IMG/VR virus record: IMGVR_UViG_3300036780_000056
Coordinates: 1 to 42,659 of that record
DNA: 42,659 bases
Reading direction: 5' to 3' (one strand)
Origin: a virus
Part shown: piece after piece, positions 1 to 42,659 of the stretch
Layout: each line of letters begins with the position of its first letter
How positions within the stretch are numbered: the stretch's first letter is position 1
Program-made: the position numbers and the translations under genes
Notes under the pieces: generated by a model
Seen by the model: the letters and a program-made list of their open reading frames with translations, nothing else
What the model was told of the DNA's origin: nothing
The model's database searches: none

Positions 1-91
1 TTTCACTGTGAAGTAGGCACGCAGCTGCCCGAGGCGCAGGAAACCATCGCACCTTTGAGGGTATTTCTGTTGCTACTAGAGCGGCGCTATT

Positions 92-382
92 TTAGTTGGG
101 AGTCTCGAGGACTGGCGCAGGCGGTTGGTCGCGCTGTTTCTCTGCATCCGGATCGCGCAATATGACCACCGAACCCACAGGTACGCGCGGATCCCCCTCG
201 ATCGTATGGTTGGCCAGGATCGTCACTCGCGACGGACGCAGCTGCGCACCGCCGTTCTTCTGCATGCCCGTTATCAGCCCGCCCTCCTGCACATCGGTCA
301 CTCTTCCAAATACCTGTGGCCGATCCAGACTCAGCATCACCAGGTCTCCCGGCTTCAGATCATTACCTAATGCATCCTTCAT
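92..382 (-). CDS. Small unknown phage protein, 96 aa
   Basis: The function is not recognised. I chose the ATG at 382 because a GGGAGGGA ribosome-binding site lies about 8 bases upstream. An earlier in-frame start at 454 would add an Arg/Cys-rich leader that runs through the palindromic site at 415-427. The protein opens with LGNDLKPGDLVML, a pattern common in small SH3-like beta-barrel proteins, followed by alternating hydrophobic residues (VFGRVTDV, SVVIL) and a charged Pro-rich tail. It is the last gene of the leftward group at the left end. Three palindromic 13-mers lie in the gap upstream of it (415, 485, 553), so it is a plausible target of whatever binds them. Confidence 0.6.
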   Translation of the reverse strand: MKDALGNDLKPGDLVMLSLDRPQVFGRVTDVQEGGLITGMQKNGGAQLRPSRVTILANHTIEGDPRVPVGSVVILRDPDAEKQRDQPPAPVLETPN

Positions 383-624
383 TCCCGTAGTCCCTCCCGC
401 GCTTATGCATGCGCATGCTTGGAGCATACCCACAAAACGCCGGCGACGGCGCACCGGCCTGGATACTTGTCGCCTGCTAACGCAATGCTTGGAGCATAAG
501 GCTTGATCGCAGCTCAGCCAGGCCGCCAGAGAGATGCCGGCGACAAATCAGGATGCTTAGAGCACAAAGCTGCGCCGTTGTCAGTTACCTGGTTGTTACA
601 TGGGTAGCCGATATCAACGAACAG

Positions 625-1674
625 CTACATCACACGAGAGCTGCGCAGAGGCTTATGGAAGCGATCGAGTGGGCCGGATGAATAGTCGAGGATGTTGCGC
701 AGCCATTTGCCGGGAAACACGCCTGGTGGAATGCCCGAAGCAGCGCGGTTTCGCAGCGCTGTACGTAACTGCCCCAGTGATAAATCCGCCACCTTTATAA
801 GGAGTGCTCGAAGCGCCCTCCATTCCGCCTCTCCCCAGGGGCAATCTGGATGCTCCGGATTCTGACCTCGCCAGTAGGCAAAAATCTCCTCTTGGAAGGC
901 CCGCTCCCTCGGATCTGTTTTTTGAGGTTGCACCACCTTTTTTGCACCGGGAGCGACAGAAAGATGTGGTATCGCCCCGCCGTCGCCGACATTTTTAGGA
1001 TGGATTCCCTCAACCTGCCTATTCGGACGCGTCCTAGGGGCGTTTCTGGCCGTTTCGCCTTTTATTTGCTTTACTTTCCCGCCCAGCATCGCCGCCGATC
1101 GGCCGCCGGGTGCTCCCGCCGCCGCCGGCCTCGAGGTTCGCCGTGCGGATGCTTGGAGCACTCCGGTGTGCGGAGCATCGGGCCCGCCCTGGCGAAGCTG
1201 GGGCGGGGTGGGTGGGGTTTGCTTTTGCTTTTGTACTTGTACTTTACCGTTGTAGGGCATTGCTCTAGCAATGCTTGGAGCATCGTTTTTGTTCGCCTTC
1301 TGTTCCCGGTATTTTTTCCATCTCGTATTCGCCGCCAGCTGGGCTTTCTCGTGCGCTTTCAATCGTTTCTCCACCCATTCAGCCTTTATGCGCTCAGCTC
1401 CGCGCTGGTGAAGCATGCCGTCAGAGCCTAAAAAGAGCCGATGCTTGACCGATGCAGATGCAATGCTCCAAGCATCGGGCGTGGTTTTCGCGATCTGCGC
1501 CAACTTGCGATCGTCATTCGGCAGCGGGCCGGTAGTCCAGATATGCATGAGCAGATGCAGATAGAACCCTGATTCGGCACCATCTAGCTCGGTTGTGTCC
1601 TGGAGATAGCGACCGATGTAGAGCGGCATAAACACATCAACCTTCGATTGAAAAGGGGAAGAACTCTTACTCAT
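625..1674 (-). CDS. DUF1376 replication-initiation-like protein
   Basis: A 349-aa protein. Residues about 12-105 match the DUF1376 pattern: a PLYIGRYLQDT motif, AESGFYLHLLMHIW, then GPLPNDDRKLAQIA. DUF1376 proteins of phages are placed with replication-initiator and lambda O-like proteins and usually sit near helicase-loader genes. The middle (about 120-250) is a low-complexity Pro/Arg/Gly linker. A second folded segment near the C-terminus (about 260-335) contains FAYWRGQNPEHP and FPGKWLRNI. The ATG at 1674 was preferred, with GAGG about 10 bases upstream; an in-frame start at 1746 would add an unconserved leader. The gene contains several of the 13-bp palindromes, which are read as DAWSIA- or DAPSIA-like peptides, so coding constraint and DNA-site constraint coexist. 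Role as initiator is inferred from the family. Confidence 0.8.
   Translation of the reverse strand: MSKSSSPFQSKVDVFMPLYIGRYLQDTTELDGAESGFYLHLLMHIWTTGPLPNDDRKLAQIAKTTPDAWSIASASVKHRLFLGSDGMLHQRGAERIKAEWVEKRLKAHEKAQLAANTRWKKYREQKANKNDAPSIARAMPYNGKVQVQKQKQTPPTPPQLRQGGPDAPHTGVLQASARRTSRPAAAGAPGGRSAAMLGGKVKQIKGETARNAPRTRPNRQVEGIHPKNVGDGGAIPHLSVAPGAKKVVQPQKTDPRERAFQEEIFAYWRGQNPEHPDCPWGEAEWRALRALLIKVADLSLGQLRTALRNRAASGIPPGVFPGKWLRNILDYSSGPLDRFHKPLRSSRVM
1257..1274. repeat. Perfect 18-bp palindrome overlapping a 13-mer site
   Basis: GCATTGCTCTAGCAATGC reads as an 8-bp inverted repeat around CT and overlaps the start of the perfect 13-mer at 1271-1283. It lies inside the DUF1376 gene. The arms share the GC(A)T/AGC core with the 13-mers, so it may be an extended or compound site. 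Confidence 0.6.
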
Positions 1675-1784
1675 TAGCCCATACCTCGTTATGCAGGAGC
1701 GATGCTCGGAGCATCGGGCATGCACGATCAAAAACGGCGCGAACAAAAATGCTCCTAATCATGCTTGGAGCAGTGGCGGAATAC

Positions 1785-2027
1785 CTATTTCGTTTGGGAA
1801 TTTTCTGCTTCGAGAAGGTGGCCAAGGGAAGTTGTGAGAGGCGCGGCCATCACCTGCTCAGAGACTGCTTGGAGCACAGACTGCAGATAGAAGTTGAAGC
1901 CAAGTCCGCGCCGCGCGGCGGCAGTTTTAACCAGCGCAATTTGTGCATGACTGGCGAAGCGGACGCGGATCGAAATTCCATCCGCGATGCGAAGAGAAGG
2001 GTTCGAAACTATTCTTTTCTGGGACAT
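1785..2027 (-). CDS. Ribbon-helix-helix-like DNA-binding protein (DUF1778-like)
   Basis: An 80-aa protein. The centre, ISIRVRFASHAQIALVKTAAAR followed by RGLGFNFYLQSVLQA, has the layout of MetJ/Arc ribbon-helix-helix proteins of the DUF1778 kind: a short beta strand (IRVRF), a first helix ending in AAxxRG, then a second helix beginning NFYL. Such proteins bind short inverted repeats as dimers and often repress their own genes. The ATG at 2027 is used; a GTG at 2045 is an alternative and neither has a strong Shine-Dalgarno sequence. The gene is divergent from rusA and sits among the 13-bp palindromes (one inside it at 1865, one just beyond its end at 1761), making it the best candidate reader of those sites. 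That link is inference. Confidence 0.6.
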   Translation of the reverse strand: MSQKRIVSNPSLRIADGISIRVRFASHAQIALVKTAAARRGLGFNFYLQSVLQAVSEQVMAAPLTTSLGHLLEAENSQTK

Positions 2028-2034
2028 GGCGGCA

Positions 2035-2052
2035 TGGTACAACACTGGTACA
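2035..2052. promoter_or_regulatory. Direct repeat TGGTACA x2 in divergent promoter region
   Basis: TGGTACA at 2035-2041 and again at 2046-2052 are spaced exactly 11 bases, about one helical turn, between the divergent RHH and rusA genes. This is a reasonable place for an operator controlling the leftward versus rightward decision. No convincing -35/-10 pair was identified. Confidence 0.4.
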
Positions 2053-2080
2053 CTTCATAAGAAATCGGGATGCAGAAAAA

Positions 2081-2626
2081 ATGATGGCCAGGATGACGCA
2101 GAAGGCTGAGCGACAAGCATGGACGGACTTTATCGAGCGCGGACAGAATGCTCAAGCAGCAGTCAATCAACTGCTTAAAGTAAGAGCCATCGAATTCATC
2201 GTCGAGTGCAAGGCCGCACCCCAGGGCAGCATGAGCGGCGTCGCCATTGTGCGCGAGGATGGAAGCCCAGGCACGATTTTCAAAAGCGACAATAAGCGCA
2301 CCCATCCCTATCGCAATGAAGTGGGCTGGGCGGCGCTGCGCGCGAAAGCCGCCGCAGGCCTGCATGAGCTGCTCCTGGCACCGGCGGGTGTGCCGGTACG
2401 CGTGGCCATCACTTTTGTTTTCGCGCGTCCCAAATCTGCGCCGGCGACACGCGCTCGGCCGACAGTGAAACCTGACCTGGACAAGCTTGCTCGGAGCACC
2501 GCCGACGGATTGACCGGCGTGCTCTATGAAGACGACAGCCAGGTGGTCGACTATGAGCTGCACAAAATTTATGGAACACCTGAACGTGTACACGTGCGGG
2601 TGGAGATTGTGGAGGAAACATTGTGA
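2081..2626 (+). CDS. rusA: RusA family Holliday junction resolvase
   Basis: A 181-aa protein. Residues about 16-179 carry the RusA fold pattern: VRVAITFVFARPKS, then KPDLDKLARSTADGL with the acidic pair at about 132 and 134, then YEDDSQVVDYELHK with the DDSQV catalytic motif near 151-155. RusA cuts four-way DNA junctions, resolving recombination or replication intermediates before packaging. The start is the tandem ATGATG at 2081; an ATG at 2093 is possible. The N-terminal 30 residues are an extra charged helix before the usual RusA start. It is the first rightward gene, followed with a 4-base overlap by a small membrane peptide. The family call is secure, the exact start less so. Confidence 0.85.
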   Translation: MMARMTQKAERQAWTDFIERGQNAQAAVNQLLKVRAIEFIVECKAAPQGSMSGVAIVREDGSPGTIFKSDNKRTHPYRNEVGWAALRAKAAAGLHELLLAPAGVPVRVAITFVFARPKSAPATRARPTVKPDLDKLARSTADGLTGVLYEDDSQVVDYELHKIYGTPERVHVRVEIVEETL

Positions 2627-2709
2627 GCGATTTAACCTGGGCGATGCTTGGAGCTTATGCGGTGATCTGGCTGGCGCGCAGTTTTTGGAATGAATTGAAG
2701 GGACACTGA
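2623..2709 (+). CDS. 28-aa single-pass membrane peptide
   Basis: A GTG start overlaps the rusA stop (GTGA). A strong GGAGG ribosome-binding site lies 7 bases upstream inside rusA. The peptide, starting VSDLTWAMLGAYAVIWLA, is one hydrophobic helix followed by a charged tail RSFWNELKGH. The coupling and ribosome-binding site argue that it is translated. One of the 13-bp palindromes (2644-2656) lies inside it and encodes AMLGAY. Function unknown. Confidence 0.55.
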   Translation: MSDLTWAMLGAYAVIWLARSFWNELKGH

Positions 2710-3074
2710 GCGATGCCAAAAAATCCGACCGAGCTTGTGTTTAATTGTGTGATTTGCGGCACAGGATTACCCGCCGACATTGAGCAGCAGATACAGGCAC
2801 AGCAAGAGGAAATCGAAAAGTTTGCCGAACTGATGCGAAAGTATCGATGTAACCCAACAGGTCAGTTGTCGACTTTCGAGGCAATCAGGGATCTCCTCGA
2901 AACCAGCCATAGACTTTGCAATGACAACTATGACTGGGCAAAGAAGGTAGAAGCCGAGCGGGACGCCCTACAAGCCACACTGGAACAGGACCGCGAACTA
3001 TACCGTCGCGAACTGAAGGGACTACGATGCCGAAAAATCTGACCGAGCTTGTGTTTCATTGCGTGATTTGCGGC
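2690..3074 (+). repeat. Duplicated gene start (about 48 bp plus leader)
   Basis: Bases 2713-2760 and 3027-3074 match at about 44 of 48 positions, beginning at the ATG of two successive genes. The similarity extends a little upstream into a shared GAAGGGAC ribosome-binding segment. Beyond CVICG the two genes diverge. This indicates a fairly recent local duplication of a start-plus-zinc-knuckle cassette. Confidence 0.8.
2713..3042 (+). CDS. Small CxxC protein with coiled coil
   Basis: A 109-aa protein of unknown function. It opens MPKNPTELVFNCVICG, half a zinc knuckle (Cys12 and Cys15), then becomes a long charged helical stretch from about residue 20 to 105 (QQIQAQQEEIEKF, AERDALQATLEQDREL) typical of a coiled coil. 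The AAGGGA ribosome-binding site is 10 bases upstream. Its first 16 residues are nearly the same as those of the next gene, in DNA as well as protein. It looks like the 5' end of the next gene was copied onto an unrelated helical body, or the reverse. It overlaps the next gene by 16 bases. Confidence 0.65.
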   Translation: MPKNPTELVFNCVICGTGLPADIEQQIQAQQEEIEKFAELMRKYRCNPTGQLSTFEAIRDLLETSHRLCNDNYDWAKKVEAERDALQATLEQDRELYRRELKGLRCRKI

Positions 3075-3392
3075 GAACCGATTGCCCCGGAGCGAGTGAC
3101 GCGCAAGGCCGTCACCTGCAGCGATGCGCATGCGCGCGATCTGAAAAATGCGCGCCGGGTGCTGCGCGATATGACCAGGTGTAGGAACTGCAACCGGCCG
3201 AGTACTCCGGAACAACGACGGCTCTTTACGCTGTGGCGCAATGAGTACAACAAAGCCCACGGCGTGAAGCGGGGATGGAAGAAGGGAAACAAACGCGGGC
3301 CGAAGAATAAGCCGGCCGCCGCAGAGCTCGAGGAAAGCCATTCCGGCGGCGCATCTCCGCTTGAAGCACACCTGGGAACCATTAATGTGTAA
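3027..3392 (+). CDS. Zinc-ribbon protein with basic tail
   Basis: A 121-aa protein. It contains CVICGEPIAPERVTRKAVTCSDAH followed by RCRNCNRPSTPEQ, that is two CxxC pairs plus an intervening Cys-His, the arrangement of small phage zinc-ribbon proteins. The tail GWKKGNKRGPKNKP is strongly basic and suggests nucleic-acid binding. The start lies inside the previous gene and shares its duplicated leader. Position just before the structural block would suit a regulator of late genes or a small terminase-like factor, but nothing in the sequence proves either. Confidence 0.65.
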   Translation: MPKNLTELVFHCVICGEPIAPERVTRKAVTCSDAHARDLKNARRVLRDMTRCRNCNRPSTPEQRRLFTLWRNEYNKAHGVKRGWKKGNKRGPKNKPAAAELEESHSGGASPLEAHLGTINV

Positions 3393-3483
3393 TTTCGATA
3401 CTTGCAGATTGCCGGGACACTGGCGCACTCTGAGGGGAAGGCCCACATCTTGAGCCCATGTTCCTAAAAGGAGAACATCGACA

Positions 3484-4068
3484 ATGAGCAGTCTTGCGAT
3501 CAAGCGCACACCCCCCTCGAATCCTGTCATCGGCAATGTCGCCACCGCGCAGGTATTCTCCCAGCTTTCCAATCCACTTCTTCCCACCGCGCTGGCCGTG
3601 CCCGGCAAACTGGCGATCGAGGCCAAGAAGTTCACAGTCCGCGCCGAAGGCAATGCCTACGTGAACGGCGCCTACACCTTGAAAGCGACCCTGCTCGCAG
3701 CGCTGGTGATTCCAGCCGTGCCCTTCACCTCGACCAATTGGACAGTGCTGGGATCTGGCACGGCGCGCGCGATCGCAACCACCACTTATGCGCCATGGTT
3801 TATCCAGGCCGATTGCCAGTTCGATTCGCAGAGCGGGATCATGCACGGCGTTTTCTCGCAGCTGGTGAATGATCTCTATGACGGCGCGGCGGTGCTGGCT
3901 GCAACCGTGACCGGCATTAACGGCACCAATGTGATCCAGAACCAGGGTGCGGCCGGCGTGACCCCAGTCGCTCCCACCGATCCAGCTCTCTACTTCGCCG
4001 TGGCCCTCACGTTTGGGACCGCGGGCTTGAATATCGGCAACCTCGCCAACTTCGAACTTGGCTTCTAA
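3484..4068 (+). CDS. Probable minor virion protein (decoration or head-fibre type)
   Basis: A 194-aa Ala/Thr/Gly-rich protein without charged low-complexity regions, preceded by a strong AAAAGGAG ribosome-binding site. The composition, with many short beta-prone stretches (FTVRAEGNAYVNGAYTLKATLL, LYFAVALTFGTAGLNIGNL), is like phage capsid-surface proteins. I do not recognise a named family. It stands alone: 91 gene-free bases upstream and an intrinsic terminator immediately downstream. That suggests separate, possibly strong expression from the start of the late operon. A structural role is inferred from composition, ribosome-binding-site strength and location before the terminase. Confidence 0.6.
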   Translation: MSSLAIKRTPPSNPVIGNVATAQVFSQLSNPLLPTALAVPGKLAIEAKKFTVRAEGNAYVNGAYTLKATLLAALVIPAVPFTSTNWTVLGSGTARAIATTTYAPWFIQADCQFDSQSGIMHGVFSQLVNDLYDGAAVLAATVTGINGTNVIQNQGAAGVTPVAPTDPALYFAVALTFGTAGLNIGNLANFELGF

Positions 4069-4110
4069 CAAATCTGGGCGGCAACCCCCAGACCCGGAGC
4101 GGCGGGAACA

Positions 4111-4145
4111 CTCCCGAGTTGCCGCTAATCACTCGGGAGATTTTC
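4111..4145 (+). terminator. Intrinsic terminator
   Basis: A perfect 9-bp stem CTCCCGAGT / ACTCGGGAG (4111-4119 and 4131-4139) with an 11-base loop, followed by ATTTTC. It sits 43 bases after the stop of the putative decoration gene and just before the next ribosome-binding site, so it likely attenuates rather than isolates. Confidence 0.65.
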
Positions 4146-4162
4146 AGAGAGAGGGAGAGGCA

Positions 4163-4492
4163 ATGGCGAAGGAGCATGAAGTCAGGAAGGCGCTGGGAGG
4201 CGGCAAGCGTGAAGGCGCGAAGCTGCACACACACAGCGTGCACTATGAACGCGCCCACAATGGAGGTGTGATTGCCCACGTACACCGGCATACGGGAACA
4301 CCAGGCGGCGCGGACCACACGCACCACCACACCGAGGAGCATGTGCTGCCCGATGTCGAATCGGCCCAGGAGCACATGCAAGAGCACATGGGCGATCAGC
4401 CGCCAGCCGGCGAGATGGAACCGCAGCAGGCAGCGGCACCACCGGATGCCGAAATGGCTGACGGCGGTGGTGGTATCCAGGCGGGGATGTAA
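4163..4492 (+). CDS. Histidine-rich small protein
   Basis: A 109-aa protein starting at the ATG at 4163, with GAGGGAGAGG just upstream. An in-frame ATG at 4058 would run back through the terminator and is rejected. The region about residues 20-60 is strikingly His-rich (LHTHSVHYERAH, IAHVHRHTG, HTHHHTEEHVLPD), with more His in QEHMQEHMGD and a Pro/Ala-rich tail. Similar His-rich proteins recur beside phage terminases; their role is not established and metal binding is only suggested by composition. Confidence 0.65.
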   Translation: MAKEHEVRKALGGGKREGAKLHTHSVHYERAHNGGVIAHVHRHTGTPGGADHTHHHTEEHVLPDVESAQEHMQEHMGDQPPAGEMEPQQAAAPPDAEMADGGGGIQAGM

Positions 4493-4498
4493 GAAGTA

Positions 4499-6157
4499 AT
4501 GCATAACCAGATCGATGTGGCGCGGATCGCGGAAGACGCGGCATACAGAGACGAGCTGCGATTGCGCGCGCAAACCGATCTTTTCTGGCTCACGAAGTAT
4601 GTGCTCGGCTACACCAAGGTCAGCGAACGATGGCACCGCCAGGTGGCCGACGTTTTCATTAAGAAGGATCCGAGCAGGCCGATCGAGGATCAGCACCGCA
4701 AACACAAACGCATGGTGCTCCTGCCACGCAAAACTTACAAAACCACATTCAACATCACCGACACGGTGCAGTGGATCATCGCTTTCCCCGAGGTCGCGGT
4801 GATGGCCATGACCGCCTCGAATTCTCCGGACTCGCCCCTGGCGGATGCATTCGTAGCCGAAGTGGCGAGCCACTTCTATTGCCCAGCCGGAATGCCCCAG
4901 ACCATCCTGCATCAGCTCTTCCCCGAGCATGTCATCACCAAACTGCAGCCCGCGGGCACCTTCATCACGCCGGCGCGCACCAAGTACCGCCGCGATCCAA
5001 CCTTGAAAGGTGTATCGATCGAGCAGAGCCTAAGCGGATGGCATCCCGACATTCTGAAAAGCGAGGACGTGCAGGACAATCGCAACTCGCAAACCGCCTT
5101 TGCGCTGCGCAAAGTGCGGCAAAACTTCTACATCAACCTGAAGATGATGGGCGAGCACGGCTTCTTAGATCTGACCGGGACGCGCTACGGGCCCATGGAT
5201 CTCTATGGCGACATGATTCAGAAGATGGATGACACCTGGGTCTATCTCTGGAGGCCGGCTTATATCCGCAAACCGCATGCTTTGAAGCTCGAAGACGATC
5301 AATTGACCGAGGATGACGTGATTCTGCAGTTCCCCGAGCAATTGTCCTGGAAGTTCTTGAGAAGTGAGAAGAACCTGGATGAAAACTCGTTCTGGACGCA
5401 ATATATGAACATCGCCGAAGGCAATTTCAAACCCACCTTCCCCATGGAGCGGCTGGAGGCTGCAAAAATATCTGACGACGACACGCCGGATAACGGACGT
5501 ATATACATTGCATGGCGTTTTGAATATGCCGAGTGCAAATATGCCGCCGCGGCCGTGGGCGCCGAAAAAGCCGGCCGCATGACGATCATGGAAGTGGTAC
5601 GGGACACCCTCACTCCCACCGCCTTGGCGCGCCGGGTCATTTCCCTAGCCAGAAAATGGGAGACGCACCGGATCCAGATCGAGGAAACCCCAGGCGCCCG
5701 ATCGATGGAGCAGCACATCCGCAACCAGGCCCTCGAGGATGCTTGGCGCATCGAGATCCAATGGGCGGAGTACCTGCAGGATCCCACCGCGCGCTCCCTG
5801 GCCATCAAGAGCGCCGAACCGCACCTGATTGCCGGCCGGCTGCTTTTCTCTGACGGGATCCAGAACGCGCAAGAGGTTTTCCGCCAGCTTTATCATTTCG
5901 GTATGGTCGAGGATCAGGAGATCGCCTCGGTCATCAGCCGCGTGGCAGCCAATTTGCCGGCATCGATCGCGGCCGAAGGCTTTGAGACGTCGGATGAGGA
6001 GGCCTGGCAGGCGCAGCTCGATCAGGACGCTTATAACCGGGTGTACAGTCGAGGGGAATACGCCGAGCGCGAGCCGGTGATGGAAGTTCAAGAGGAAGAA
6101 TGGGACCCGCCGAGCCATGATGATCTGAGCGAGGCGATGCCGGGGTTGAGCGGATGA
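4499..6157 (+). CDS. terL: Terminase large subunit
   Basis: A 552-aa protein, the usual size of phage large terminases. The ATPase shows an atypical Walker A, LLPRKTYKTT (residues about 74-83), as in T7-like and podoviral terminases, where the first Gly residues are replaced by Arg. An aromatic context follows, with WHPDILKSEDVQDNRNS (about 181-197) in the Walker B position. The C-terminal half, from about residue 340 (RIYIAWRFEYAE), would be the nuclease domain. The enzyme pumps DNA into the prohead through the portal and cuts it. It starts 6 bases after the His-rich gene and overlaps the next gene by 4. No small terminase is recognisable nearby; small zinc-ribbon or HTH proteins could fill that role. 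Confidence 0.85.
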   Translation: MHNQIDVARIAEDAAYRDELRLRAQTDLFWLTKYVLGYTKVSERWHRQVADVFIKKDPSRPIEDQHRKHKRMVLLPRKTYKTTFNITDTVQWIIAFPEVAVMAMTASNSPDSPLADAFVAEVASHFYCPAGMPQTILHQLFPEHVITKLQPAGTFITPARTKYRRDPTLKGVSIEQSLSGWHPDILKSEDVQDNRNSQTAFALRKVRQNFYINLKMMGEHGFLDLTGTRYGPMDLYGDMIQKMDDTWVYLWRPAYIRKPHALKLEDDQLTEDDVILQFPEQLSWKFLRSEKNLDENSFWTQYMNIAEGNFKPTFPMERLEAAKISDDDTPDNGRIYIAWRFEYAECKYAAAAVGAEKAGRMTIMEVVRDTLTPTALARRVISLARKWETHRIQIEETPGARSMEQHIRNQALEDAWRIEIQWAEYLQDPTARSLAIKSAEPHLIAGRLLFSDGIQNAQEVFRQLYHFGMVEDQEIASVISRVAANLPASIAAEGFETSDEEAWQAQLDQDAYNRVYSRGEYAEREPVMEVQEEEWDPPSHDDLSEAMPGLSG

Positions 6158-6597
6158 AATCAGAATTAGAGCTACTGCTTCGTTGGAAGTGTCACAAGAT
6201 CGTAAGAGCCGCCAAAATTCTCGAAGTGAAGTTGTCTCCCTCAGTTATGGACCCAGCGGAGATGCAATACGCGATGCTCGCATTGGAAGCGAAAGGAACG
6301 CCGATTTTCATTGGTGTTAACGCCGGATGGCTTGAACGATTTGATCCAAAGGCAGGCGGATACTTGGTGGTTTATGAAGACGGTTATCAATCATTCTCGT
6401 CCGCCAAGGCCTTCGAGGACGGATACGCGCTACTGATGCCCGATGAAGCAATCACCGTAAACTTCAAAAAAGTCATTCTCACCCCCGATGGCCAAATGAA
6501 GCAGCTCGAAGTTGCGCAACATCCCGAGGGATATGTGGCGCTAACTAAAGAGCAGGCTACGAGCCTGGCTCGGGAGATCATGCGGAGGTTTGCGTGA
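6154..6597 (+). CDS. Conserved phage protein of unknown function, 147 aa
   Basis: The ATG overlaps the terminase stop (ATGA), so it is translationally coupled. The protein is mixed alpha/beta (IFIGVNAGWLERFDP, YLVVYEDGYQSFSS) and ends in a helix with REIMRRFA. It has no Cys motif, membrane segment or signal peptide, and no family is recognised. It heads a run of four tightly overlapping small genes between terminase and portal. Confidence 0.7.
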   Translation: MKSELELLLRWKCHKIVRAAKILEVKLSPSVMDPAEMQYAMLALEAKGTPIFIGVNAGWLERFDPKAGGYLVVYEDGYQSFSSAKAFEDGYALLMPDEAITVNFKKVILTPDGQMKQLEVAQHPEGYVALTKEQATSLAREIMRRFA

Positions 6598-6836
6598 AAA
6601 TCACGATTGAGAGCACTGACGAGTTTGTTGAGATCGCTGCGGAGGATGCCACATCTGGCGTGCCGGCGCGGATCTGGCAGGGCGTGACCGAGGGCGGCGT
6701 CAAGGTGCAGATCCTGGTGACCCGCATCGCTGTATCACTCGATGACGATCAATCACAATTTGAGAAAGAGCTACGGGAGACGCCGGTGCCACGGGCGGAT
6801 TTGCCGCGGGTCTTTCCGCTGAGGATGATCCTATGA
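6594..6836 (+). CDS. Small conserved phage protein, 80 aa
   Basis: Starts with a GTGAAAATC overlap: the stop of the previous gene is shared with this start. The sequence is beta-rich (MKITIESTDEFVEI, PARIWQGVTEGGVKVQILVTRIAV), followed by a helix FEKELRE and a proline-rich tail ending FPLRMIL. From memory, proteins of this pattern recur in tailed phages of soil bacteria, without known function. It is coupled to the next gene by a 4-base overlap. Confidence 0.65.
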   Translation: MKITIESTDEFVEIAAEDATSGVPARIWQGVTEGGVKVQILVTRIAVSLDDDQSQFEKELRETPVPRADLPRVFPLRMIL

Positions 6837-7147
6837 TGCGGAAGTGTTCCCAATGCTGCATGACATACGACGATGCGGACAACACCACGATCTGCCCTCA
6901 CGAGCCGCTGCGATCGCCGGAGATCAAAGAGCAGTGGCTGCTCGGAAAAAGTCTTCTCGGTAAAACAATCCGGTTTCGCCACATGCCGCCAGGATCCGGC
7001 CACCGCTGCACTTCGCTTTATTTCGATGGAATGGTGGCCATCGAGGGATTACCGGGAGAGTTCGCGCCCCACCTCTTTATTGAAGACGAAGGCGAGATGC
7101 CAGGGGAGCACGCCACAAAGATTCCCCTCGAAGGGACGGTCAACTAA
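6833..7147 (+). CDS. Small zinc-ribbon-like protein
   Basis: A 104-aa protein. The N-terminus MMRKCSQCCMTYDDADNTTICPHE has CxxC and a later CPH, a compact zinc-ribbon knuckle; the rest is a mixed-fold domain (IRFRHMPPG, CTSLYFDGMVAIEGLPGEF). Starts by a 4-base overlap with the preceding gene and ends sharing its last base with the next start. Function unknown. Confidence 0.65.
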   Translation: MMRKCSQCCMTYDDADNTTICPHEPLRSPEIKEQWLLGKSLLGKTIRFRHMPPGSGHRCTSLYFDGMVAIEGLPGEFAPHLFIEDEGEMPGEHATKIPLEGTVN

Positions 7148-7368
7148 TGCCAGTCACCAAGGACAACCTAAAAGACGTTTTCACATACCACGCTCCCAAT
7201 GAGCTGCAGCAGGAACAATATGGCGCATTGCGTACAGCGGCTCATGATTTTGCATTAACTATCCTCGAAAACACGCCGACTTGCGCAGACCAGCAGGCCG
7301 CGATCCGCATGGTGCGCGAAGCGGTGATGACAGCTAACGCAGCGGTGGCACTCAACGGAAAGGTGTAA
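7147..7368 (+). CDS. Acb2/Tad1-family (Vs.4-like) hairpin protein, putative anti-CBASS/Thoeris sponge
   Basis: A 73-aa protein, the whole of which fits the Acb2/Tad1 hairpin pattern: VFTYHAP (11-17), Q21, Y25, LRTAAHDFA (28-36), ILENTP (39-44), then a second helix AIRMVREAVMTANAAVAL (52-69). Compare the known family features: an aromatic-Tyr-His-Pro start, a long helix with R-x-x-A-x-x-(F/L), and a second helix ending in EAVM-x-ANA(A/S)IA. Known family members (T4 Vs.4, Pseudomonas phage Acb2, Tad1) bind cyclic di-/trinucleotides or gcADPR and so block CBASS or Thoeris immunity. Here it lies between terminase and portal and starts on the last base of the upstream stop. Membership is read from sequence and memory; ligand and function are inference, since many relatives in phages are untested. 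Confidence 0.75.
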   Translation: MPVTKDNLKDVFTYHAPNELQQEQYGALRTAAHDFALTILENTPTCADQQAAIRMVREAVMTANAAVALNGKV

Positions 7369-7371
7369 CCC

Positions 7372-9516
7372 ATGGCGACGTTGGCGGGAGCAGTGAACGG
7401 GGCGGCGAACATCGAGGAGTCTGATGTAGAGCTGCAGGAGCCAGGACTGGATCCACGCTACACCGACGATGGCGCGGTGCAGCTGGTGATCCAGGATATG
7501 CAGCGCGCGAAAACCTACCTCGATCAGAAACAGTGGAACCTGCATTGGCGCGAGGCCGATGTACTCTACCAATCGCCGCGCACCAATCAGTCCTTCGAAG
7601 GATCCACGGTCGCCCGCGCCAACATCTCCCGCTTCACGGTCGCCAAGCATGTGAATTCGCTGGTACCGGCGATGAAGAGCGGCATCTTTTATGAGACTCC
7701 GCCTTTCCTGCTCAGGCCGAGGCCTGCAACCTCGCAAACCACGGCGCGCGCGAAGACGACGCTCTACGGGGCGCTGCTGGACGATTGTGATTTCGAGAGC
7801 GAATCAGAGTTGGCCCTCGAAGATATGACGAACTTCGGCAGCGTGATTGTGAAAGCCGGATGGACCACGGAGACTAAGACCAAAAAAGTGCGCAGCCCCA
7901 AGCAGGCACCCATCACACAGCAGCTTCCCTTCGGTGGCAAGCTGACCATCCACACCAAGGAATCAGATGAGCGGGTGGTCACCGATACCGAAGTCACAAC
8001 CGAGGGGCTTTTCTTTGAGCGCTGCGAGCTGGGCTCGGTGTTTGTGGATCCGACCTGGAAGAAACCGAACGCGCTGCATAAGTCAGCGAAGTACGTCATC
8101 CATCTCACCTATCCGACCTACAAAGACCTCGACCGAATGCGCGAGGAGAAGGTGCTTGATGAGGATGGCAAGCAAATCGGCGGTTACGACATACCGAGCG
8201 AAGAGGAGCTGAAGAATTACTTTTTTGCGCATCGAGACCAGAACGCCGCCAACCCCAGCCAGGTGATGCTCAACCTGGGCGGTCAGAACTACGCCATCCA
8301 TCATGCCCAGAACGATGATGAAGTGAGTTCGGCGGATCCGCTCGAAGCGCCGATCGCGATGATGGAGCGGACCGACCCGACCTATGTTTATGCGATCCTT
8401 ACCACCGACGGCATCAACGGCCTGCTGATCAAGAAGGAAGAGCACGGCTTCCCTTTCCTCAATTACTTTGCCGCAAACTTCTGGAACATTCCCAAAGCCG
8501 GCTATGGCATCGGTGTGGGCCGCCTGGCCGGAAGTGACCAGCGCATTGAAAAAGGTTTAGTGGACGCGGTACTTGACCTTTTGAGCATGGCCATCAATCC
8601 GATGTACGCGCGCGATCGCGGAGCCAATGCACCCACCCAGCAGATCCGGATGAGGCTGGGCGGAATCGTAGACGTAGACACCAAGCCAGGGCAGAGCGTG
8701 CGCGATGCATTCGGAATTATTGAGACCCCGAAAACCCCGCCCGAAGTGTTCAGCGTACTGCAAGCCGCGGCGCAGAACGCGCAATCGACCACAGGCGCAG
8801 ACGAAGCCTTCACTCAGGGCAGCCTGCCCGGCAAGGGCGGCAGCTCGGCCGCGCGCACTGCGACCGGCGCCGGCGGGATCATCGCTGCGAACGCCGGTAA
8901 AATTCAGGGGCCAGTGGGCCACTTTGTAAAAGGCATCCTGCTGCCCTTTATCCAGCTCATCGATTTCCTGGTGAAAGATCGCATGAGTCCATCGAAGATC
9001 CGCGAGATCCTGGGCCGCGAGCTGGGCGATGCCTTTGAGCTGGACGCGCAGAACTTCTACGAGTCGGAAGATATGTTCGATTGCCTGGCCGGCGCCAAAC
9101 TGGCAGCCAAGAAAGCCATGGCCCAGGCGCTGCCCCTCATGGTGCAGATCTTCGAGAATCAGCCGCTGGTGCAGCAGCTCAACGCGACCGGATATATGGT
9201 GGACGTGAAACTGCTGCTCGAGATGTTTATGGAAGTAAGCGAATGGAAGGATGCGCGCGAACTGATCCGGCCGATGACGCCCCAGGAGCAGCAGAAGTAC
9301 GCGCAAAATAACCCGGGCCTGCAGCGCGTGCAGGGACAGATTGCGGCGATCGGCGCCCGCCACAACGCCAAGAGCGCGGAAATTGACCAGAGCAAGGAAG
9401 CGGACCTGGCCAAGGACCTGATGGGCAAGGCCTCCGACGAGGCGGCGCTATGGGATGAGCGCAAATGGGACCGGACCGCGATCGAACAAAGCGAGTTTGC
9501 GCCGGCAGGAGGTTGA
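7372..9516 (+). CDS. Portal protein
   Basis: A 714-aa protein, the size of podoviral head-tail connector portals. The N-terminal third is acidic alpha/beta with the sequence FTVAKHVNSLVPAMKSGIFYETPPF, as in portals that begin by loading onto the DNA-entry vertex. The central part has GIGVGRLAGSDQRIEKGLVDAVLDLLSMAINPMY, the long helix and wing region. The C-terminus is a helical barrel with Gln and Ala (AAIGARHNAKSAEIDQSKEADLAKDLM). Identification rests on size, composition and position directly after terminase and before scaffold and capsid genes. It would form the dodecameric ring through which DNA enters and leaves. Confidence 0.8.
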   Translation: MATLAGAVNGAANIEESDVELQEPGLDPRYTDDGAVQLVIQDMQRAKTYLDQKQWNLHWREADVLYQSPRTNQSFEGSTVARANISRFTVAKHVNSLVPAMKSGIFYETPPFLLRPRPATSQTTARAKTTLYGALLDDCDFESESELALEDMTNFGSVIVKAGWTTETKTKKVRSPKQAPITQQLPFGGKLTIHTKESDERVVTDTEVTTEGLFFERCELGSVFVDPTWKKPNALHKSAKYVIHLTYPTYKDLDRMREEKVLDEDGKQIGGYDIPSEEELKNYFFAHRDQNAANPSQVMLNLGGQNYAIHHAQNDDEVSSADPLEAPIAMMERTDPTYVYAILTTDGINGLLIKKEEHGFPFLNYFAANFWNIPKAGYGIGVGRLAGSDQRIEKGLVDAVLDLLSMAINPMYARDRGANAPTQQIRMRLGGIVDVDTKPGQSVRDAFGIIETPKTPPEVFSVLQAAAQNAQSTTGADEAFTQGSLPGKGGSSAARTATGAGGIIAANAGKIQGPVGHFVKGILLPFIQLIDFLVKDRMSPSKIREILGRELGDAFELDAQNFYESEDMFDCLAGAKLAAKKAMAQALPLMVQIFENQPLVQQLNATGYMVDVKLLLEMFMEVSEWKDARELIRPMTPQEQQKYAQNNPGLQRVQGQIAAIGARHNAKSAEIDQSKEADLAKDLMGKASDEAALWDERKWDRTAIEQSEFAPAGG

Positions 9517-9525
9517 AGGCTATTC

Positions 9526-9738
9526 ATGCGGATTGATGGCAAAGTAATGGATCGCATCGAAGGCGAAGGCATGACCATCAAAGAGATCGCGACAATAGAA
9601 GGAATAAGCCGCGCGATGGTGTGGTTCATTCTGCAGAACGCCTATCGGAAGATCAAGCGCAACCCTCGAATACTTGCACATCTTCAATCCTGCGCGGCGA
9701 TCGCAAGATCGCAACGCGACAAGGGCGGAAAGATATGA
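9526..9738 (+). CDS. Sigma-70 region 4-like HTH protein, 70 aa
   Basis: Residues about 15-47, GMTIKEIATIEGISRAMVWF then ILQNAYRKIKRNP, follow the sigma region 4 helix-turn-helix pattern: a short helix, GISR turn, recognition helix, and a basic xxALRKLRR-like end. There is no region 2, so it cannot be a complete sigma factor. It could be a small regulator that contacts host RNA polymerase or a terminase-small-like DNA binder. It has a weak GAAGG ribosome-binding site 10 bases after the portal stop, and overlaps the next gene by 4 bases. Confidence 0.65.
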   Translation: MRIDGKVMDRIEGEGMTIKEIATIEGISRAMVWFILQNAYRKIKRNPRILAHLQSCAAIARSQRDKGGKI

Positions 9739-9938
9739 GCGGCGGAGCTGGACACGGGGTCGTCATCGACTACATCACATGCGGCGGCTGTGGCAACCTC
9801 ATGGAGAATGTCGAAGGAGAGATGACCTGGCGCTGCGTGAATGCGGAATGTAAGAACGCGCTCAAAGAATGGCGGCCGAGGATCCTGATAGATGAAATTG
9901 TGAGACCACAGGCCACAATTCCAGGAGTAGAGACGTGA
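9735..9938 (+). CDS. Zinc-ribbon protein, 67 aa
   Basis: The ATG overlaps the previous stop (ATGA). ITCGGCGNLMENVEGEMTWR followed by CVNAECKNALKEW gives a two-pair CxxC...CxxxxC zinc ribbon around residues 17-41. Function unknown; it is the first of three consecutive Cys-rich small genes. Confidence 0.65.
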   Translation: MSGGAGHGVVIDYITCGGCGNLMENVEGEMTWRCVNAECKNALKEWRPRILIDEIVRPQATIPGVET

Positions 9939-10177
9939 CGAAAAAGCCACCCCAAAGAATGATTCCGCTTGATCGCACCAAGGCCCTCGAGCTGGCGCGG
10001 CAGAGGCCTGGATATCGCGGGATCTGTGCGCAGTGCGGATGCTCGGATTTCAATGCCTGCACCGGGCTGGGCTTCCTGGAAGACGAAAGCTGCAGCTGGG
10101 CGAACCATAAGCAGACGCTGTGCTCGAACCCTGAATGCATAACCAAGGCGCGCGGGCCGCAGATGATGAGGGCATAA
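9935..10177 (+). CDS. Cys-rich small phage protein, 80 aa
   Basis: A GTG start overlaps the previous stop (GTGA). The core ICAQCGCSDFNACTGLGFLE ... CSWANHKQTLCSNPECI has seven Cys residues in CxxCxC and CxxxxC spacing. This is a pattern recurrent in phage proteins whose role is unknown, probably zinc binding. The stop shares its last base with the start of the next gene. Confidence 0.65.
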   Translation: MTKKPPQRMIPLDRTKALELARQRPGYRGICAQCGCSDFNACTGLGFLEDESCSWANHKQTLCSNPECITKARGPQMMRA

Positions 10178-10509
10178 TGGCGATCGAGATAGGCGAGACT
10201 TTCCGGCACAAAGAATCCCGGTGCCCTGCTTGCGCCCACCAGTTGGATGCTTCAACCGCGACGGAGGGCGAGGGTGCCAGGTCACCAGAGCCAGGTGACT
10301 GCACCATCTGCCTCAATTGCGCATCTGTTCTCATGTTCCGAGATGACATGACCGTGCGACTCGCAACGCCGACAGAGCTGCGGGAGGCGGAAGAATCGCA
10401 GCCTGAAACATTCAAAAAACTGCGCAAAGTGGGTGAAGCAGTCACTCTGCTCATTCAACGCCGGCATTCGCGATCACGAGTCCGCGTGAGATGGCATTCA
10501 TGGAACTGA
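10177..10509 (+). CDS. Zinc-ribbon protein, 110 aa
   Basis: The ATG at 10177 overlaps the previous stop (TAATG). An upstream in-frame ATG at 10135 lies inside the previous gene and is less likely. The N-terminal half carries RCPACAHQLDAST ... DCTICLNCASVLMF, two CxxC pairs (residues about 16-19 and 46-52) of a zinc ribbon, then a helical region and an Arg-rich end. Function unknown. Confidence 0.65.
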   Translation: MAIEIGETFRHKESRCPACAHQLDASTATEGEGARSPEPGDCTICLNCASVLMFRDDMTVRLATPTELREAEESQPETFKKLRKVGEAVTLLIQRRHSRSRVRVRWHSWN

Positions 10510-10841
10510 AGATCCGCACCACGCGCACTCTCAAAGTTACGGAAGTCCGGGTATCGCCCGAGACCCAGGAGCTGCTTGCGCAGCTGCATATGGACTCTCG
10601 GTATCAGGCCCTGCTGGACGTGATGGAGCAGGCCTGCATCGAGCTTGAGACCGCGCATTTGAACACTTCGCCCGGCGAGCCGGAGGCGGTACTGGGAGGC
10701 CATTGCATGGCCAAGGCATCGTGGTTATTCTTTACCTACGTTCAAAAACAAGTGTTTAATGCTTACAGCACCCGCACCGGTACCGAAGAAGAGCCACCGG
10801 AAAAACCGAGTTTGGATGACGTGCTGCAGGGAATAGGATAG
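10491..10841 (+). CDS. Small unknown phage protein, 116 aa
   Basis: It overlaps the end of the zinc-ribbon gene by 19 bases. ATGs at 10491 and 10500 are both possible. It is mostly helical (SPETQELLAQLHM, YQALLDVMEQACIELE, ASWLFFTYVQKQVFNAY) and ends in an acidic tail, EEEPPEKPSLDDVLQGIG. It stands immediately before the scaffold gene, so a role in head assembly is possible, but no family is recognised. Confidence 0.6.
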   Translation: MAFMELKIRTTRTLKVTEVRVSPETQELLAQLHMDSRYQALLDVMEQACIELETAHLNTSPGEPEAVLGGHCMAKASWLFFTYVQKQVFNAYSTRTGTEEEPPEKPSLDDVLQGIG

Positions 10842-10844
10842 GCC

Positions 10845-11717
10845 ATGGCGAAGCAGTGGGAAGAGTTAGTCACGAAAAACGGCATTCCACAATGGAAGCT
10901 GACCGTGACGTCAGATACGCCGGAAGACGGAATTCCCATTTCAGTGTTTCGCGGAACCAAGGAACAGATTGCCGAGGCCTTAGCTGATTCCCAGGCGAAC
11001 GCCAACCGGCGGATCGCCGAGCTCAGGCGCAACAACGGAGGCAATGGAACGGGAGCGAATCCCCCCGCTCCCCGCTCCAACGCTCCCAAGCCTCTGACTC
11101 CTGCCGATCGCATGACGGCCGTGGCTGAATTGAATGATCCGGCTACCGTCGACCGGGCGGTGACCAGGATTATCGAATCCCAGGTCGGCCCCATGGAAAA
11201 TCTACGCATGGCGACGGAAAACGCGCCGGCGGACCGAGAAGCACAGCTGGAGAGAATGGCAACGGAAGCCGCGGAGGCTTTCACTGCCGAAACTCCTGAC
11301 TACTACGTCTGCCCGCATAATGCGGGTGTGATGTATCGCTATATACAACTACATGGCGATCTGACCAAGAAAGCCCATTATCACCGCGCCTTCGAGGAGC
11401 TGACCGCAGCCCAACTGCTGCAACAAAAGCCCGAGGAGGAAGAACCACCCACGCAGTCACCGGACCCACAGCCTGAGCGGAATGCTCCCGCGCCCGTGCT
11501 ACCGAAGACTCCCACCCGGAACTCAACCGGCGTGCGTCCGAGCGAAATGCACGGACAGCCTCCGGCTAGGACGGCCAATCGTCTGAAGTACTCGCGGGAG
11601 CAGATTGCCAAGATGAGCGCGGCCACCATGAAACGGCTGATGACTACCGATCCCGAATTTGTGCGGTGTTCGGAGTTTTACGCGCAGCAGGACAAGCCGA
11701 AAAGACGGGCCAGCTAA
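10845..11717 (+). CDS. Probable capsid scaffolding protein
   Basis: A 290-aa charged, Pro/Ala/Gln-rich protein of predominantly helical, low-complexity composition. It has an N-terminal WEELVTKNGIPQWKLTV domain, a middle with PAPRSNAPKPLTPADRM, and a basic C-terminal helix bundle (YSREQIAKMSAATMKRLM) like the capsid-binding tail of scaffolds. It lies directly upstream of the major capsid gene, where scaffolds usually are. Only one Tyr/Cys-containing stretch (TPDYYVCPHNAGVMYRYIQ) looks folded. The identification is by position and composition, not by a recognised domain. Confidence 0.55.
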   Translation: MAKQWEELVTKNGIPQWKLTVTSDTPEDGIPISVFRGTKEQIAEALADSQANANRRIAELRRNNGGNGTGANPPAPRSNAPKPLTPADRMTAVAELNDPATVDRAVTRIIESQVGPMENLRMATENAPADREAQLERMATEAAEAFTAETPDYYVCPHNAGVMYRYIQLHGDLTKKAHYHRAFEELTAAQLLQQKPEEEEPPTQSPDPQPERNAPAPVLPKTPTRNSTGVRPSEMHGQPPARTANRLKYSREQIAKMSAATMKRLMTTDPEFVRCSEFYAQQDKPKRRAS

Positions 11718-11760
11718 ACATCAGGCAAACTGACCGCCCCGCGAAGTCGGGAGCGGCATC

Positions 11761-12933
11761 ATGATTTCGATTCGCAGGGATGAGACATTCCTTCGGCGGA
11801 GAAACTGGCTTGTAAATAACATTCTGCGGCCGGTGCTCTATGTGTTGGCGATGTGGGGATCAGCCATCGCCTTCTTGATCCAGGAACAAGGCAACGCCTT
11901 GGCCACCCAGACCCAGCTCGGCGCCGGCTACTCGCCGGCCTCGAACAACACCTCGAACCTCACCCAGACCCAGGTTAATTACTACGACAAAAACTTTGTC
12001 GAAAACCTGAAGGCCGAAACGCCCCACTACCGATGCGTGGAGCGCAGGCCTCTGCCCGAGAACAGCGGCAACACTCTCAACCTTTTTGAATATGTGGCGT
12101 TTGGTCCGGACCTGGCCCAGGCCCCAGAGGGCACCGTAACCGCCGGCGAGACGATCAACATCCTCACCGACAAGATTGTGATCGGCAACTATGCCGATTA
12201 CCTCAACTATTCGCGCTTCTCGATGCAGCTGGCGATCGACCCCGCGCTTGAAAACGGCGGCAAGGAGCTAGCCTACCAGTGCGCGCAGACCGTGGCTTAC
12301 CTGATCAAGAACACCACCGACGGGCTGAACGTGATTGACGCGAGCGTAAGCGTGCAGAACGCTTTCAACGTGCCCTTCAACAAAAACAACATCACCTCGG
12401 CAGTGGCCTCGCTGCGCGGGCGCAACGTGAAGCCTATGGAAGAGGGAAAGTTTTGCGGGCTGATTACTCCCTTTGCCTGGGGCGATGCGCTGAACGACGC
12501 GGCCAACAATTCGTTCACCGACATTCTGAAGCGGCACATGGAAGGCGTGGACTTGTTGAAGGAGCTGCCCGGCGGCGAGGGCGAGTATGTAGAAGCCCTG
12601 GAATGGGCCGGCGTGCGGTTCTACGAAACCACCATCGTTAAGCAGACCTTGAACTATCTGGGGAATGCCGGCGTGACCGCCTTCCGCACCTACATCTACG
12701 GCAAGGATGCGGTGATCAGCATCAGCATGGGCGCGAAGGAAATGACCGAGCTGGGTGATGGCGACTGGCGGAACCTGAAAGTGATCACCAAGCGCTACGA
12801 CGATGCCAGCGTGTCGGACCCGGCGATGATGATCGGCGGGTCGACAGCCTACAACTTCAACTTTGCGGTGGGAGTGGTGCCGGACACGGTGGGACGCGCG
12901 CGCTACATCGACGCCCCAACTCTCATCAGCTAA
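11761..12933 (+). CDS. N4-gp56-family major capsid protein with hydrophobic N-terminal leader
   Basis: A 390-aa protein. From about residue 70 it follows the N4 gp56 capsid pattern: YYDKNFVENLKAETPHY, RRPLPENSGNTLNLFEY, EGTVTAGETINI, then YADYLNYSRFSMQLAIDPAL and a long alpha/beta body ending in a receptor-like FAVGVVPDTVGRARYIDAP. It would form the capsid shell. Oddly, residues 1-48 form a basic stretch, a hydrophobic helix (about 24-40, VLYVLAMWGSAIAFLI) and then ALA at 46-48, a signal-peptidase-like site. The usual start would be near residue 45. The ATG at 11761 has GGGAG 7 bases upstream, and no better internal start is seen. The leader may be removed or is a start misassignment. Confidence 0.85.
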   Translation: MISIRRDETFLRRRNWLVNNILRPVLYVLAMWGSAIAFLIQEQGNALATQTQLGAGYSPASNNTSNLTQTQVNYYDKNFVENLKAETPHYRCVERRPLPENSGNTLNLFEYVAFGPDLAQAPEGTVTAGETINILTDKIVIGNYADYLNYSRFSMQLAIDPALENGGKELAYQCAQTVAYLIKNTTDGLNVIDASVSVQNAFNVPFNKNNITSAVASLRGRNVKPMEEGKFCGLITPFAWGDALNDAANNSFTDILKRHMEGVDLLKELPGGEGEYVEALEWAGVRFYETTIVKQTLNYLGNAGVTAFRTYIYGKDAVISISMGAKEMTELGDGDWRNLKVITKRYDDASVSDPAMMIGGSTAYNFNFAVGVVPDTVGRARYIDAPTLIS

Positions 12934-12951
12934 ACCCGTAATCGCATACGG

Positions 12952-12979
12952 GGGGCCGCTTGCTGCATAAAACGGCCCC
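12952..12979 (+). terminator. Possible weak terminator after capsid gene
   Basis: GGGGCCG (12952-12958) pairs with CGGCCCC (12973-12979) across a 14-base loop. There is no real U-run (TTGATG follows), so it may only reduce read-through or stabilise the capsid mRNA end. Confidence 0.35.
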
Positions 12980-13010
12980 TTGATGCATAACACCTGCAGG
13001 AGATACGGCC

Positions 13011-13484
13011 ATGGCACCCTCAAAGAAAATGACTGTGGAACTGAGCGAGCTGGAAGCGGTGGAGCTCGAATACAAGCGCATGCAGATTGAGCACATGCGC
13101 GAAGAGATGGCGGTGAGGAAAGACAAGCGCGATCGCCTCGAGCATGACCGCGCGCGCCAGGTGCAGGACTTCGAGAAGAGCGAGGGCGAACGCCTGCGCC
13201 GGCAATCGGTTTGCAAACACCGCAAGGGCGGCCGCGACAACAAATTCGCCAAGGGCACCGACGCCAACTACTCGATCAACATCAACACCTATCCCAATGG
13301 CGATATGTGCATCAGCTGCACCCGGTGCGGCAAGGAAGTGTGGAAGCCCAAGGCTGCGCTGAGAAAAACGGATCGCGCACTTTATAGCGCGATGTGGGCG
13401 GAGTGGCAGAAGTGGCTCGACTATCCCACCGACAATTCGCCCTCCGGATCGAAGATCTTCGAGGTTACGCAGGACGCGGCGTAG
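13011..13484 (+). CDS. Coiled-coil plus zinc-ribbon protein, 157 aa
   Basis: GGAG lies about 8 bases before the start. Residues 1-65 are a long charged helix (ELSELEAVELEYKRMQIEHM, REEMAVRKDKRDRLEHDRAR). The second half has CKHRKGGRDNKFAKGTD, NYSININTYPNGDMCISCTR, CGKEVWKP, a Cys-His plus CxxCxxC zinc ribbon. Similar proteins lie just downstream of capsid genes in related phages, in my recollection. A minor virion or assembly factor is likely, unproven. Confidence 0.65.
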   Translation: MAPSKKMTVELSELEAVELEYKRMQIEHMREEMAVRKDKRDRLEHDRARQVQDFEKSEGERLRRQSVCKHRKGGRDNKFAKGTDANYSININTYPNGDMCISCTRCGKEVWKPKAALRKTDRALYSAMWAEWQKWLDYPTDNSPSGSKIFEVTQDAA

Positions 13485-13523
13485 CGGACACTAACGAGCA
13501 CCAATGAGCACTAGAGGTCACCT

Positions 13524-14531
13524 ATGGGCAGTTCTACGGTCAGCGTTCAATCGATCATCGATTACGTAAGTTCGATGGGCGAGCTGGGCCCGGTGCTGCC
13601 CACCGGCGGCTATTCAATGACCACAGCGCTCGGCATCGCCACCGATGTGATGCTCGACATGATTTCGCAGCGCTTCAATTGGAAATGGAACCGGATGAAG
13701 GTGCGTCCGTTCTATACCTCCAGCTGGGAGCAGGATTACGCGCAGCTGGCCCAGGCCACGCCAATCGGGTGGCTCGAGAATGCGTATTGGATCGACATCA
13801 ATAACACCGCCCTTCCCAAGCCAACTTATCCCATCGAAACGGTGCGCGATCTCGATGTGACTTCGATCTCAGGCAACCCGCCGGCGAAGGTGGCCTGGTA
13901 CCCGAATAACCAACTCATCCAAGGCGTGTGGCCAGGAGCGAATCAGAAATACACCCAGCCTCTGGGCGCGGTCATTACTCCCACCAATCCCGCGATCAAC
14001 ATCCTGGATGCGAATAACAACATTCTGATTTTGACGACGTACGGAACGACGGGAGGCGTGGCGCCGGTGCTGCCCGTGAACTCGGCCGAAGGCGCCACGG
14101 TGAACGATGGCAGCTGCGTGTGGACCGTGGCCGGTCCTAACTCGCAGGGCTTCCGGCTGAAGCCTCTGCCTCCACAGCAGGGAGTTGTATATCAGGTCAA
14201 CGTGGTAGCGCAGATGCAGGCTCCGCCGGCTTTCACGCTGCCCTCGCAGTTCATCAATCCCGTTCCCGATGACTATGCCAACTGGTTCCGCGTGGGCTAC
14301 ATCGGCGGCTGCTACAAGATGAGCGCCAACCCGCAGATGCGCGATCGCTATTACGGCCCGCGCGGACTGCATGAAACCTGGATGGCGGCGATGGAGCAAT
14401 CGATGAAGCAGGGCGATCGCGAGCCGGACAACTGCGGCTTCATTCCCGATCGCAGCGTAGTTGCGCCCCAGGGCGGTATCGATATCGGGCCCGCCAATCC
14501 GTATCTCTACAATGTCTGGCCGGGGCGGTGA
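13524..14531 (+). CDS. Tail or connector structural protein with inserted beta module
   Basis: A 335-aa protein immediately after the capsid region. The N-terminus (VSVQSIIDYVSSMGELGPV, GIATDVMLDMISQRFNWKWN) and C-terminus (DDYANWFRVGYIGGCYKM, MRDRYYGPRGLHETWMAAME) look like the two halves of one helical connector domain. Between them, residues about 155-210 (LDANNNILILTTYGTTGGV, GATVNDGSCVWTVAGP) form a beta-rich module of the same type repeated in the 1106-aa tail protein downstream. The module looks inserted. A tail adaptor or gatekeeper between portal and tail is likely from position. Confidence 0.65.
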   Translation: MGSSTVSVQSIIDYVSSMGELGPVLPTGGYSMTTALGIATDVMLDMISQRFNWKWNRMKVRPFYTSSWEQDYAQLAQATPIGWLENAYWIDINNTALPKPTYPIETVRDLDVTSISGNPPAKVAWYPNNQLIQGVWPGANQKYTQPLGAVITPTNPAINILDANNNILILTTYGTTGGVAPVLPVNSAEGATVNDGSCVWTVAGPNSQGFRLKPLPPQQGVVYQVNVVAQMQAPPAFTLPSQFINPVPDDYANWFRVGYIGGCYKMSANPQMRDRYYGPRGLHETWMAAMEQSMKQGDREPDNCGFIPDRSVVAPQGGIDIGPANPYLYNVWPGR

Positions 14532-14535
14532 TGAC

Positions 14536-14703
14536 ATGCCAACGGAAAAATTCAAGAGCAAGGCGGCATACAAGGCCTGGAACGCCTACCGACATATGCA
14601 CGGAATCCCGGCGCCGAATTTGAAAACTGCTGTTGTGGCCGGCGTGGCTCACAAAGTGAAGCACTCGAAACAAAGCCGATGGAAGACGAAGAGAAGGAAG
14701 TAA
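14536..14703 (+). CDS. Small basic protein, 55 aa
   Basis: The ATG at 14536 follows the previous stop by 4 bases and the stop abuts the next start. The protein is strongly basic (KFKSKAAYKAWNAYRHMHG ... KVKHSKQSRWKTKRRK), with 19 Lys/Arg/His of 55, so DNA or RNA binding is likely. Function unknown. Confidence 0.5.
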   Translation: MPTEKFKSKAAYKAWNAYRHMHGIPAPNLKTAVVAGVAHKVKHSKQSRWKTKRRK

Positions 14704-15408
14704 ATGCCGAGCACCAAAACCATCCAGGACACGATCAATTGGGAGCTCAGCTTTTTAGAGCAGCAGCCCGTGTTGATCAACGGAATGGAGCCGGCCCTGT
14801 CTTCGGCCAACCTGGTGCTGCAGACCATGCTGGGGCCGCCTTTCGCGTGGCCCTGGAATCGCGGCCTGGTGAACTTCGCCGCCGCGGTGCAGGACACCAC
14901 TGTCGGCGGACTCGACAATTTCAGTTTTCTCGAAGGTGGCACCGTGCAGGCAGTGGCCGCGGGCAAGCCCTTCGAAATCGCGGTCAGAAACTTATTGCAT
15001 ATTGATGCATCGCAGGCGCGGCCGGCATTCTGTGCGCCATTTCTCGATGACGGCCTGGGCAATATCACTTTCCGCCTCACGCCGGCGCCGGATCAGAATT
15101 ACGACGTCACTCTTATTTATCAAAAAAAGGCCCCGATACTGGCTTCGCTCGGTTTCACCTGGGCGCCGGTACCGGATGAGAAAAACTACATCTGCCAGTG
15201 GGGCCACCTGGCGCTGATGAGCCTGATTGGCTTTGACGCGCGCTTCAATGAGTACAACGCCAAATTCATCACCGCCCTGTTAGGAGCGCAGGGCGGCCTC
15301 ACGGATCTCGAGCGCAATATCTTCCTCGCCAATTGGACGCGGGTGATGGCGCAATTGCAAGGCACTCAGCTGGCAACAGCCGAGCGCTACAAGGCGAGGG
15401 AGAGCTGA
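14704..15408 (+). CDS. Probable tail tubular/adaptor protein
   Basis: A 234-aa protein between the connector gene and the large tail protein. The N-terminal helix (TIQDTINWELSFLEQQPVLINGMEPALSSANLVLQ) is followed by FAWPWNRGLVNFAAAVQDTT and a beta-rich body, ending in a helix ANWTRVMAQLQGTQLATAER. The layout resembles tail tubular A-type proteins of podoviruses, but no motif is decisive. The stop is overlapped by the start of the next gene (TGATG). Confidence 0.55.
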   Translation: MPSTKTIQDTINWELSFLEQQPVLINGMEPALSSANLVLQTMLGPPFAWPWNRGLVNFAAAVQDTTVGGLDNFSFLEGGTVQAVAAGKPFEIAVRNLLHIDASQARPAFCAPFLDDGLGNITFRLTPAPDQNYDVTLIYQKKAPILASLGFTWAPVPDEKNYICQWGHLALMSLIGFDARFNEYNAKFITALLGAQGGLTDLERNIFLANWTRVMAQLQGTQLATAERYKARES

Positions 15409-18400
15409 TGCCGGAATCTCCGCTCGTTTCCGCAGGTGCCCAGGTTCAGCCGATCTCGGCCGCGGCTCTCCATACCAATGAATTCTTTACCGGCATGTGG
15501 ACACAGGGAAATCCGCTGGGCGCGGGCGCAGTTCCCTATCTCTATCAGAAGTTTTATTCCGCGATTCGTTTTGAACGGCTGATTGGCGGCGAGAACACCG
15601 AAATCACCACGCGGCTCACTCTGGCGCGCCGGCCGGGCAATTCGGTTTATAACGCCGGGCCTTTTCCACCTATCAATCGCTTCTACGAATTCCGTGCTTT
15701 TTCCGGATCTACGGAGCAGATCCATGTTTTGTCGTCGGTCGACGGCGACAACACGCCCGACAATCTGGCCATCGCCTCGGTCGAGGTGATCCGGCTCGCT
15801 CCGGGTCCATACGGGGCGGGCAACGTGATTGTGACGTTCACCACGGCGGTACCGGGGATCCTGACCGGGCAGACATATAAATTCTCAGGGCTGACCGCCT
15901 ACCCGGCGCTGAACGGCTACGCGCCCAATCCCATGACCATCCCACCCCCAGGCCTGACGGCCCTTCAGCAGGCGTTCTATGTGGAGGGCTTCGACAACTA
16001 TGCCGACACCCCCGACACCGGCAATGCCCTGGTATCGCCGGCGGCCAACCCCGCCACGGTCCGCGATGTGACCGGACCCGCTAACAATCAGGTGCTTTGG
16101 AATAAGGATCCGAATGCGGGGCGCACCAACTTTCAGAGCGTCGGAAATATCTGCTACTTCGCGGATGGCATGAATCAGGAAAAGTGGGTGCTCAGCGCGA
16201 AGAGCTGGGCCGCACTCACCCTCTTCAATCAAGGCGACTTTATTGTTGACTCGAATGGCAACCTGCAGGTTGCCGTGGGCGCGCAGGCCGCCACCGTCAC
16301 CAACATCAGCGTGGTGGCGTCAGGACTGCCGGGGCCGCCCTCGCGGCTGGTGACCCTGTTCTTTGCGCCGCTGACTCCGCTGACCATCCCCAACGGCATC
16401 AGCCTGAACCTGAGCGGGCTAACCACGGTGCCCTCGCTCAATGGAGCCACGCCGCCAGACATTCAGGTGAACAACAGCCTCCAGGTCTCGTTTATTGACG
16501 TTGTAGTTGCAGGCAACCCGCCACTGACCGCGTTCAGCGCGGAGACCGGTACCGCCAGCACCGGAAACGGCATCACGGGAACAGTCGCGCCGGCATGGGG
16601 CACTGATATCGGCCAAGCCACCGTAGATGGCGGGGCAATATGGATCTGCCGCGGCCCGGCTGTCGAGCTCTGGGGTATTCAAACGCCGACTGTCGCGCCG
16701 ATCGTAACGCAATCGCCCGCGCCCAGCATCTATCCGGCCTGGCAAGCGAACACCTGGTACGCGCCCTCGGCCTACGTCATCATCGATTCGAACGGCAATG
16801 TGCAGAAGCTGACAACGGGAGGCATAACCGGAGGCGCGGCTCCGGCGTGGAGCGTGGTTGTGGGCGTGGTGACGGCCGACAACACCGCGGCCTGGACCTG
16901 CCTGGGGCCGCCGAACTGGGCCGCGACCACAGTTTACGCAGTGGGTGCGGTGGTTGTGGTGACCTTCACTTACTACATCACCACCGCGCAGACATTCCCC
17001 TATCCGCCCTATGCGATTCTCACCCAAACTCCGATCACTGTGACGGTGGCCTTTGAGTGCACTACCGCCGGGACTAGTGGCGTCGGTACGCCGAATTGGA
17101 CAAACGGCAACGCCACCACGGTGACTGACAATACCGTGGTCTGGACAAATATCGGAGCCGCGCCGGCGTGGCCGGGAGCTGCGCAGAATGTAAGCACCGC
17201 CAACATCATCGAGGACGCGAACGGCAACCTGCAGACGCCGCAAACTCTGGGGGAATCCGGAGCGGCGGCACCGACCTGGGAGGAGGATGCCGGCAAGAGT
17301 ACCGCCGACGGTACACAGTTGTGGCTGAATGCGGGCCCCTACACACCGGCCAACACTGACGCATGGATCTGGGCTTACAGCGGTAAGAATTCGATCACCG
17401 GCCACATTGGTACCGCCAGCCCTCTTTCCCTGCCCTTGACTGTGGCGCAGAGCAACCAGGCAATCATCCAGGCGCCAGGCCTGCCCAATGATTCGCAAAT
17501 TGACACCATTGTTTTGTGGCGCACGCTCGAAGGCGGATCCACGCTGCTTTTTGAAGATGAGTTTCCCAATCCGGCTGTAGGATCGGATCCAGGATCCTGG
17601 ATCTATACCGACACTAAACCGGACGACGCACTGAATGAATTCATCACCGCGCCAATCTCAGACTCAAACGACCCGCCACCGGCCGGATTCACGCCGCAGT
17701 GCTATTACCTCGGCCGCATCTGGGGATTCGTCAGAAACGTGTTGAAGTACTCAGGCGGACCGGACACCATCACCGGTAGCGGGAACGAAGCTTTCCCGCC
17801 AAAAAACCAGTTCACTTTCCCCTCGCTCGGCGTGACATGCTGGCCAACCTCGATCGGCATGATTGTTTACACCAACTCCGACGTGTGGGCGGTCCTCGGC
17901 CAGGGCACGGCCTCTTCGCCTTTCTATGTGATCAATTTTCAGCAGGGTGTGGGCCTGGCCAATCAAGATGCTTTCACCGTGAATGGATCGACGGCTTACG
18001 GCATGCTCACCTCGGGCCAGGTGGTTTCGATGGATCCCGGCGCCGGCGAGCTCGAGGTAGGATTCCCGATCGGAGATCTGTTCAACCAGCAATACACCAC
18101 GGACGCAACCTATATGGCCTGGCACCAGGGATCGAGTGCCGACATGGCGCTCTATGTGGCCGATGGCGCCGAAGGCTGGTACCGCATGGCCGCGGTGGCC
18201 GCGCCTGAGAGCGGCAATGTGTGGAGTCCGCGCGCGCTGATTACTGGCGGCGTAAAGGCGATCGCCTCTGTCGAAATCCTGCCCGGTCAGAAACGTCTGC
18301 TATTGGGCCCGGCCGCGGAGGGTCCCATTCTGATGCGCGATTCAAGCGTGTCGACCGATAACGATGTGCCCTATGTGGCCACCGCCATCATTGGCAGCGT

Positions 18401-18728
18401 GGTGATGGCGCAGCCAGGAACGACAGTCGGCCTGCAATTTGTCACCACTGAAGAAATCGCACTCGCGGGCAGCTCGCCGGTTTCAATCGGGCTGCTCTAC
18501 GACGAGATCAGTGGAACATTTTCAAACCTGGTCAACGTGTCGAACGATCCGCCCAATCTGCCGGCTTCAAAGACCGTCACAACGCGGCGCTTCTGGGCCA
18601 TGCAGGATGCACAGCCAGTGAAGTGCCGGCACGTGCAAACCACCGTGAGCTGGAAGGCAGAGCCGTTCCCGAATGAACTGTTGACCCACACCATCTACGG
18701 GCGGCTGCCCGAGAAAGCGAGGAAGTGA
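15408..18728 (+). CDS. Large tail protein with repeated carbohydrate-binding-like modules
   Basis: A 1106-aa protein. The ATG at 15408 has GGCGAGGGAGAG upstream. Residues about 266-650 contain four to five beta modules sharing W-x(3,4)-T-x-(Y/F)-x-x-G, a DSNGN(L/V)Q turn, and a G-G-x-(A/T)P-x-W, then T-x-D(N/G)T-x-x-W-x-x-x-G end. Examples are WQANTWYAPSAYVIIDSNGN, WAATTVYAVGAVVVV, and TADGTQLWLNAGPY. The W-x-x-x-T-x-Y-x-x-G start is like CBM5/12 chitin-binding modules. The C-terminal part (from about residue 790) resembles stabilising or tail-tip tube proteins. Its place after the connectors suits a tail nozzle (T7 gp12-like) protein that may also bind host polysaccharide; this is inference. 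Confidence 0.7.
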   Translation: MPESPLVSAGAQVQPISAAALHTNEFFTGMWTQGNPLGAGAVPYLYQKFYSAIRFERLIGGENTEITTRLTLARRPGNSVYNAGPFPPINRFYEFRAFSGSTEQIHVLSSVDGDNTPDNLAIASVEVIRLAPGPYGAGNVIVTFTTAVPGILTGQTYKFSGLTAYPALNGYAPNPMTIPPPGLTALQQAFYVEGFDNYADTPDTGNALVSPAANPATVRDVTGPANNQVLWNKDPNAGRTNFQSVGNICYFADGMNQEKWVLSAKSWAALTLFNQGDFIVDSNGNLQVAVGAQAATVTNISVVASGLPGPPSRLVTLFFAPLTPLTIPNGISLNLSGLTTVPSLNGATPPDIQVNNSLQVSFIDVVVAGNPPLTAFSAETGTASTGNGITGTVAPAWGTDIGQATVDGGAIWICRGPAVELWGIQTPTVAPIVTQSPAPSIYPAWQANTWYAPSAYVIIDSNGNVQKLTTGGITGGAAPAWSVVVGVVTADNTAAWTCLGPPNWAATTVYAVGAVVVVTFTYYITTAQTFPYPPYAILTQTPITVTVAFECTTAGTSGVGTPNWTNGNATTVTDNTVVWTNIGAAPAWPGAAQNVSTANIIEDANGNLQTPQTLGESGAAAPTWEEDAGKSTADGTQLWLNAGPYTPANTDAWIWAYSGKNSITGHIGTASPLSLPLTVAQSNQAIIQAPGLPNDSQIDTIVLWRTLEGGSTLLFEDEFPNPAVGSDPGSWIYTDTKPDDALNEFITAPISDSNDPPPAGFTPQCYYLGRIWGFVRNVLKYSGGPDTITGSGNEAFPPKNQFTFPSLGVTCWPTSIGMIVYTNSDVWAVLGQGTASSPFYVINFQQGVGLANQDAFTVNGSTAYGMLTSGQVVSMDPGAGELEVGFPIGDLFNQQYTTDATYMAWHQGSSADMALYVADGAEGWYRMAAVAAPESGNVWSPRALITGGVKAIASVEILPGQKRLLLGPAAEGPILMRDSSVSTDNDVPYVATAIIGSVVMAQPGTTVGLQFVTTEEIALAGSSPVSIGLLYDEISGTFSNLVNVSNDPPNLPASKTVTTRRFWAMQDAQPVKCRHVQTTVSWKAEPFPNELLTHTIYGRLPEKARK

Positions 18729-18949
18729 TGCCGGCCAGAGTTATAGGACGCGCGCCAGCGGTCGAACCCAGCCACCCGGTGCCGATCGCGAATCCAGTTC
18801 CGCCGATCGAGCGCGGCAGTGAGGGGGTGGGCGCGCTGATGATCGCCAGTTTGCCCACCCAGGCGAGTGGGGCGGATGTGTATGCACGCCAGTTCTACCG
18901 GGGCAGCCAGGTGCCCTTCCGGCGTTATTTGCCGATCATCAAGCAATAG
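18728..18949 (+). CDS. Small Pro-rich protein, 73 aa
   Basis: The ATG at 18728 overlaps the previous stop; the GTG three bases before is an alternative. The sequence is Pro/Ala/Arg-rich without a fold signature and ends DVYARQFYRGSQVPFRRYLPIIKQ. It lies between tail and internal virion genes, probably a minor virion protein or chaperone. Function unknown. Confidence 0.5.
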   Translation: MPARVIGRAPAVEPSHPVPIANPVPPIERGSEGVGALMIASLPTQASGADVYARQFYRGSQVPFRRYLPIIKQ

Positions 18950-18960
18950 CCGAGATATAT

Positions 18961-19458
18961 ATGCCGGATATGCAGAACGTTTTGGCTGAATTCGATGGAT
19001 ACACACTCCGCGCGGTGACCGATGCGGACCGCCCGGCGCTTGAGGCCTGGATTGAGGCCGATCAGCGCCATAACGGAGTACTCGATCCGGAATTTTTCAT
19101 GGGCCTGGCAACCGATGAGAACGGCGAAATTGCACCCGATCCGCGCCCTACCTGCTGCGCCCTCGAGGACAAAACCGGAGTCGTGTTCTTTATCCGTCTC
19201 AGCCGAGCTTCGAGAGTCAACATCCAGTTTGCTCCGGCACAGAGCTCGAAGAGCCGGCGGCGCGCAGCCATGGCCCTCTTAAAAGGCATCGCCTACCTCG
19301 AAGTGCAGCTGGCAAAAGCCGGCGCCGAGGAATGGATCTTCGAAACCGAGGATCGCGAGCTGGCGGAGATGGCGAAAAAACGTCTGGGATTTGTCGAAAG
19401 CCCCAACGAAATGGTGCGCGTGATTGGGCGCCCCGAGGAACCAAAGGAGGCAGCCTGA
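18961..19458 (+). CDS. GNAT-fold protein (T7 gp13-like)
   Basis: A 165-aa protein with N-acetyltransferase-fold signs: YTLRAVTDADRPALEAWIEA at the start, a central beta sheet (GVVFFIRLSRASRVNIQF), an acceptor loop SSKSRRRAAMALLKGIAYLE and a final beta hairpin (EWIFETEDRELAEMAKKRLG) with a LGF. The acetyl-CoA P-loop (R/Q-x-x-G-x-G/A) is not seen, so it may be catalytically dead. In T7-like phages, a GNAT-fold protein (gp13) precedes the internal core proteins, as here. The start follows an ATATAT run; the ribosome-binding site is weak. Confidence 0.65.
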   Translation: MPDMQNVLAEFDGYTLRAVTDADRPALEAWIEADQRHNGVLDPEFFMGLATDENGEIAPDPRPTCCALEDKTGVVFFIRLSRASRVNIQFAPAQSSKSRRRAAMALLKGIAYLEVQLAKAGAEEWIFETEDRELAEMAKKRLGFVESPNEMVRVIGRPEEPKEAA

Positions 19459-20078
19459 TGTGCGGCGGACCATCTTCAACACAATTGAGCCTGCAAAGTG
19501 AAGAAGCGCAGTTCTATCAGACCCAAATCCAGGCCTACAACACGGCTTACTCGAATTTCAGCGCCATCCAGAACACGCTGAATAAACAATTTGAGCCGAT
19601 CCTGGCCAAAGGGCCTAATCAGATGGGCTTCAGCGATGCCGAGCTGCAGAATCTGAATACTACAGCCACCCAGGGCACCGCGCAGGAGTACGCCAAAGCG
19701 AAAACTGCTCTCCAGGAGAACCAGGCAACCCAGGGCGGCGGCACCAGCAATGTGAACTTGACCGGCGGACCCCAGAACGAAGAAAACGAGGAACTGCTAG
19801 CCACCGGAGCGGCGACCGAGAGTGCGGAGAAGCTGGGCATTCAGCAGGCTGGCTATCAGCAAGGCTATAACGAGTGGCAGGGTGCGGTGGCGGGCGAAGA
19901 GGATCTCGCCGCGGGCTGGAATCCCAACAGTTTTTCGGGATCGGCAAACAACGCAGCTGGAACAGCGAATAGCGAGGCCAACGCCATTACCCAGGAGCAG
20001 GAGAGCGTATGGGGCAACGTGCTGGGAGCATTGGGAGGCGTGGCGGCAAATGCCGGCGGTAAGGGATGGAGCTTGTGA
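19458..20078 (+). CDS. Internal virion protein (T7 gp14-like position)
   Basis: A 206-aa protein starting MCGGPSST, with AAAGGAGG 8 bases upstream inside the previous gene. It is Gln/Asn/Ala-rich and helical (QLSLQSEEAQFYQTQIQAYN, AYSNFSAIQNTLNKQFEPIL) and ends in a Gly/Ala segment (WGNVLGALGGVAANAGGKG). MCGP- or MC-type starts and amphipathic helices are usual for ejected core proteins. It is the first of three consecutive internal virion genes. Function: likely an ejection protein forming part of the DNA-translocating channel. Confidence 0.6.
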   Translation: MCGGPSSTQLSLQSEEAQFYQTQIQAYNTAYSNFSAIQNTLNKQFEPILAKGPNQMGFSDAELQNLNTTATQGTAQEYAKAKTALQENQATQGGGTSNVNLTGGPQNEENEELLATGAATESAEKLGIQQAGYQQGYNEWQGAVAGEEDLAAGWNPNSFSGSANNAAGTANSEANAITQEQESVWGNVLGALGGVAANAGGKGWSL

Positions 20079-20084
20079 GGAAGT

Positions 20085-21989
20085 ATGGAAACTGAAGTCG
20101 ATAACGGGACGCAGCCAATGACGGGCACACCGACCTCGCCTAATTCCGATGCGGCGCCGGCCGCGACCCCTGGCGCCACGACGGCGCCTTCTTCTACTGC
20201 GAATGTTAACGCGCCGGCGGATAACGTCAATCGTGCGCCACAGCCTGAAGTCGAGCATCTGGCTCCAGGTGAAAATGACCAGATCCCGCTCGAACAGCAG
20301 AAGGCTGACAGCTGGGGCACGAAGGTTTATCACGGCATTTTGAACGCCCTGGGCGGATCCTCGGATGTGACCCTGGCCCGTGATCCGCAAACTGGCAAGA
20401 TGGTGGCCACCGCGGTCAAGAGCGGACCTGGCCAGCAGTGGAAGCGCATCATCTCCGGAGCTCTGGCCGGCTATGGAGCCGCAGCGGCCGGCGGCGGCAC
20501 GGGACCAGGATCCACTTCAAAAAAGATCGGCCTGGGCATCGAAGCCAGGCAACAGCAAGTGCAGCAGCGCCAACAGCAACAGCGCCAGCAAGCCAACGAA
20601 GACTTCGAGATGCAGCAAAAGGCTGCAACTTCGAACGCGCAAAATGCTCTACTCTCGCACCAGATCGCGGAATCGACTTTCCGCTTGGGGCGCTCGCAGG
20701 TGGACGCGGCGGCGGCGGACTCGGAACGCGAAACAAACTTCACCAAGATGATTGCCGATGGAGGCGAAGGCTCGCAGGACATGGGTGTATATGCTGATTT
20801 GCCAGCTGTGATTGAGGCGTTCAAAAAAGCGCCATTATTGCACGATCACCAGGCTAACGGCCGACTGGTGGCGATTCCCCACATCGACGGCAATGGCAAG
20901 GTCGATGGACTTCATGTTGGTCTGGTAACTCCAGATTGGCAGAGTTCGAAAATCACCAAAGACATTCCCATCACGGTGAAATCGATCAAGGACGGAAAGC
21001 TGAACGAAGAGACGTTCACCATTCCGAGCGGATCGATCACCAATGACCAGGCTTCGAAACTGCTGATGGGGCAATCGAAAGATGCGCTCGATGAGTTCCA
21101 TAAAGCCGAGGATCAGAAGCGCGAAGGCGGACGCGCGAAGGCTGAGAACACGCTCGATTATGCGAACGCGAGGAAAGCCGACGCGGATACGAAGTGGGAT
21201 GAAGATAACGAAGCAGCAGCAACGGCGGGCGGCGCCGGCGGATCCTTGGTGGACCTGATTGGCACGGGCCGAACAGGAGCGGAGCGTCTGTCTTACCTCA
21301 TGGCTAAAAAGCCAGAAATAATGGACGCGGTAGCGCAGAAATATCCAGGCTTCGACAAGTCAAAAGTGGAATCCTACGCTAAAACCTATAAGGAATTCAC
21401 CTCTGGAAAAATTGCAGATCAGCTCAATTCGGGTAGCGCGGCATTGCGCCACATGAACGAGCTAAAAAGTCTAAACAGTTCAGCCAGCCATAACCCGCTC
21501 TCGCCGGCCTATACGGCTTACACAAACAAGGCGCACACCGTAGCCGTCGAGCTTTCGAAGTTCTATGGCAACCCGACGATTCCAGCGATTCAGAAAATTG
21601 AGGATACGCTGCTCTCCACGCTGCCCGGCAAACGCGATGCGGCAATTCTTACCCAAGCCAAATCGATGAGCGACAAATTTGATGAATTCAAGCAGCAGTG
21701 GATGAATTCAGCGCCCAGCCCAGCCTATGAGGCATCGATGCCGCAAATGTCCGCGGCGGCGACCGCGGCGCGCGAGAATCTCGATCCTGATTTCAAAGCA
21801 CAGCAAGTGGATGCCGACCGACTGGGATCGAGAATGCAGCCGAGTGGCGGCGCCGGCACAGGGCTACCGCCAGCAGCCTTGACTGCCCTGCAGAATGCAA
21901 ATGGCAGAACCGTGACTTTCGGTAACGGCCAGACCTGGCAGATGGTGAACGGCAAGCCAGTGCAATTGCAGCCTCAAGGAGCGAAGTAG
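20085..21989 (+). CDS. Internal virion protein (T7 gp15-like position)
   Basis: A 634-aa protein with an Ala/Thr/Pro-rich N-terminal 60 residues, a Gly/Ala stretch (about 125-145) and a Gln-rich segment near residues 153-172 (EARQQQVQQRQQQQRQQANE), followed by long helices and few aromatic residues. This composition is typical of the large ejected core proteins of podoviruses. It is spaced 6 bases after the preceding gene and immediately abuts the next. No enzymatic motif is seen. Confidence 0.6.
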   Translation: METEVDNGTQPMTGTPTSPNSDAAPAATPGATTAPSSTANVNAPADNVNRAPQPEVEHLAPGENDQIPLEQQKADSWGTKVYHGILNALGGSSDVTLARDPQTGKMVATAVKSGPGQQWKRIISGALAGYGAAAAGGGTGPGSTSKKIGLGIEARQQQVQQRQQQQRQQANEDFEMQQKAATSNAQNALLSHQIAESTFRLGRSQVDAAAADSERETNFTKMIADGGEGSQDMGVYADLPAVIEAFKKAPLLHDHQANGRLVAIPHIDGNGKVDGLHVGLVTPDWQSSKITKDIPITVKSIKDGKLNEETFTIPSGSITNDQASKLLMGQSKDALDEFHKAEDQKREGGRAKAENTLDYANARKADADTKWDEDNEAAATAGGAGGSLVDLIGTGRTGAERLSYLMAKKPEIMDAVAQKYPGFDKSKVESYAKTYKEFTSGKIADQLNSGSAALRHMNELKSLNSSASHNPLSPAYTAYTNKAHTVAVELSKFYGNPTIPAIQKIEDTLLSTLPGKRDAAILTQAKSMSDKFDEFKQQWMNSAPSPAYEASMPQMSAAATAARENLDPDFKAQQVDADRLGSRMQPSGGAGTGLPPAALTALQNANGRTVTFGNGQTWQMVNGKPVQLQPQGAK

Positions 21990-24797
21990 ATGGGCGGCTG
22001 GAATGTAGTCAGCGTAGGTCAACCGGGCGGAGCGGCGCCGCCGCCCCAAGCTCCGGATCCATGGGCGGTAACCCATGTAGCCGGGCAGCCGGTCAGCGGG
22101 GCTGGGAGTCCAGGACCTGGCCCCGCTGCTACCGGCATGCAGCGTGCGAAAGCAGGATTGACCGGCGAGAACGAAACCGATGAGCAATACCAGGCGCCGG
22201 CTACCGGAGGAATGCTGTGGGGCGCGCTGAACTCGGGCGCGCACCTGGTGGGCAACGTGCTCGATATGATCCAGCGCCCCGACACCAAGGGTTATATCGC
22301 CACGCACCCGGGCGCGACAGAAGAAGAAGCCACGGCGGCGCTGACTGATACCAAAAACCCAGGCAACCGCATGGCAGCGCACATGAAAGATGCGGCGGAC
22401 TGGTTGCGCTCCGGAGGGCAGCCGGAAGGCTTCTGGCAGAACGTGGGCGCCGTGGGCGAACAGGTACTCGAGTACATCGGGACCGATGGACTTTTGAAAA
22501 TGGTGGGGCCCGCGGCCGGCACGGCCGAAGCGGCCGAGCACCTGAAACAGGCGCAGCAGGTGGCCCAGGTCGTCAAAGCCAACCCCAAGATTGCGGGACT
22601 ACTGGCGGTGGGCCTGAAGGCCGCGAAGGATGCGACCCTGATGGGCGCGCAGACCTACGGCCATACTCTCGATCCCGGCCAGGCGGCCGAGGCCGCGGCA
22701 TTCGGCGGGGCGGGGCGCACAGCAGGCGAAGCTGCAGGAGCTGCAGGAAGGGCACTACTCAAGCGCGCGCCACAGACTCTCAAAATTGCCGGCGAAGAGA
22801 TTCCGGCCCTGGCCGAACAAGTGAACGATGCCGGCGAGCCTACCGGAGCCAGCGCAGCGGGTGCGCCGAAGATAGCCGAGGCACAGCAGGAAGGTGCGCA
22901 AGCAGTACTTGGCAACACCGCACGCCAGGGAGCAGGGAATGCGCTCACCTGGCTGAATCTCTACGGCAACCGTACAGCGAATGCGGCGGCTGAAGCCGTG
23001 CCCCAGCTCGCAGCTCCGGAGGGCGCGGAACCGTTCACCTTCCGACTCGAAGGGCCACCGACCAAGGAAACGCCCACTGGTGAGATAGCGCACTCGGCGG
23101 CGCAGGAACCGCGCGCGGCATTCAAGGATCCACGCTTCAAAACTGGAAGCGCGCCGACGCGCACAGCAGAGATCGGAGGAACAGGGCGGATTATCCCCGG
23201 CGCGGAAGGTGGGACCGGCGCCGACATTCGCACTGGAACGGCGCCCGAAGCGCGTGGCGAAACCGTCGGCGGCGGAGGGGCACTGACCACAGCCAATCCA
23301 CACGAGGCTCAGGCGTGGCTGCAGCAGCTTGACGATCTGCGTCAAAGTCCGACCTATGACAGCCTGTCGACCAAGCAGCAGGGCCTGATTGATGACCAGT
23401 ACAAGGCCCTCGAGGAGCAGCTGGGGCTCTACCACGCCAGTCCTTACGTGCAGCGCTTCTCGCCGGCCGATGTGACGGCGGCTGTGGGCCAGGTGAATAC
23501 CTTCGGCGACGCCGCGGCACAGGTGCAGGCCGCGGCCAAACCAATCTACGAAACGCTCGATCGAGTGAGCGGCGGGGATTTCACGAAGTTCAACGGCCAG
23601 GTCAAACAAGCCCAGCAGGTGATCCGTTCGGCGACCAGCATGGAAGCCGTCGAATCGGCGCAGGTGCGGTTAAGTGAAGCCAACGAGGCAATCAACAATC
23701 TGATGACCCGCCATGCCAGCGAGATCTCGCCCACCGATTATCGGGCGGCCAAATCGGCATGGCGCGATTCGATGACTCTCTCGAATCTCCACAATGTGAC
23801 CGAGCGGATGATGAACGGCATTACTTCTGAAGAGAGCGCGCAAGGCCTGCCCCGCATCATGACCGGTCGCACCCGGGCCCTCGAAGCATGGCTGGGACAA
23901 GGCACTAACCGCGCAGATGCGGAGCGGCTGATCGGCCAGGAGGGAGTGAGCAACCTGAAGCGCATCACCCTGCTGCTCTCAAATGCCGGCACGGCGCGCG
24001 CGGCTTCTGGTGTGGCCAAAGAAACCATGCTCGAAATGGGCCGGCATGTCGGCCGCGGCGGCATGGGCGCGATGGCCGGCGCCGCAGTGGCTCATCTAGC
24101 CGGCGCTGATCCATGGACCGGTGCACTGACGGGCGCAGCGCTCGCCGATGGCATGCGCTACGTGATGCGCCAGGCGGCCACCAATCCCAATGTGGGCAAG
24201 CTGCTCGATTTTGCGGCGCGAAACCATCTCAGCCCGCAGCACTATGCCCCGTTGATTGCACGCGCGATCGCAACTCCGTTCCAGGAGCAACAGACTCCGC
24301 AACAGGGAAACAGAGAGCAAGAGACAGACGAGGAACACGGGGCCGCGTATGACACAGGACCACAAGCAGGAAAGCCGATTGACGGAATGCTCCAACGGGG
24401 AAATATTGACGTGAACCATCGCCCATCAATCCGGAACTTCGACGGATCGCATTCAAGCATTTTCTCGATGACTATTCCGCTAGATAAAAGCGGCCAGCCA
24501 TGGAACGGAAAATATGAGAATGCCCCTCAGTTTGCGCTCGTACCGACAATCGCGGACGGTCGCTTTCTAACTCCCAACGGGAAAATTCCTCGGGATTACA
24601 AAAACCCCCGCTCCGAAGAAATGCAGCGCTTGCAAGATCGAGCGACAGATCAATACATCCGAACGGGTCAACATCTCGGAATCTTCACTTCAGATGCTTC
24701 AGCTAGCGCTTATGCCGATAGGACGCACGCTTACATGAATGACGGCACAGATAGAAAAGTATTCGCTCCTTCAGTCAATCAGGAGGGCCAGCCATGA
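21990..24797 (+). CDS. Largest internal virion protein with C-terminal stand-alone domain
   Basis: A 935-aa protein in the position of T7 gp16; Ala/Gly/Glu-rich helices with Pro/Gly linkers dominate residues 1-790. There is no visible lytic transglycosylase motif. The last about 130 residues, after the acidic linker QQTPQQGNREQETDEEHG, form a separate domain with IRNFDGSHSSIFSMTI, FALVPTIADGRFL, and QYIRTGQHLGIF. Similar C-terminal modules occur on phage internal proteins as I recall. The DNA encoding this end looks less GC-rich than the rest, consistent with later acquisition. The stop is overlapped by the next start (ATGATGG), coupled through a strong AGGAGG. Confidence 0.65.
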   Translation: MGGWNVVSVGQPGGAAPPPQAPDPWAVTHVAGQPVSGAGSPGPGPAATGMQRAKAGLTGENETDEQYQAPATGGMLWGALNSGAHLVGNVLDMIQRPDTKGYIATHPGATEEEATAALTDTKNPGNRMAAHMKDAADWLRSGGQPEGFWQNVGAVGEQVLEYIGTDGLLKMVGPAAGTAEAAEHLKQAQQVAQVVKANPKIAGLLAVGLKAAKDATLMGAQTYGHTLDPGQAAEAAAFGGAGRTAGEAAGAAGRALLKRAPQTLKIAGEEIPALAEQVNDAGEPTGASAAGAPKIAEAQQEGAQAVLGNTARQGAGNALTWLNLYGNRTANAAAEAVPQLAAPEGAEPFTFRLEGPPTKETPTGEIAHSAAQEPRAAFKDPRFKTGSAPTRTAEIGGTGRIIPGAEGGTGADIRTGTAPEARGETVGGGGALTTANPHEAQAWLQQLDDLRQSPTYDSLSTKQQGLIDDQYKALEEQLGLYHASPYVQRFSPADVTAAVGQVNTFGDAAAQVQAAAKPIYETLDRVSGGDFTKFNGQVKQAQQVIRSATSMEAVESAQVRLSEANEAINNLMTRHASEISPTDYRAAKSAWRDSMTLSNLHNVTERMMNGITSEESAQGLPRIMTGRTRALEAWLGQGTNRADAERLIGQEGVSNLKRITLLLSNAGTARAASGVAKETMLEMGRHVGRGGMGAMAGAAVAHLAGADPWTGALTGAALADGMRYVMRQAATNPNVGKLLDFAARNHLSPQHYAPLIARAIATPFQEQQTPQQGNREQETDEEHGAAYDTGPQAGKPIDGMLQRGNIDVNHRPSIRNFDGSHSSIFSMTIPLDKSGQPWNGKYENAPQFALVPTIADGRFLTPNGKIPRDYKNPRSEEMQRLQDRATDQYIRTGQHLGIFTSDASASAYADRTHAYMNDGTDRKVFAPSVNQEGQP

Positions 24798-25435
24798 TGG
24801 AGGAATGGGAGCGCAGGATGCTGGCGTGGCTGGAGCAGCGGCGCAACCGGATACTGCATGAAGAGCAGGAAGCGGCCGAGATGCTTGAAGATTTCTGGCG
24901 GCGTCACCGGACGAAGCCGGAACTAAAAATGATTGAACTTGTTTTTCATAACCAAACCAAAGGAGAACGCGCCATGGCGCCAGTAGCAGGAGCAGCAACC
25001 CTCAAAGAAGCAGGACAGGTGGCCACGGCTTCCGTCCTTGGATTCGATCAGAACGGTAACCCCATGCCCGATGGGTTCGTGATGCCGTCCGTCAGTTATG
25101 AAATCGATAACGAAGCGGTGGCCACGATCGAGGAAAATCCAGATGGCGAGACCGCGGAAGTGACGGCCGTATCCGAGGGCGTTGCCGAGGTTACCGCATC
25201 ACTCAAGACGGCCGAAGGCTTGGAGCTGACCGACGTCCAAGATGTGACGGTCGATTTCGCGCCTCCGCCTCCGCCACCCACGCCTGTGCTGACCAGCATC
25301 AAGCTCGTGTTTGATGTAGGAGCAGTATCGATCCCGGAAGAAGGCACGGCCCCGGAAGCCCAGGTCACGACCGCAGCGGGCGATCTGACTCCCAACCAGA
25401 AGATCGCAGCGGCGGTAGCGGGACAGACAACCTAA
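24797..25435 (+). CDS. Ig-like (BIG2-type) virion surface protein with two possible starts
   Basis: Up to 212 aa from the ATG at 24797 (ATGATG, AGGAGG 8 bases upstream). Residues 1-60 form a charged helix (WERRMLAWLEQRRNRILHEE). The rest is beta-sandwich: VSYEIDNEAVATIEENPDGE then TAEVTAVSEGVAEVTASL has the BIG2 pattern of Ig-like domains that decorate phage heads or tails, followed by a Pro hinge FAPPPPPPTP and a partial second domain. A second ATG at 24974, with AAAGGAG 9 bases upstream, would give a 153-aa Ig-only protein from the same frame. Two products are possible. An intrinsic terminator follows. Confidence 0.7.
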   Translation: MEEWERRMLAWLEQRRNRILHEEQEAAEMLEDFWRRHRTKPELKMIELVFHNQTKGERAMAPVAGAATLKEAGQVATASVLGFDQNGNPMPDGFVMPSVSYEIDNEAVATIEENPDGETAEVTAVSEGVAEVTASLKTAEGLELTDVQDVTVDFAPPPPPPTPVLTSIKLVFDVGAVSIPEEGTAPEAQVTTAAGDLTPNQKIAAAVAGQTT

Positions 25436-25446
25436 GCCAACCGGAC

Positions 25447-25491
25447 GGAGGGGTTGGAATCGAGCCCACCCCTCCCTACCCTTTCTTCTGG
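25447..25491 (+). terminator. Intrinsic terminator after Ig-like gene
   Basis: GGAGGGGTTGG (25447-25457) pairs with CCCACCCCTCC (25465-25475) with one mismatch and a 7-base loop; a CTACCCTTTCTTCT tract follows. Very GC-rich stem; the U-run is imperfect. Confidence 0.6.
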
Positions 25492-25548
25492 GAAGGCAGG
25501 ACAGCCGACGAAATGCTCGAAGATATACGCAACCTATTGAGGACATAT

Positions 25549-26430
25549 ATGCCGCATATCATCATCCCGGTTCAGCACCAGAGCGCACCGACGCTGAAGT
25601 ACGATCCCGGCCTGGCGCGGGCTGCAGCCGAGAGTAAAGGCGGCCGCGCGGAGAAGGAGCGGGACTGGGATGAATTCGACTGGGCGGCGGTGCGGCAAAG
25701 AACGCGCGTCCGCTCGAAGATGAAGAACCTGGATTTTGATCGCGAGTTCGATGCACCAGGTCACTACGATCCAGCCATCGCCAATCTCAGGCGCCTGGAA
25801 AACGATCCTTCGGCCTGGGTCGATGAAAACCTCGAGCTTTACGAATCGAACCGCGAGAAGGCCAAACGCCAGCGGCTACCAGGTCAGGAGCGATGGGCCA
25901 AGGAGCATGAGAAAGAGCGCCTGGTAAACACGCTCTACGCGAGCGCGGTGCTGCGCAAGCTTCGCCAAGCCGGCGTAGATGCCAGGGAAGAAGAGCACCG
26001 CGATGCGCGGATTTGGTTGAACGACTGGACACGGCACGGCCTGGTAGGAGTCAACGCCTGGGTCGCACCCGTCGCCATGGATGAAGCCGGCTACCTCGAG
26101 GAGCTGGCCCACGTGAGCACCCAGCGGCAGAAAGATCTGCTCTTTGAGAACTACATGGCTTGCCGCGAAGGGCAGAAAGTCCGCCGCACATTGACCAGCC
26201 TCCAGGATCCAGGTCCGGAGTGGAGCATGATGCGATTCGATGATTACGGCGTCGCGACCAAGGAGAAGTACCGCGGGTGGCGGACGGCAATGCTGGTATT
26301 GATCGCGGCCGAGATCCTGACGGAAAAGGAAGTAGACAAGGCCTTCGGGCCGCCGATCGGAGAAGCTGGAAGCTGGTACCGGGAGCAGCTGAAGGTCTAT
26401 CGGCAAATCAGAGTGGGGAGACCGATATGA
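25549..26430 (+). CDS. Unknown structural-region protein, 293 aa
   Basis: The ATG at 25549 has GAGG 6 bases upstream and is preferred to 25513. The protein is highly charged and helical (RDWDEFDWAAVRQRTRVRSK, YESNREKAKRQRLPGQERWA, WSMMRFDDYGVATKEKYRGW). It has no Cys pairs, membrane segments or known motif. It begins a new transcription segment after the terminator and overlaps the next gene by 4 bases. Tail-associated assembly protein is possible by position only. Confidence 0.65.
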   Translation: MPHIIIPVQHQSAPTLKYDPGLARAAAESKGGRAEKERDWDEFDWAAVRQRTRVRSKMKNLDFDREFDAPGHYDPAIANLRRLENDPSAWVDENLELYESNREKAKRQRLPGQERWAKEHEKERLVNTLYASAVLRKLRQAGVDAREEEHRDARIWLNDWTRHGLVGVNAWVAPVAMDEAGYLEELAHVSTQRQKDLLFENYMACREGQKVRRTLTSLQDPGPEWSMMRFDDYGVATKEKYRGWRTAMLVLIAAEILTEKEVDKAFGPPIGEAGSWYREQLKVYRQIRVGRPI

Positions 26431-26720
26431 ACAAGACTGTGCCAGGCGCCAAGAACTGGCCGGATCAGAAAAAAAGGTCTCGGCTTCGCGTGATTGACAT
26501 CGGAACGCCCTACGACTGCACCGGCCGGATGATTCGTTGGGCCCGCGAGATGAGAAGCGGAAAGATGGGACGCGTCACCGACGTGATCATTACCGCGCGC
26601 TGCATTAACTCCGATGGAAGCATCGACTATGAACATTTTGCGAATGGCACAGGTTCGCGCGAAACATTTCACGCAATGGCCAGCTCGATGTTGAAGAGAC
26701 ACTCGGGAGTTCCGGAATGA
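26427..26720 (+). CDS. Small unknown protein, 97 aa
   Basis: The ATG overlaps the previous stop (ATGA). The sequence is basic at the N-terminus (KKRSRLRVIDIGTPYDCTGR), then VTDVIITARCINSDGSIDYE and HFANGTGSRETFHAMASSML. No family recognised; coupled at the end to the next gene by a 4-base overlap. Confidence 0.6.
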   Translation: MNKTVPGAKNWPDQKKRSRLRVIDIGTPYDCTGRMIRWAREMRSGKMGRVTDVIITARCINSDGSIDYEHFANGTGSRETFHAMASSMLKRHSGVPE

Positions 26721-27121
26721 ACCTCGACACCTTCACACGGGCGAAGATTGCAGAGTTTGCGATCGAGCAGGGAGCGCGGTACGGCGGCGTGAACAACATG
26801 CTGGCCGTGGCCCAGGTCCTGCGTAACCGTGTCTTCCAGGGCTGGGGCGATTGGCTCGAGGTGGCCCAGTCGGCGCCGGCAAAGTGCGCCACGAGATATC
26901 CGCCGGATATACCGAACATGCGCAGCGGCAATGTGCGGGTGTTTCTGAATCGGCTGGATGAGCTCTATACGTCGGAGATCACAGAGGACCTGACTGGCGG
27001 GGCGCTCTTTTATATCGATCCGGCTTTCCCGATCGAGGCCTGGTTCAAGAAAGAAGTGCTCAATTGCGCAGACGATCATCCCCGGACGGCGCACATCGGT
27101 CCAGTGTGGTTTTTCAAGTGA
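26717..27121 (+). CDS. Possible SleB-type cell-wall hydrolase or related, 134 aa
   Basis: The start overlaps the previous stop. IEQGARYGGVNNMLAVAQVL followed by RNRVFQGWGDWLEVAQ recalls the SleB motif (E...G...MxAVAxVxxNRV), and GALFYIDPAFPIEAWF resembles the ALYF-P segment later in that family. The Glu residue normally catalytic may be E17 (AIEQGARYGG). If correct it would be a virion-linked peptidoglycan hydrolase, separate from the GH24 endolysin in the lysis cassette. The match is by eye and not secure. Confidence 0.45.
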   Translation: MNLDTFTRAKIAEFAIEQGARYGGVNNMLAVAQVLRNRVFQGWGDWLEVAQSAPAKCATRYPPDIPNMRSGNVRVFLNRLDELYTSEITEDLTGGALFYIDPAFPIEAWFKKEVLNCADDHPRTAHIGPVWFFK

Positions 27122-27128
27122 GGCGCAA

Positions 27129-27710
27129 ATGCCACTGACACCGCAAATCACGCTTACCGCCCATCTCGAGACCATTCTCGCGGGCGCCGATACCGGCGGA
27201 TATCTGCGCATCACTTTGTGCGGATCCGGTCCCGTGATGCCGGCGGTACCGGGAACCTGCATGCTCGCCGATGCCACCATTCCCCAGATCGTCGGGCCCC
27301 AGGTCGGAGCGGGGCCGCTCTCGATCGAGCTCTTTGGCAATGACGTGATAGAGCCAGGTCCAGATGTGACGTTTTACGAAATCGCGGTGCTCGATGACGA
27401 CAAGAACGTGATCCAAGCCGGCATGTATCGTTTCGATGGTGCTGGAACTATTGACCTCAGTGAGGCGGTGCAGATTATGCCACCCTATGGATTTCCTGTT
27501 GGAGTGCTTGCGGTCAGGGACTGCGTGGGCGCGGTGCCAGGCTCGCATTATCTTGCGCCGGGGACGCCCGTGGTCGCAGTGATCTATAACGGCACGATCC
27601 TTGACCCCAATGCTGTACCCACGCCCGATTACACCTTGGTTGGGCCGGCCATCACTCTCAGTTTCAACACTCAGGTAGGAGACAAGATCAATGCGCTTTG
27701 TGTGGTTTAA
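27129..27710 (+). CDS. Tail-fibre-associated beta-rich protein, 193 aa
   Basis: It opens MPLTPQITLTAHLETILAGA, followed by strands typical of fibre-adaptor proteins (YLRITLCGSGPVMPAVPGT, LSIELFGNDVIEPGPDVTFY, AGMYRFDGAGTIDLSEAV). It has no charged repeats or signal peptide. It sits directly before and overlaps (20 bases) the large fibre gene. A role joining the fibre to the tail is likely by position. Confidence 0.6.
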   Translation: MPLTPQITLTAHLETILAGADTGGYLRITLCGSGPVMPAVPGTCMLADATIPQIVGPQVGAGPLSIELFGNDVIEPGPDVTFYEIAVLDDDKNVIQAGMYRFDGAGTIDLSEAVQIMPPYGFPVGVLAVRDCVGAVPGSHYLAPGTPVVAVIYNGTILDPNAVPTPDYTLVGPAITLSFNTQVGDKINALCVV

Positions 27711-30700
27711 AAACAGCAAGAGACAATTCGGGCCACGCGAGCGGCTGCTAGCGCAAACCATTCCGGCAGTCCTGGGGTTTCTGCTGATAGCTGCACTGAG
27801 TCACGCTCAGACCAAGATCAATCCGAATACACAAATCGCATGGCCCGCAGGCTGCCAGCTTTATAACGTAGTAACCAATAGTTGCGTGTCGGCAATCGGC
27901 GCGGGCCTGCCGATTACTGGCGGGACCATGACCGGGCCTATCGACTTCAGTGGATCAGGCACGGCATCAACCACGCTTTCAAATCTGGGCGGAGCTCCGC
28001 TAGTTTCACCTGCGTTCACGGGAACGGTAGACCTTACCGGAGCTGCCACTCAATTTTCTTCGAGCGGCTTTACGAATGGCCATTGCCTGACGGCCGTGGT
28101 TTCTGGTCTGGTGATGACGATCGGCGACGCGGGCGCGGCCTGCGGCACAGGAGCTGGAGCGGCGTGGGGATCAATCACAGGCACGCTATCTTCGCAGACT
28201 GATCTGGCGACTGCGCTGGGCCTCAAGGCTCCGCTGGCGAGCCCGGTCTTCACCGGGACACTCGACGCGAGCGGTGCGGCGGTGAGGCTCCCGAGCAGCG
28301 GATTTACGAATGGGCACTGCATCAACGCATTGCTCACGGGCGGCTATATGACCTTGGCCGACGCGGGCGCGGCCTGCGGCACCGGATCGGGAGCGGCGTG
28401 GGGATCCATCACGGGCACGCTATCTTCGCAGACCGATCTGAATACGGCGCTCGGCCTCAAGGCTCCGCTCGCGTCGCCGGCCCTGACGGGCACGCCGACC
28501 ACGCCTACGGCATCGCCTGGGACTGGCGGGACTGGGATTTCTTCGCAGGCTTATGCCGATGCTTCCGCAGCCGCTGCCATTGCCGGGGCGGTGATCAAGG
28601 CCCCTACCGCGTCGCAAACCGTGAGCTACACAGATTCTCCGGCTGTTTTCTTGAGCGACGATCCTAACCTTGGCCAGACTCATCAGGGCAATCTGGTCGG
28701 GGCCCCGCAGCCGCAAAACTTCTATACGCTCAATTCGACGCTGAACGCGATCGGCAACATGCAGTCCGGGAGCGGGAATAGTCCCTCTCAGCTCCGCGTT
28801 ATCCCGAACGGCGATTCGTCGGCCCTGTTTCATAACTTCATCATCTATTGCGGACTGGTGAGTCGCCTCGGCGCTGCCGGGTTCGACATGAACGGCTCCG
28901 GCTCGCTGCAGACCAGCATCGGCATCCCTTGCGGGTCTGGCGGCGGTGGGATGACGACAAACTCCAGCACCGGAACCATCACGAAGAACAACGGCACGAC
29001 GGTCCCTTACGATTTCACCCGTGCGCCTACTGGCATCGTCACCAATATTGCAACCAGCAGCAGCGTGACCTATGGCTCTGGCGGTGCCTCGATCTACGCC
29101 AACACCTTCCGCGTGTATTACGTCAAGGAGCTGCTGGACGGGATTAGCAGCGCCACCCCGGGAACGATGACGGTCGTGATCACGAGCGGCGCGTCGGGAG
29201 CCTGCCCGGCTGGATGCACGATCTTTTCCGGGTCGCTCAGTAATGCATCGACCATCGGGGCGGTCACGACCACGGTTCAGGCGGTGCCTGATTACTACAC
29301 GATGACCGTCTCTGCGTCTGGAGGCGCGATCGACGTCTTCGGCGTCGGGATGTATAACACCGCTAGTAACGGCATCATCAACGTGGGCGGCACTGCGCGT
29401 CCAGGCCTGAGCCTGCCGGACAGCGTGTCTACCCCGACCGCCGTGGTGGGACCGTGGTTTCAGGCCGCGACCGGCGCTCCCGTGCAAATCACAGCATGGA
29501 GCCTGAGTTTGAATGTCGTCACCTTCACGGCGGCCAATACGTTTGTGACCGGACAGAAGATCATGGTCGGCGGTCTGGTAACCGGCGCGTTCATGAACGG
29601 CAAGGATGGGGCCGGGAATAGCGGATCGGTGACGGTGCTTTCTAGTGGACTTTCAAGCTCGCAGTTTAAAGCCAACTTTACCCACGCCGACGGATCGGCC
29701 ACGGAGAACGGGAATGCCTTCGCTTCAGACGACTACGCCGTGGCTGCATTTGAGATGAAAGAGAATGGAACTTCGGGCGGGACGGGCGGATGCCAGCAGG
29801 CCACCACCGCCGCTCCGACAACCTTCCATGATTACAGTTACTGGCTTGGGCAGTATACGAGCCAATGGACGACGAACAATCCTCTTGTCGATTTCGAGTT
29901 CACCGGCAGCTACGACATCCTGAACACCGGGAACAACTGCCCGAGAGTGACGAACGATCAGGAGCGGCAGTTTTCGCAGGCCAGCGGCTATTTCTATTTT
30001 GACAACTACTTCAACGAGACTTCCGCCAATATGCAGGCGCGCGGGCAACTGGATTTCTCAGTGCACTCGAATTTGAATGAGAACCTGGCGCATGGCCTGC
30101 AACTCTGGAATGCCCTTGGCCTGAATACAGTATTTGGGGCAAATGCAAACCCCGTCGCCAACACCGGCACCATGACGACCGACCTTTATGTCGGCAGCAG
30201 CGATCCCCGCTCTCAGGGCTCGGGACTATGCAATCCGGCAGTCGCGGGAAACTGCCAGAATCCTCTCGCGTCGGTGTTTCATGCCTATCGCACCAACGCG
30301 GATGCGCAAATCGACGTCACCTCGCTGCTGAACGTCTGGGATTACCTGCATTCGCAGTCTTACTTCTGCGTGCAGACTGCCAGCTTTTCCGCGCCCTCGG
30401 GCTGCAAGTTTGTAGTAGGAGTGAACAACGTCACTGCCGGATCGACTTCGGCCACCGCGTTTGATTTCGAGGTGAACAGTTCAGGGGCAACGGCCAAATC
30501 AGGCGTCAAATCTACGTTCAACTCAGCCTCGGGCGGCGCTCAGTTTTACTGCAACACCGCTAATGTTGGAGCACGCTGCGAGTGGGATCTGATTGTGGCC
30601 GGGACGCAGCGGTGGATTTTAGGTTCAGGCAACGGCAACACTGACCTTGTGTTCACCGACAGTACGAGCAATCAGAAGATTCTGGATATCCCAAACAACA

Positions 30701-31551
30701 CAGCCCCATACGGCACAGTCGCAGCCGATGCGACAGGCTTTATTTCCGGAGCCAGCACCCAGTCGGCAGGCAACGTGAATCTGATTGCGATTGTTACTCC
30801 AACCCAGAACACACCCACGACTGCCACGACGGGCGGCACCATTGCGGCGTCCACCCAAGTCTGCTATCGCATCACGGCTACCAATGCGAACGGAGAAACT
30901 CTACCCGGCGCTCAAACCTGCGTGACCACCGGCAGCGGCACCAGCACCAATACGGCGACCATCACCTGGCTGCAGGTGCGGGGCGCGACCGGCTACAAGG
31001 TCTACGGACGCACGACGGGTGCGGAACTGTTCATGTCGACCATCGGGGCGGGGACAACCCTGACCTTTACGGATACGGGCTCGATTACGCCCTCGGGGGC
31101 GCTGCCTGGAGCCAATACGACGCTCGGCGGATACCAGCTGAATGCAAACACCGTGCTCCCGTCTACTCTGACCGGCTTTCATGGCACAGCGGGAACCAAG
31201 GTGCAATTAAGCGATGGCACCGGAGCTTCTGGCAATATTGCGAAGTTTGCAGCCGATGGAAGCGCAACTGATGGGGGTGTTGCCGTGACTTCGATTGCCC
31301 CGCTCTATAACACCAGTGGAACTATTCAAGCCTCAGCTCATATGGTGACCGGCTCGGGAACGCTGACGGCGGGCTCGCTGACTGTGACGCTGACCGGAGC
31401 TTCGGTGTTCACATCTTCTTCGACCTATGTCTGCTCGCCGGACGATTCGACCGGAATCAACGGCATCGATGTGGTCTACAACAGCGGGTCGAGTGTGACG
31501 TTCAACGGGACCGGGACAGATGCCATCCGGTTTAGCTGCGTGGGAAATTGA
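27691..31551 (+). CDS. Tail fibre protein with signal-peptide-like N-terminus and tandem repeats
   Basis: A 1286-aa protein. The start at 27691 has TAGGAG 9 bases upstream. Residues 1-39 form a classic Sec signal: basic n-region with RERLLAQ, hydrophobic AVLGFLLIAA and SHA|QT at 37-41. Then follow Gly/Thr/Ser-rich fibre repeats: two near-identical 78-aa units and the start of a third (APLxSPxxTGT). A middle beta-rich shaft follows. Near the C-terminus lie a fibronectin-III-like domain (CYRITATNANGETLPGAQTC, GATGYKVYGRTTGAELF) and a final VQLSDGTGASGNIAKFAADG head. It would be the receptor-binding fibre. The signal peptide is most unusual for a virion protein. Confidence 0.75.
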   Translation: MRFVWFKNSKRQFGPRERLLAQTIPAVLGFLLIAALSHAQTKINPNTQIAWPAGCQLYNVVTNSCVSAIGAGLPITGGTMTGPIDFSGSGTASTTLSNLGGAPLVSPAFTGTVDLTGAATQFSSSGFTNGHCLTAVVSGLVMTIGDAGAACGTGAGAAWGSITGTLSSQTDLATALGLKAPLASPVFTGTLDASGAAVRLPSSGFTNGHCINALLTGGYMTLADAGAACGTGSGAAWGSITGTLSSQTDLNTALGLKAPLASPALTGTPTTPTASPGTGGTGISSQAYADASAAAAIAGAVIKAPTASQTVSYTDSPAVFLSDDPNLGQTHQGNLVGAPQPQNFYTLNSTLNAIGNMQSGSGNSPSQLRVIPNGDSSALFHNFIIYCGLVSRLGAAGFDMNGSGSLQTSIGIPCGSGGGGMTTNSSTGTITKNNGTTVPYDFTRAPTGIVTNIATSSSVTYGSGGASIYANTFRVYYVKELLDGISSATPGTMTVVITSGASGACPAGCTIFSGSLSNASTIGAVTTTVQAVPDYYTMTVSASGGAIDVFGVGMYNTASNGIINVGGTARPGLSLPDSVSTPTAVVGPWFQAATGAPVQITAWSLSLNVVTFTAANTFVTGQKIMVGGLVTGAFMNGKDGAGNSGSVTVLSSGLSSSQFKANFTHADGSATENGNAFASDDYAVAAFEMKENGTSGGTGGCQQATTAAPTTFHDYSYWLGQYTSQWTTNNPLVDFEFTGSYDILNTGNNCPRVTNDQERQFSQASGYFYFDNYFNETSANMQARGQLDFSVHSNLNENLAHGLQLWNALGLNTVFGANANPVANTGTMTTDLYVGSSDPRSQGSGLCNPAVAGNCQNPLASVFHAYRTNADAQIDVTSLLNVWDYLHSQSYFCVQTASFSAPSGCKFVVGVNNVTAGSTSATAFDFEVNSSGATAKSGVKSTFNSASGGAQFYCNTANVGARCEWDLIVAGTQRWILGSGNGNTDLVFTDSTSNQKILDIPNNTAPYGTVAADATGFISGASTQSAGNVNLIAIVTPTQNTPTTATTGGTIAASTQVCYRITATNANGETLPGAQTCVTTGSGTSTNTATITWLQVRGATGYKVYGRTTGAELFMSTIGAGTTLTFTDTGSITPSGALPGANTTLGGYQLNANTVLPSTLTGFHGTAGTKVQLSDGTGASGNIAKFAADGSATDGGVAVTSIAPLYNTSGTIQASAHMVTGSGTLTAGSLTVTLTGASVFTSSSTYVCSPDDSTGINGIDVVYNSGSSVTFNGTGTDAIRFSCVGN
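27994..28461 (+). repeat. Two 234-bp tandem repeats in fibre gene
   Basis: The motif encoding APLxSPxxTGT recurs at 27994, 28228 and 28462, each 234 bp (78 aa) apart. The copies are highly alike in DNA, for instance 28126-28206 versus 28360-28440 with about 7 or 8 differences in 81. This suggests recent duplication and possible length variation between isolates. Confidence 0.85.
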
Positions 31552-31581
31552 TGATCGCCAGAAATTCAGTGAGGCTTGCAG

Positions 31582-32040
31582 ATGGCCGAAGAGGAGAAAA
31601 CCCAGGAGGAACTGAAAGAGCTTGAGAAGGAGATGCGCGATCGCTCGCATCAGCTCGCGGCCCTCTTGCAGAGCCACAGCGCCGAGCTGGCCGGCATTAA
31701 AGTGATCGCCGAAGGCATGATCGATGTGAGGGCGGCGGTGTATGGCGATATGAAGAGCGGCATCGATACCGGATTGCGGGGCACGGTGCAGCGGCTTTAC
31801 CAGGAAATCCGCGACATTGAGCTGCGACGGCAACAGGACCGCAAACGAGAGGATGAGCAATGGAGCCAGGTGATCGAGCAAAACCGAAAACAGAGCGACG
31901 ATATCAAACGCCTGAGCGGCTATGCCGAGCGCCGCGGCGGAGCTTTTGGATTGGTGCGCCAGATCGGTGAGACCATCACCGTGCTTTCCGTTGCCGGCGG
32001 ATTGATTCTGGCACTGGTGAAACTGGCGACCATGAGATGA
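31582..32040 (+). CDS. Coiled-coil protein with C-terminal membrane anchor (holin-like accessory)
   Basis: A 152-aa protein. The ATG at 31582 is used; a TTG at 31576 is the alternative. Residues 1-110 form a highly charged coiled coil (EEEKTQEELKELEKEMRDRS), and the end has one transmembrane helix (ITVLSVAGGLILALVKLA). This topology matches XhlA-like lysis-accessory proteins. It directly precedes the endolysin, so a role in lysis timing is likely. Confidence 0.6.
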   Translation: MAEEEKTQEELKELEKEMRDRSHQLAALLQSHSAELAGIKVIAEGMIDVRAAVYGDMKSGIDTGLRGTVQRLYQEIRDIELRRQQDRKREDEQWSQVIEQNRKQSDDIKRLSGYAERRGGAFGLVRQIGETITVLSVAGGLILALVKLATMR

Positions 32041-32047
32041 GGGGCTT

Positions 32048-32491
32048 ATGCATCTGAGTGAAACCGGACTGACACTACTGAAGCGATCGGAAGGATTTCG
32101 CGGATCCGTCTACCGGGATATTGCCGGCTTCAGAACCATCGGTTACGGCCACCGCCTGCTGCCCGGCGAAGTGTTTGCGAATGGCATCACCTTTGCGATC
32201 GGCGAAGAGCTCGTGGCAAAAGACGTCCTGATTGCAGAAGCCAACGTGAATCGGCTGGTCAAGGTCGAGCTCACCCAGGGGCAGTTTGATGCCCTGGTCG
32301 ATTTTGTCTTTAACCTCGGATCCGGACGCCTGGCGACGTCGACGCTACTCGCGGAGCTGAATGCCGGCAGATACGAGGCGGCGGCCCAGCAGCTGCTGGC
32401 TTGGGATCATGCGGGGAATGTGGAAGTGGCGGCGCTGAGGATCCGGCGCCATGCGGAATTCGAACTGTTCAATCAGGAGGAGGCAGCATAA
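32048..32491 (+). CDS. Endolysin, GH24 lysozyme
   Basis: A 147-aa protein of the T4/P22-type lysozyme family. The catalytic pattern E15-x8-D24-x5-T30 is complete in SEGFRGSVYRDIAGFRTIGY with GHRLLPGE following. Later GQFDALVDFVFNLGSGRLATST and RRHAEFELF match the family's second lobe. It hydrolyses the glycan chains of peptidoglycan at the end of infection. There is no signal peptide, so it depends on a holin. The stop shares a base with the start of the holin gene. Confidence 0.92.
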   Translation: MHLSETGLTLLKRSEGFRGSVYRDIAGFRTIGYGHRLLPGEVFANGITFAIGEELVAKDVLIAEANVNRLVKVELTQGQFDALVDFVFNLGSGRLATSTLLAELNAGRYEAAAQQLLAWDHAGNVEVAALRIRRHAEFELFNQEEAA

Positions 32492-32982
32492 TGGCAAGCG
32501 CAGTTACATCGGTTTTGAGCGGGATAACAGGAGCGGCGGTTTCGGCCAACCCCATCAGCGCGATCGCGGATCTGGGCAAGGATCTAATCGACAAATTCAT
32601 TCCCGATCCAGCCTTGAAGGCGCAGGCCCAGATGCATCTCCTGGACTCGCAGAACCAGATGGCGATGGCCCAGATCGATCAGCAAAACAAGGTGATTGCG
32701 GCGGCGGCGCAGAATGTCTCGAATGATCACTACATGATGGGGATGCGCGCCTTCTTCTGTTTCTCGATGACCCTGATGTACATCTGGAATTATGCGGGGT
32801 GCCGATTTGTGGGCCAGGCGCCGATCGATCTGCCCATGAGCATGCACGCGATGTTCGCCACGATCATGCTGGGCTTTGTGGGCATCCCGGCCGGCATCGA
32901 AATGGCCAAGCAGGTGGCCGGCATGCAGGGCGATTCTCAGGTCAGTGTGCTCGGCCTGGTCAAGGCGGGGAATAAGTCCTAG
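32491..32982 (+). CDS. Holin, 3TM (GTA-type) family
   Basis: A 163-aa protein whose start overlaps the endolysin stop (TAATG). IPDPALKAQAQMHLLDSQNQ then MAMAQIDQQNK is the family's helical segment. Two clear membrane helices follow (FFCFSMTLMYIWNYAGCRF, MFATIMLGFVGIPAGIEMA), with a possible weaker N-terminal one. It would open lesions in the inner membrane to release the endolysin. Confidence 0.75.
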   Translation: MASAVTSVLSGITGAAVSANPISAIADLGKDLIDKFIPDPALKAQAQMHLLDSQNQMAMAQIDQQNKVIAAAAQNVSNDHYMMGMRAFFCFSMTLMYIWNYAGCRFVGQAPIDLPMSMHAMFATIMLGFVGIPAGIEMAKQVAGMQGDSQVSVLGLVKAGNKS

Positions 32983-32997
32983 GAAAGGAGGGAAATC

Positions 32998-33165
32998 ATG
33001 CATTTCTGGATGTATGCGGTTGGATTTGTGGTTTATACCGTGCTCGTGTTCTGGGGCGGTACGAAGTATGGCACTAAGATGGACGCCGAAGCGAAGGCGG
33101 AATTAAACCAGCTGCGCCAACGCTGGACTAACACCATGGCGGCGGCCAAGGGAGCCACCAAGTAA
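32998..33165 (+). CDS. Small membrane protein in lysis cassette, 55 aa
   Basis: A very strong AAAGGAGGG lies 7 bases upstream. It has one membrane helix (FWMYAVGFVVYTVLVFWGG) then a charged helix (MDAEAKAELNQLRQRW). The topology (N-in, short helical tail) suits an antiholin or an inner-membrane spanin remnant. No Cys lipobox and no Pro-rich rod are seen, so it is not a typical spanin. Confidence 0.6.
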   Translation: MHFWMYAVGFVVYTVLVFWGGTKYGTKMDAEAKAELNQLRQRWTNTMAAAKGATK

Positions 33166-33205
33166 GGAGGTACAACGGAGCACGGCCAGAGCGAGACAGA
33201 GGATG

Positions 33206-33234
33206 CGGCGCCTTTCGGGGCGCCGTTTCTTTTT
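33206..33234 (+). terminator. Strong intrinsic terminator closing the late operon
   Basis: A perfect 7-bp stem, CGGCGCC / GGCGCCG (33206-33212 and 33219-33225), has a TTTCGG loop and is followed by TTTCTTTTT. This is the best terminator in the window and lies 40 bases after the last lysis gene. Confidence 0.85.
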
Positions 33235-33279
33235 CCGTCAGACTCTGAAGAGTTTCCTTCAGACTTTTACGATCGCGCT

Positions 33280-33307
33280 TTGCCGCTTGTGCCAGTTATG
33301 CTAACAT
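33280..33307 (+). promoter_or_regulatory. Possible promoter for the second rightward operon
   Basis: TTGCCG (33280-33285) and TAACAT (33302-33307) are 16 bases apart, placing the transcription start close to the ATG at 33315. No ribosome-binding site precedes that ATG, so the mRNA might be leaderless. The match to consensus is modest. Confidence 0.35.
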
Positions 33308-33314
33308 TGCCCAC

Positions 33315-33458
33315 ATGGCAAAGGACGGAATGCAGCAACTACGGATCCCGGCGATCGACTCGGCCGTGGTGAACAAGCTGAAGATGCAGGCTCTCCAACA
33401 AGGCAAATCCCTGCAGCAGCTGGTGATCGATCTGCTCGAAAAAGCAACCAGAAAGTGA
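33315..33458 (+). CDS. Small RHH (Arc/FitA-like) protein, 47 aa
   Basis: The protein MQQLRIPAIDSAVVNKLKMQ then ALQQGKSLQQLVIDLLEKAT shows the ribbon-helix-helix layout: a short strand LRIP, a first helix VVNKLKMQALQQGKS, and a second helix LQQLVIDLLEKA. This resembles FitA- and Arc-type repressors. It is the first gene after the terminator and probably regulates its own operon. No toxin gene neighbours it. Confidence 0.6.
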   Translation: MAKDGMQQLRIPAIDSAVVNKLKMQALQQGKSLQQLVIDLLEKATRK

Positions 33459-33467
33459 GTAAAGCGG

Positions 33468-33644
33468 ATGACCCAGGTCGCAACATTCAAGTTGAGATGT
33501 GTGGGCTGCCAAACCATTGAGCACCGGCCCGCGGCCGATTGCAGGGGTGAGGATCCACCGTTTTGCACTAAATGTTTCATGCCCATGGTGCTCCTGGAAG
33601 TGACGATCAAAGAACCGAAAAAAGGGAAGGCGAAAACGAAATGA
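33468..33644 (+). CDS. Zinc-ribbon protein, 58 aa
   Basis: Starts at 33468 with AAAGCGG upstream. LRCVGCQTIEHRPAADCRGE followed by FCTKCFMPM gives CxxC and CxxC (Cys11, 14, 33, 36), a complete zinc ribbon, then a Lys-rich tail KEPKKGKAKTK. It overlaps the next start by 4 bases. Function unknown; nucleic-acid binding is likely. Confidence 0.65.
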   Translation: MTQVATFKLRCVGCQTIEHRPAADCRGEDPPFCTKCFMPMVLLEVTIKEPKKGKAKTK

Positions 33645-34975
33645 AGATCCTGGAACTGGTAGCGGAGAATTTCAAAAAGATTCGTGTGGTGGAGATCCGG
33701 CCTGACGGCAATGTGGTGAAACTCACCGGCAAGAATGGCCAGGGCAAGAGCAGCGTACTTGATGCGCTGTGGTTTGTGTTGAAGGGCAAAGCAGCGCTGC
33801 CCAAGAGCGCGGTGCGCAAGGGCGCGGAGAAGCTGAGAGTGAAAGCCGACTTCGGCGAATTCACAGTGACTCGCACCTGCACCGATGGTGGCCTGCCAAC
33901 CATCAACATCGAGATGGCCAAAGGTAAGACGCGGGATACCACGCCCCAGGAATTTCTGGACAAGATTATCGGTACGCTCACCTTCGATCCGCTCGAATTT
34001 GTGCGCATGGATACCGATGCCAAGGTGGAGATGCTGCGCCAGGTCGCCGGCGTAGACTCCGAAGCGATCGAAAAACTGAATGCGGCGAACGAAACCGATT
34101 ACACCGCGCGCACCGACGTCAACCGCGAGGCCAGAGAACTAAAGGCCCAGATGAACGGCATGACAGTGATCGAAGGTTTGCCTAAAGCGAAGATCGATGA
34201 GCAGGCGATTTTGAAAAAGCTGAATGAAGCCGGCGACCTGAACCGCAAGGCGCAGGAAGTCTTCATCACCAAGGAACGGCTGGCCGCGAAAGCGGCATCA
34301 GCACAGAGAGCGATCGACGATAACGAAGCGTTGATTGCAGAGCAGGATGAAAGGGTTCGGAGCCTCGAGCAGCAGCTGGAGCAGCAGAAGAAAACCAGAA
34401 AGGCCGCGCAAGATGTGCGCAAATCTCTGGACATGTCCGCCGGCGAGGCTATCACCGCACATAAGAATGCACCCTCGGGCGAACCGATCGACGTCACCGC
34501 ACTCACCCAGGAGCTGCAGGCAGCGCAACGCACCAACCGGGCCATGGATGCGCGCACGCAGTACGACCTTTTGAAAGCGCGCCTGGAATCGAAGGAAGCC
34601 GAGAGCACCAAACTCACGCGGGCCATCGATGCGCGCGACGAGAAGAAACGGGACATGCTGGCCAACGCCAAGATCCCCGTGGATGGCCTGGTATTTGACG
34701 AGAGCAAGGTGCTCTACAAAGGCCTACCCCTCGAGAACCTGGGCGAGGGTGAGCAGATCCGGATCTCAACCGAGATCGGCATGGCAGCCAACCCCAAGTT
34801 GCGCGTGCTCTCGATCCGCCACGGCGAGGCCCTGGACGAGGACGGCTTGAAGATGCTGGCCAAGATGGCCAAGGAGCATGATTTCCAGATCTGGATGGCC
34901 AAGGTGGATTCGAGCGGCAAGGTGGGCATTGTGCTCGAAGACGGCATGGTGATCGCGCGCAACGGGGAGGAGTGA
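33641..34975 (+). CDS. Rad50/SbcC-like AAA ATPase
   Basis: A 444-aa protein. MKILELVAENFKKIRVVEIR is the N-terminal strand of SMC/RecF/Rad50 ATPases. Walker A is GKNGQGKSS (30-38). A coiled coil spans about 175-345. The C-terminal half-ATPase has the EGEQIRISTEIG signature-like segment and LRVLSIRHGEALDEDGLKML in the Walker B/D-loop position. The usual hhhhDE acidic pair is not visible; this variant is common in phage members of the family. They act in DNA recombination or repair, often with a RecT- or Cas4-like partner. None is seen here, nor SbcD/Mre11. It is coupled to the zinc-ribbon gene by ATGA. Confidence 0.8.
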   Translation: MKILELVAENFKKIRVVEIRPDGNVVKLTGKNGQGKSSVLDALWFVLKGKAALPKSAVRKGAEKLRVKADFGEFTVTRTCTDGGLPTINIEMAKGKTRDTTPQEFLDKIIGTLTFDPLEFVRMDTDAKVEMLRQVAGVDSEAIEKLNAANETDYTARTDVNREARELKAQMNGMTVIEGLPKAKIDEQAILKKLNEAGDLNRKAQEVFITKERLAAKAASAQRAIDDNEALIAEQDERVRSLEQQLEQQKKTRKAAQDVRKSLDMSAGEAITAHKNAPSGEPIDVTALTQELQAAQRTNRAMDARTQYDLLKARLESKEAESTKLTRAIDARDEKKRDMLANAKIPVDGLVFDESKVLYKGLPLENLGEGEQIRISTEIGMAANPKLRVLSIRHGEALDEDGLKMLAKMAKEHDFQIWMAKVDSSGKVGIVLEDGMVIARNGEE

Positions 34976-35195
34976 TGTTCAAAGTAAGTGAGGATGGCAC
35001 CAGCGTTCAACTGAATCTCACCTTGACGCGGGAGGAGTGGGACGCCCTGGTGATGATGGCCGGCATGGCAACTGGATCCGCATGCAGGAACGGCATGGAG
35101 AAGCTGGCCTATATAACTTTCTCGCGATCGCCAACAAGCTCAATGAGGGCAATCCAGGATGGAAGCCCTACGACATTCCGAAAGCGGGGGACTGA
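34975..35195 (+). pseudogene. Small conserved phage protein with a -1 frame break
   Basis: The ATG at 34975 overlaps the upstream stop and reads MFKVSEDGTSVQLNLTLTRE, EWDALVMMAGMATGSA. In the same frame the reading continues into uncharacteristic sequence to 35232. In the -1 frame, from about 35082, the text MQERHGEAGLYNFLAIANKL, NEGNPGWKPYDIPKAGD runs to a stop at 35195 that is shared with the next gene's ATG. The two halves together resemble one about 70-aa family ending LANxINEGNPxWxPYEIP. So there is a frameshift near 35075-35084, or programmed shifting, or two overlapping genes. A stop in the -1 frame at 35051 limits how early the shift can be. Confidence 0.6.
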
Positions 35196-35518
35196 TGCAC
35201 ACAAAACCGCCATGGGAAGTAGTGAAATTTAGCGCGCCATTGGGCGGTTGGAGCGGCGCGCGCTTCGTGGTAAGAGCGCCCGATGCTCCTGGAGGCATCG
35301 CGCTCATTATCGGCGGCCTTGGGGAAGCGGAGGAAGGCGCCAATGCTCAGGCAATCGCCAAAGCCGGCATGCTGGCCAGGCCGGCCATGGGGGCGGCCCT
35401 GCGCTCGATCGTGTTGGATTACGCCCGATTCAGCGATCACGTTGAGACTTGGGAGGATGTTTTAACCGAAGACAAGATAACCATTGAAGAAGTTTTGGCG
35501 TTCGTCTTGGAACTGTGA
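35195..35518 (+). CDS. Small unknown protein, 107 aa
   Basis: The ATG at 35195 shares its A with the stop of the -1 frame upstream (TGATG), a sign of coupling. WEVVKFSAPLGGWSGARFVV then RAPDAPGGIALIIGGLGEAE is beta-rich; the C-terminal half is helical (LARPAMGAALRSIVLDYARF). No known family. It belongs to the early-type operon of DNA-metabolism genes. Confidence 0.65.
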   Translation: MHTKPPWEVVKFSAPLGGWSGARFVVRAPDAPGGIALIIGGLGEAEEGANAQAIAKAGMLARPAMGAALRSIVLDYARFSDHVETWEDVLTEDKITIEEVLAFVLEL

Positions 35519-35530
35519 AGGAGAGTTGCG

Positions 35531-35734
35531 ATGCGTACTCCGGAGATGATCTTGCTGTTGCGCGTGGAGGGGCTGCCGGGATTGAGCGGCAAGCTCGAGT
35601 TTGAGGAGCGCCACCGGGCCGAGCAGCTGAGCGAACTAGATACCCATAACCTGGCCTGGACACTGGTGGAGCGGGAGCGCCAGCTGGCCACCGCCCTGGC
35701 GGAGCTCGAGAAAGGAACCAATGCGAAAGTTTGA
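35531..35734 (+). CDS. Small helical protein, 67 aa
   Basis: GGAGAG lies about 5 bases before the start. MRTPEMILLLRVEGLPGLSG is followed by a charged helix (LEFEERHRAEQLSELDTHNL, VERERQLATALAELEKG). It overlaps the next small gene by 14 bases. Function unknown. Confidence 0.55.
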   Translation: MRTPEMILLLRVEGLPGLSGKLEFEERHRAEQLSELDTHNLAWTLVERERQLATALAELEKGTNAKV

Positions 35735-35891
35735 TGTAGTGATCTGGGGCACTATACCTGATTGCTTGGAGATCGAAGCTGCGGATAAGAATGAAGCGAT
35801 AGAGAAGGCTATCCAGGAGGTCCTGGAAAAGTTGAGCTTCGATGCGAGGCCCACGAAAAAGGGCGCGCCATGGACGGGGAAGGGGTCATAA
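35721..35891 (+). CDS. Small protein, 56 aa
   Basis: AAAGGAACC lies 6 bases upstream of the ATG at 35721, inside the preceding gene. Sequence MRKFDVVIWGTIPDCLEIEA then ADKNEAIEKAIQEVLEKL is a beta strand plus helices with a basic tail. The stop shares a base with the next start (TAATG). Function unknown, but ribosome-binding site and coupling support expression. Confidence 0.5.
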   Translation: MRKFDVVIWGTIPDCLEIEAADKNEAIEKAIQEVLEKLSFDARPTKKGAPWTGKGS

Positions 35892-36505
35892 TGCCAGCTC
35901 ACAAAACGATTGATGTAACCGAAGAGACGAAACTGCGCTGGCCGGACGGCATTGATCGGACGCGCATCAAGGACCGCAAACGGCAACCGGCATGGAAGCA
36001 AAGCCGCACAGAATACTTCAAGGCGCTAGTGGAGGAGTTGGGGCGCATGAAAGCAGCTTCCATTCTCATCAGCCGCCACGAAAGCGAGCAGCTGGATCCT
36101 GGAGTGGCAGTGTGGTTTTCACTGAAGACGGAAGACTTTTCCTGGCAGCAGATTTTAGGCCTCGATAACCCGGCGCCCACGATGGCTGAGATTGATGAGG
36201 TATTTCGCGATCGCGCGCGCAAATGTCACCCCGACTCACCAGACGGCGGGGATCCGGCTCTATTCAAAAAACTGAACGAAGCGCGCATTCAAGCCAAAGC
36301 CTGGATTACGGGGACACATGGCCACCGCCACGAATATGTAATGGCTATTGACCAGTACAACGAGGCACGGCTGAATATGCAGGCGCTGAAACTGGCGTTC
36401 ACCTATATCCGCGGCCTTCAGCGAGTTGGAGCGCCGGCGATTCTTTCGCAGACCCTGGGCGCATTTCGCGCGAAGTTGACGGCCGCCAGCGGAGGCGCCG
36501 CATGA
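35891..36505 (+). CDS. J-domain (DnaJ-like) phage protein
   Basis: A 204-aa protein starting at the ATG at 35891, with GGGAAGGGG just upstream; an ATG at 35870 is an alternative. Residues about 83-138 form a J-domain: FSWQQILGLDNPAPTMAEID, a helix EVFRDRARKC, then the HPD motif (113-115, CHPDSPDGGDPALFKKLNEA). J-domains recruit and stimulate DnaK; the phage protein could steer host DnaK onto a replication complex, as lambda uses DnaJ/DnaK. The N-terminal half is basic. It is coupled by overlap to the winged-helix gene and lies three genes before the helicase loader cluster. Confidence 0.75.
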   Translation: MPAHKTIDVTEETKLRWPDGIDRTRIKDRKRQPAWKQSRTEYFKALVEELGRMKAASILISRHESEQLDPGVAVWFSLKTEDFSWQQILGLDNPAPTMAEIDEVFRDRARKCHPDSPDGGDPALFKKLNEARIQAKAWITGTHGHRHEYVMAIDQYNEARLNMQALKLAFTYIRGLQRVGAPAILSQTLGAFRAKLTAASGGAA

Positions 36506-36978
36506 GCCTTTCTATCTTGAATGCGATGCCGGATGCGCAGGCCCAAATGCGCTCGCTGCAGCAGGAACTGGCGAACCGCAACGAGCAATTAAGAGACCTC
36601 GAGAAACAGCTGCGCGATGAGCGCAAGAAAACTCACGCTCTCGAGGTTGGCGTTGCACAATTGCGCCAAGTGCTTGAGCCATTGTTCCGCGGCCTGCAGA
36701 TGGTTTTTGGCGAGATTGACGCGTTAGATATTGAAGCCAGGCAAAGCCACCCGCAGGCGCAAAAATCTAGCGCAGCCTGGGAGAGCTGGAAACAAAGGCT
36801 GGGCGGGCAGACGGCGAAGGCAATCGATGCGCTCCTGCTGCATGGTTCGCTGACTCAAACGCAATTGCGGATCCACATCGGCTGCGCGCGAGGCAGTGTG
36901 CCGGGGATCGTCTACCAGCTCAACAAAGCCGGACTTATCAACAAAGACGGGAATCAAATTTCGCTGAAGGATATTTGA
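36502..36978 (+). CDS. Coiled-coil plus winged-helix protein
   Basis: A 158-aa protein whose start overlaps the J-domain stop by 4 bases. Residues 10-75 form a coiled coil (SLQQELANRNEQLRDLEKQL). Residues about 108-157 form a winged helix: GQTAKAIDALLLHGSLTQTQ, LRIHIGCARGSVPGIVYQLN, KAGLINKDGNQISLKD. The helix pair and LINKDGNQISL wing are typical. A DNA-binding role in replication initiation or transcription control is likely; target unknown. Confidence 0.7.
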   Translation: MSLSILNAMPDAQAQMRSLQQELANRNEQLRDLEKQLRDERKKTHALEVGVAQLRQVLEPLFRGLQMVFGEIDALDIEARQSHPQAQKSSAAWESWKQRLGGQTAKAIDALLLHGSLTQTQLRIHIGCARGSVPGIVYQLNKAGLINKDGNQISLKDI

Positions 36979-36979
36979 T

Positions 36980-37252
36980 TTGGAGAAATGCTTCATCATT
37001 TGCGGAACTATATCGCTGCTCAATGCGGAGCTGGCTTGGTGTGACCAGTGTCACATCTCAATCTGGCCCACAAAAGGAACCGCGAAGGCGGCGCGGCTAG
37101 AGGGCGCGCTATTAATTTGCCCAGATTGTGTTGGGAAGTTGGCGCCTCAAAAATTTGGCGGTTGGATACACCATGGGATCCGCATGCCCGAGGCCACCAT
37201 GGAACAAGTAATAGAACTTTTAGAACGAGATCTGAGGAGATTTCGATGCTGA
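36980..37252 (+). CDS. Zinc-ribbon protein, 90 aa
   Basis: A TTG start at 36980 is inferred, as no good in-frame ATG exists before the Cys motifs. CDQCHISIWPTKGT and LICPDCVGKLAP supply two CxxC pairs, with HH and a helical C-terminus TMEQVIELLERDLRRF. It overlaps the next gene by 7 bases. Function unknown. Confidence 0.55.
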   Translation: MEKCFIICGTISLLNAELAWCDQCHISIWPTKGTAKAARLEGALLICPDCVGKLAPQKFGGWIHHGIRMPEATMEQVIELLERDLRRFRC

Positions 37253-37587
37253 AAAATCTTTGGAAGAAACTCAAGCTCTTCTTTGTAGGCGCGGATCCAG
37301 AGTCGAAACCGCAATGCGATTACCAACTACCGCCAGGTGTCCTGATGGGGCCTGGCCAGGAAGATCAGTTATTCGTGATCCGCCTTGCTGATCTGAGCTA
37401 TTACGCCGGTCCCAGTCCGGTATCCGGCCAGATCGAGCGGACGCCCCGGCCCCAGGATGCAGCATTGTTTAACACGCGCTGGGCTGCACTCCAGGCCGCT
37501 ACTGCCGGGGTCGTGTTCGCGCATGCGGCTATTGTGCCAATCGCGGGGATAATCAGACCCGGCAACGCCGCCGCGAAGGCGAACTGA
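37246..37587 (+). CDS. Unknown protein, 113 aa
   Basis: The ATG at 37246 has GAGGAG 7 bases upstream; the frame extends further upstream but without a ribosome-binding site. MLKNLWKKLKLFFVGADPES is an amphipathic start, then mixed beta; the end ATAGVVFAHAAIVPIAGIIR is weakly hydrophobic. No family recognised. Confidence 0.6.
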   Translation: MLKNLWKKLKLFFVGADPESKPQCDYQLPPGVLMGPGQEDQLFVIRLADLSYYAGPSPVSGQIERTPRPQDAALFNTRWAALQAATAGVVFAHAAIVPIAGIIRPGNAAAKAN

Positions 37588-37590
37588 GCC

Positions 37591-37782
37591 ATGCCCAGAG
37601 GCGTGCACAATTCACATCGCGGGGCCCCGCCCTCGGCTAACAGTGCGCTGGCAAAAAAGCTAGGCCTCAAGCTCAAGCAAATTCAATGCCTGGGCGGAGC
37701 GGCTCAGCTGGGAAAAATGAATCCAGATGCCCTGAAGATCCTCGTCAACGAAACCAGACGGCGGTCGCGCCCGAAACCATGA
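37591..37782 (+). CDS. Small basic protein, 63 aa
   Basis: MPRGVHNSHRGAPPSANSAL is followed by AKKLGLKLKQIQCLGGAAQL and a basic C-terminus (NETRRRSRPKP). It is coupled to the helicase-loader gene by an ATGA overlap, so may be a small partner of it. Function unknown. Confidence 0.5.
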   Translation: MPRGVHNSHRGAPPSANSALAKKLGLKLKQIQCLGGAAQLGKMNPDALKILVNETRRRSRPKP

Positions 37783-38522
37783 CGGCATGCGCGGAATGCG
37801 GAGGCATCGGCCTGGTGCCGCGCCTGGTCGACGGAGTGCGCTGCTCGGCGCCCTGCAGGTGCCAGACATCGCAGCGGTATAAGGCGATGATTGCGCGATC
37901 GCGGATCCCGGCCGGCTACCTCGAGGCCAGCTTTCAGAATTTCAAAAAGACGGAAACCACTACTAAGGCGATGATGACGAGCCTGCAGTTTGTGCGCGAG
38001 TTTGTACCCGGTTTGGCTGCCAATCCGCGGACACTTGGCCTGATGCTTACAGGCAGTGTGGGAGTAGGCAAGACGCACCTGGCCGCGGCGGCGCTACGCC
38101 AACTGATTGAGGAGAAGGGAATCTACGGCCGCTTTGTCGACGTGCGCGAGCTCCTGGATCGATTGCGATCGAGCTATGGAGATGATGCCAAGGAAAGCCA
38201 GGCTCAGATTCTGGCCCCGCTTTTAAATGCAGACCTGGTGGTGATTGACGAGCTGGGCGCGGCTCGGCCGAGCGATTGGGTGTTTGAGACCATCGAGCTA
38301 CTGATCGGAGGACTATACAACCGTATAGTGCCCGTGATCGTAACCACCAACCTGGCCAATTTGCCGGCAGGCGGAAATGTAACAAATGTACAAAATGAGT
38401 ACGCGCGCGCCACACGTCAGGAGACGCTGGGCGATCGCATCGGGATGCGCATGTGGAGCCGGCTGCAGGAGATGTGCGTGAGTGTCGACATGACGGGACC
38501 GGACTGGAGAATGAAACGATGA
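37779..38522 (+). CDS. dnaC: DnaC/IstB-like AAA+ helicase loader
   Basis: A 247-aa protein. The N-terminus has CAECGG, RCSAPCRC, a zinc-binding pattern shared with DnaC-type loaders. The AAA+ core has Walker A GSVGVGKTH (92-100), Walker B ADLVVIDELGA (151-161), a sensor-1 segment VPVIVTTNLANL (185-196) and the Arg-rich end RATRQETLGDRIGMRMWSRL. DnaC-like proteins load replicative helicase onto the origin. No DnaB-like helicase is visible, so it probably recruits the host's. The start overlaps the upstream gene by 4 bases, and the stop overlaps the downstream gene likewise. Confidence 0.85.
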   Translation: MTACAECGGIGLVPRLVDGVRCSAPCRCQTSQRYKAMIARSRIPAGYLEASFQNFKKTETTTKAMMTSLQFVREFVPGLAANPRTLGLMLTGSVGVGKTHLAAAALRQLIEEKGIYGRFVDVRELLDRLRSSYGDDAKESQAQILAPLLNADLVVIDELGAARPSDWVFETIELLIGGLYNRIVPVIVTTNLANLPAGGNVTNVQNEYARATRQETLGDRIGMRMWSRLQEMCVSVDMTGPDWRMKR

Positions 38523-38854
38523 TTTGTGGAATATTCAATTTACCGGAAGAGAAGCGCACCCTGATTGTGGTGGTGATCGAACCGGACAACCTGGGACGGA
38601 TGCAGAAGGCGGATCCGATCTCGCTCGAATCTCTGAAAGCCGGCGGAGCGCTGGCGCCTCCGATGTTTCCCTTCAATACCTCTCTGCTAATCGCATACGA
38701 AGAGGACCACAGCAAGCTGGTGGCCCTGGCTCAGAGTAATGTTGTCGAGTTCATCCGCTATCTTGAGCGCGGCCGAAAGTGGATGGAGGGAGTGGACGGC
38801 ACAAAGCACAACATACCGATCGCCGGCAAGTGTGCAGAGCGAAGGGACGATTAG
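38519..38854 (+). CDS. Unknown protein, 111 aa
   Basis: The ATG overlaps the loader's stop (ATGA). MICGIFNLPEEKRTLIVVVI, EPDNLGRMQKADPISLESLK and FNTSLLIAYEEDHSKLVALA are alternating strands and helices; no motif or membrane segment is seen. Because it is coupled to the loader it might act with it. No family recognised. Confidence 0.6.
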   Translation: MICGIFNLPEEKRTLIVVVIEPDNLGRMQKADPISLESLKAGGALAPPMFPFNTSLLIAYEEDHSKLVALAQSNVVEFIRYLERGRKWMEGVDGTKHNIPIAGKCAERRDD

Positions 38855-38856
38855 CG

Positions 38857-38994
38857 ATGTACTGGAAGAGGATCGACGCGCGGACGCTCGCAGCCATCCT
38901 GCACTGTAAGGCGATTTTCATCGAATTTGCCGCAGGCCGTTTCTCGCGCGAGAGTGACCAACGGCTCCGCTGGCTTTTTGAAAACACACCGTAA
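38857..38994 (+). CDS. Small protein, 45 aa
   Basis: The ATG at 38857 follows the previous stop by 2 bases with AAGGGACGA upstream. MYWKRIDARTLAAILHCKAI is followed by FIEFAAGRFSRESDQRLRWL. Mostly helical, basic; it is the last gene of the rightward operon and ends 22 bases before the hairpin terminator. Confidence 0.5.
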   Translation: MYWKRIDARTLAAILHCKAIFIEFAAGRFSRESDQRLRWLFENTP

Positions 38995-39016
38995 TAGCTT
39001 CTGTATATACAGCAGA

Positions 39017-39047
39017 AAGGCCGGCTGCCCTGATGGGTGCCGGCCTT
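39017..39047 (+). terminator. Hairpin terminator ending the rightward operon
   Basis: AAGGCCGGC (39017-39025) and GCCGGCCTT (39039-39047) form a perfect 9-bp stem with an inner CCC/GGG pair. The U-run is weak (GATGTTT follows), but position right after the last rightward gene supports termination. Confidence 0.7.
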
Positions 39048-39684
39048 GATGTTTGTGAGGGTGCCTTTTCTATCTAATCCGCCAAGACAAGAGAGGAAAG
39101 GAACCATCGGAGGCATTACACCCCCACGGATTCATATTGACACGCCCCGGCACCGCTTGCAACCGTGGAAGTGCCAAGACAAGATTGCGAAGGTTACTCA
39201 TTCAACACCCAAACAAAATCCAGACCTTTTCGATGCTGCGCTTGGCCGCGCCTCTGCATGGTGACTTCATCCCAGGGGTGGGCACACGCGTACAGGATGA
39301 GTGTGGCTGTGAAGCGCCCAACAAACAATCCGTGAGAGTTTAGCCCCAGCAAAGTAAGCGCCCGGCCGTTGATGGCCTTGTCGCCGCGGTGAAGCGCCCA
39401 ACGGGGATGGGGAGAACTGCGCCGTAAAGGGTTTGCCTGCCGGAAGGCGGGTTTTCCGGGCTACGCTGACGACTTGCGCCCCGGTCCGTGAACAGAGCAA
39501 AAACCCTGTAAAACGAGGGCAGATCGATTCTTGGGATTTATTAGGTTCGCGGCTAGCGGCCAGGTGTTTGCTGAAACTGGGGCTTCCGGGAGGAAAACCG
39601 CTTCGGTTCCCCTCCCGGACCCACCCCTCCCGCTTTGCCGGATCTCCGGGAACAGACTAACTGTCTGGTACGGGGAAAGTCGGA
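39048..39684. other. Gene-free convergent region (about 640 bp) with repeats and hairpins
   Basis: No convincing gene is seen between the rightward operon and the leftward partition genes. GCCAAGACAAGA occurs at 39081-39092 and 39173-39184 (92 bp apart). GTGAAGCGCCCAAC occurs at 39309-39322 and 39389-39402 (80 bp apart), and its core AAGCGCCC also at 39356-39363. A small hairpin CCTGCC/GGCGGG followed by TTTT lies at 39436-39455. A long hairpin lies at 39585-39619. Candidate roles are centromere for the adjacent ParA system, replication origin, or noncoding RNA; none is proven. No tRNA fold was found. Confidence 0.6.
39585..39619. repeat. Long imperfect hairpin
   Basis: TCCGGGAGG (39585-39593) pairs perfectly with CCTCCCGGA (39611-39619), and inside it AACCG (39596-39600) pairs with CGGTT (39604-39608) around a CTT loop. 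One AA/CC bulge separates the stems. No U-run on either strand, so it is unlikely to be a simple terminator; it could be a structured RNA or a protein-binding cruciform. Confidence 0.6.
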
Positions 39685-39918
39685 CTATTGCCCCTCGCTC
39701 GCCAGGCGATCGCCGAGCACGGAGGTGACAAAGCCGGTACGACTGAGCCCACGCACCACGGCGGCGGCGTCGACGCGCTTGAGAAACGCGCGATCGAGGT
39801 TGATGAGCACCGGCACCAGGTCGCGGCCGGCGCCGTTCGTGGATCCCGCTATAAATTTGCTGGCCTTGCGATCGGCTTTGACATCAGACTTCTTTTTCGG
39901 ATTGCGTGCAATCGTCAT
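39685..39918 (-). CDS. RHH partition partner (ParG-like)
   Basis: A 77-aa protein beginning inside the parA gene (35-base overlap). An N-terminal 35-residue basic tail (MTIARNPKKKSDVKADRKAS) precedes a ribbon-helix-helix domain: a strand VPVLINLDRAF, a helix LKRVDAAAVVR, and a helix SRTGFVTSVLGDRLAS. Size, flexible basic tail and position after parA match the ParG class of centromere-binding proteins of type Ib partition systems. ParG-like proteins bind a parS/operator and repress the operon. The call rests on architecture; sequence identity to ParG is not claimed. Confidence 0.7.
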   Translation of the reverse strand: MTIARNPKKKSDVKADRKASKFIAGSTNGAGRDLVPVLINLDRAFLKRVDAAAVVRGLSRTGFVTSVLGDRLASEGQ

Positions 39919-40576
39919 AGTTTCCTTTCCAGTTTCTTTGAGGTTCAAAGAGAAAATCGAGCAGCTGGTTAAACTCAAGGCCGGCCTGATTGTGCGCGGG
40001 CAGCTCAACCACGCCCAGGCCCTGTGCTGCAGCGTCTGGGTAGGCCTTGCGGCGCACCAGGCGATACGGCATAGCTACAATGCCCTGCAGTTGCTCCAGC
40101 TCAGCCTGGGCCTCGAGATTGTCACGGCCGCGCGGATCCGCACCATTGAGGACGGCCGCGGCGTTGAGATTGGCGTTGATTTCGCGCGCCTCGAGCACCA
40201 GATCGGCGGTCTGGCCGACGCCCCACAGATCGAACGAGCGCGGCGCGGTGGGAATAAGCACCCAGTTCGAGACGGTGAGCGCGGCGCGCAGAGAGCCGGA
40301 ATCGCGCCCGCCCACATCGATCAGGATGTGATCGTATTTGGATTGCAGCTGGCGCACCTGGGTGCGTATAGCGGCGCCGTGGAGAGCAACCGCGGTATAA
40401 CCGGCGCCACCAGGCCGGCGCGCGCTCCTCAGCTCTGTAAAGGCCATGGCAGTGCCTTGCTCATCGCCGTCGATCAGAAGAACGTCGGCGCCGTCCAGGG
40501 CAAGAGCGATGGTCAGATTGATGGCGAGAGTGGTTTTGCCGACCCCGCCTTTGGTGTTACCTACCGTGAGAATCAT
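39884..40576 (-). CDS. parA: ParA-type partition ATPase (ParF-like)
   Basis: A 230-aa protein starting at the ATG at 40576. Deviant Walker A is KGGVGKTT (9-16), with Walker A' LLIDGDEQG, and Walker B HILIDVGG. MILTVGNTKGGVGKTTLAIN and SNWVLIPTAPRSFDLWGV are typical of the short ParA subgroup without an N-terminal HTH, which partners small RHH proteins (ParF/ParG). It would move replicated copies of the element to daughter cells, i.e. it suits a plasmid-like state. A longer reading frame to 40729 would run over the promoter and repeats and is rejected. The ribosome-binding site GGAGG lies in a hairpin (40580-40603). Confidence 0.85.
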   Translation of the reverse strand: MILTVGNTKGGVGKTTLAINLTIALALDGADVLLIDGDEQGTAMAFTELRSARRPGGAGYTAVALHGAAIRTQVRQLQSKYDHILIDVGGRDSGSLRAALTVSNWVLIPTAPRSFDLWGVGQTADLVLEAREINANLNAAAVLNGADPRGRDNLEAQAELEQLQGIVAMPYRLVRRKAYPDAAAQGLGVVELPAHNQAGLEFNQLLDFLFEPQRNWKGNYDDCTQSEKEV

Positions 40577-40579
40577 CAA

Positions 40580-40603
40580 GCGGATCCCTCCGATCGGATC
40601 CGC
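40580..40603 (-). promoter_or_regulatory. Hairpin that would sequester the parA ribosome-binding site
   Basis: GCGGATCC (40580-40587) and GGATCCGC (40596-40603) form a perfect 8-bp inverted repeat around 8 bases. On the minus strand the loop and stem contain GGAG(G), the parA ribosome-binding site, 3 to 8 bases before the ATG at 40576. This suggests translational control of parA. Confidence 0.6.
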
Positions 40604-40607
40604 CTTA

Positions 40608-40636
40608 TATATAGCAGCGCGGCGGGATATATACAA
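40608..40636 (-). promoter_or_regulatory. parA promoter, sigma-70 type
   Basis: On the minus strand TTGTAT (40636-40631), a 17-base spacer and TATATA (40613-40608). The predicted transcript starts near 40601, at the edge of the hairpin covering the parA ribosome-binding site. Confidence 0.65.
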
Positions 40637-40664
40637 GAGATATACGGCGCATAGGAATATGGGC

Positions 40665-40688
40665 GTAATAATGTAATTACGTAATAAC
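40665..40688. repeat. Three tandem 8-bp repeats, GTAAT(A/T)A(T/C)
   Basis: GTAATAAT, GTAATTAC and GTAATAAC follow one another without gaps at 40665-40672, 40673-40680 and 40681-40688, 29 bases upstream of the parA -35 box. RHH partition proteins commonly bind short tandem repeats next to the par promoter, so this is a candidate operator/centromere. Confidence 0.6.
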
Positions 40689-40727
40689 AAAAATCGGCCG
40701 GCATCCGCTGCGATGTGGATGCCGGCC
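40689..40727 (-). terminator. Intrinsic terminator of the leftward right-end operon
   Basis: GGCCGGCATCC (40696-40706) and GGATGCCGGCC (40717-40727) are a perfect 11-bp stem with a 10-base loop. On the minus strand the stem is followed by GATTTTTG. It lies after the gene ending at 40756. Confidence 0.85.
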
Positions 40728-40755
40728 AAACCTTGGTTTACTGATTAGCTCAACA

Positions 40756-41025
40756 CTACGCGCCGGGAGTGATCCAGGCAATGACGCCGGCGCACTCAGG
40801 ATTAGCCAGCAGCTCCTCGCGAGATCCGCGGAGCGGCCGGCCGAGGCGATCGACTGAGAGAAACTGCACTTTGCCGGTTTCGTTGGCTAGGCGCTGAACG
40901 GTCTGAAAATCAGCCTCGGGAACATAGAAACCCACGCCCATGCCCACCTGGACATAATGACCATCCTTAAGTGGACCGAGGATCCCGCCAGGCTGCCATG
41001 CGAGCGATTTGATAGGTTGATCCAT
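40756..41025 (-). CDS. Unknown protein, 89 aa
   Basis: GGGAGGG lies about 9 bases before the ATG at 41025. The sequence is beta-rich with YVQVGMGVGFYVPEADFQTV then QRLANETGKVQFLSVDRLGR. No family is recognised. It is the last gene of the leftward right-end operon; a perfect intrinsic terminator lies 28 bases beyond its stop. Confidence 0.65.
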   Translation of the reverse strand: MDQPIKSLAWQPGGILGPLKDGHYVQVGMGVGFYVPEADFQTVQRLANETGKVQFLSVDRLGRPLRGSREELLANPECAGVIAWITPGA

Positions 41026-41027
41026 GA

Positions 41028-41180
41028 CTAGACTCCCTCCCGGTTTGGGATGTGTTTGTTGAGCGCGTTGGCGATGCGTTTGGCCATGGTCTTAGAGACG
41101 GCGCGCGCAATGACGCGCGCACCCATCAGGACCGACGAACCGATCGCGACGATTTTAGGTTCATGCGGCGGATTGCTCAT
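41028..41180 (-). CDS. Small basic protein, 50 aa
   Basis: The ATG at 41180 overlaps the previous gene's stop (ATGA), and the stop TAG contributes to the ribosome-binding region of the next gene. Translation MSNPPHEPKIVAIGSSVLMG then ARVIARAVSKTMAKRIANAL is moderately hydrophobic and basic, possibly amphipathic and membrane-associated. Function unknown. Confidence 0.5.
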   Translation of the reverse strand: MSNPPHEPKIVAIGSSVLMGARVIARAVSKTMAKRIANALNKHIPNREGV

Positions 41181-41428
41181 GCTCGCACCGTCGCAGAGAT
41201 AACACTGGAAGGTTGGCCGTCCCAGCTCAATACGATGCGATCGTCATAAGTCTCAAGTACGAGCGTAGAGGCATAAGTGCCATTGGCCATCGGGAGAGTA
41301 TCGCGGTGAGCAAGTATGCGATATGAGATTCCTGCGATGGTTGCTCGATAGATCGCTGGTTCGGCAGGATCAGCAATCATTTGCGCGGCGATCGTGCGGG
41401 CAGTTAGTCCCTTATATGTGTTTTGCAT
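41177..41428 (-). CDS. Unknown protein, 83 aa
   Basis: The ATG at 41428 has GGAG 6 bases upstream, the cleanest of this operon. MQNTYKGLTARTIAAQMIAD then IYRATIAGISYRILAHRDTL and TLVLETYDDRIVLSWDG: mainly beta strands in an even distribution. No family is recognised. It overlaps the next gene by 4 bases. Confidence 0.6.
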   Translation of the reverse strand: MQNTYKGLTARTIAAQMIADPAEPAIYRATIAGISYRILAHRDTLPMANGTYASTLVLETYDDRIVLSWDGQPSSVISATVRA

Positions 41429-41470
41429 ATTTATCTCCAGGGCCGGGATCACGCGCCGGCCAAGCGCGAT

Positions 41471-41614
41471 TTAGAAGAGCATGACCAGATAGACCATCAG
41501 GATACAAAACCCGATAGTGACGAGAGCGCGAAGGATGCGCCACGCGCCACGCCAGCCGATCGCCGGCCAGGTGCGCAACACAGTCTCAAAGATGTAGGGA
41601 CGGGTGGGCAGCAT
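41471..41614 (-). CDS. Small membrane protein, 47 aa
   Basis: The ATG shares bases with the upstream stop (TAATG). The C-terminal half has one membrane helix (LVTIGFCILMVYLVMLF), the N-terminal half a basic amphipathic segment (RTWPAIGWRGAWRILRA). With the upstream gene it forms a pair of membrane peptides in the replication/partition arm. Function unknown; exclusion of other phages is only a guess. Confidence 0.5.
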   Translation of the reverse strand: MLPTRPYIFETVLRTWPAIGWRGAWRILRALVTIGFCILMVYLVMLF

Positions 41615-41736
41615 TAGCGACCCCCAGCCAAGATGGTGAGAGGTTCAGCTATTGCGAGCACCGCATAGATAACGGCGCCCACAATTGTGGCAAGCGAGAG
41701 AAGCAGAGAGAGTGGGAACAACTTTGTGAACATCAT
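41614..41736 (-). CDS. Small membrane protein, 40 aa
   Basis: ATGATG start at 41736 with GAAAGGTG, part of a leader shared with the AAA+ gene. The sequence MMFTKLFPLSLLLSLATIVG then AVIYAVLAIAEP is almost all hydrophobic, either a membrane helix or a signal-like leader. The stop shares bases with the next start. Confidence 0.5.
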   Translation of the reverse strand: MMFTKLFPLSLLLSLATIVGAVIYAVLAIAEPLTILAGGR

Positions 41737-41742
41737 GGTGAG

Positions 41743-41771
41743 CACCTTTCAGTGGTACGGGCTGGGCCCGC
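41743..41771 (-). repeat. 29-bp leader repeat, copy 1
   Basis: The 29 bases from 41743 to 41771 are identical to 42487-42515. On the minus strand they begin GCGGGCCCAGCCCG and end ACTGAAAGGTG, so they supply a hairpin (CGGGC-CCA-GCCCG) and the ribosome-binding site of the membrane peptide gene. Confidence 0.85.
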
Positions 41772-41814
41772 TAGGTTGTAATGCGTGGACGATTGGCGCG
41801 CGATCGGCGAGAAA

Positions 41815-42480
41815 CTAGGCCACCATCAGCTCTAATTCCAATTTCATCAGCGATTCGCGAACGTTGTTATTGGACTCTTTGACAAGGCGGGCAAAGTTAG
41901 GAGCAGGCGAGTTTGCCGGCGCATTCTCGCTCCAGATGCGCTGCAGGAGCTGGGCAGCATCAGCAGCGATTCCATAACTCGAAAATTCCACGGGGAGTGT
42001 GCGAGATAGGAAACGATCCTGCAGGCGGTCCGTTTCGTTGCAGGTGAAAATCCAGATGGTTTGGGGAAGCTGCTCTGTGCCATCCAGCTTAGAGAGCAGA
42101 TAGAGCTGGGCCGCCGGGCTCATCTGGTCGGCCTCATCCACCAGGATTAAATGCACCTTGCAGCCCATGCGCGGCACGTATTGGCATGTACGGCAAACAC
42201 GCTCCAGCGTCTCTAGGTTGCATTCCTGCGATTGGACGTGGTGAACCTCTGCGGGAATCATCTCCGCAAGCGCCATGGCCATGGTGGTTTTACCTGTGCC
42301 ACTCGGGCCAACAAAGCGCCATGCGGAAGCATAGGGACGCGCGGCGAGTTTGGCGCAAAAGGCCTTTGGTTTGGCGAGGCCTACAAACTCTGCGATGGAA
42401 TGCGGTTTGTACCGCTCTGTGAGGGAAACGGGAAAGTCTAGGCTGGATTGTGGCTGGGAGTTAGTGAATAGGTCAAACAT
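41815..42480 (-). CDS. AAA+ clamp-loader-like ATPase (RFC-small/DnaX-like)
   Basis: A 221-aa protein from the ATG at 42480, which has GAAAGGTG upstream in the 29-bp leader. LTERYKPHSIAEFVGLAKPK is the clamp-loader entry motif. Walker A is GPSGTGKTT (58-66), Walker B LILVDEADQMS (111-121), sensor-1 near IFTCNETDRLQ (145-155), and an Arg-finger-like SRTLP (159-163) follows. A small Cys cluster, CRTCQYVPRMGC, lies between. It is shorter than full clamp-loader subunits and appears to lack the collar domain. No sliding clamp or polymerase is present, so it may act with host proteins or as a helicase/recombination factor. Confidence 0.75.
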   Translation of the reverse strand: MFDLFTNSQPQSSLDFPVSLTERYKPHSIAEFVGLAKPKAFCAKLAARPYASAWRFVGPSGTGKTTMAMALAEMIPAEVHHVQSQECNLETLERVCRTCQYVPRMGCKVHLILVDEADQMSPAAQLYLLSKLDGTEQLPQTIWIFTCNETDRLQDRFLSRTLPVEFSSYGIAADAAQLLQRIWSENAPANSPAPNFARLVKESNNNVRESLMKLELELMVA

Positions 42481-42486
42481 GGTAGT

Positions 42487-42515
42487 CACCTTTCAGTGGT
42501 ACGGGCTGGGCCCGC
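42487..42515 (-). repeat. 29-bp leader repeat, copy 2
   Basis: Identical to 41743-41771. Here it forms most of the 5' leader of the AAA+ gene, ending 6 bases before the ATG. It includes the hairpin and the ribosome-binding site AAAGGTG. Confidence 0.85.
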
Positions 42516-42535
42516 GATTGATTACGAATACAACA

Positions 42536-42563
42536 TATATATCAGGTATATATAAAGTGTCAA
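42536..42563 (-). promoter_or_regulatory. Strong sigma-70-type promoter for the right-end operon
   Basis: On the minus strand a consensus TTGACA (42563-42558), 16-base spacer and TATATA (42541-42536). Transcription would begin near 42529 and read through the 29-bp leader into the AAA+ gene. Confidence 0.85.
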
Positions 42564-42570
42564 GAAAAAC

Positions 42571-42587
42571 GTTGCACCGTGAGCAAC
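42571..42587. promoter_or_regulatory. Inverted repeat operator candidate next to the -35 box
   Basis: GTTGC (42571-42575) and GCAAC (42583-42587) flank a 7-base spacer, 8 bases upstream of the -35 box. The position is right for an activator or repressor dimer. Confidence 0.45.
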
Positions 42588-42594
42588 ATTAATT

Positions 42595-42659
42595 AGCAGA
42601 TGGCCAGCAGATCGCCCGCGAATGACCCGCTAATGGCCCGCAGATCACCTGCGAAATGA
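42595..42659. repeat. Tandem 11-bp iteron-like repeats at the right end
   Basis: AGCAGATGGCC, AGCAGATCGCC, CGCGAATGACC, CGCTAATGGCC and CGCAGATCACC follow without gaps (42595-42649), with a partial sixth copy to 42659. Consensus (A/C)GC(A/G/T)(G/A)AT(G/C)(G/A)CC. An 11-bp period is one helical turn and is not a multiple of three, arguing against a coding origin. This is typical of initiator-bound origins or operator arrays. The array may continue beyond the window. Confidence 0.75.

Follow-up and report, generated by a model that had tools for sequence, protein, structure and literature searches.

A probable Acb2-type cyclic-nucleotide sponge encoded between the terminase and portal genes of a phage

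We identified a 73-aa protein in a viral genome (IMG/VR record IMGVR_UViG_3300036780_000056; the window is the whole 42,659-nt stretch analysed) that is probably an Acb2-type oligomeric sponge trapping cyclic-nucleotide defence signals. The predicted fold is a short helix followed by a hairpin of two helices and, by analogy with the Acb2 members of its family, the protein would assemble into an oligomer. It would then trap the cyclic nucleotides with which CBASS- or Thoeris-like defences raise the alarm, and the effector would be stopped from killing the cell ahead of progeny release. The gene lies in a cluster of head genes comprising:

4499 to 6157, + strand: terminase large subunit (phrog_38, 2.5e-28), upstream border of the cargo interval
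6154 to 6597, + strand: 147-aa gene with an N-terminal Dec-like OB domain (profile and fold match)
6594 to 6836, + strand: 80-aa gene, present between terminase and portal in many relatives but not in all
6833 to 7147, + strand: 104-aa gene whose stop codon overlaps the start of the sponge gene; only 2 of the 41 portal relatives have it
7147 to 7368, + strand: putative Acb2-type sponge gene, 73 aa (PF24729 match, AlphaFold2 model)
7372 to 9516, + strand: portal protein (phrog_1216, SU10_portal), downstream border
11761 to 12933, + strand: major head protein (phrog_1357, 5.5e-12), same gene cluster

The initial annotation described a complete 73-aa reading frame between terminase and portal. 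The ATG at 7147, the TAA stop at 7366-7368 and the translation bear this out, and the flanking phrog_38 and phrog_1216 genes confirm the position, which recurs in relatives. The profile search proposed there as a check gave a significant family match: PF24729 (Acb2_Tad1_hairpin), the one Pfam-A family matched by the protein, aligned over profile positions 1-57 of 58 with E=6.6e-9 and 36.3 bits, above the curated Pfam cut-off of 27 bits. A six-frame search of the whole record with PF24729 recovered the sponge ORF at 4.1e-10, and the same search of 14 control genomes gave no match. T4 Acb2 is also matched by PF24729 (E=7.1e-20), with the same profile start. In PHROGs the protein falls into families annotated as 'unknown function', and NCBIfam and PADLOC scans returned nothing significant. 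The T4 and PaMx33 Acb2 sequences are too distant from the protein for direct detection: pairwise alignments are weak (5% of shuffles score as well for T4, 63% for PaMx33 and 1.6% for Jess A), and, when aligned globally, PaMx33 Acb2 scores no higher than shuffles do. Sequence searches of the PDB (phmmer and profile) matched no Acb2 or Tad1 chain, so that the Acb2 case rests on the Pfam profile and the predicted fold.

Homologues of the sponge were found at 28 loci in viral contigs (43-78% identity), and in an alignment of 23 sponge relatives residues F12, Y14, A52, M61 and T62 are invariant. Between this phage and its relatives dN/dS is about 0.06-0.2, similar to portal and terminase; with dS near saturation the figures are rough, and they suggest purifying selection. 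That the ORF is a non-functional passenger or a chance match is extremely improbable. The gene is small and often gained and lost, and some relatives look degenerate, but the portal-like dN/dS, the significant Pfam match and the conservation across 23 sequences all argue against it.

The AlphaFold2 monomer model, built with the 23-sequence alignment as input, has a pLDDT of 92 and places helices at 5-11, 19-42 and 47-68. The predicted architecture is thus a short N-terminal helix and two long antiparallel helices with no beta-domain, the helix order described for Acb2 (PMC12043709). In a PDB fold search the T4 Acb2 chains (7uq2) ranked 1 to 3 of 37 matches, with a TM-score of about 0.6, a probability of 0.69 and a non-significant E=1.8. 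A helical hairpin is a simple fold, which counts against the sponge reading. Tad1 shares the hairpin domain in Pfam but carries an N-terminal four-stranded beta-sheet (PMC12043709), whereas the 73-aa protein is predicted to be all-helical and has only 12 residues ahead of the hairpin domain. Because the model holds no beta-sheet, its architecture is that of Acb2 rather than Tad1; the earlier assignment to the Acb2/Tad1 hairpin family therefore holds for the family as a whole and, by predicted topology, for its Acb2 side, and not for Tad1.

Acb2 of T4 (Vs.4, 7uq2) and of the PaMx33 type (p26, 8h2j and others) share the Pfam family with the protein, and also the short N-terminal helix with antiparallel hairpin, the tyrosine of the pocket and, 15 residues further on, a basic side chain. 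Y14 here and Y8 in T4 occupy the same PF24729 position, both proteins entering the profile one residue before the tyrosine, and Y14 is kept in 23 of 23 sampled relatives. Fifteen positions past the tyrosine stands R29, where T4 (K23), PaMx33 and Jess A have lysine; in PaMx33 we take this lysine to contact the ligand. Binding of cyclic dinucleotides by T4 Acb2 is disrupted by Y8A and diminished by F82C, a T4 escape mutation (PMC12657218). F82 of T4 is replaced by A68 here, and PaMx33 also has alanine at the aligned place. From these alignments Y14, R29 and A68 are candidate pocket residues. The known proteins differ in length (88-94 aa with a long hairpin-tip insert, as compared to 73 aa with no insert). 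Acb2 itself forms a hexamer in which dinucleotides and trinucleotides occupy different sites; it binds cyclic nucleotides, can let them go again and shields the phage from CBASS.

Three portal-linked homologues (L131:2654-2854, L136:3646-3840 and L137:7148-7360) keep the [KR]DNLHELF start and have lost the YH motif of the pocket; therefore not all members can bind in the manner of Acb2. Losing the motif may mean that these homologues bind another ligand, are decaying or serve a structural role, or that they evade Panoptes, a defence switched on by Acb2 and proposed as the force that selected a pocket mutation in phage T2 (PMC12657218).

Each gene from terminase to sponge begins a few bases before the preceding one ends, and the portal gene begins 3 bp past the sponge stop. 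A promoter scan, which neither proves nor excludes an internal promoter, found fewer promoter-like sites than in shuffles and none better than chance between terminase and portal. Since the codons overlap or touch and no site is better than chance, it is a fair inference that the sponge is expressed together with the virion genes. The sponge would then be delivered as head proteins appear, when several such defences fire: Thoeris responds to a staphylococcal major head protein, and a CBASS cyclase to a prohead protease (PMC11312562; PMC12409349). Elsewhere in the window, a 211-aa protein at 35870-36505 contains a J-domain-like stretch (PF00226, E=3.9e-5, just below the Pfam cut-off) and is possibly a phage-encoded DnaJ co-chaperone, and a ParA-like ATPase at 39884-40729 on the minus strand, at the record end (AAA_31, 5.8e-20), may be a sign of maintenance in the manner of a plasmid. 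Scanning the 42,659-nt window for Rfam families and tRNAs gave nothing.

We searched for relatives by portal and obtained 41, which form 37 distinct rows in the portal tree. Of the 41, 13 carry a sponge homologue on one side of the portal or the other: seven in the terminase-portal interval (L116, L117, L127, L133, L134, L145, L155), five no more than about 60 bp beyond the 3' end of the portal gene (L131, L137, L140, L148, L152) and one 1.3 kb beyond it (L136). When whole records were searched with PF24729, nine exceeded the cut-off with one match each. On the portal tree 13 of 37 rows have a sponge (this phage included), and presence changes at least 7 times. In some sponge-less relatives the terminase-portal gap is down to 0-30 bp. 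Resolution of the sponge tree is poor, but it places L148 and L152 with sponges outside the main set, suggesting that the gene was acquired more than once. Such repeated gain or loss beside the portal is as expected of anti-defence cargo.

The association extends to unrelated phages. The order is terminase-portal-sponge in L003; in L024 the sponge and the end of a terminase gene overlap, and the portal lies downstream; in L021 it sits just ahead of the terminase; and in Gordonia phages it overlaps the end of the portal gene. A strict linkage of this branch to head genes is ruled out by copies next to DNA polymerase (L012) and thymidylate synthase (L008): linkage is frequent, not universal. The validated acb2 genes, unlike the one in the head cluster here, are outside head-gene blocks, that of PaMx41 at the end of the replication block, where a terminator separates it from structural genes on the other strand, and vs.4 of T4 in the vs/regB cluster. 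We found no description of a recurrent portal-side sponge slot in the literature, of which our coverage was partial.

This recurrence next to the portal would also be expected if the protein were a head-assembly or virion accessory factor, a structural component with a borrowed sponge fold. The persistence of some portal-linked homologues despite a lost pocket tyrosine points the same way, as does the resemblance of the neighbouring gene at 6154-6597 to a capsid decoration protein. We consider this reading unlikely: at least 24 of the 37 distinct portal relatives, among them L118 with an 88%-identical portal, have no detectable sponge copy, so the sponge is not needed for head building, and the same branch occurs among replication genes in L012 and L008. 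It is less probable still that the sponge fold binds a housekeeping nucleotide such as c-di-AMP or c-di-GMP and reprograms the host instead of blocking defence. Acb2 homologues do accept many different cyclic dinucleotides (PMC12043709), but the characterised family members all act against defence signalling (PMC12043709, PMC12657218), and patchy gain and loss is a better fit to defence cargo than to a housekeeping-nucleotide binder. An Acb2-type sponge directed at defence signals thus stays our preferred explanation.

The gene at 6154-6597, 703 bp from the sponge, encodes a domain with the motif GGYxVxYxDGYxSFSPAxAFExGY. The top match of its profile in the PDB is Dec of phage L (6e3c, E=0.0094), and Dec is also the best of 630 fold matches to its AlphaFold model (pLDDT 84; E=9.7e-4, probability 1.00). 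The model has the OB topology described for Dec (PMC6449081): beta0, beta1-3, alpha, beta4-5 and alpha, with a helix between beta3 and beta4. Dec of phage L, which decorates capsids as a trimer, has its own C-terminal trimeric beta-spike, which is absent here; in relatives, sponge or other domains take that place. An OB gene lies within 1 kb of a sponge in several unrelated phages, and OB homologues are found as separate genes no more than 170 bp from the sponge in L001, L004, L014 and L021.

Fusions of the two were also found. In L098 (2399-2932) the OB domain is fused to a sponge of the same branch as that of the window, and in gp16 of Caulobacter phage Jess A to a PF24729 domain (E=4.5e-17); a sequence comparison links gp16 to solved Acb2 chains (E=0.002). 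Other partners are the Tad2-like PF11195, in Punavirus proteins (1.6e-22) and in L094 (2474-3028) and L095, and crAss001_48, in Klebsiella phages. This short domain (PF21825) stands at the C-terminus of L070:2486-3361 and L071:2486-3010, the sponge's place in other phages, and L075:2001-2567 and L078:1483-2160 also encode Dec-like OB fusion proteins. From these fusions the Dec-like OB domain is possibly a shared module of anti-defence proteins. The tallies are small, from samples partly conditioned on either gene, and an obligate pairing is ruled out: most OB-domain records have no PF24729 match and most sponge records have no OB domain. The Dec-like OB is a promiscuous phage domain whose link to sponges is marked, not exclusive. 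The literature that we covered, in part, held no description of the association.

A more speculative possibility, to which we give a small chance, is a modular anti-defence cassette in which the Dec-like OB domain is paired, as neighbour or fusion, with unrelated sponges (Acb2-type or Tad2-like) and in head operons anchors the sponge to nascent capsids or joins copies of it there. If so, signals would be intercepted at the site where capsid-triggered defences go off.

Among annotated phages just one has a similar portal (36%), and it infects Tunturiibacter; the best annotated sponge relative (58%) is from another Tunturiibacter phage. These matches make a soil host among the acidobacteria likely; the prophage relatives from bacterial genomes were limited to two MAG contigs, uninformative on host. 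Several public annotations look wrong, in Paenibacillus phages (H30-H34, H50-H54), Pseudomonas phages (H129, H144) and at L084:1486-2076; among them are sponge homologues labelled phosphomannomutase or NAD/FAD-utilizing enzyme and a Dec-like-domain protein labelled portal protein. The 73-aa protein joins a known family, and Acb2 is already annotated by homology in other soil-environment phages, such as the actinophage Statler of Microbacterium, for whose putative Acb2 head-operon linkage is not described (PMC13348362).

If the sponge reading is right, the early genes are not the only place for anti-signalling sponges, and a soil-phage lineage, probably of Acidobacteriota, repeatedly loads a sponge beside the portal, where its dose would rise alongside the head proteins that trigger some defences. 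The OB partner raises the question of what this domain does: whether it offers another binding site, helps assembly or acts as a tether to the capsid. Together, the portal-side slot and the OB partner offer a handle for finding anti-defence genes by position and fusion.
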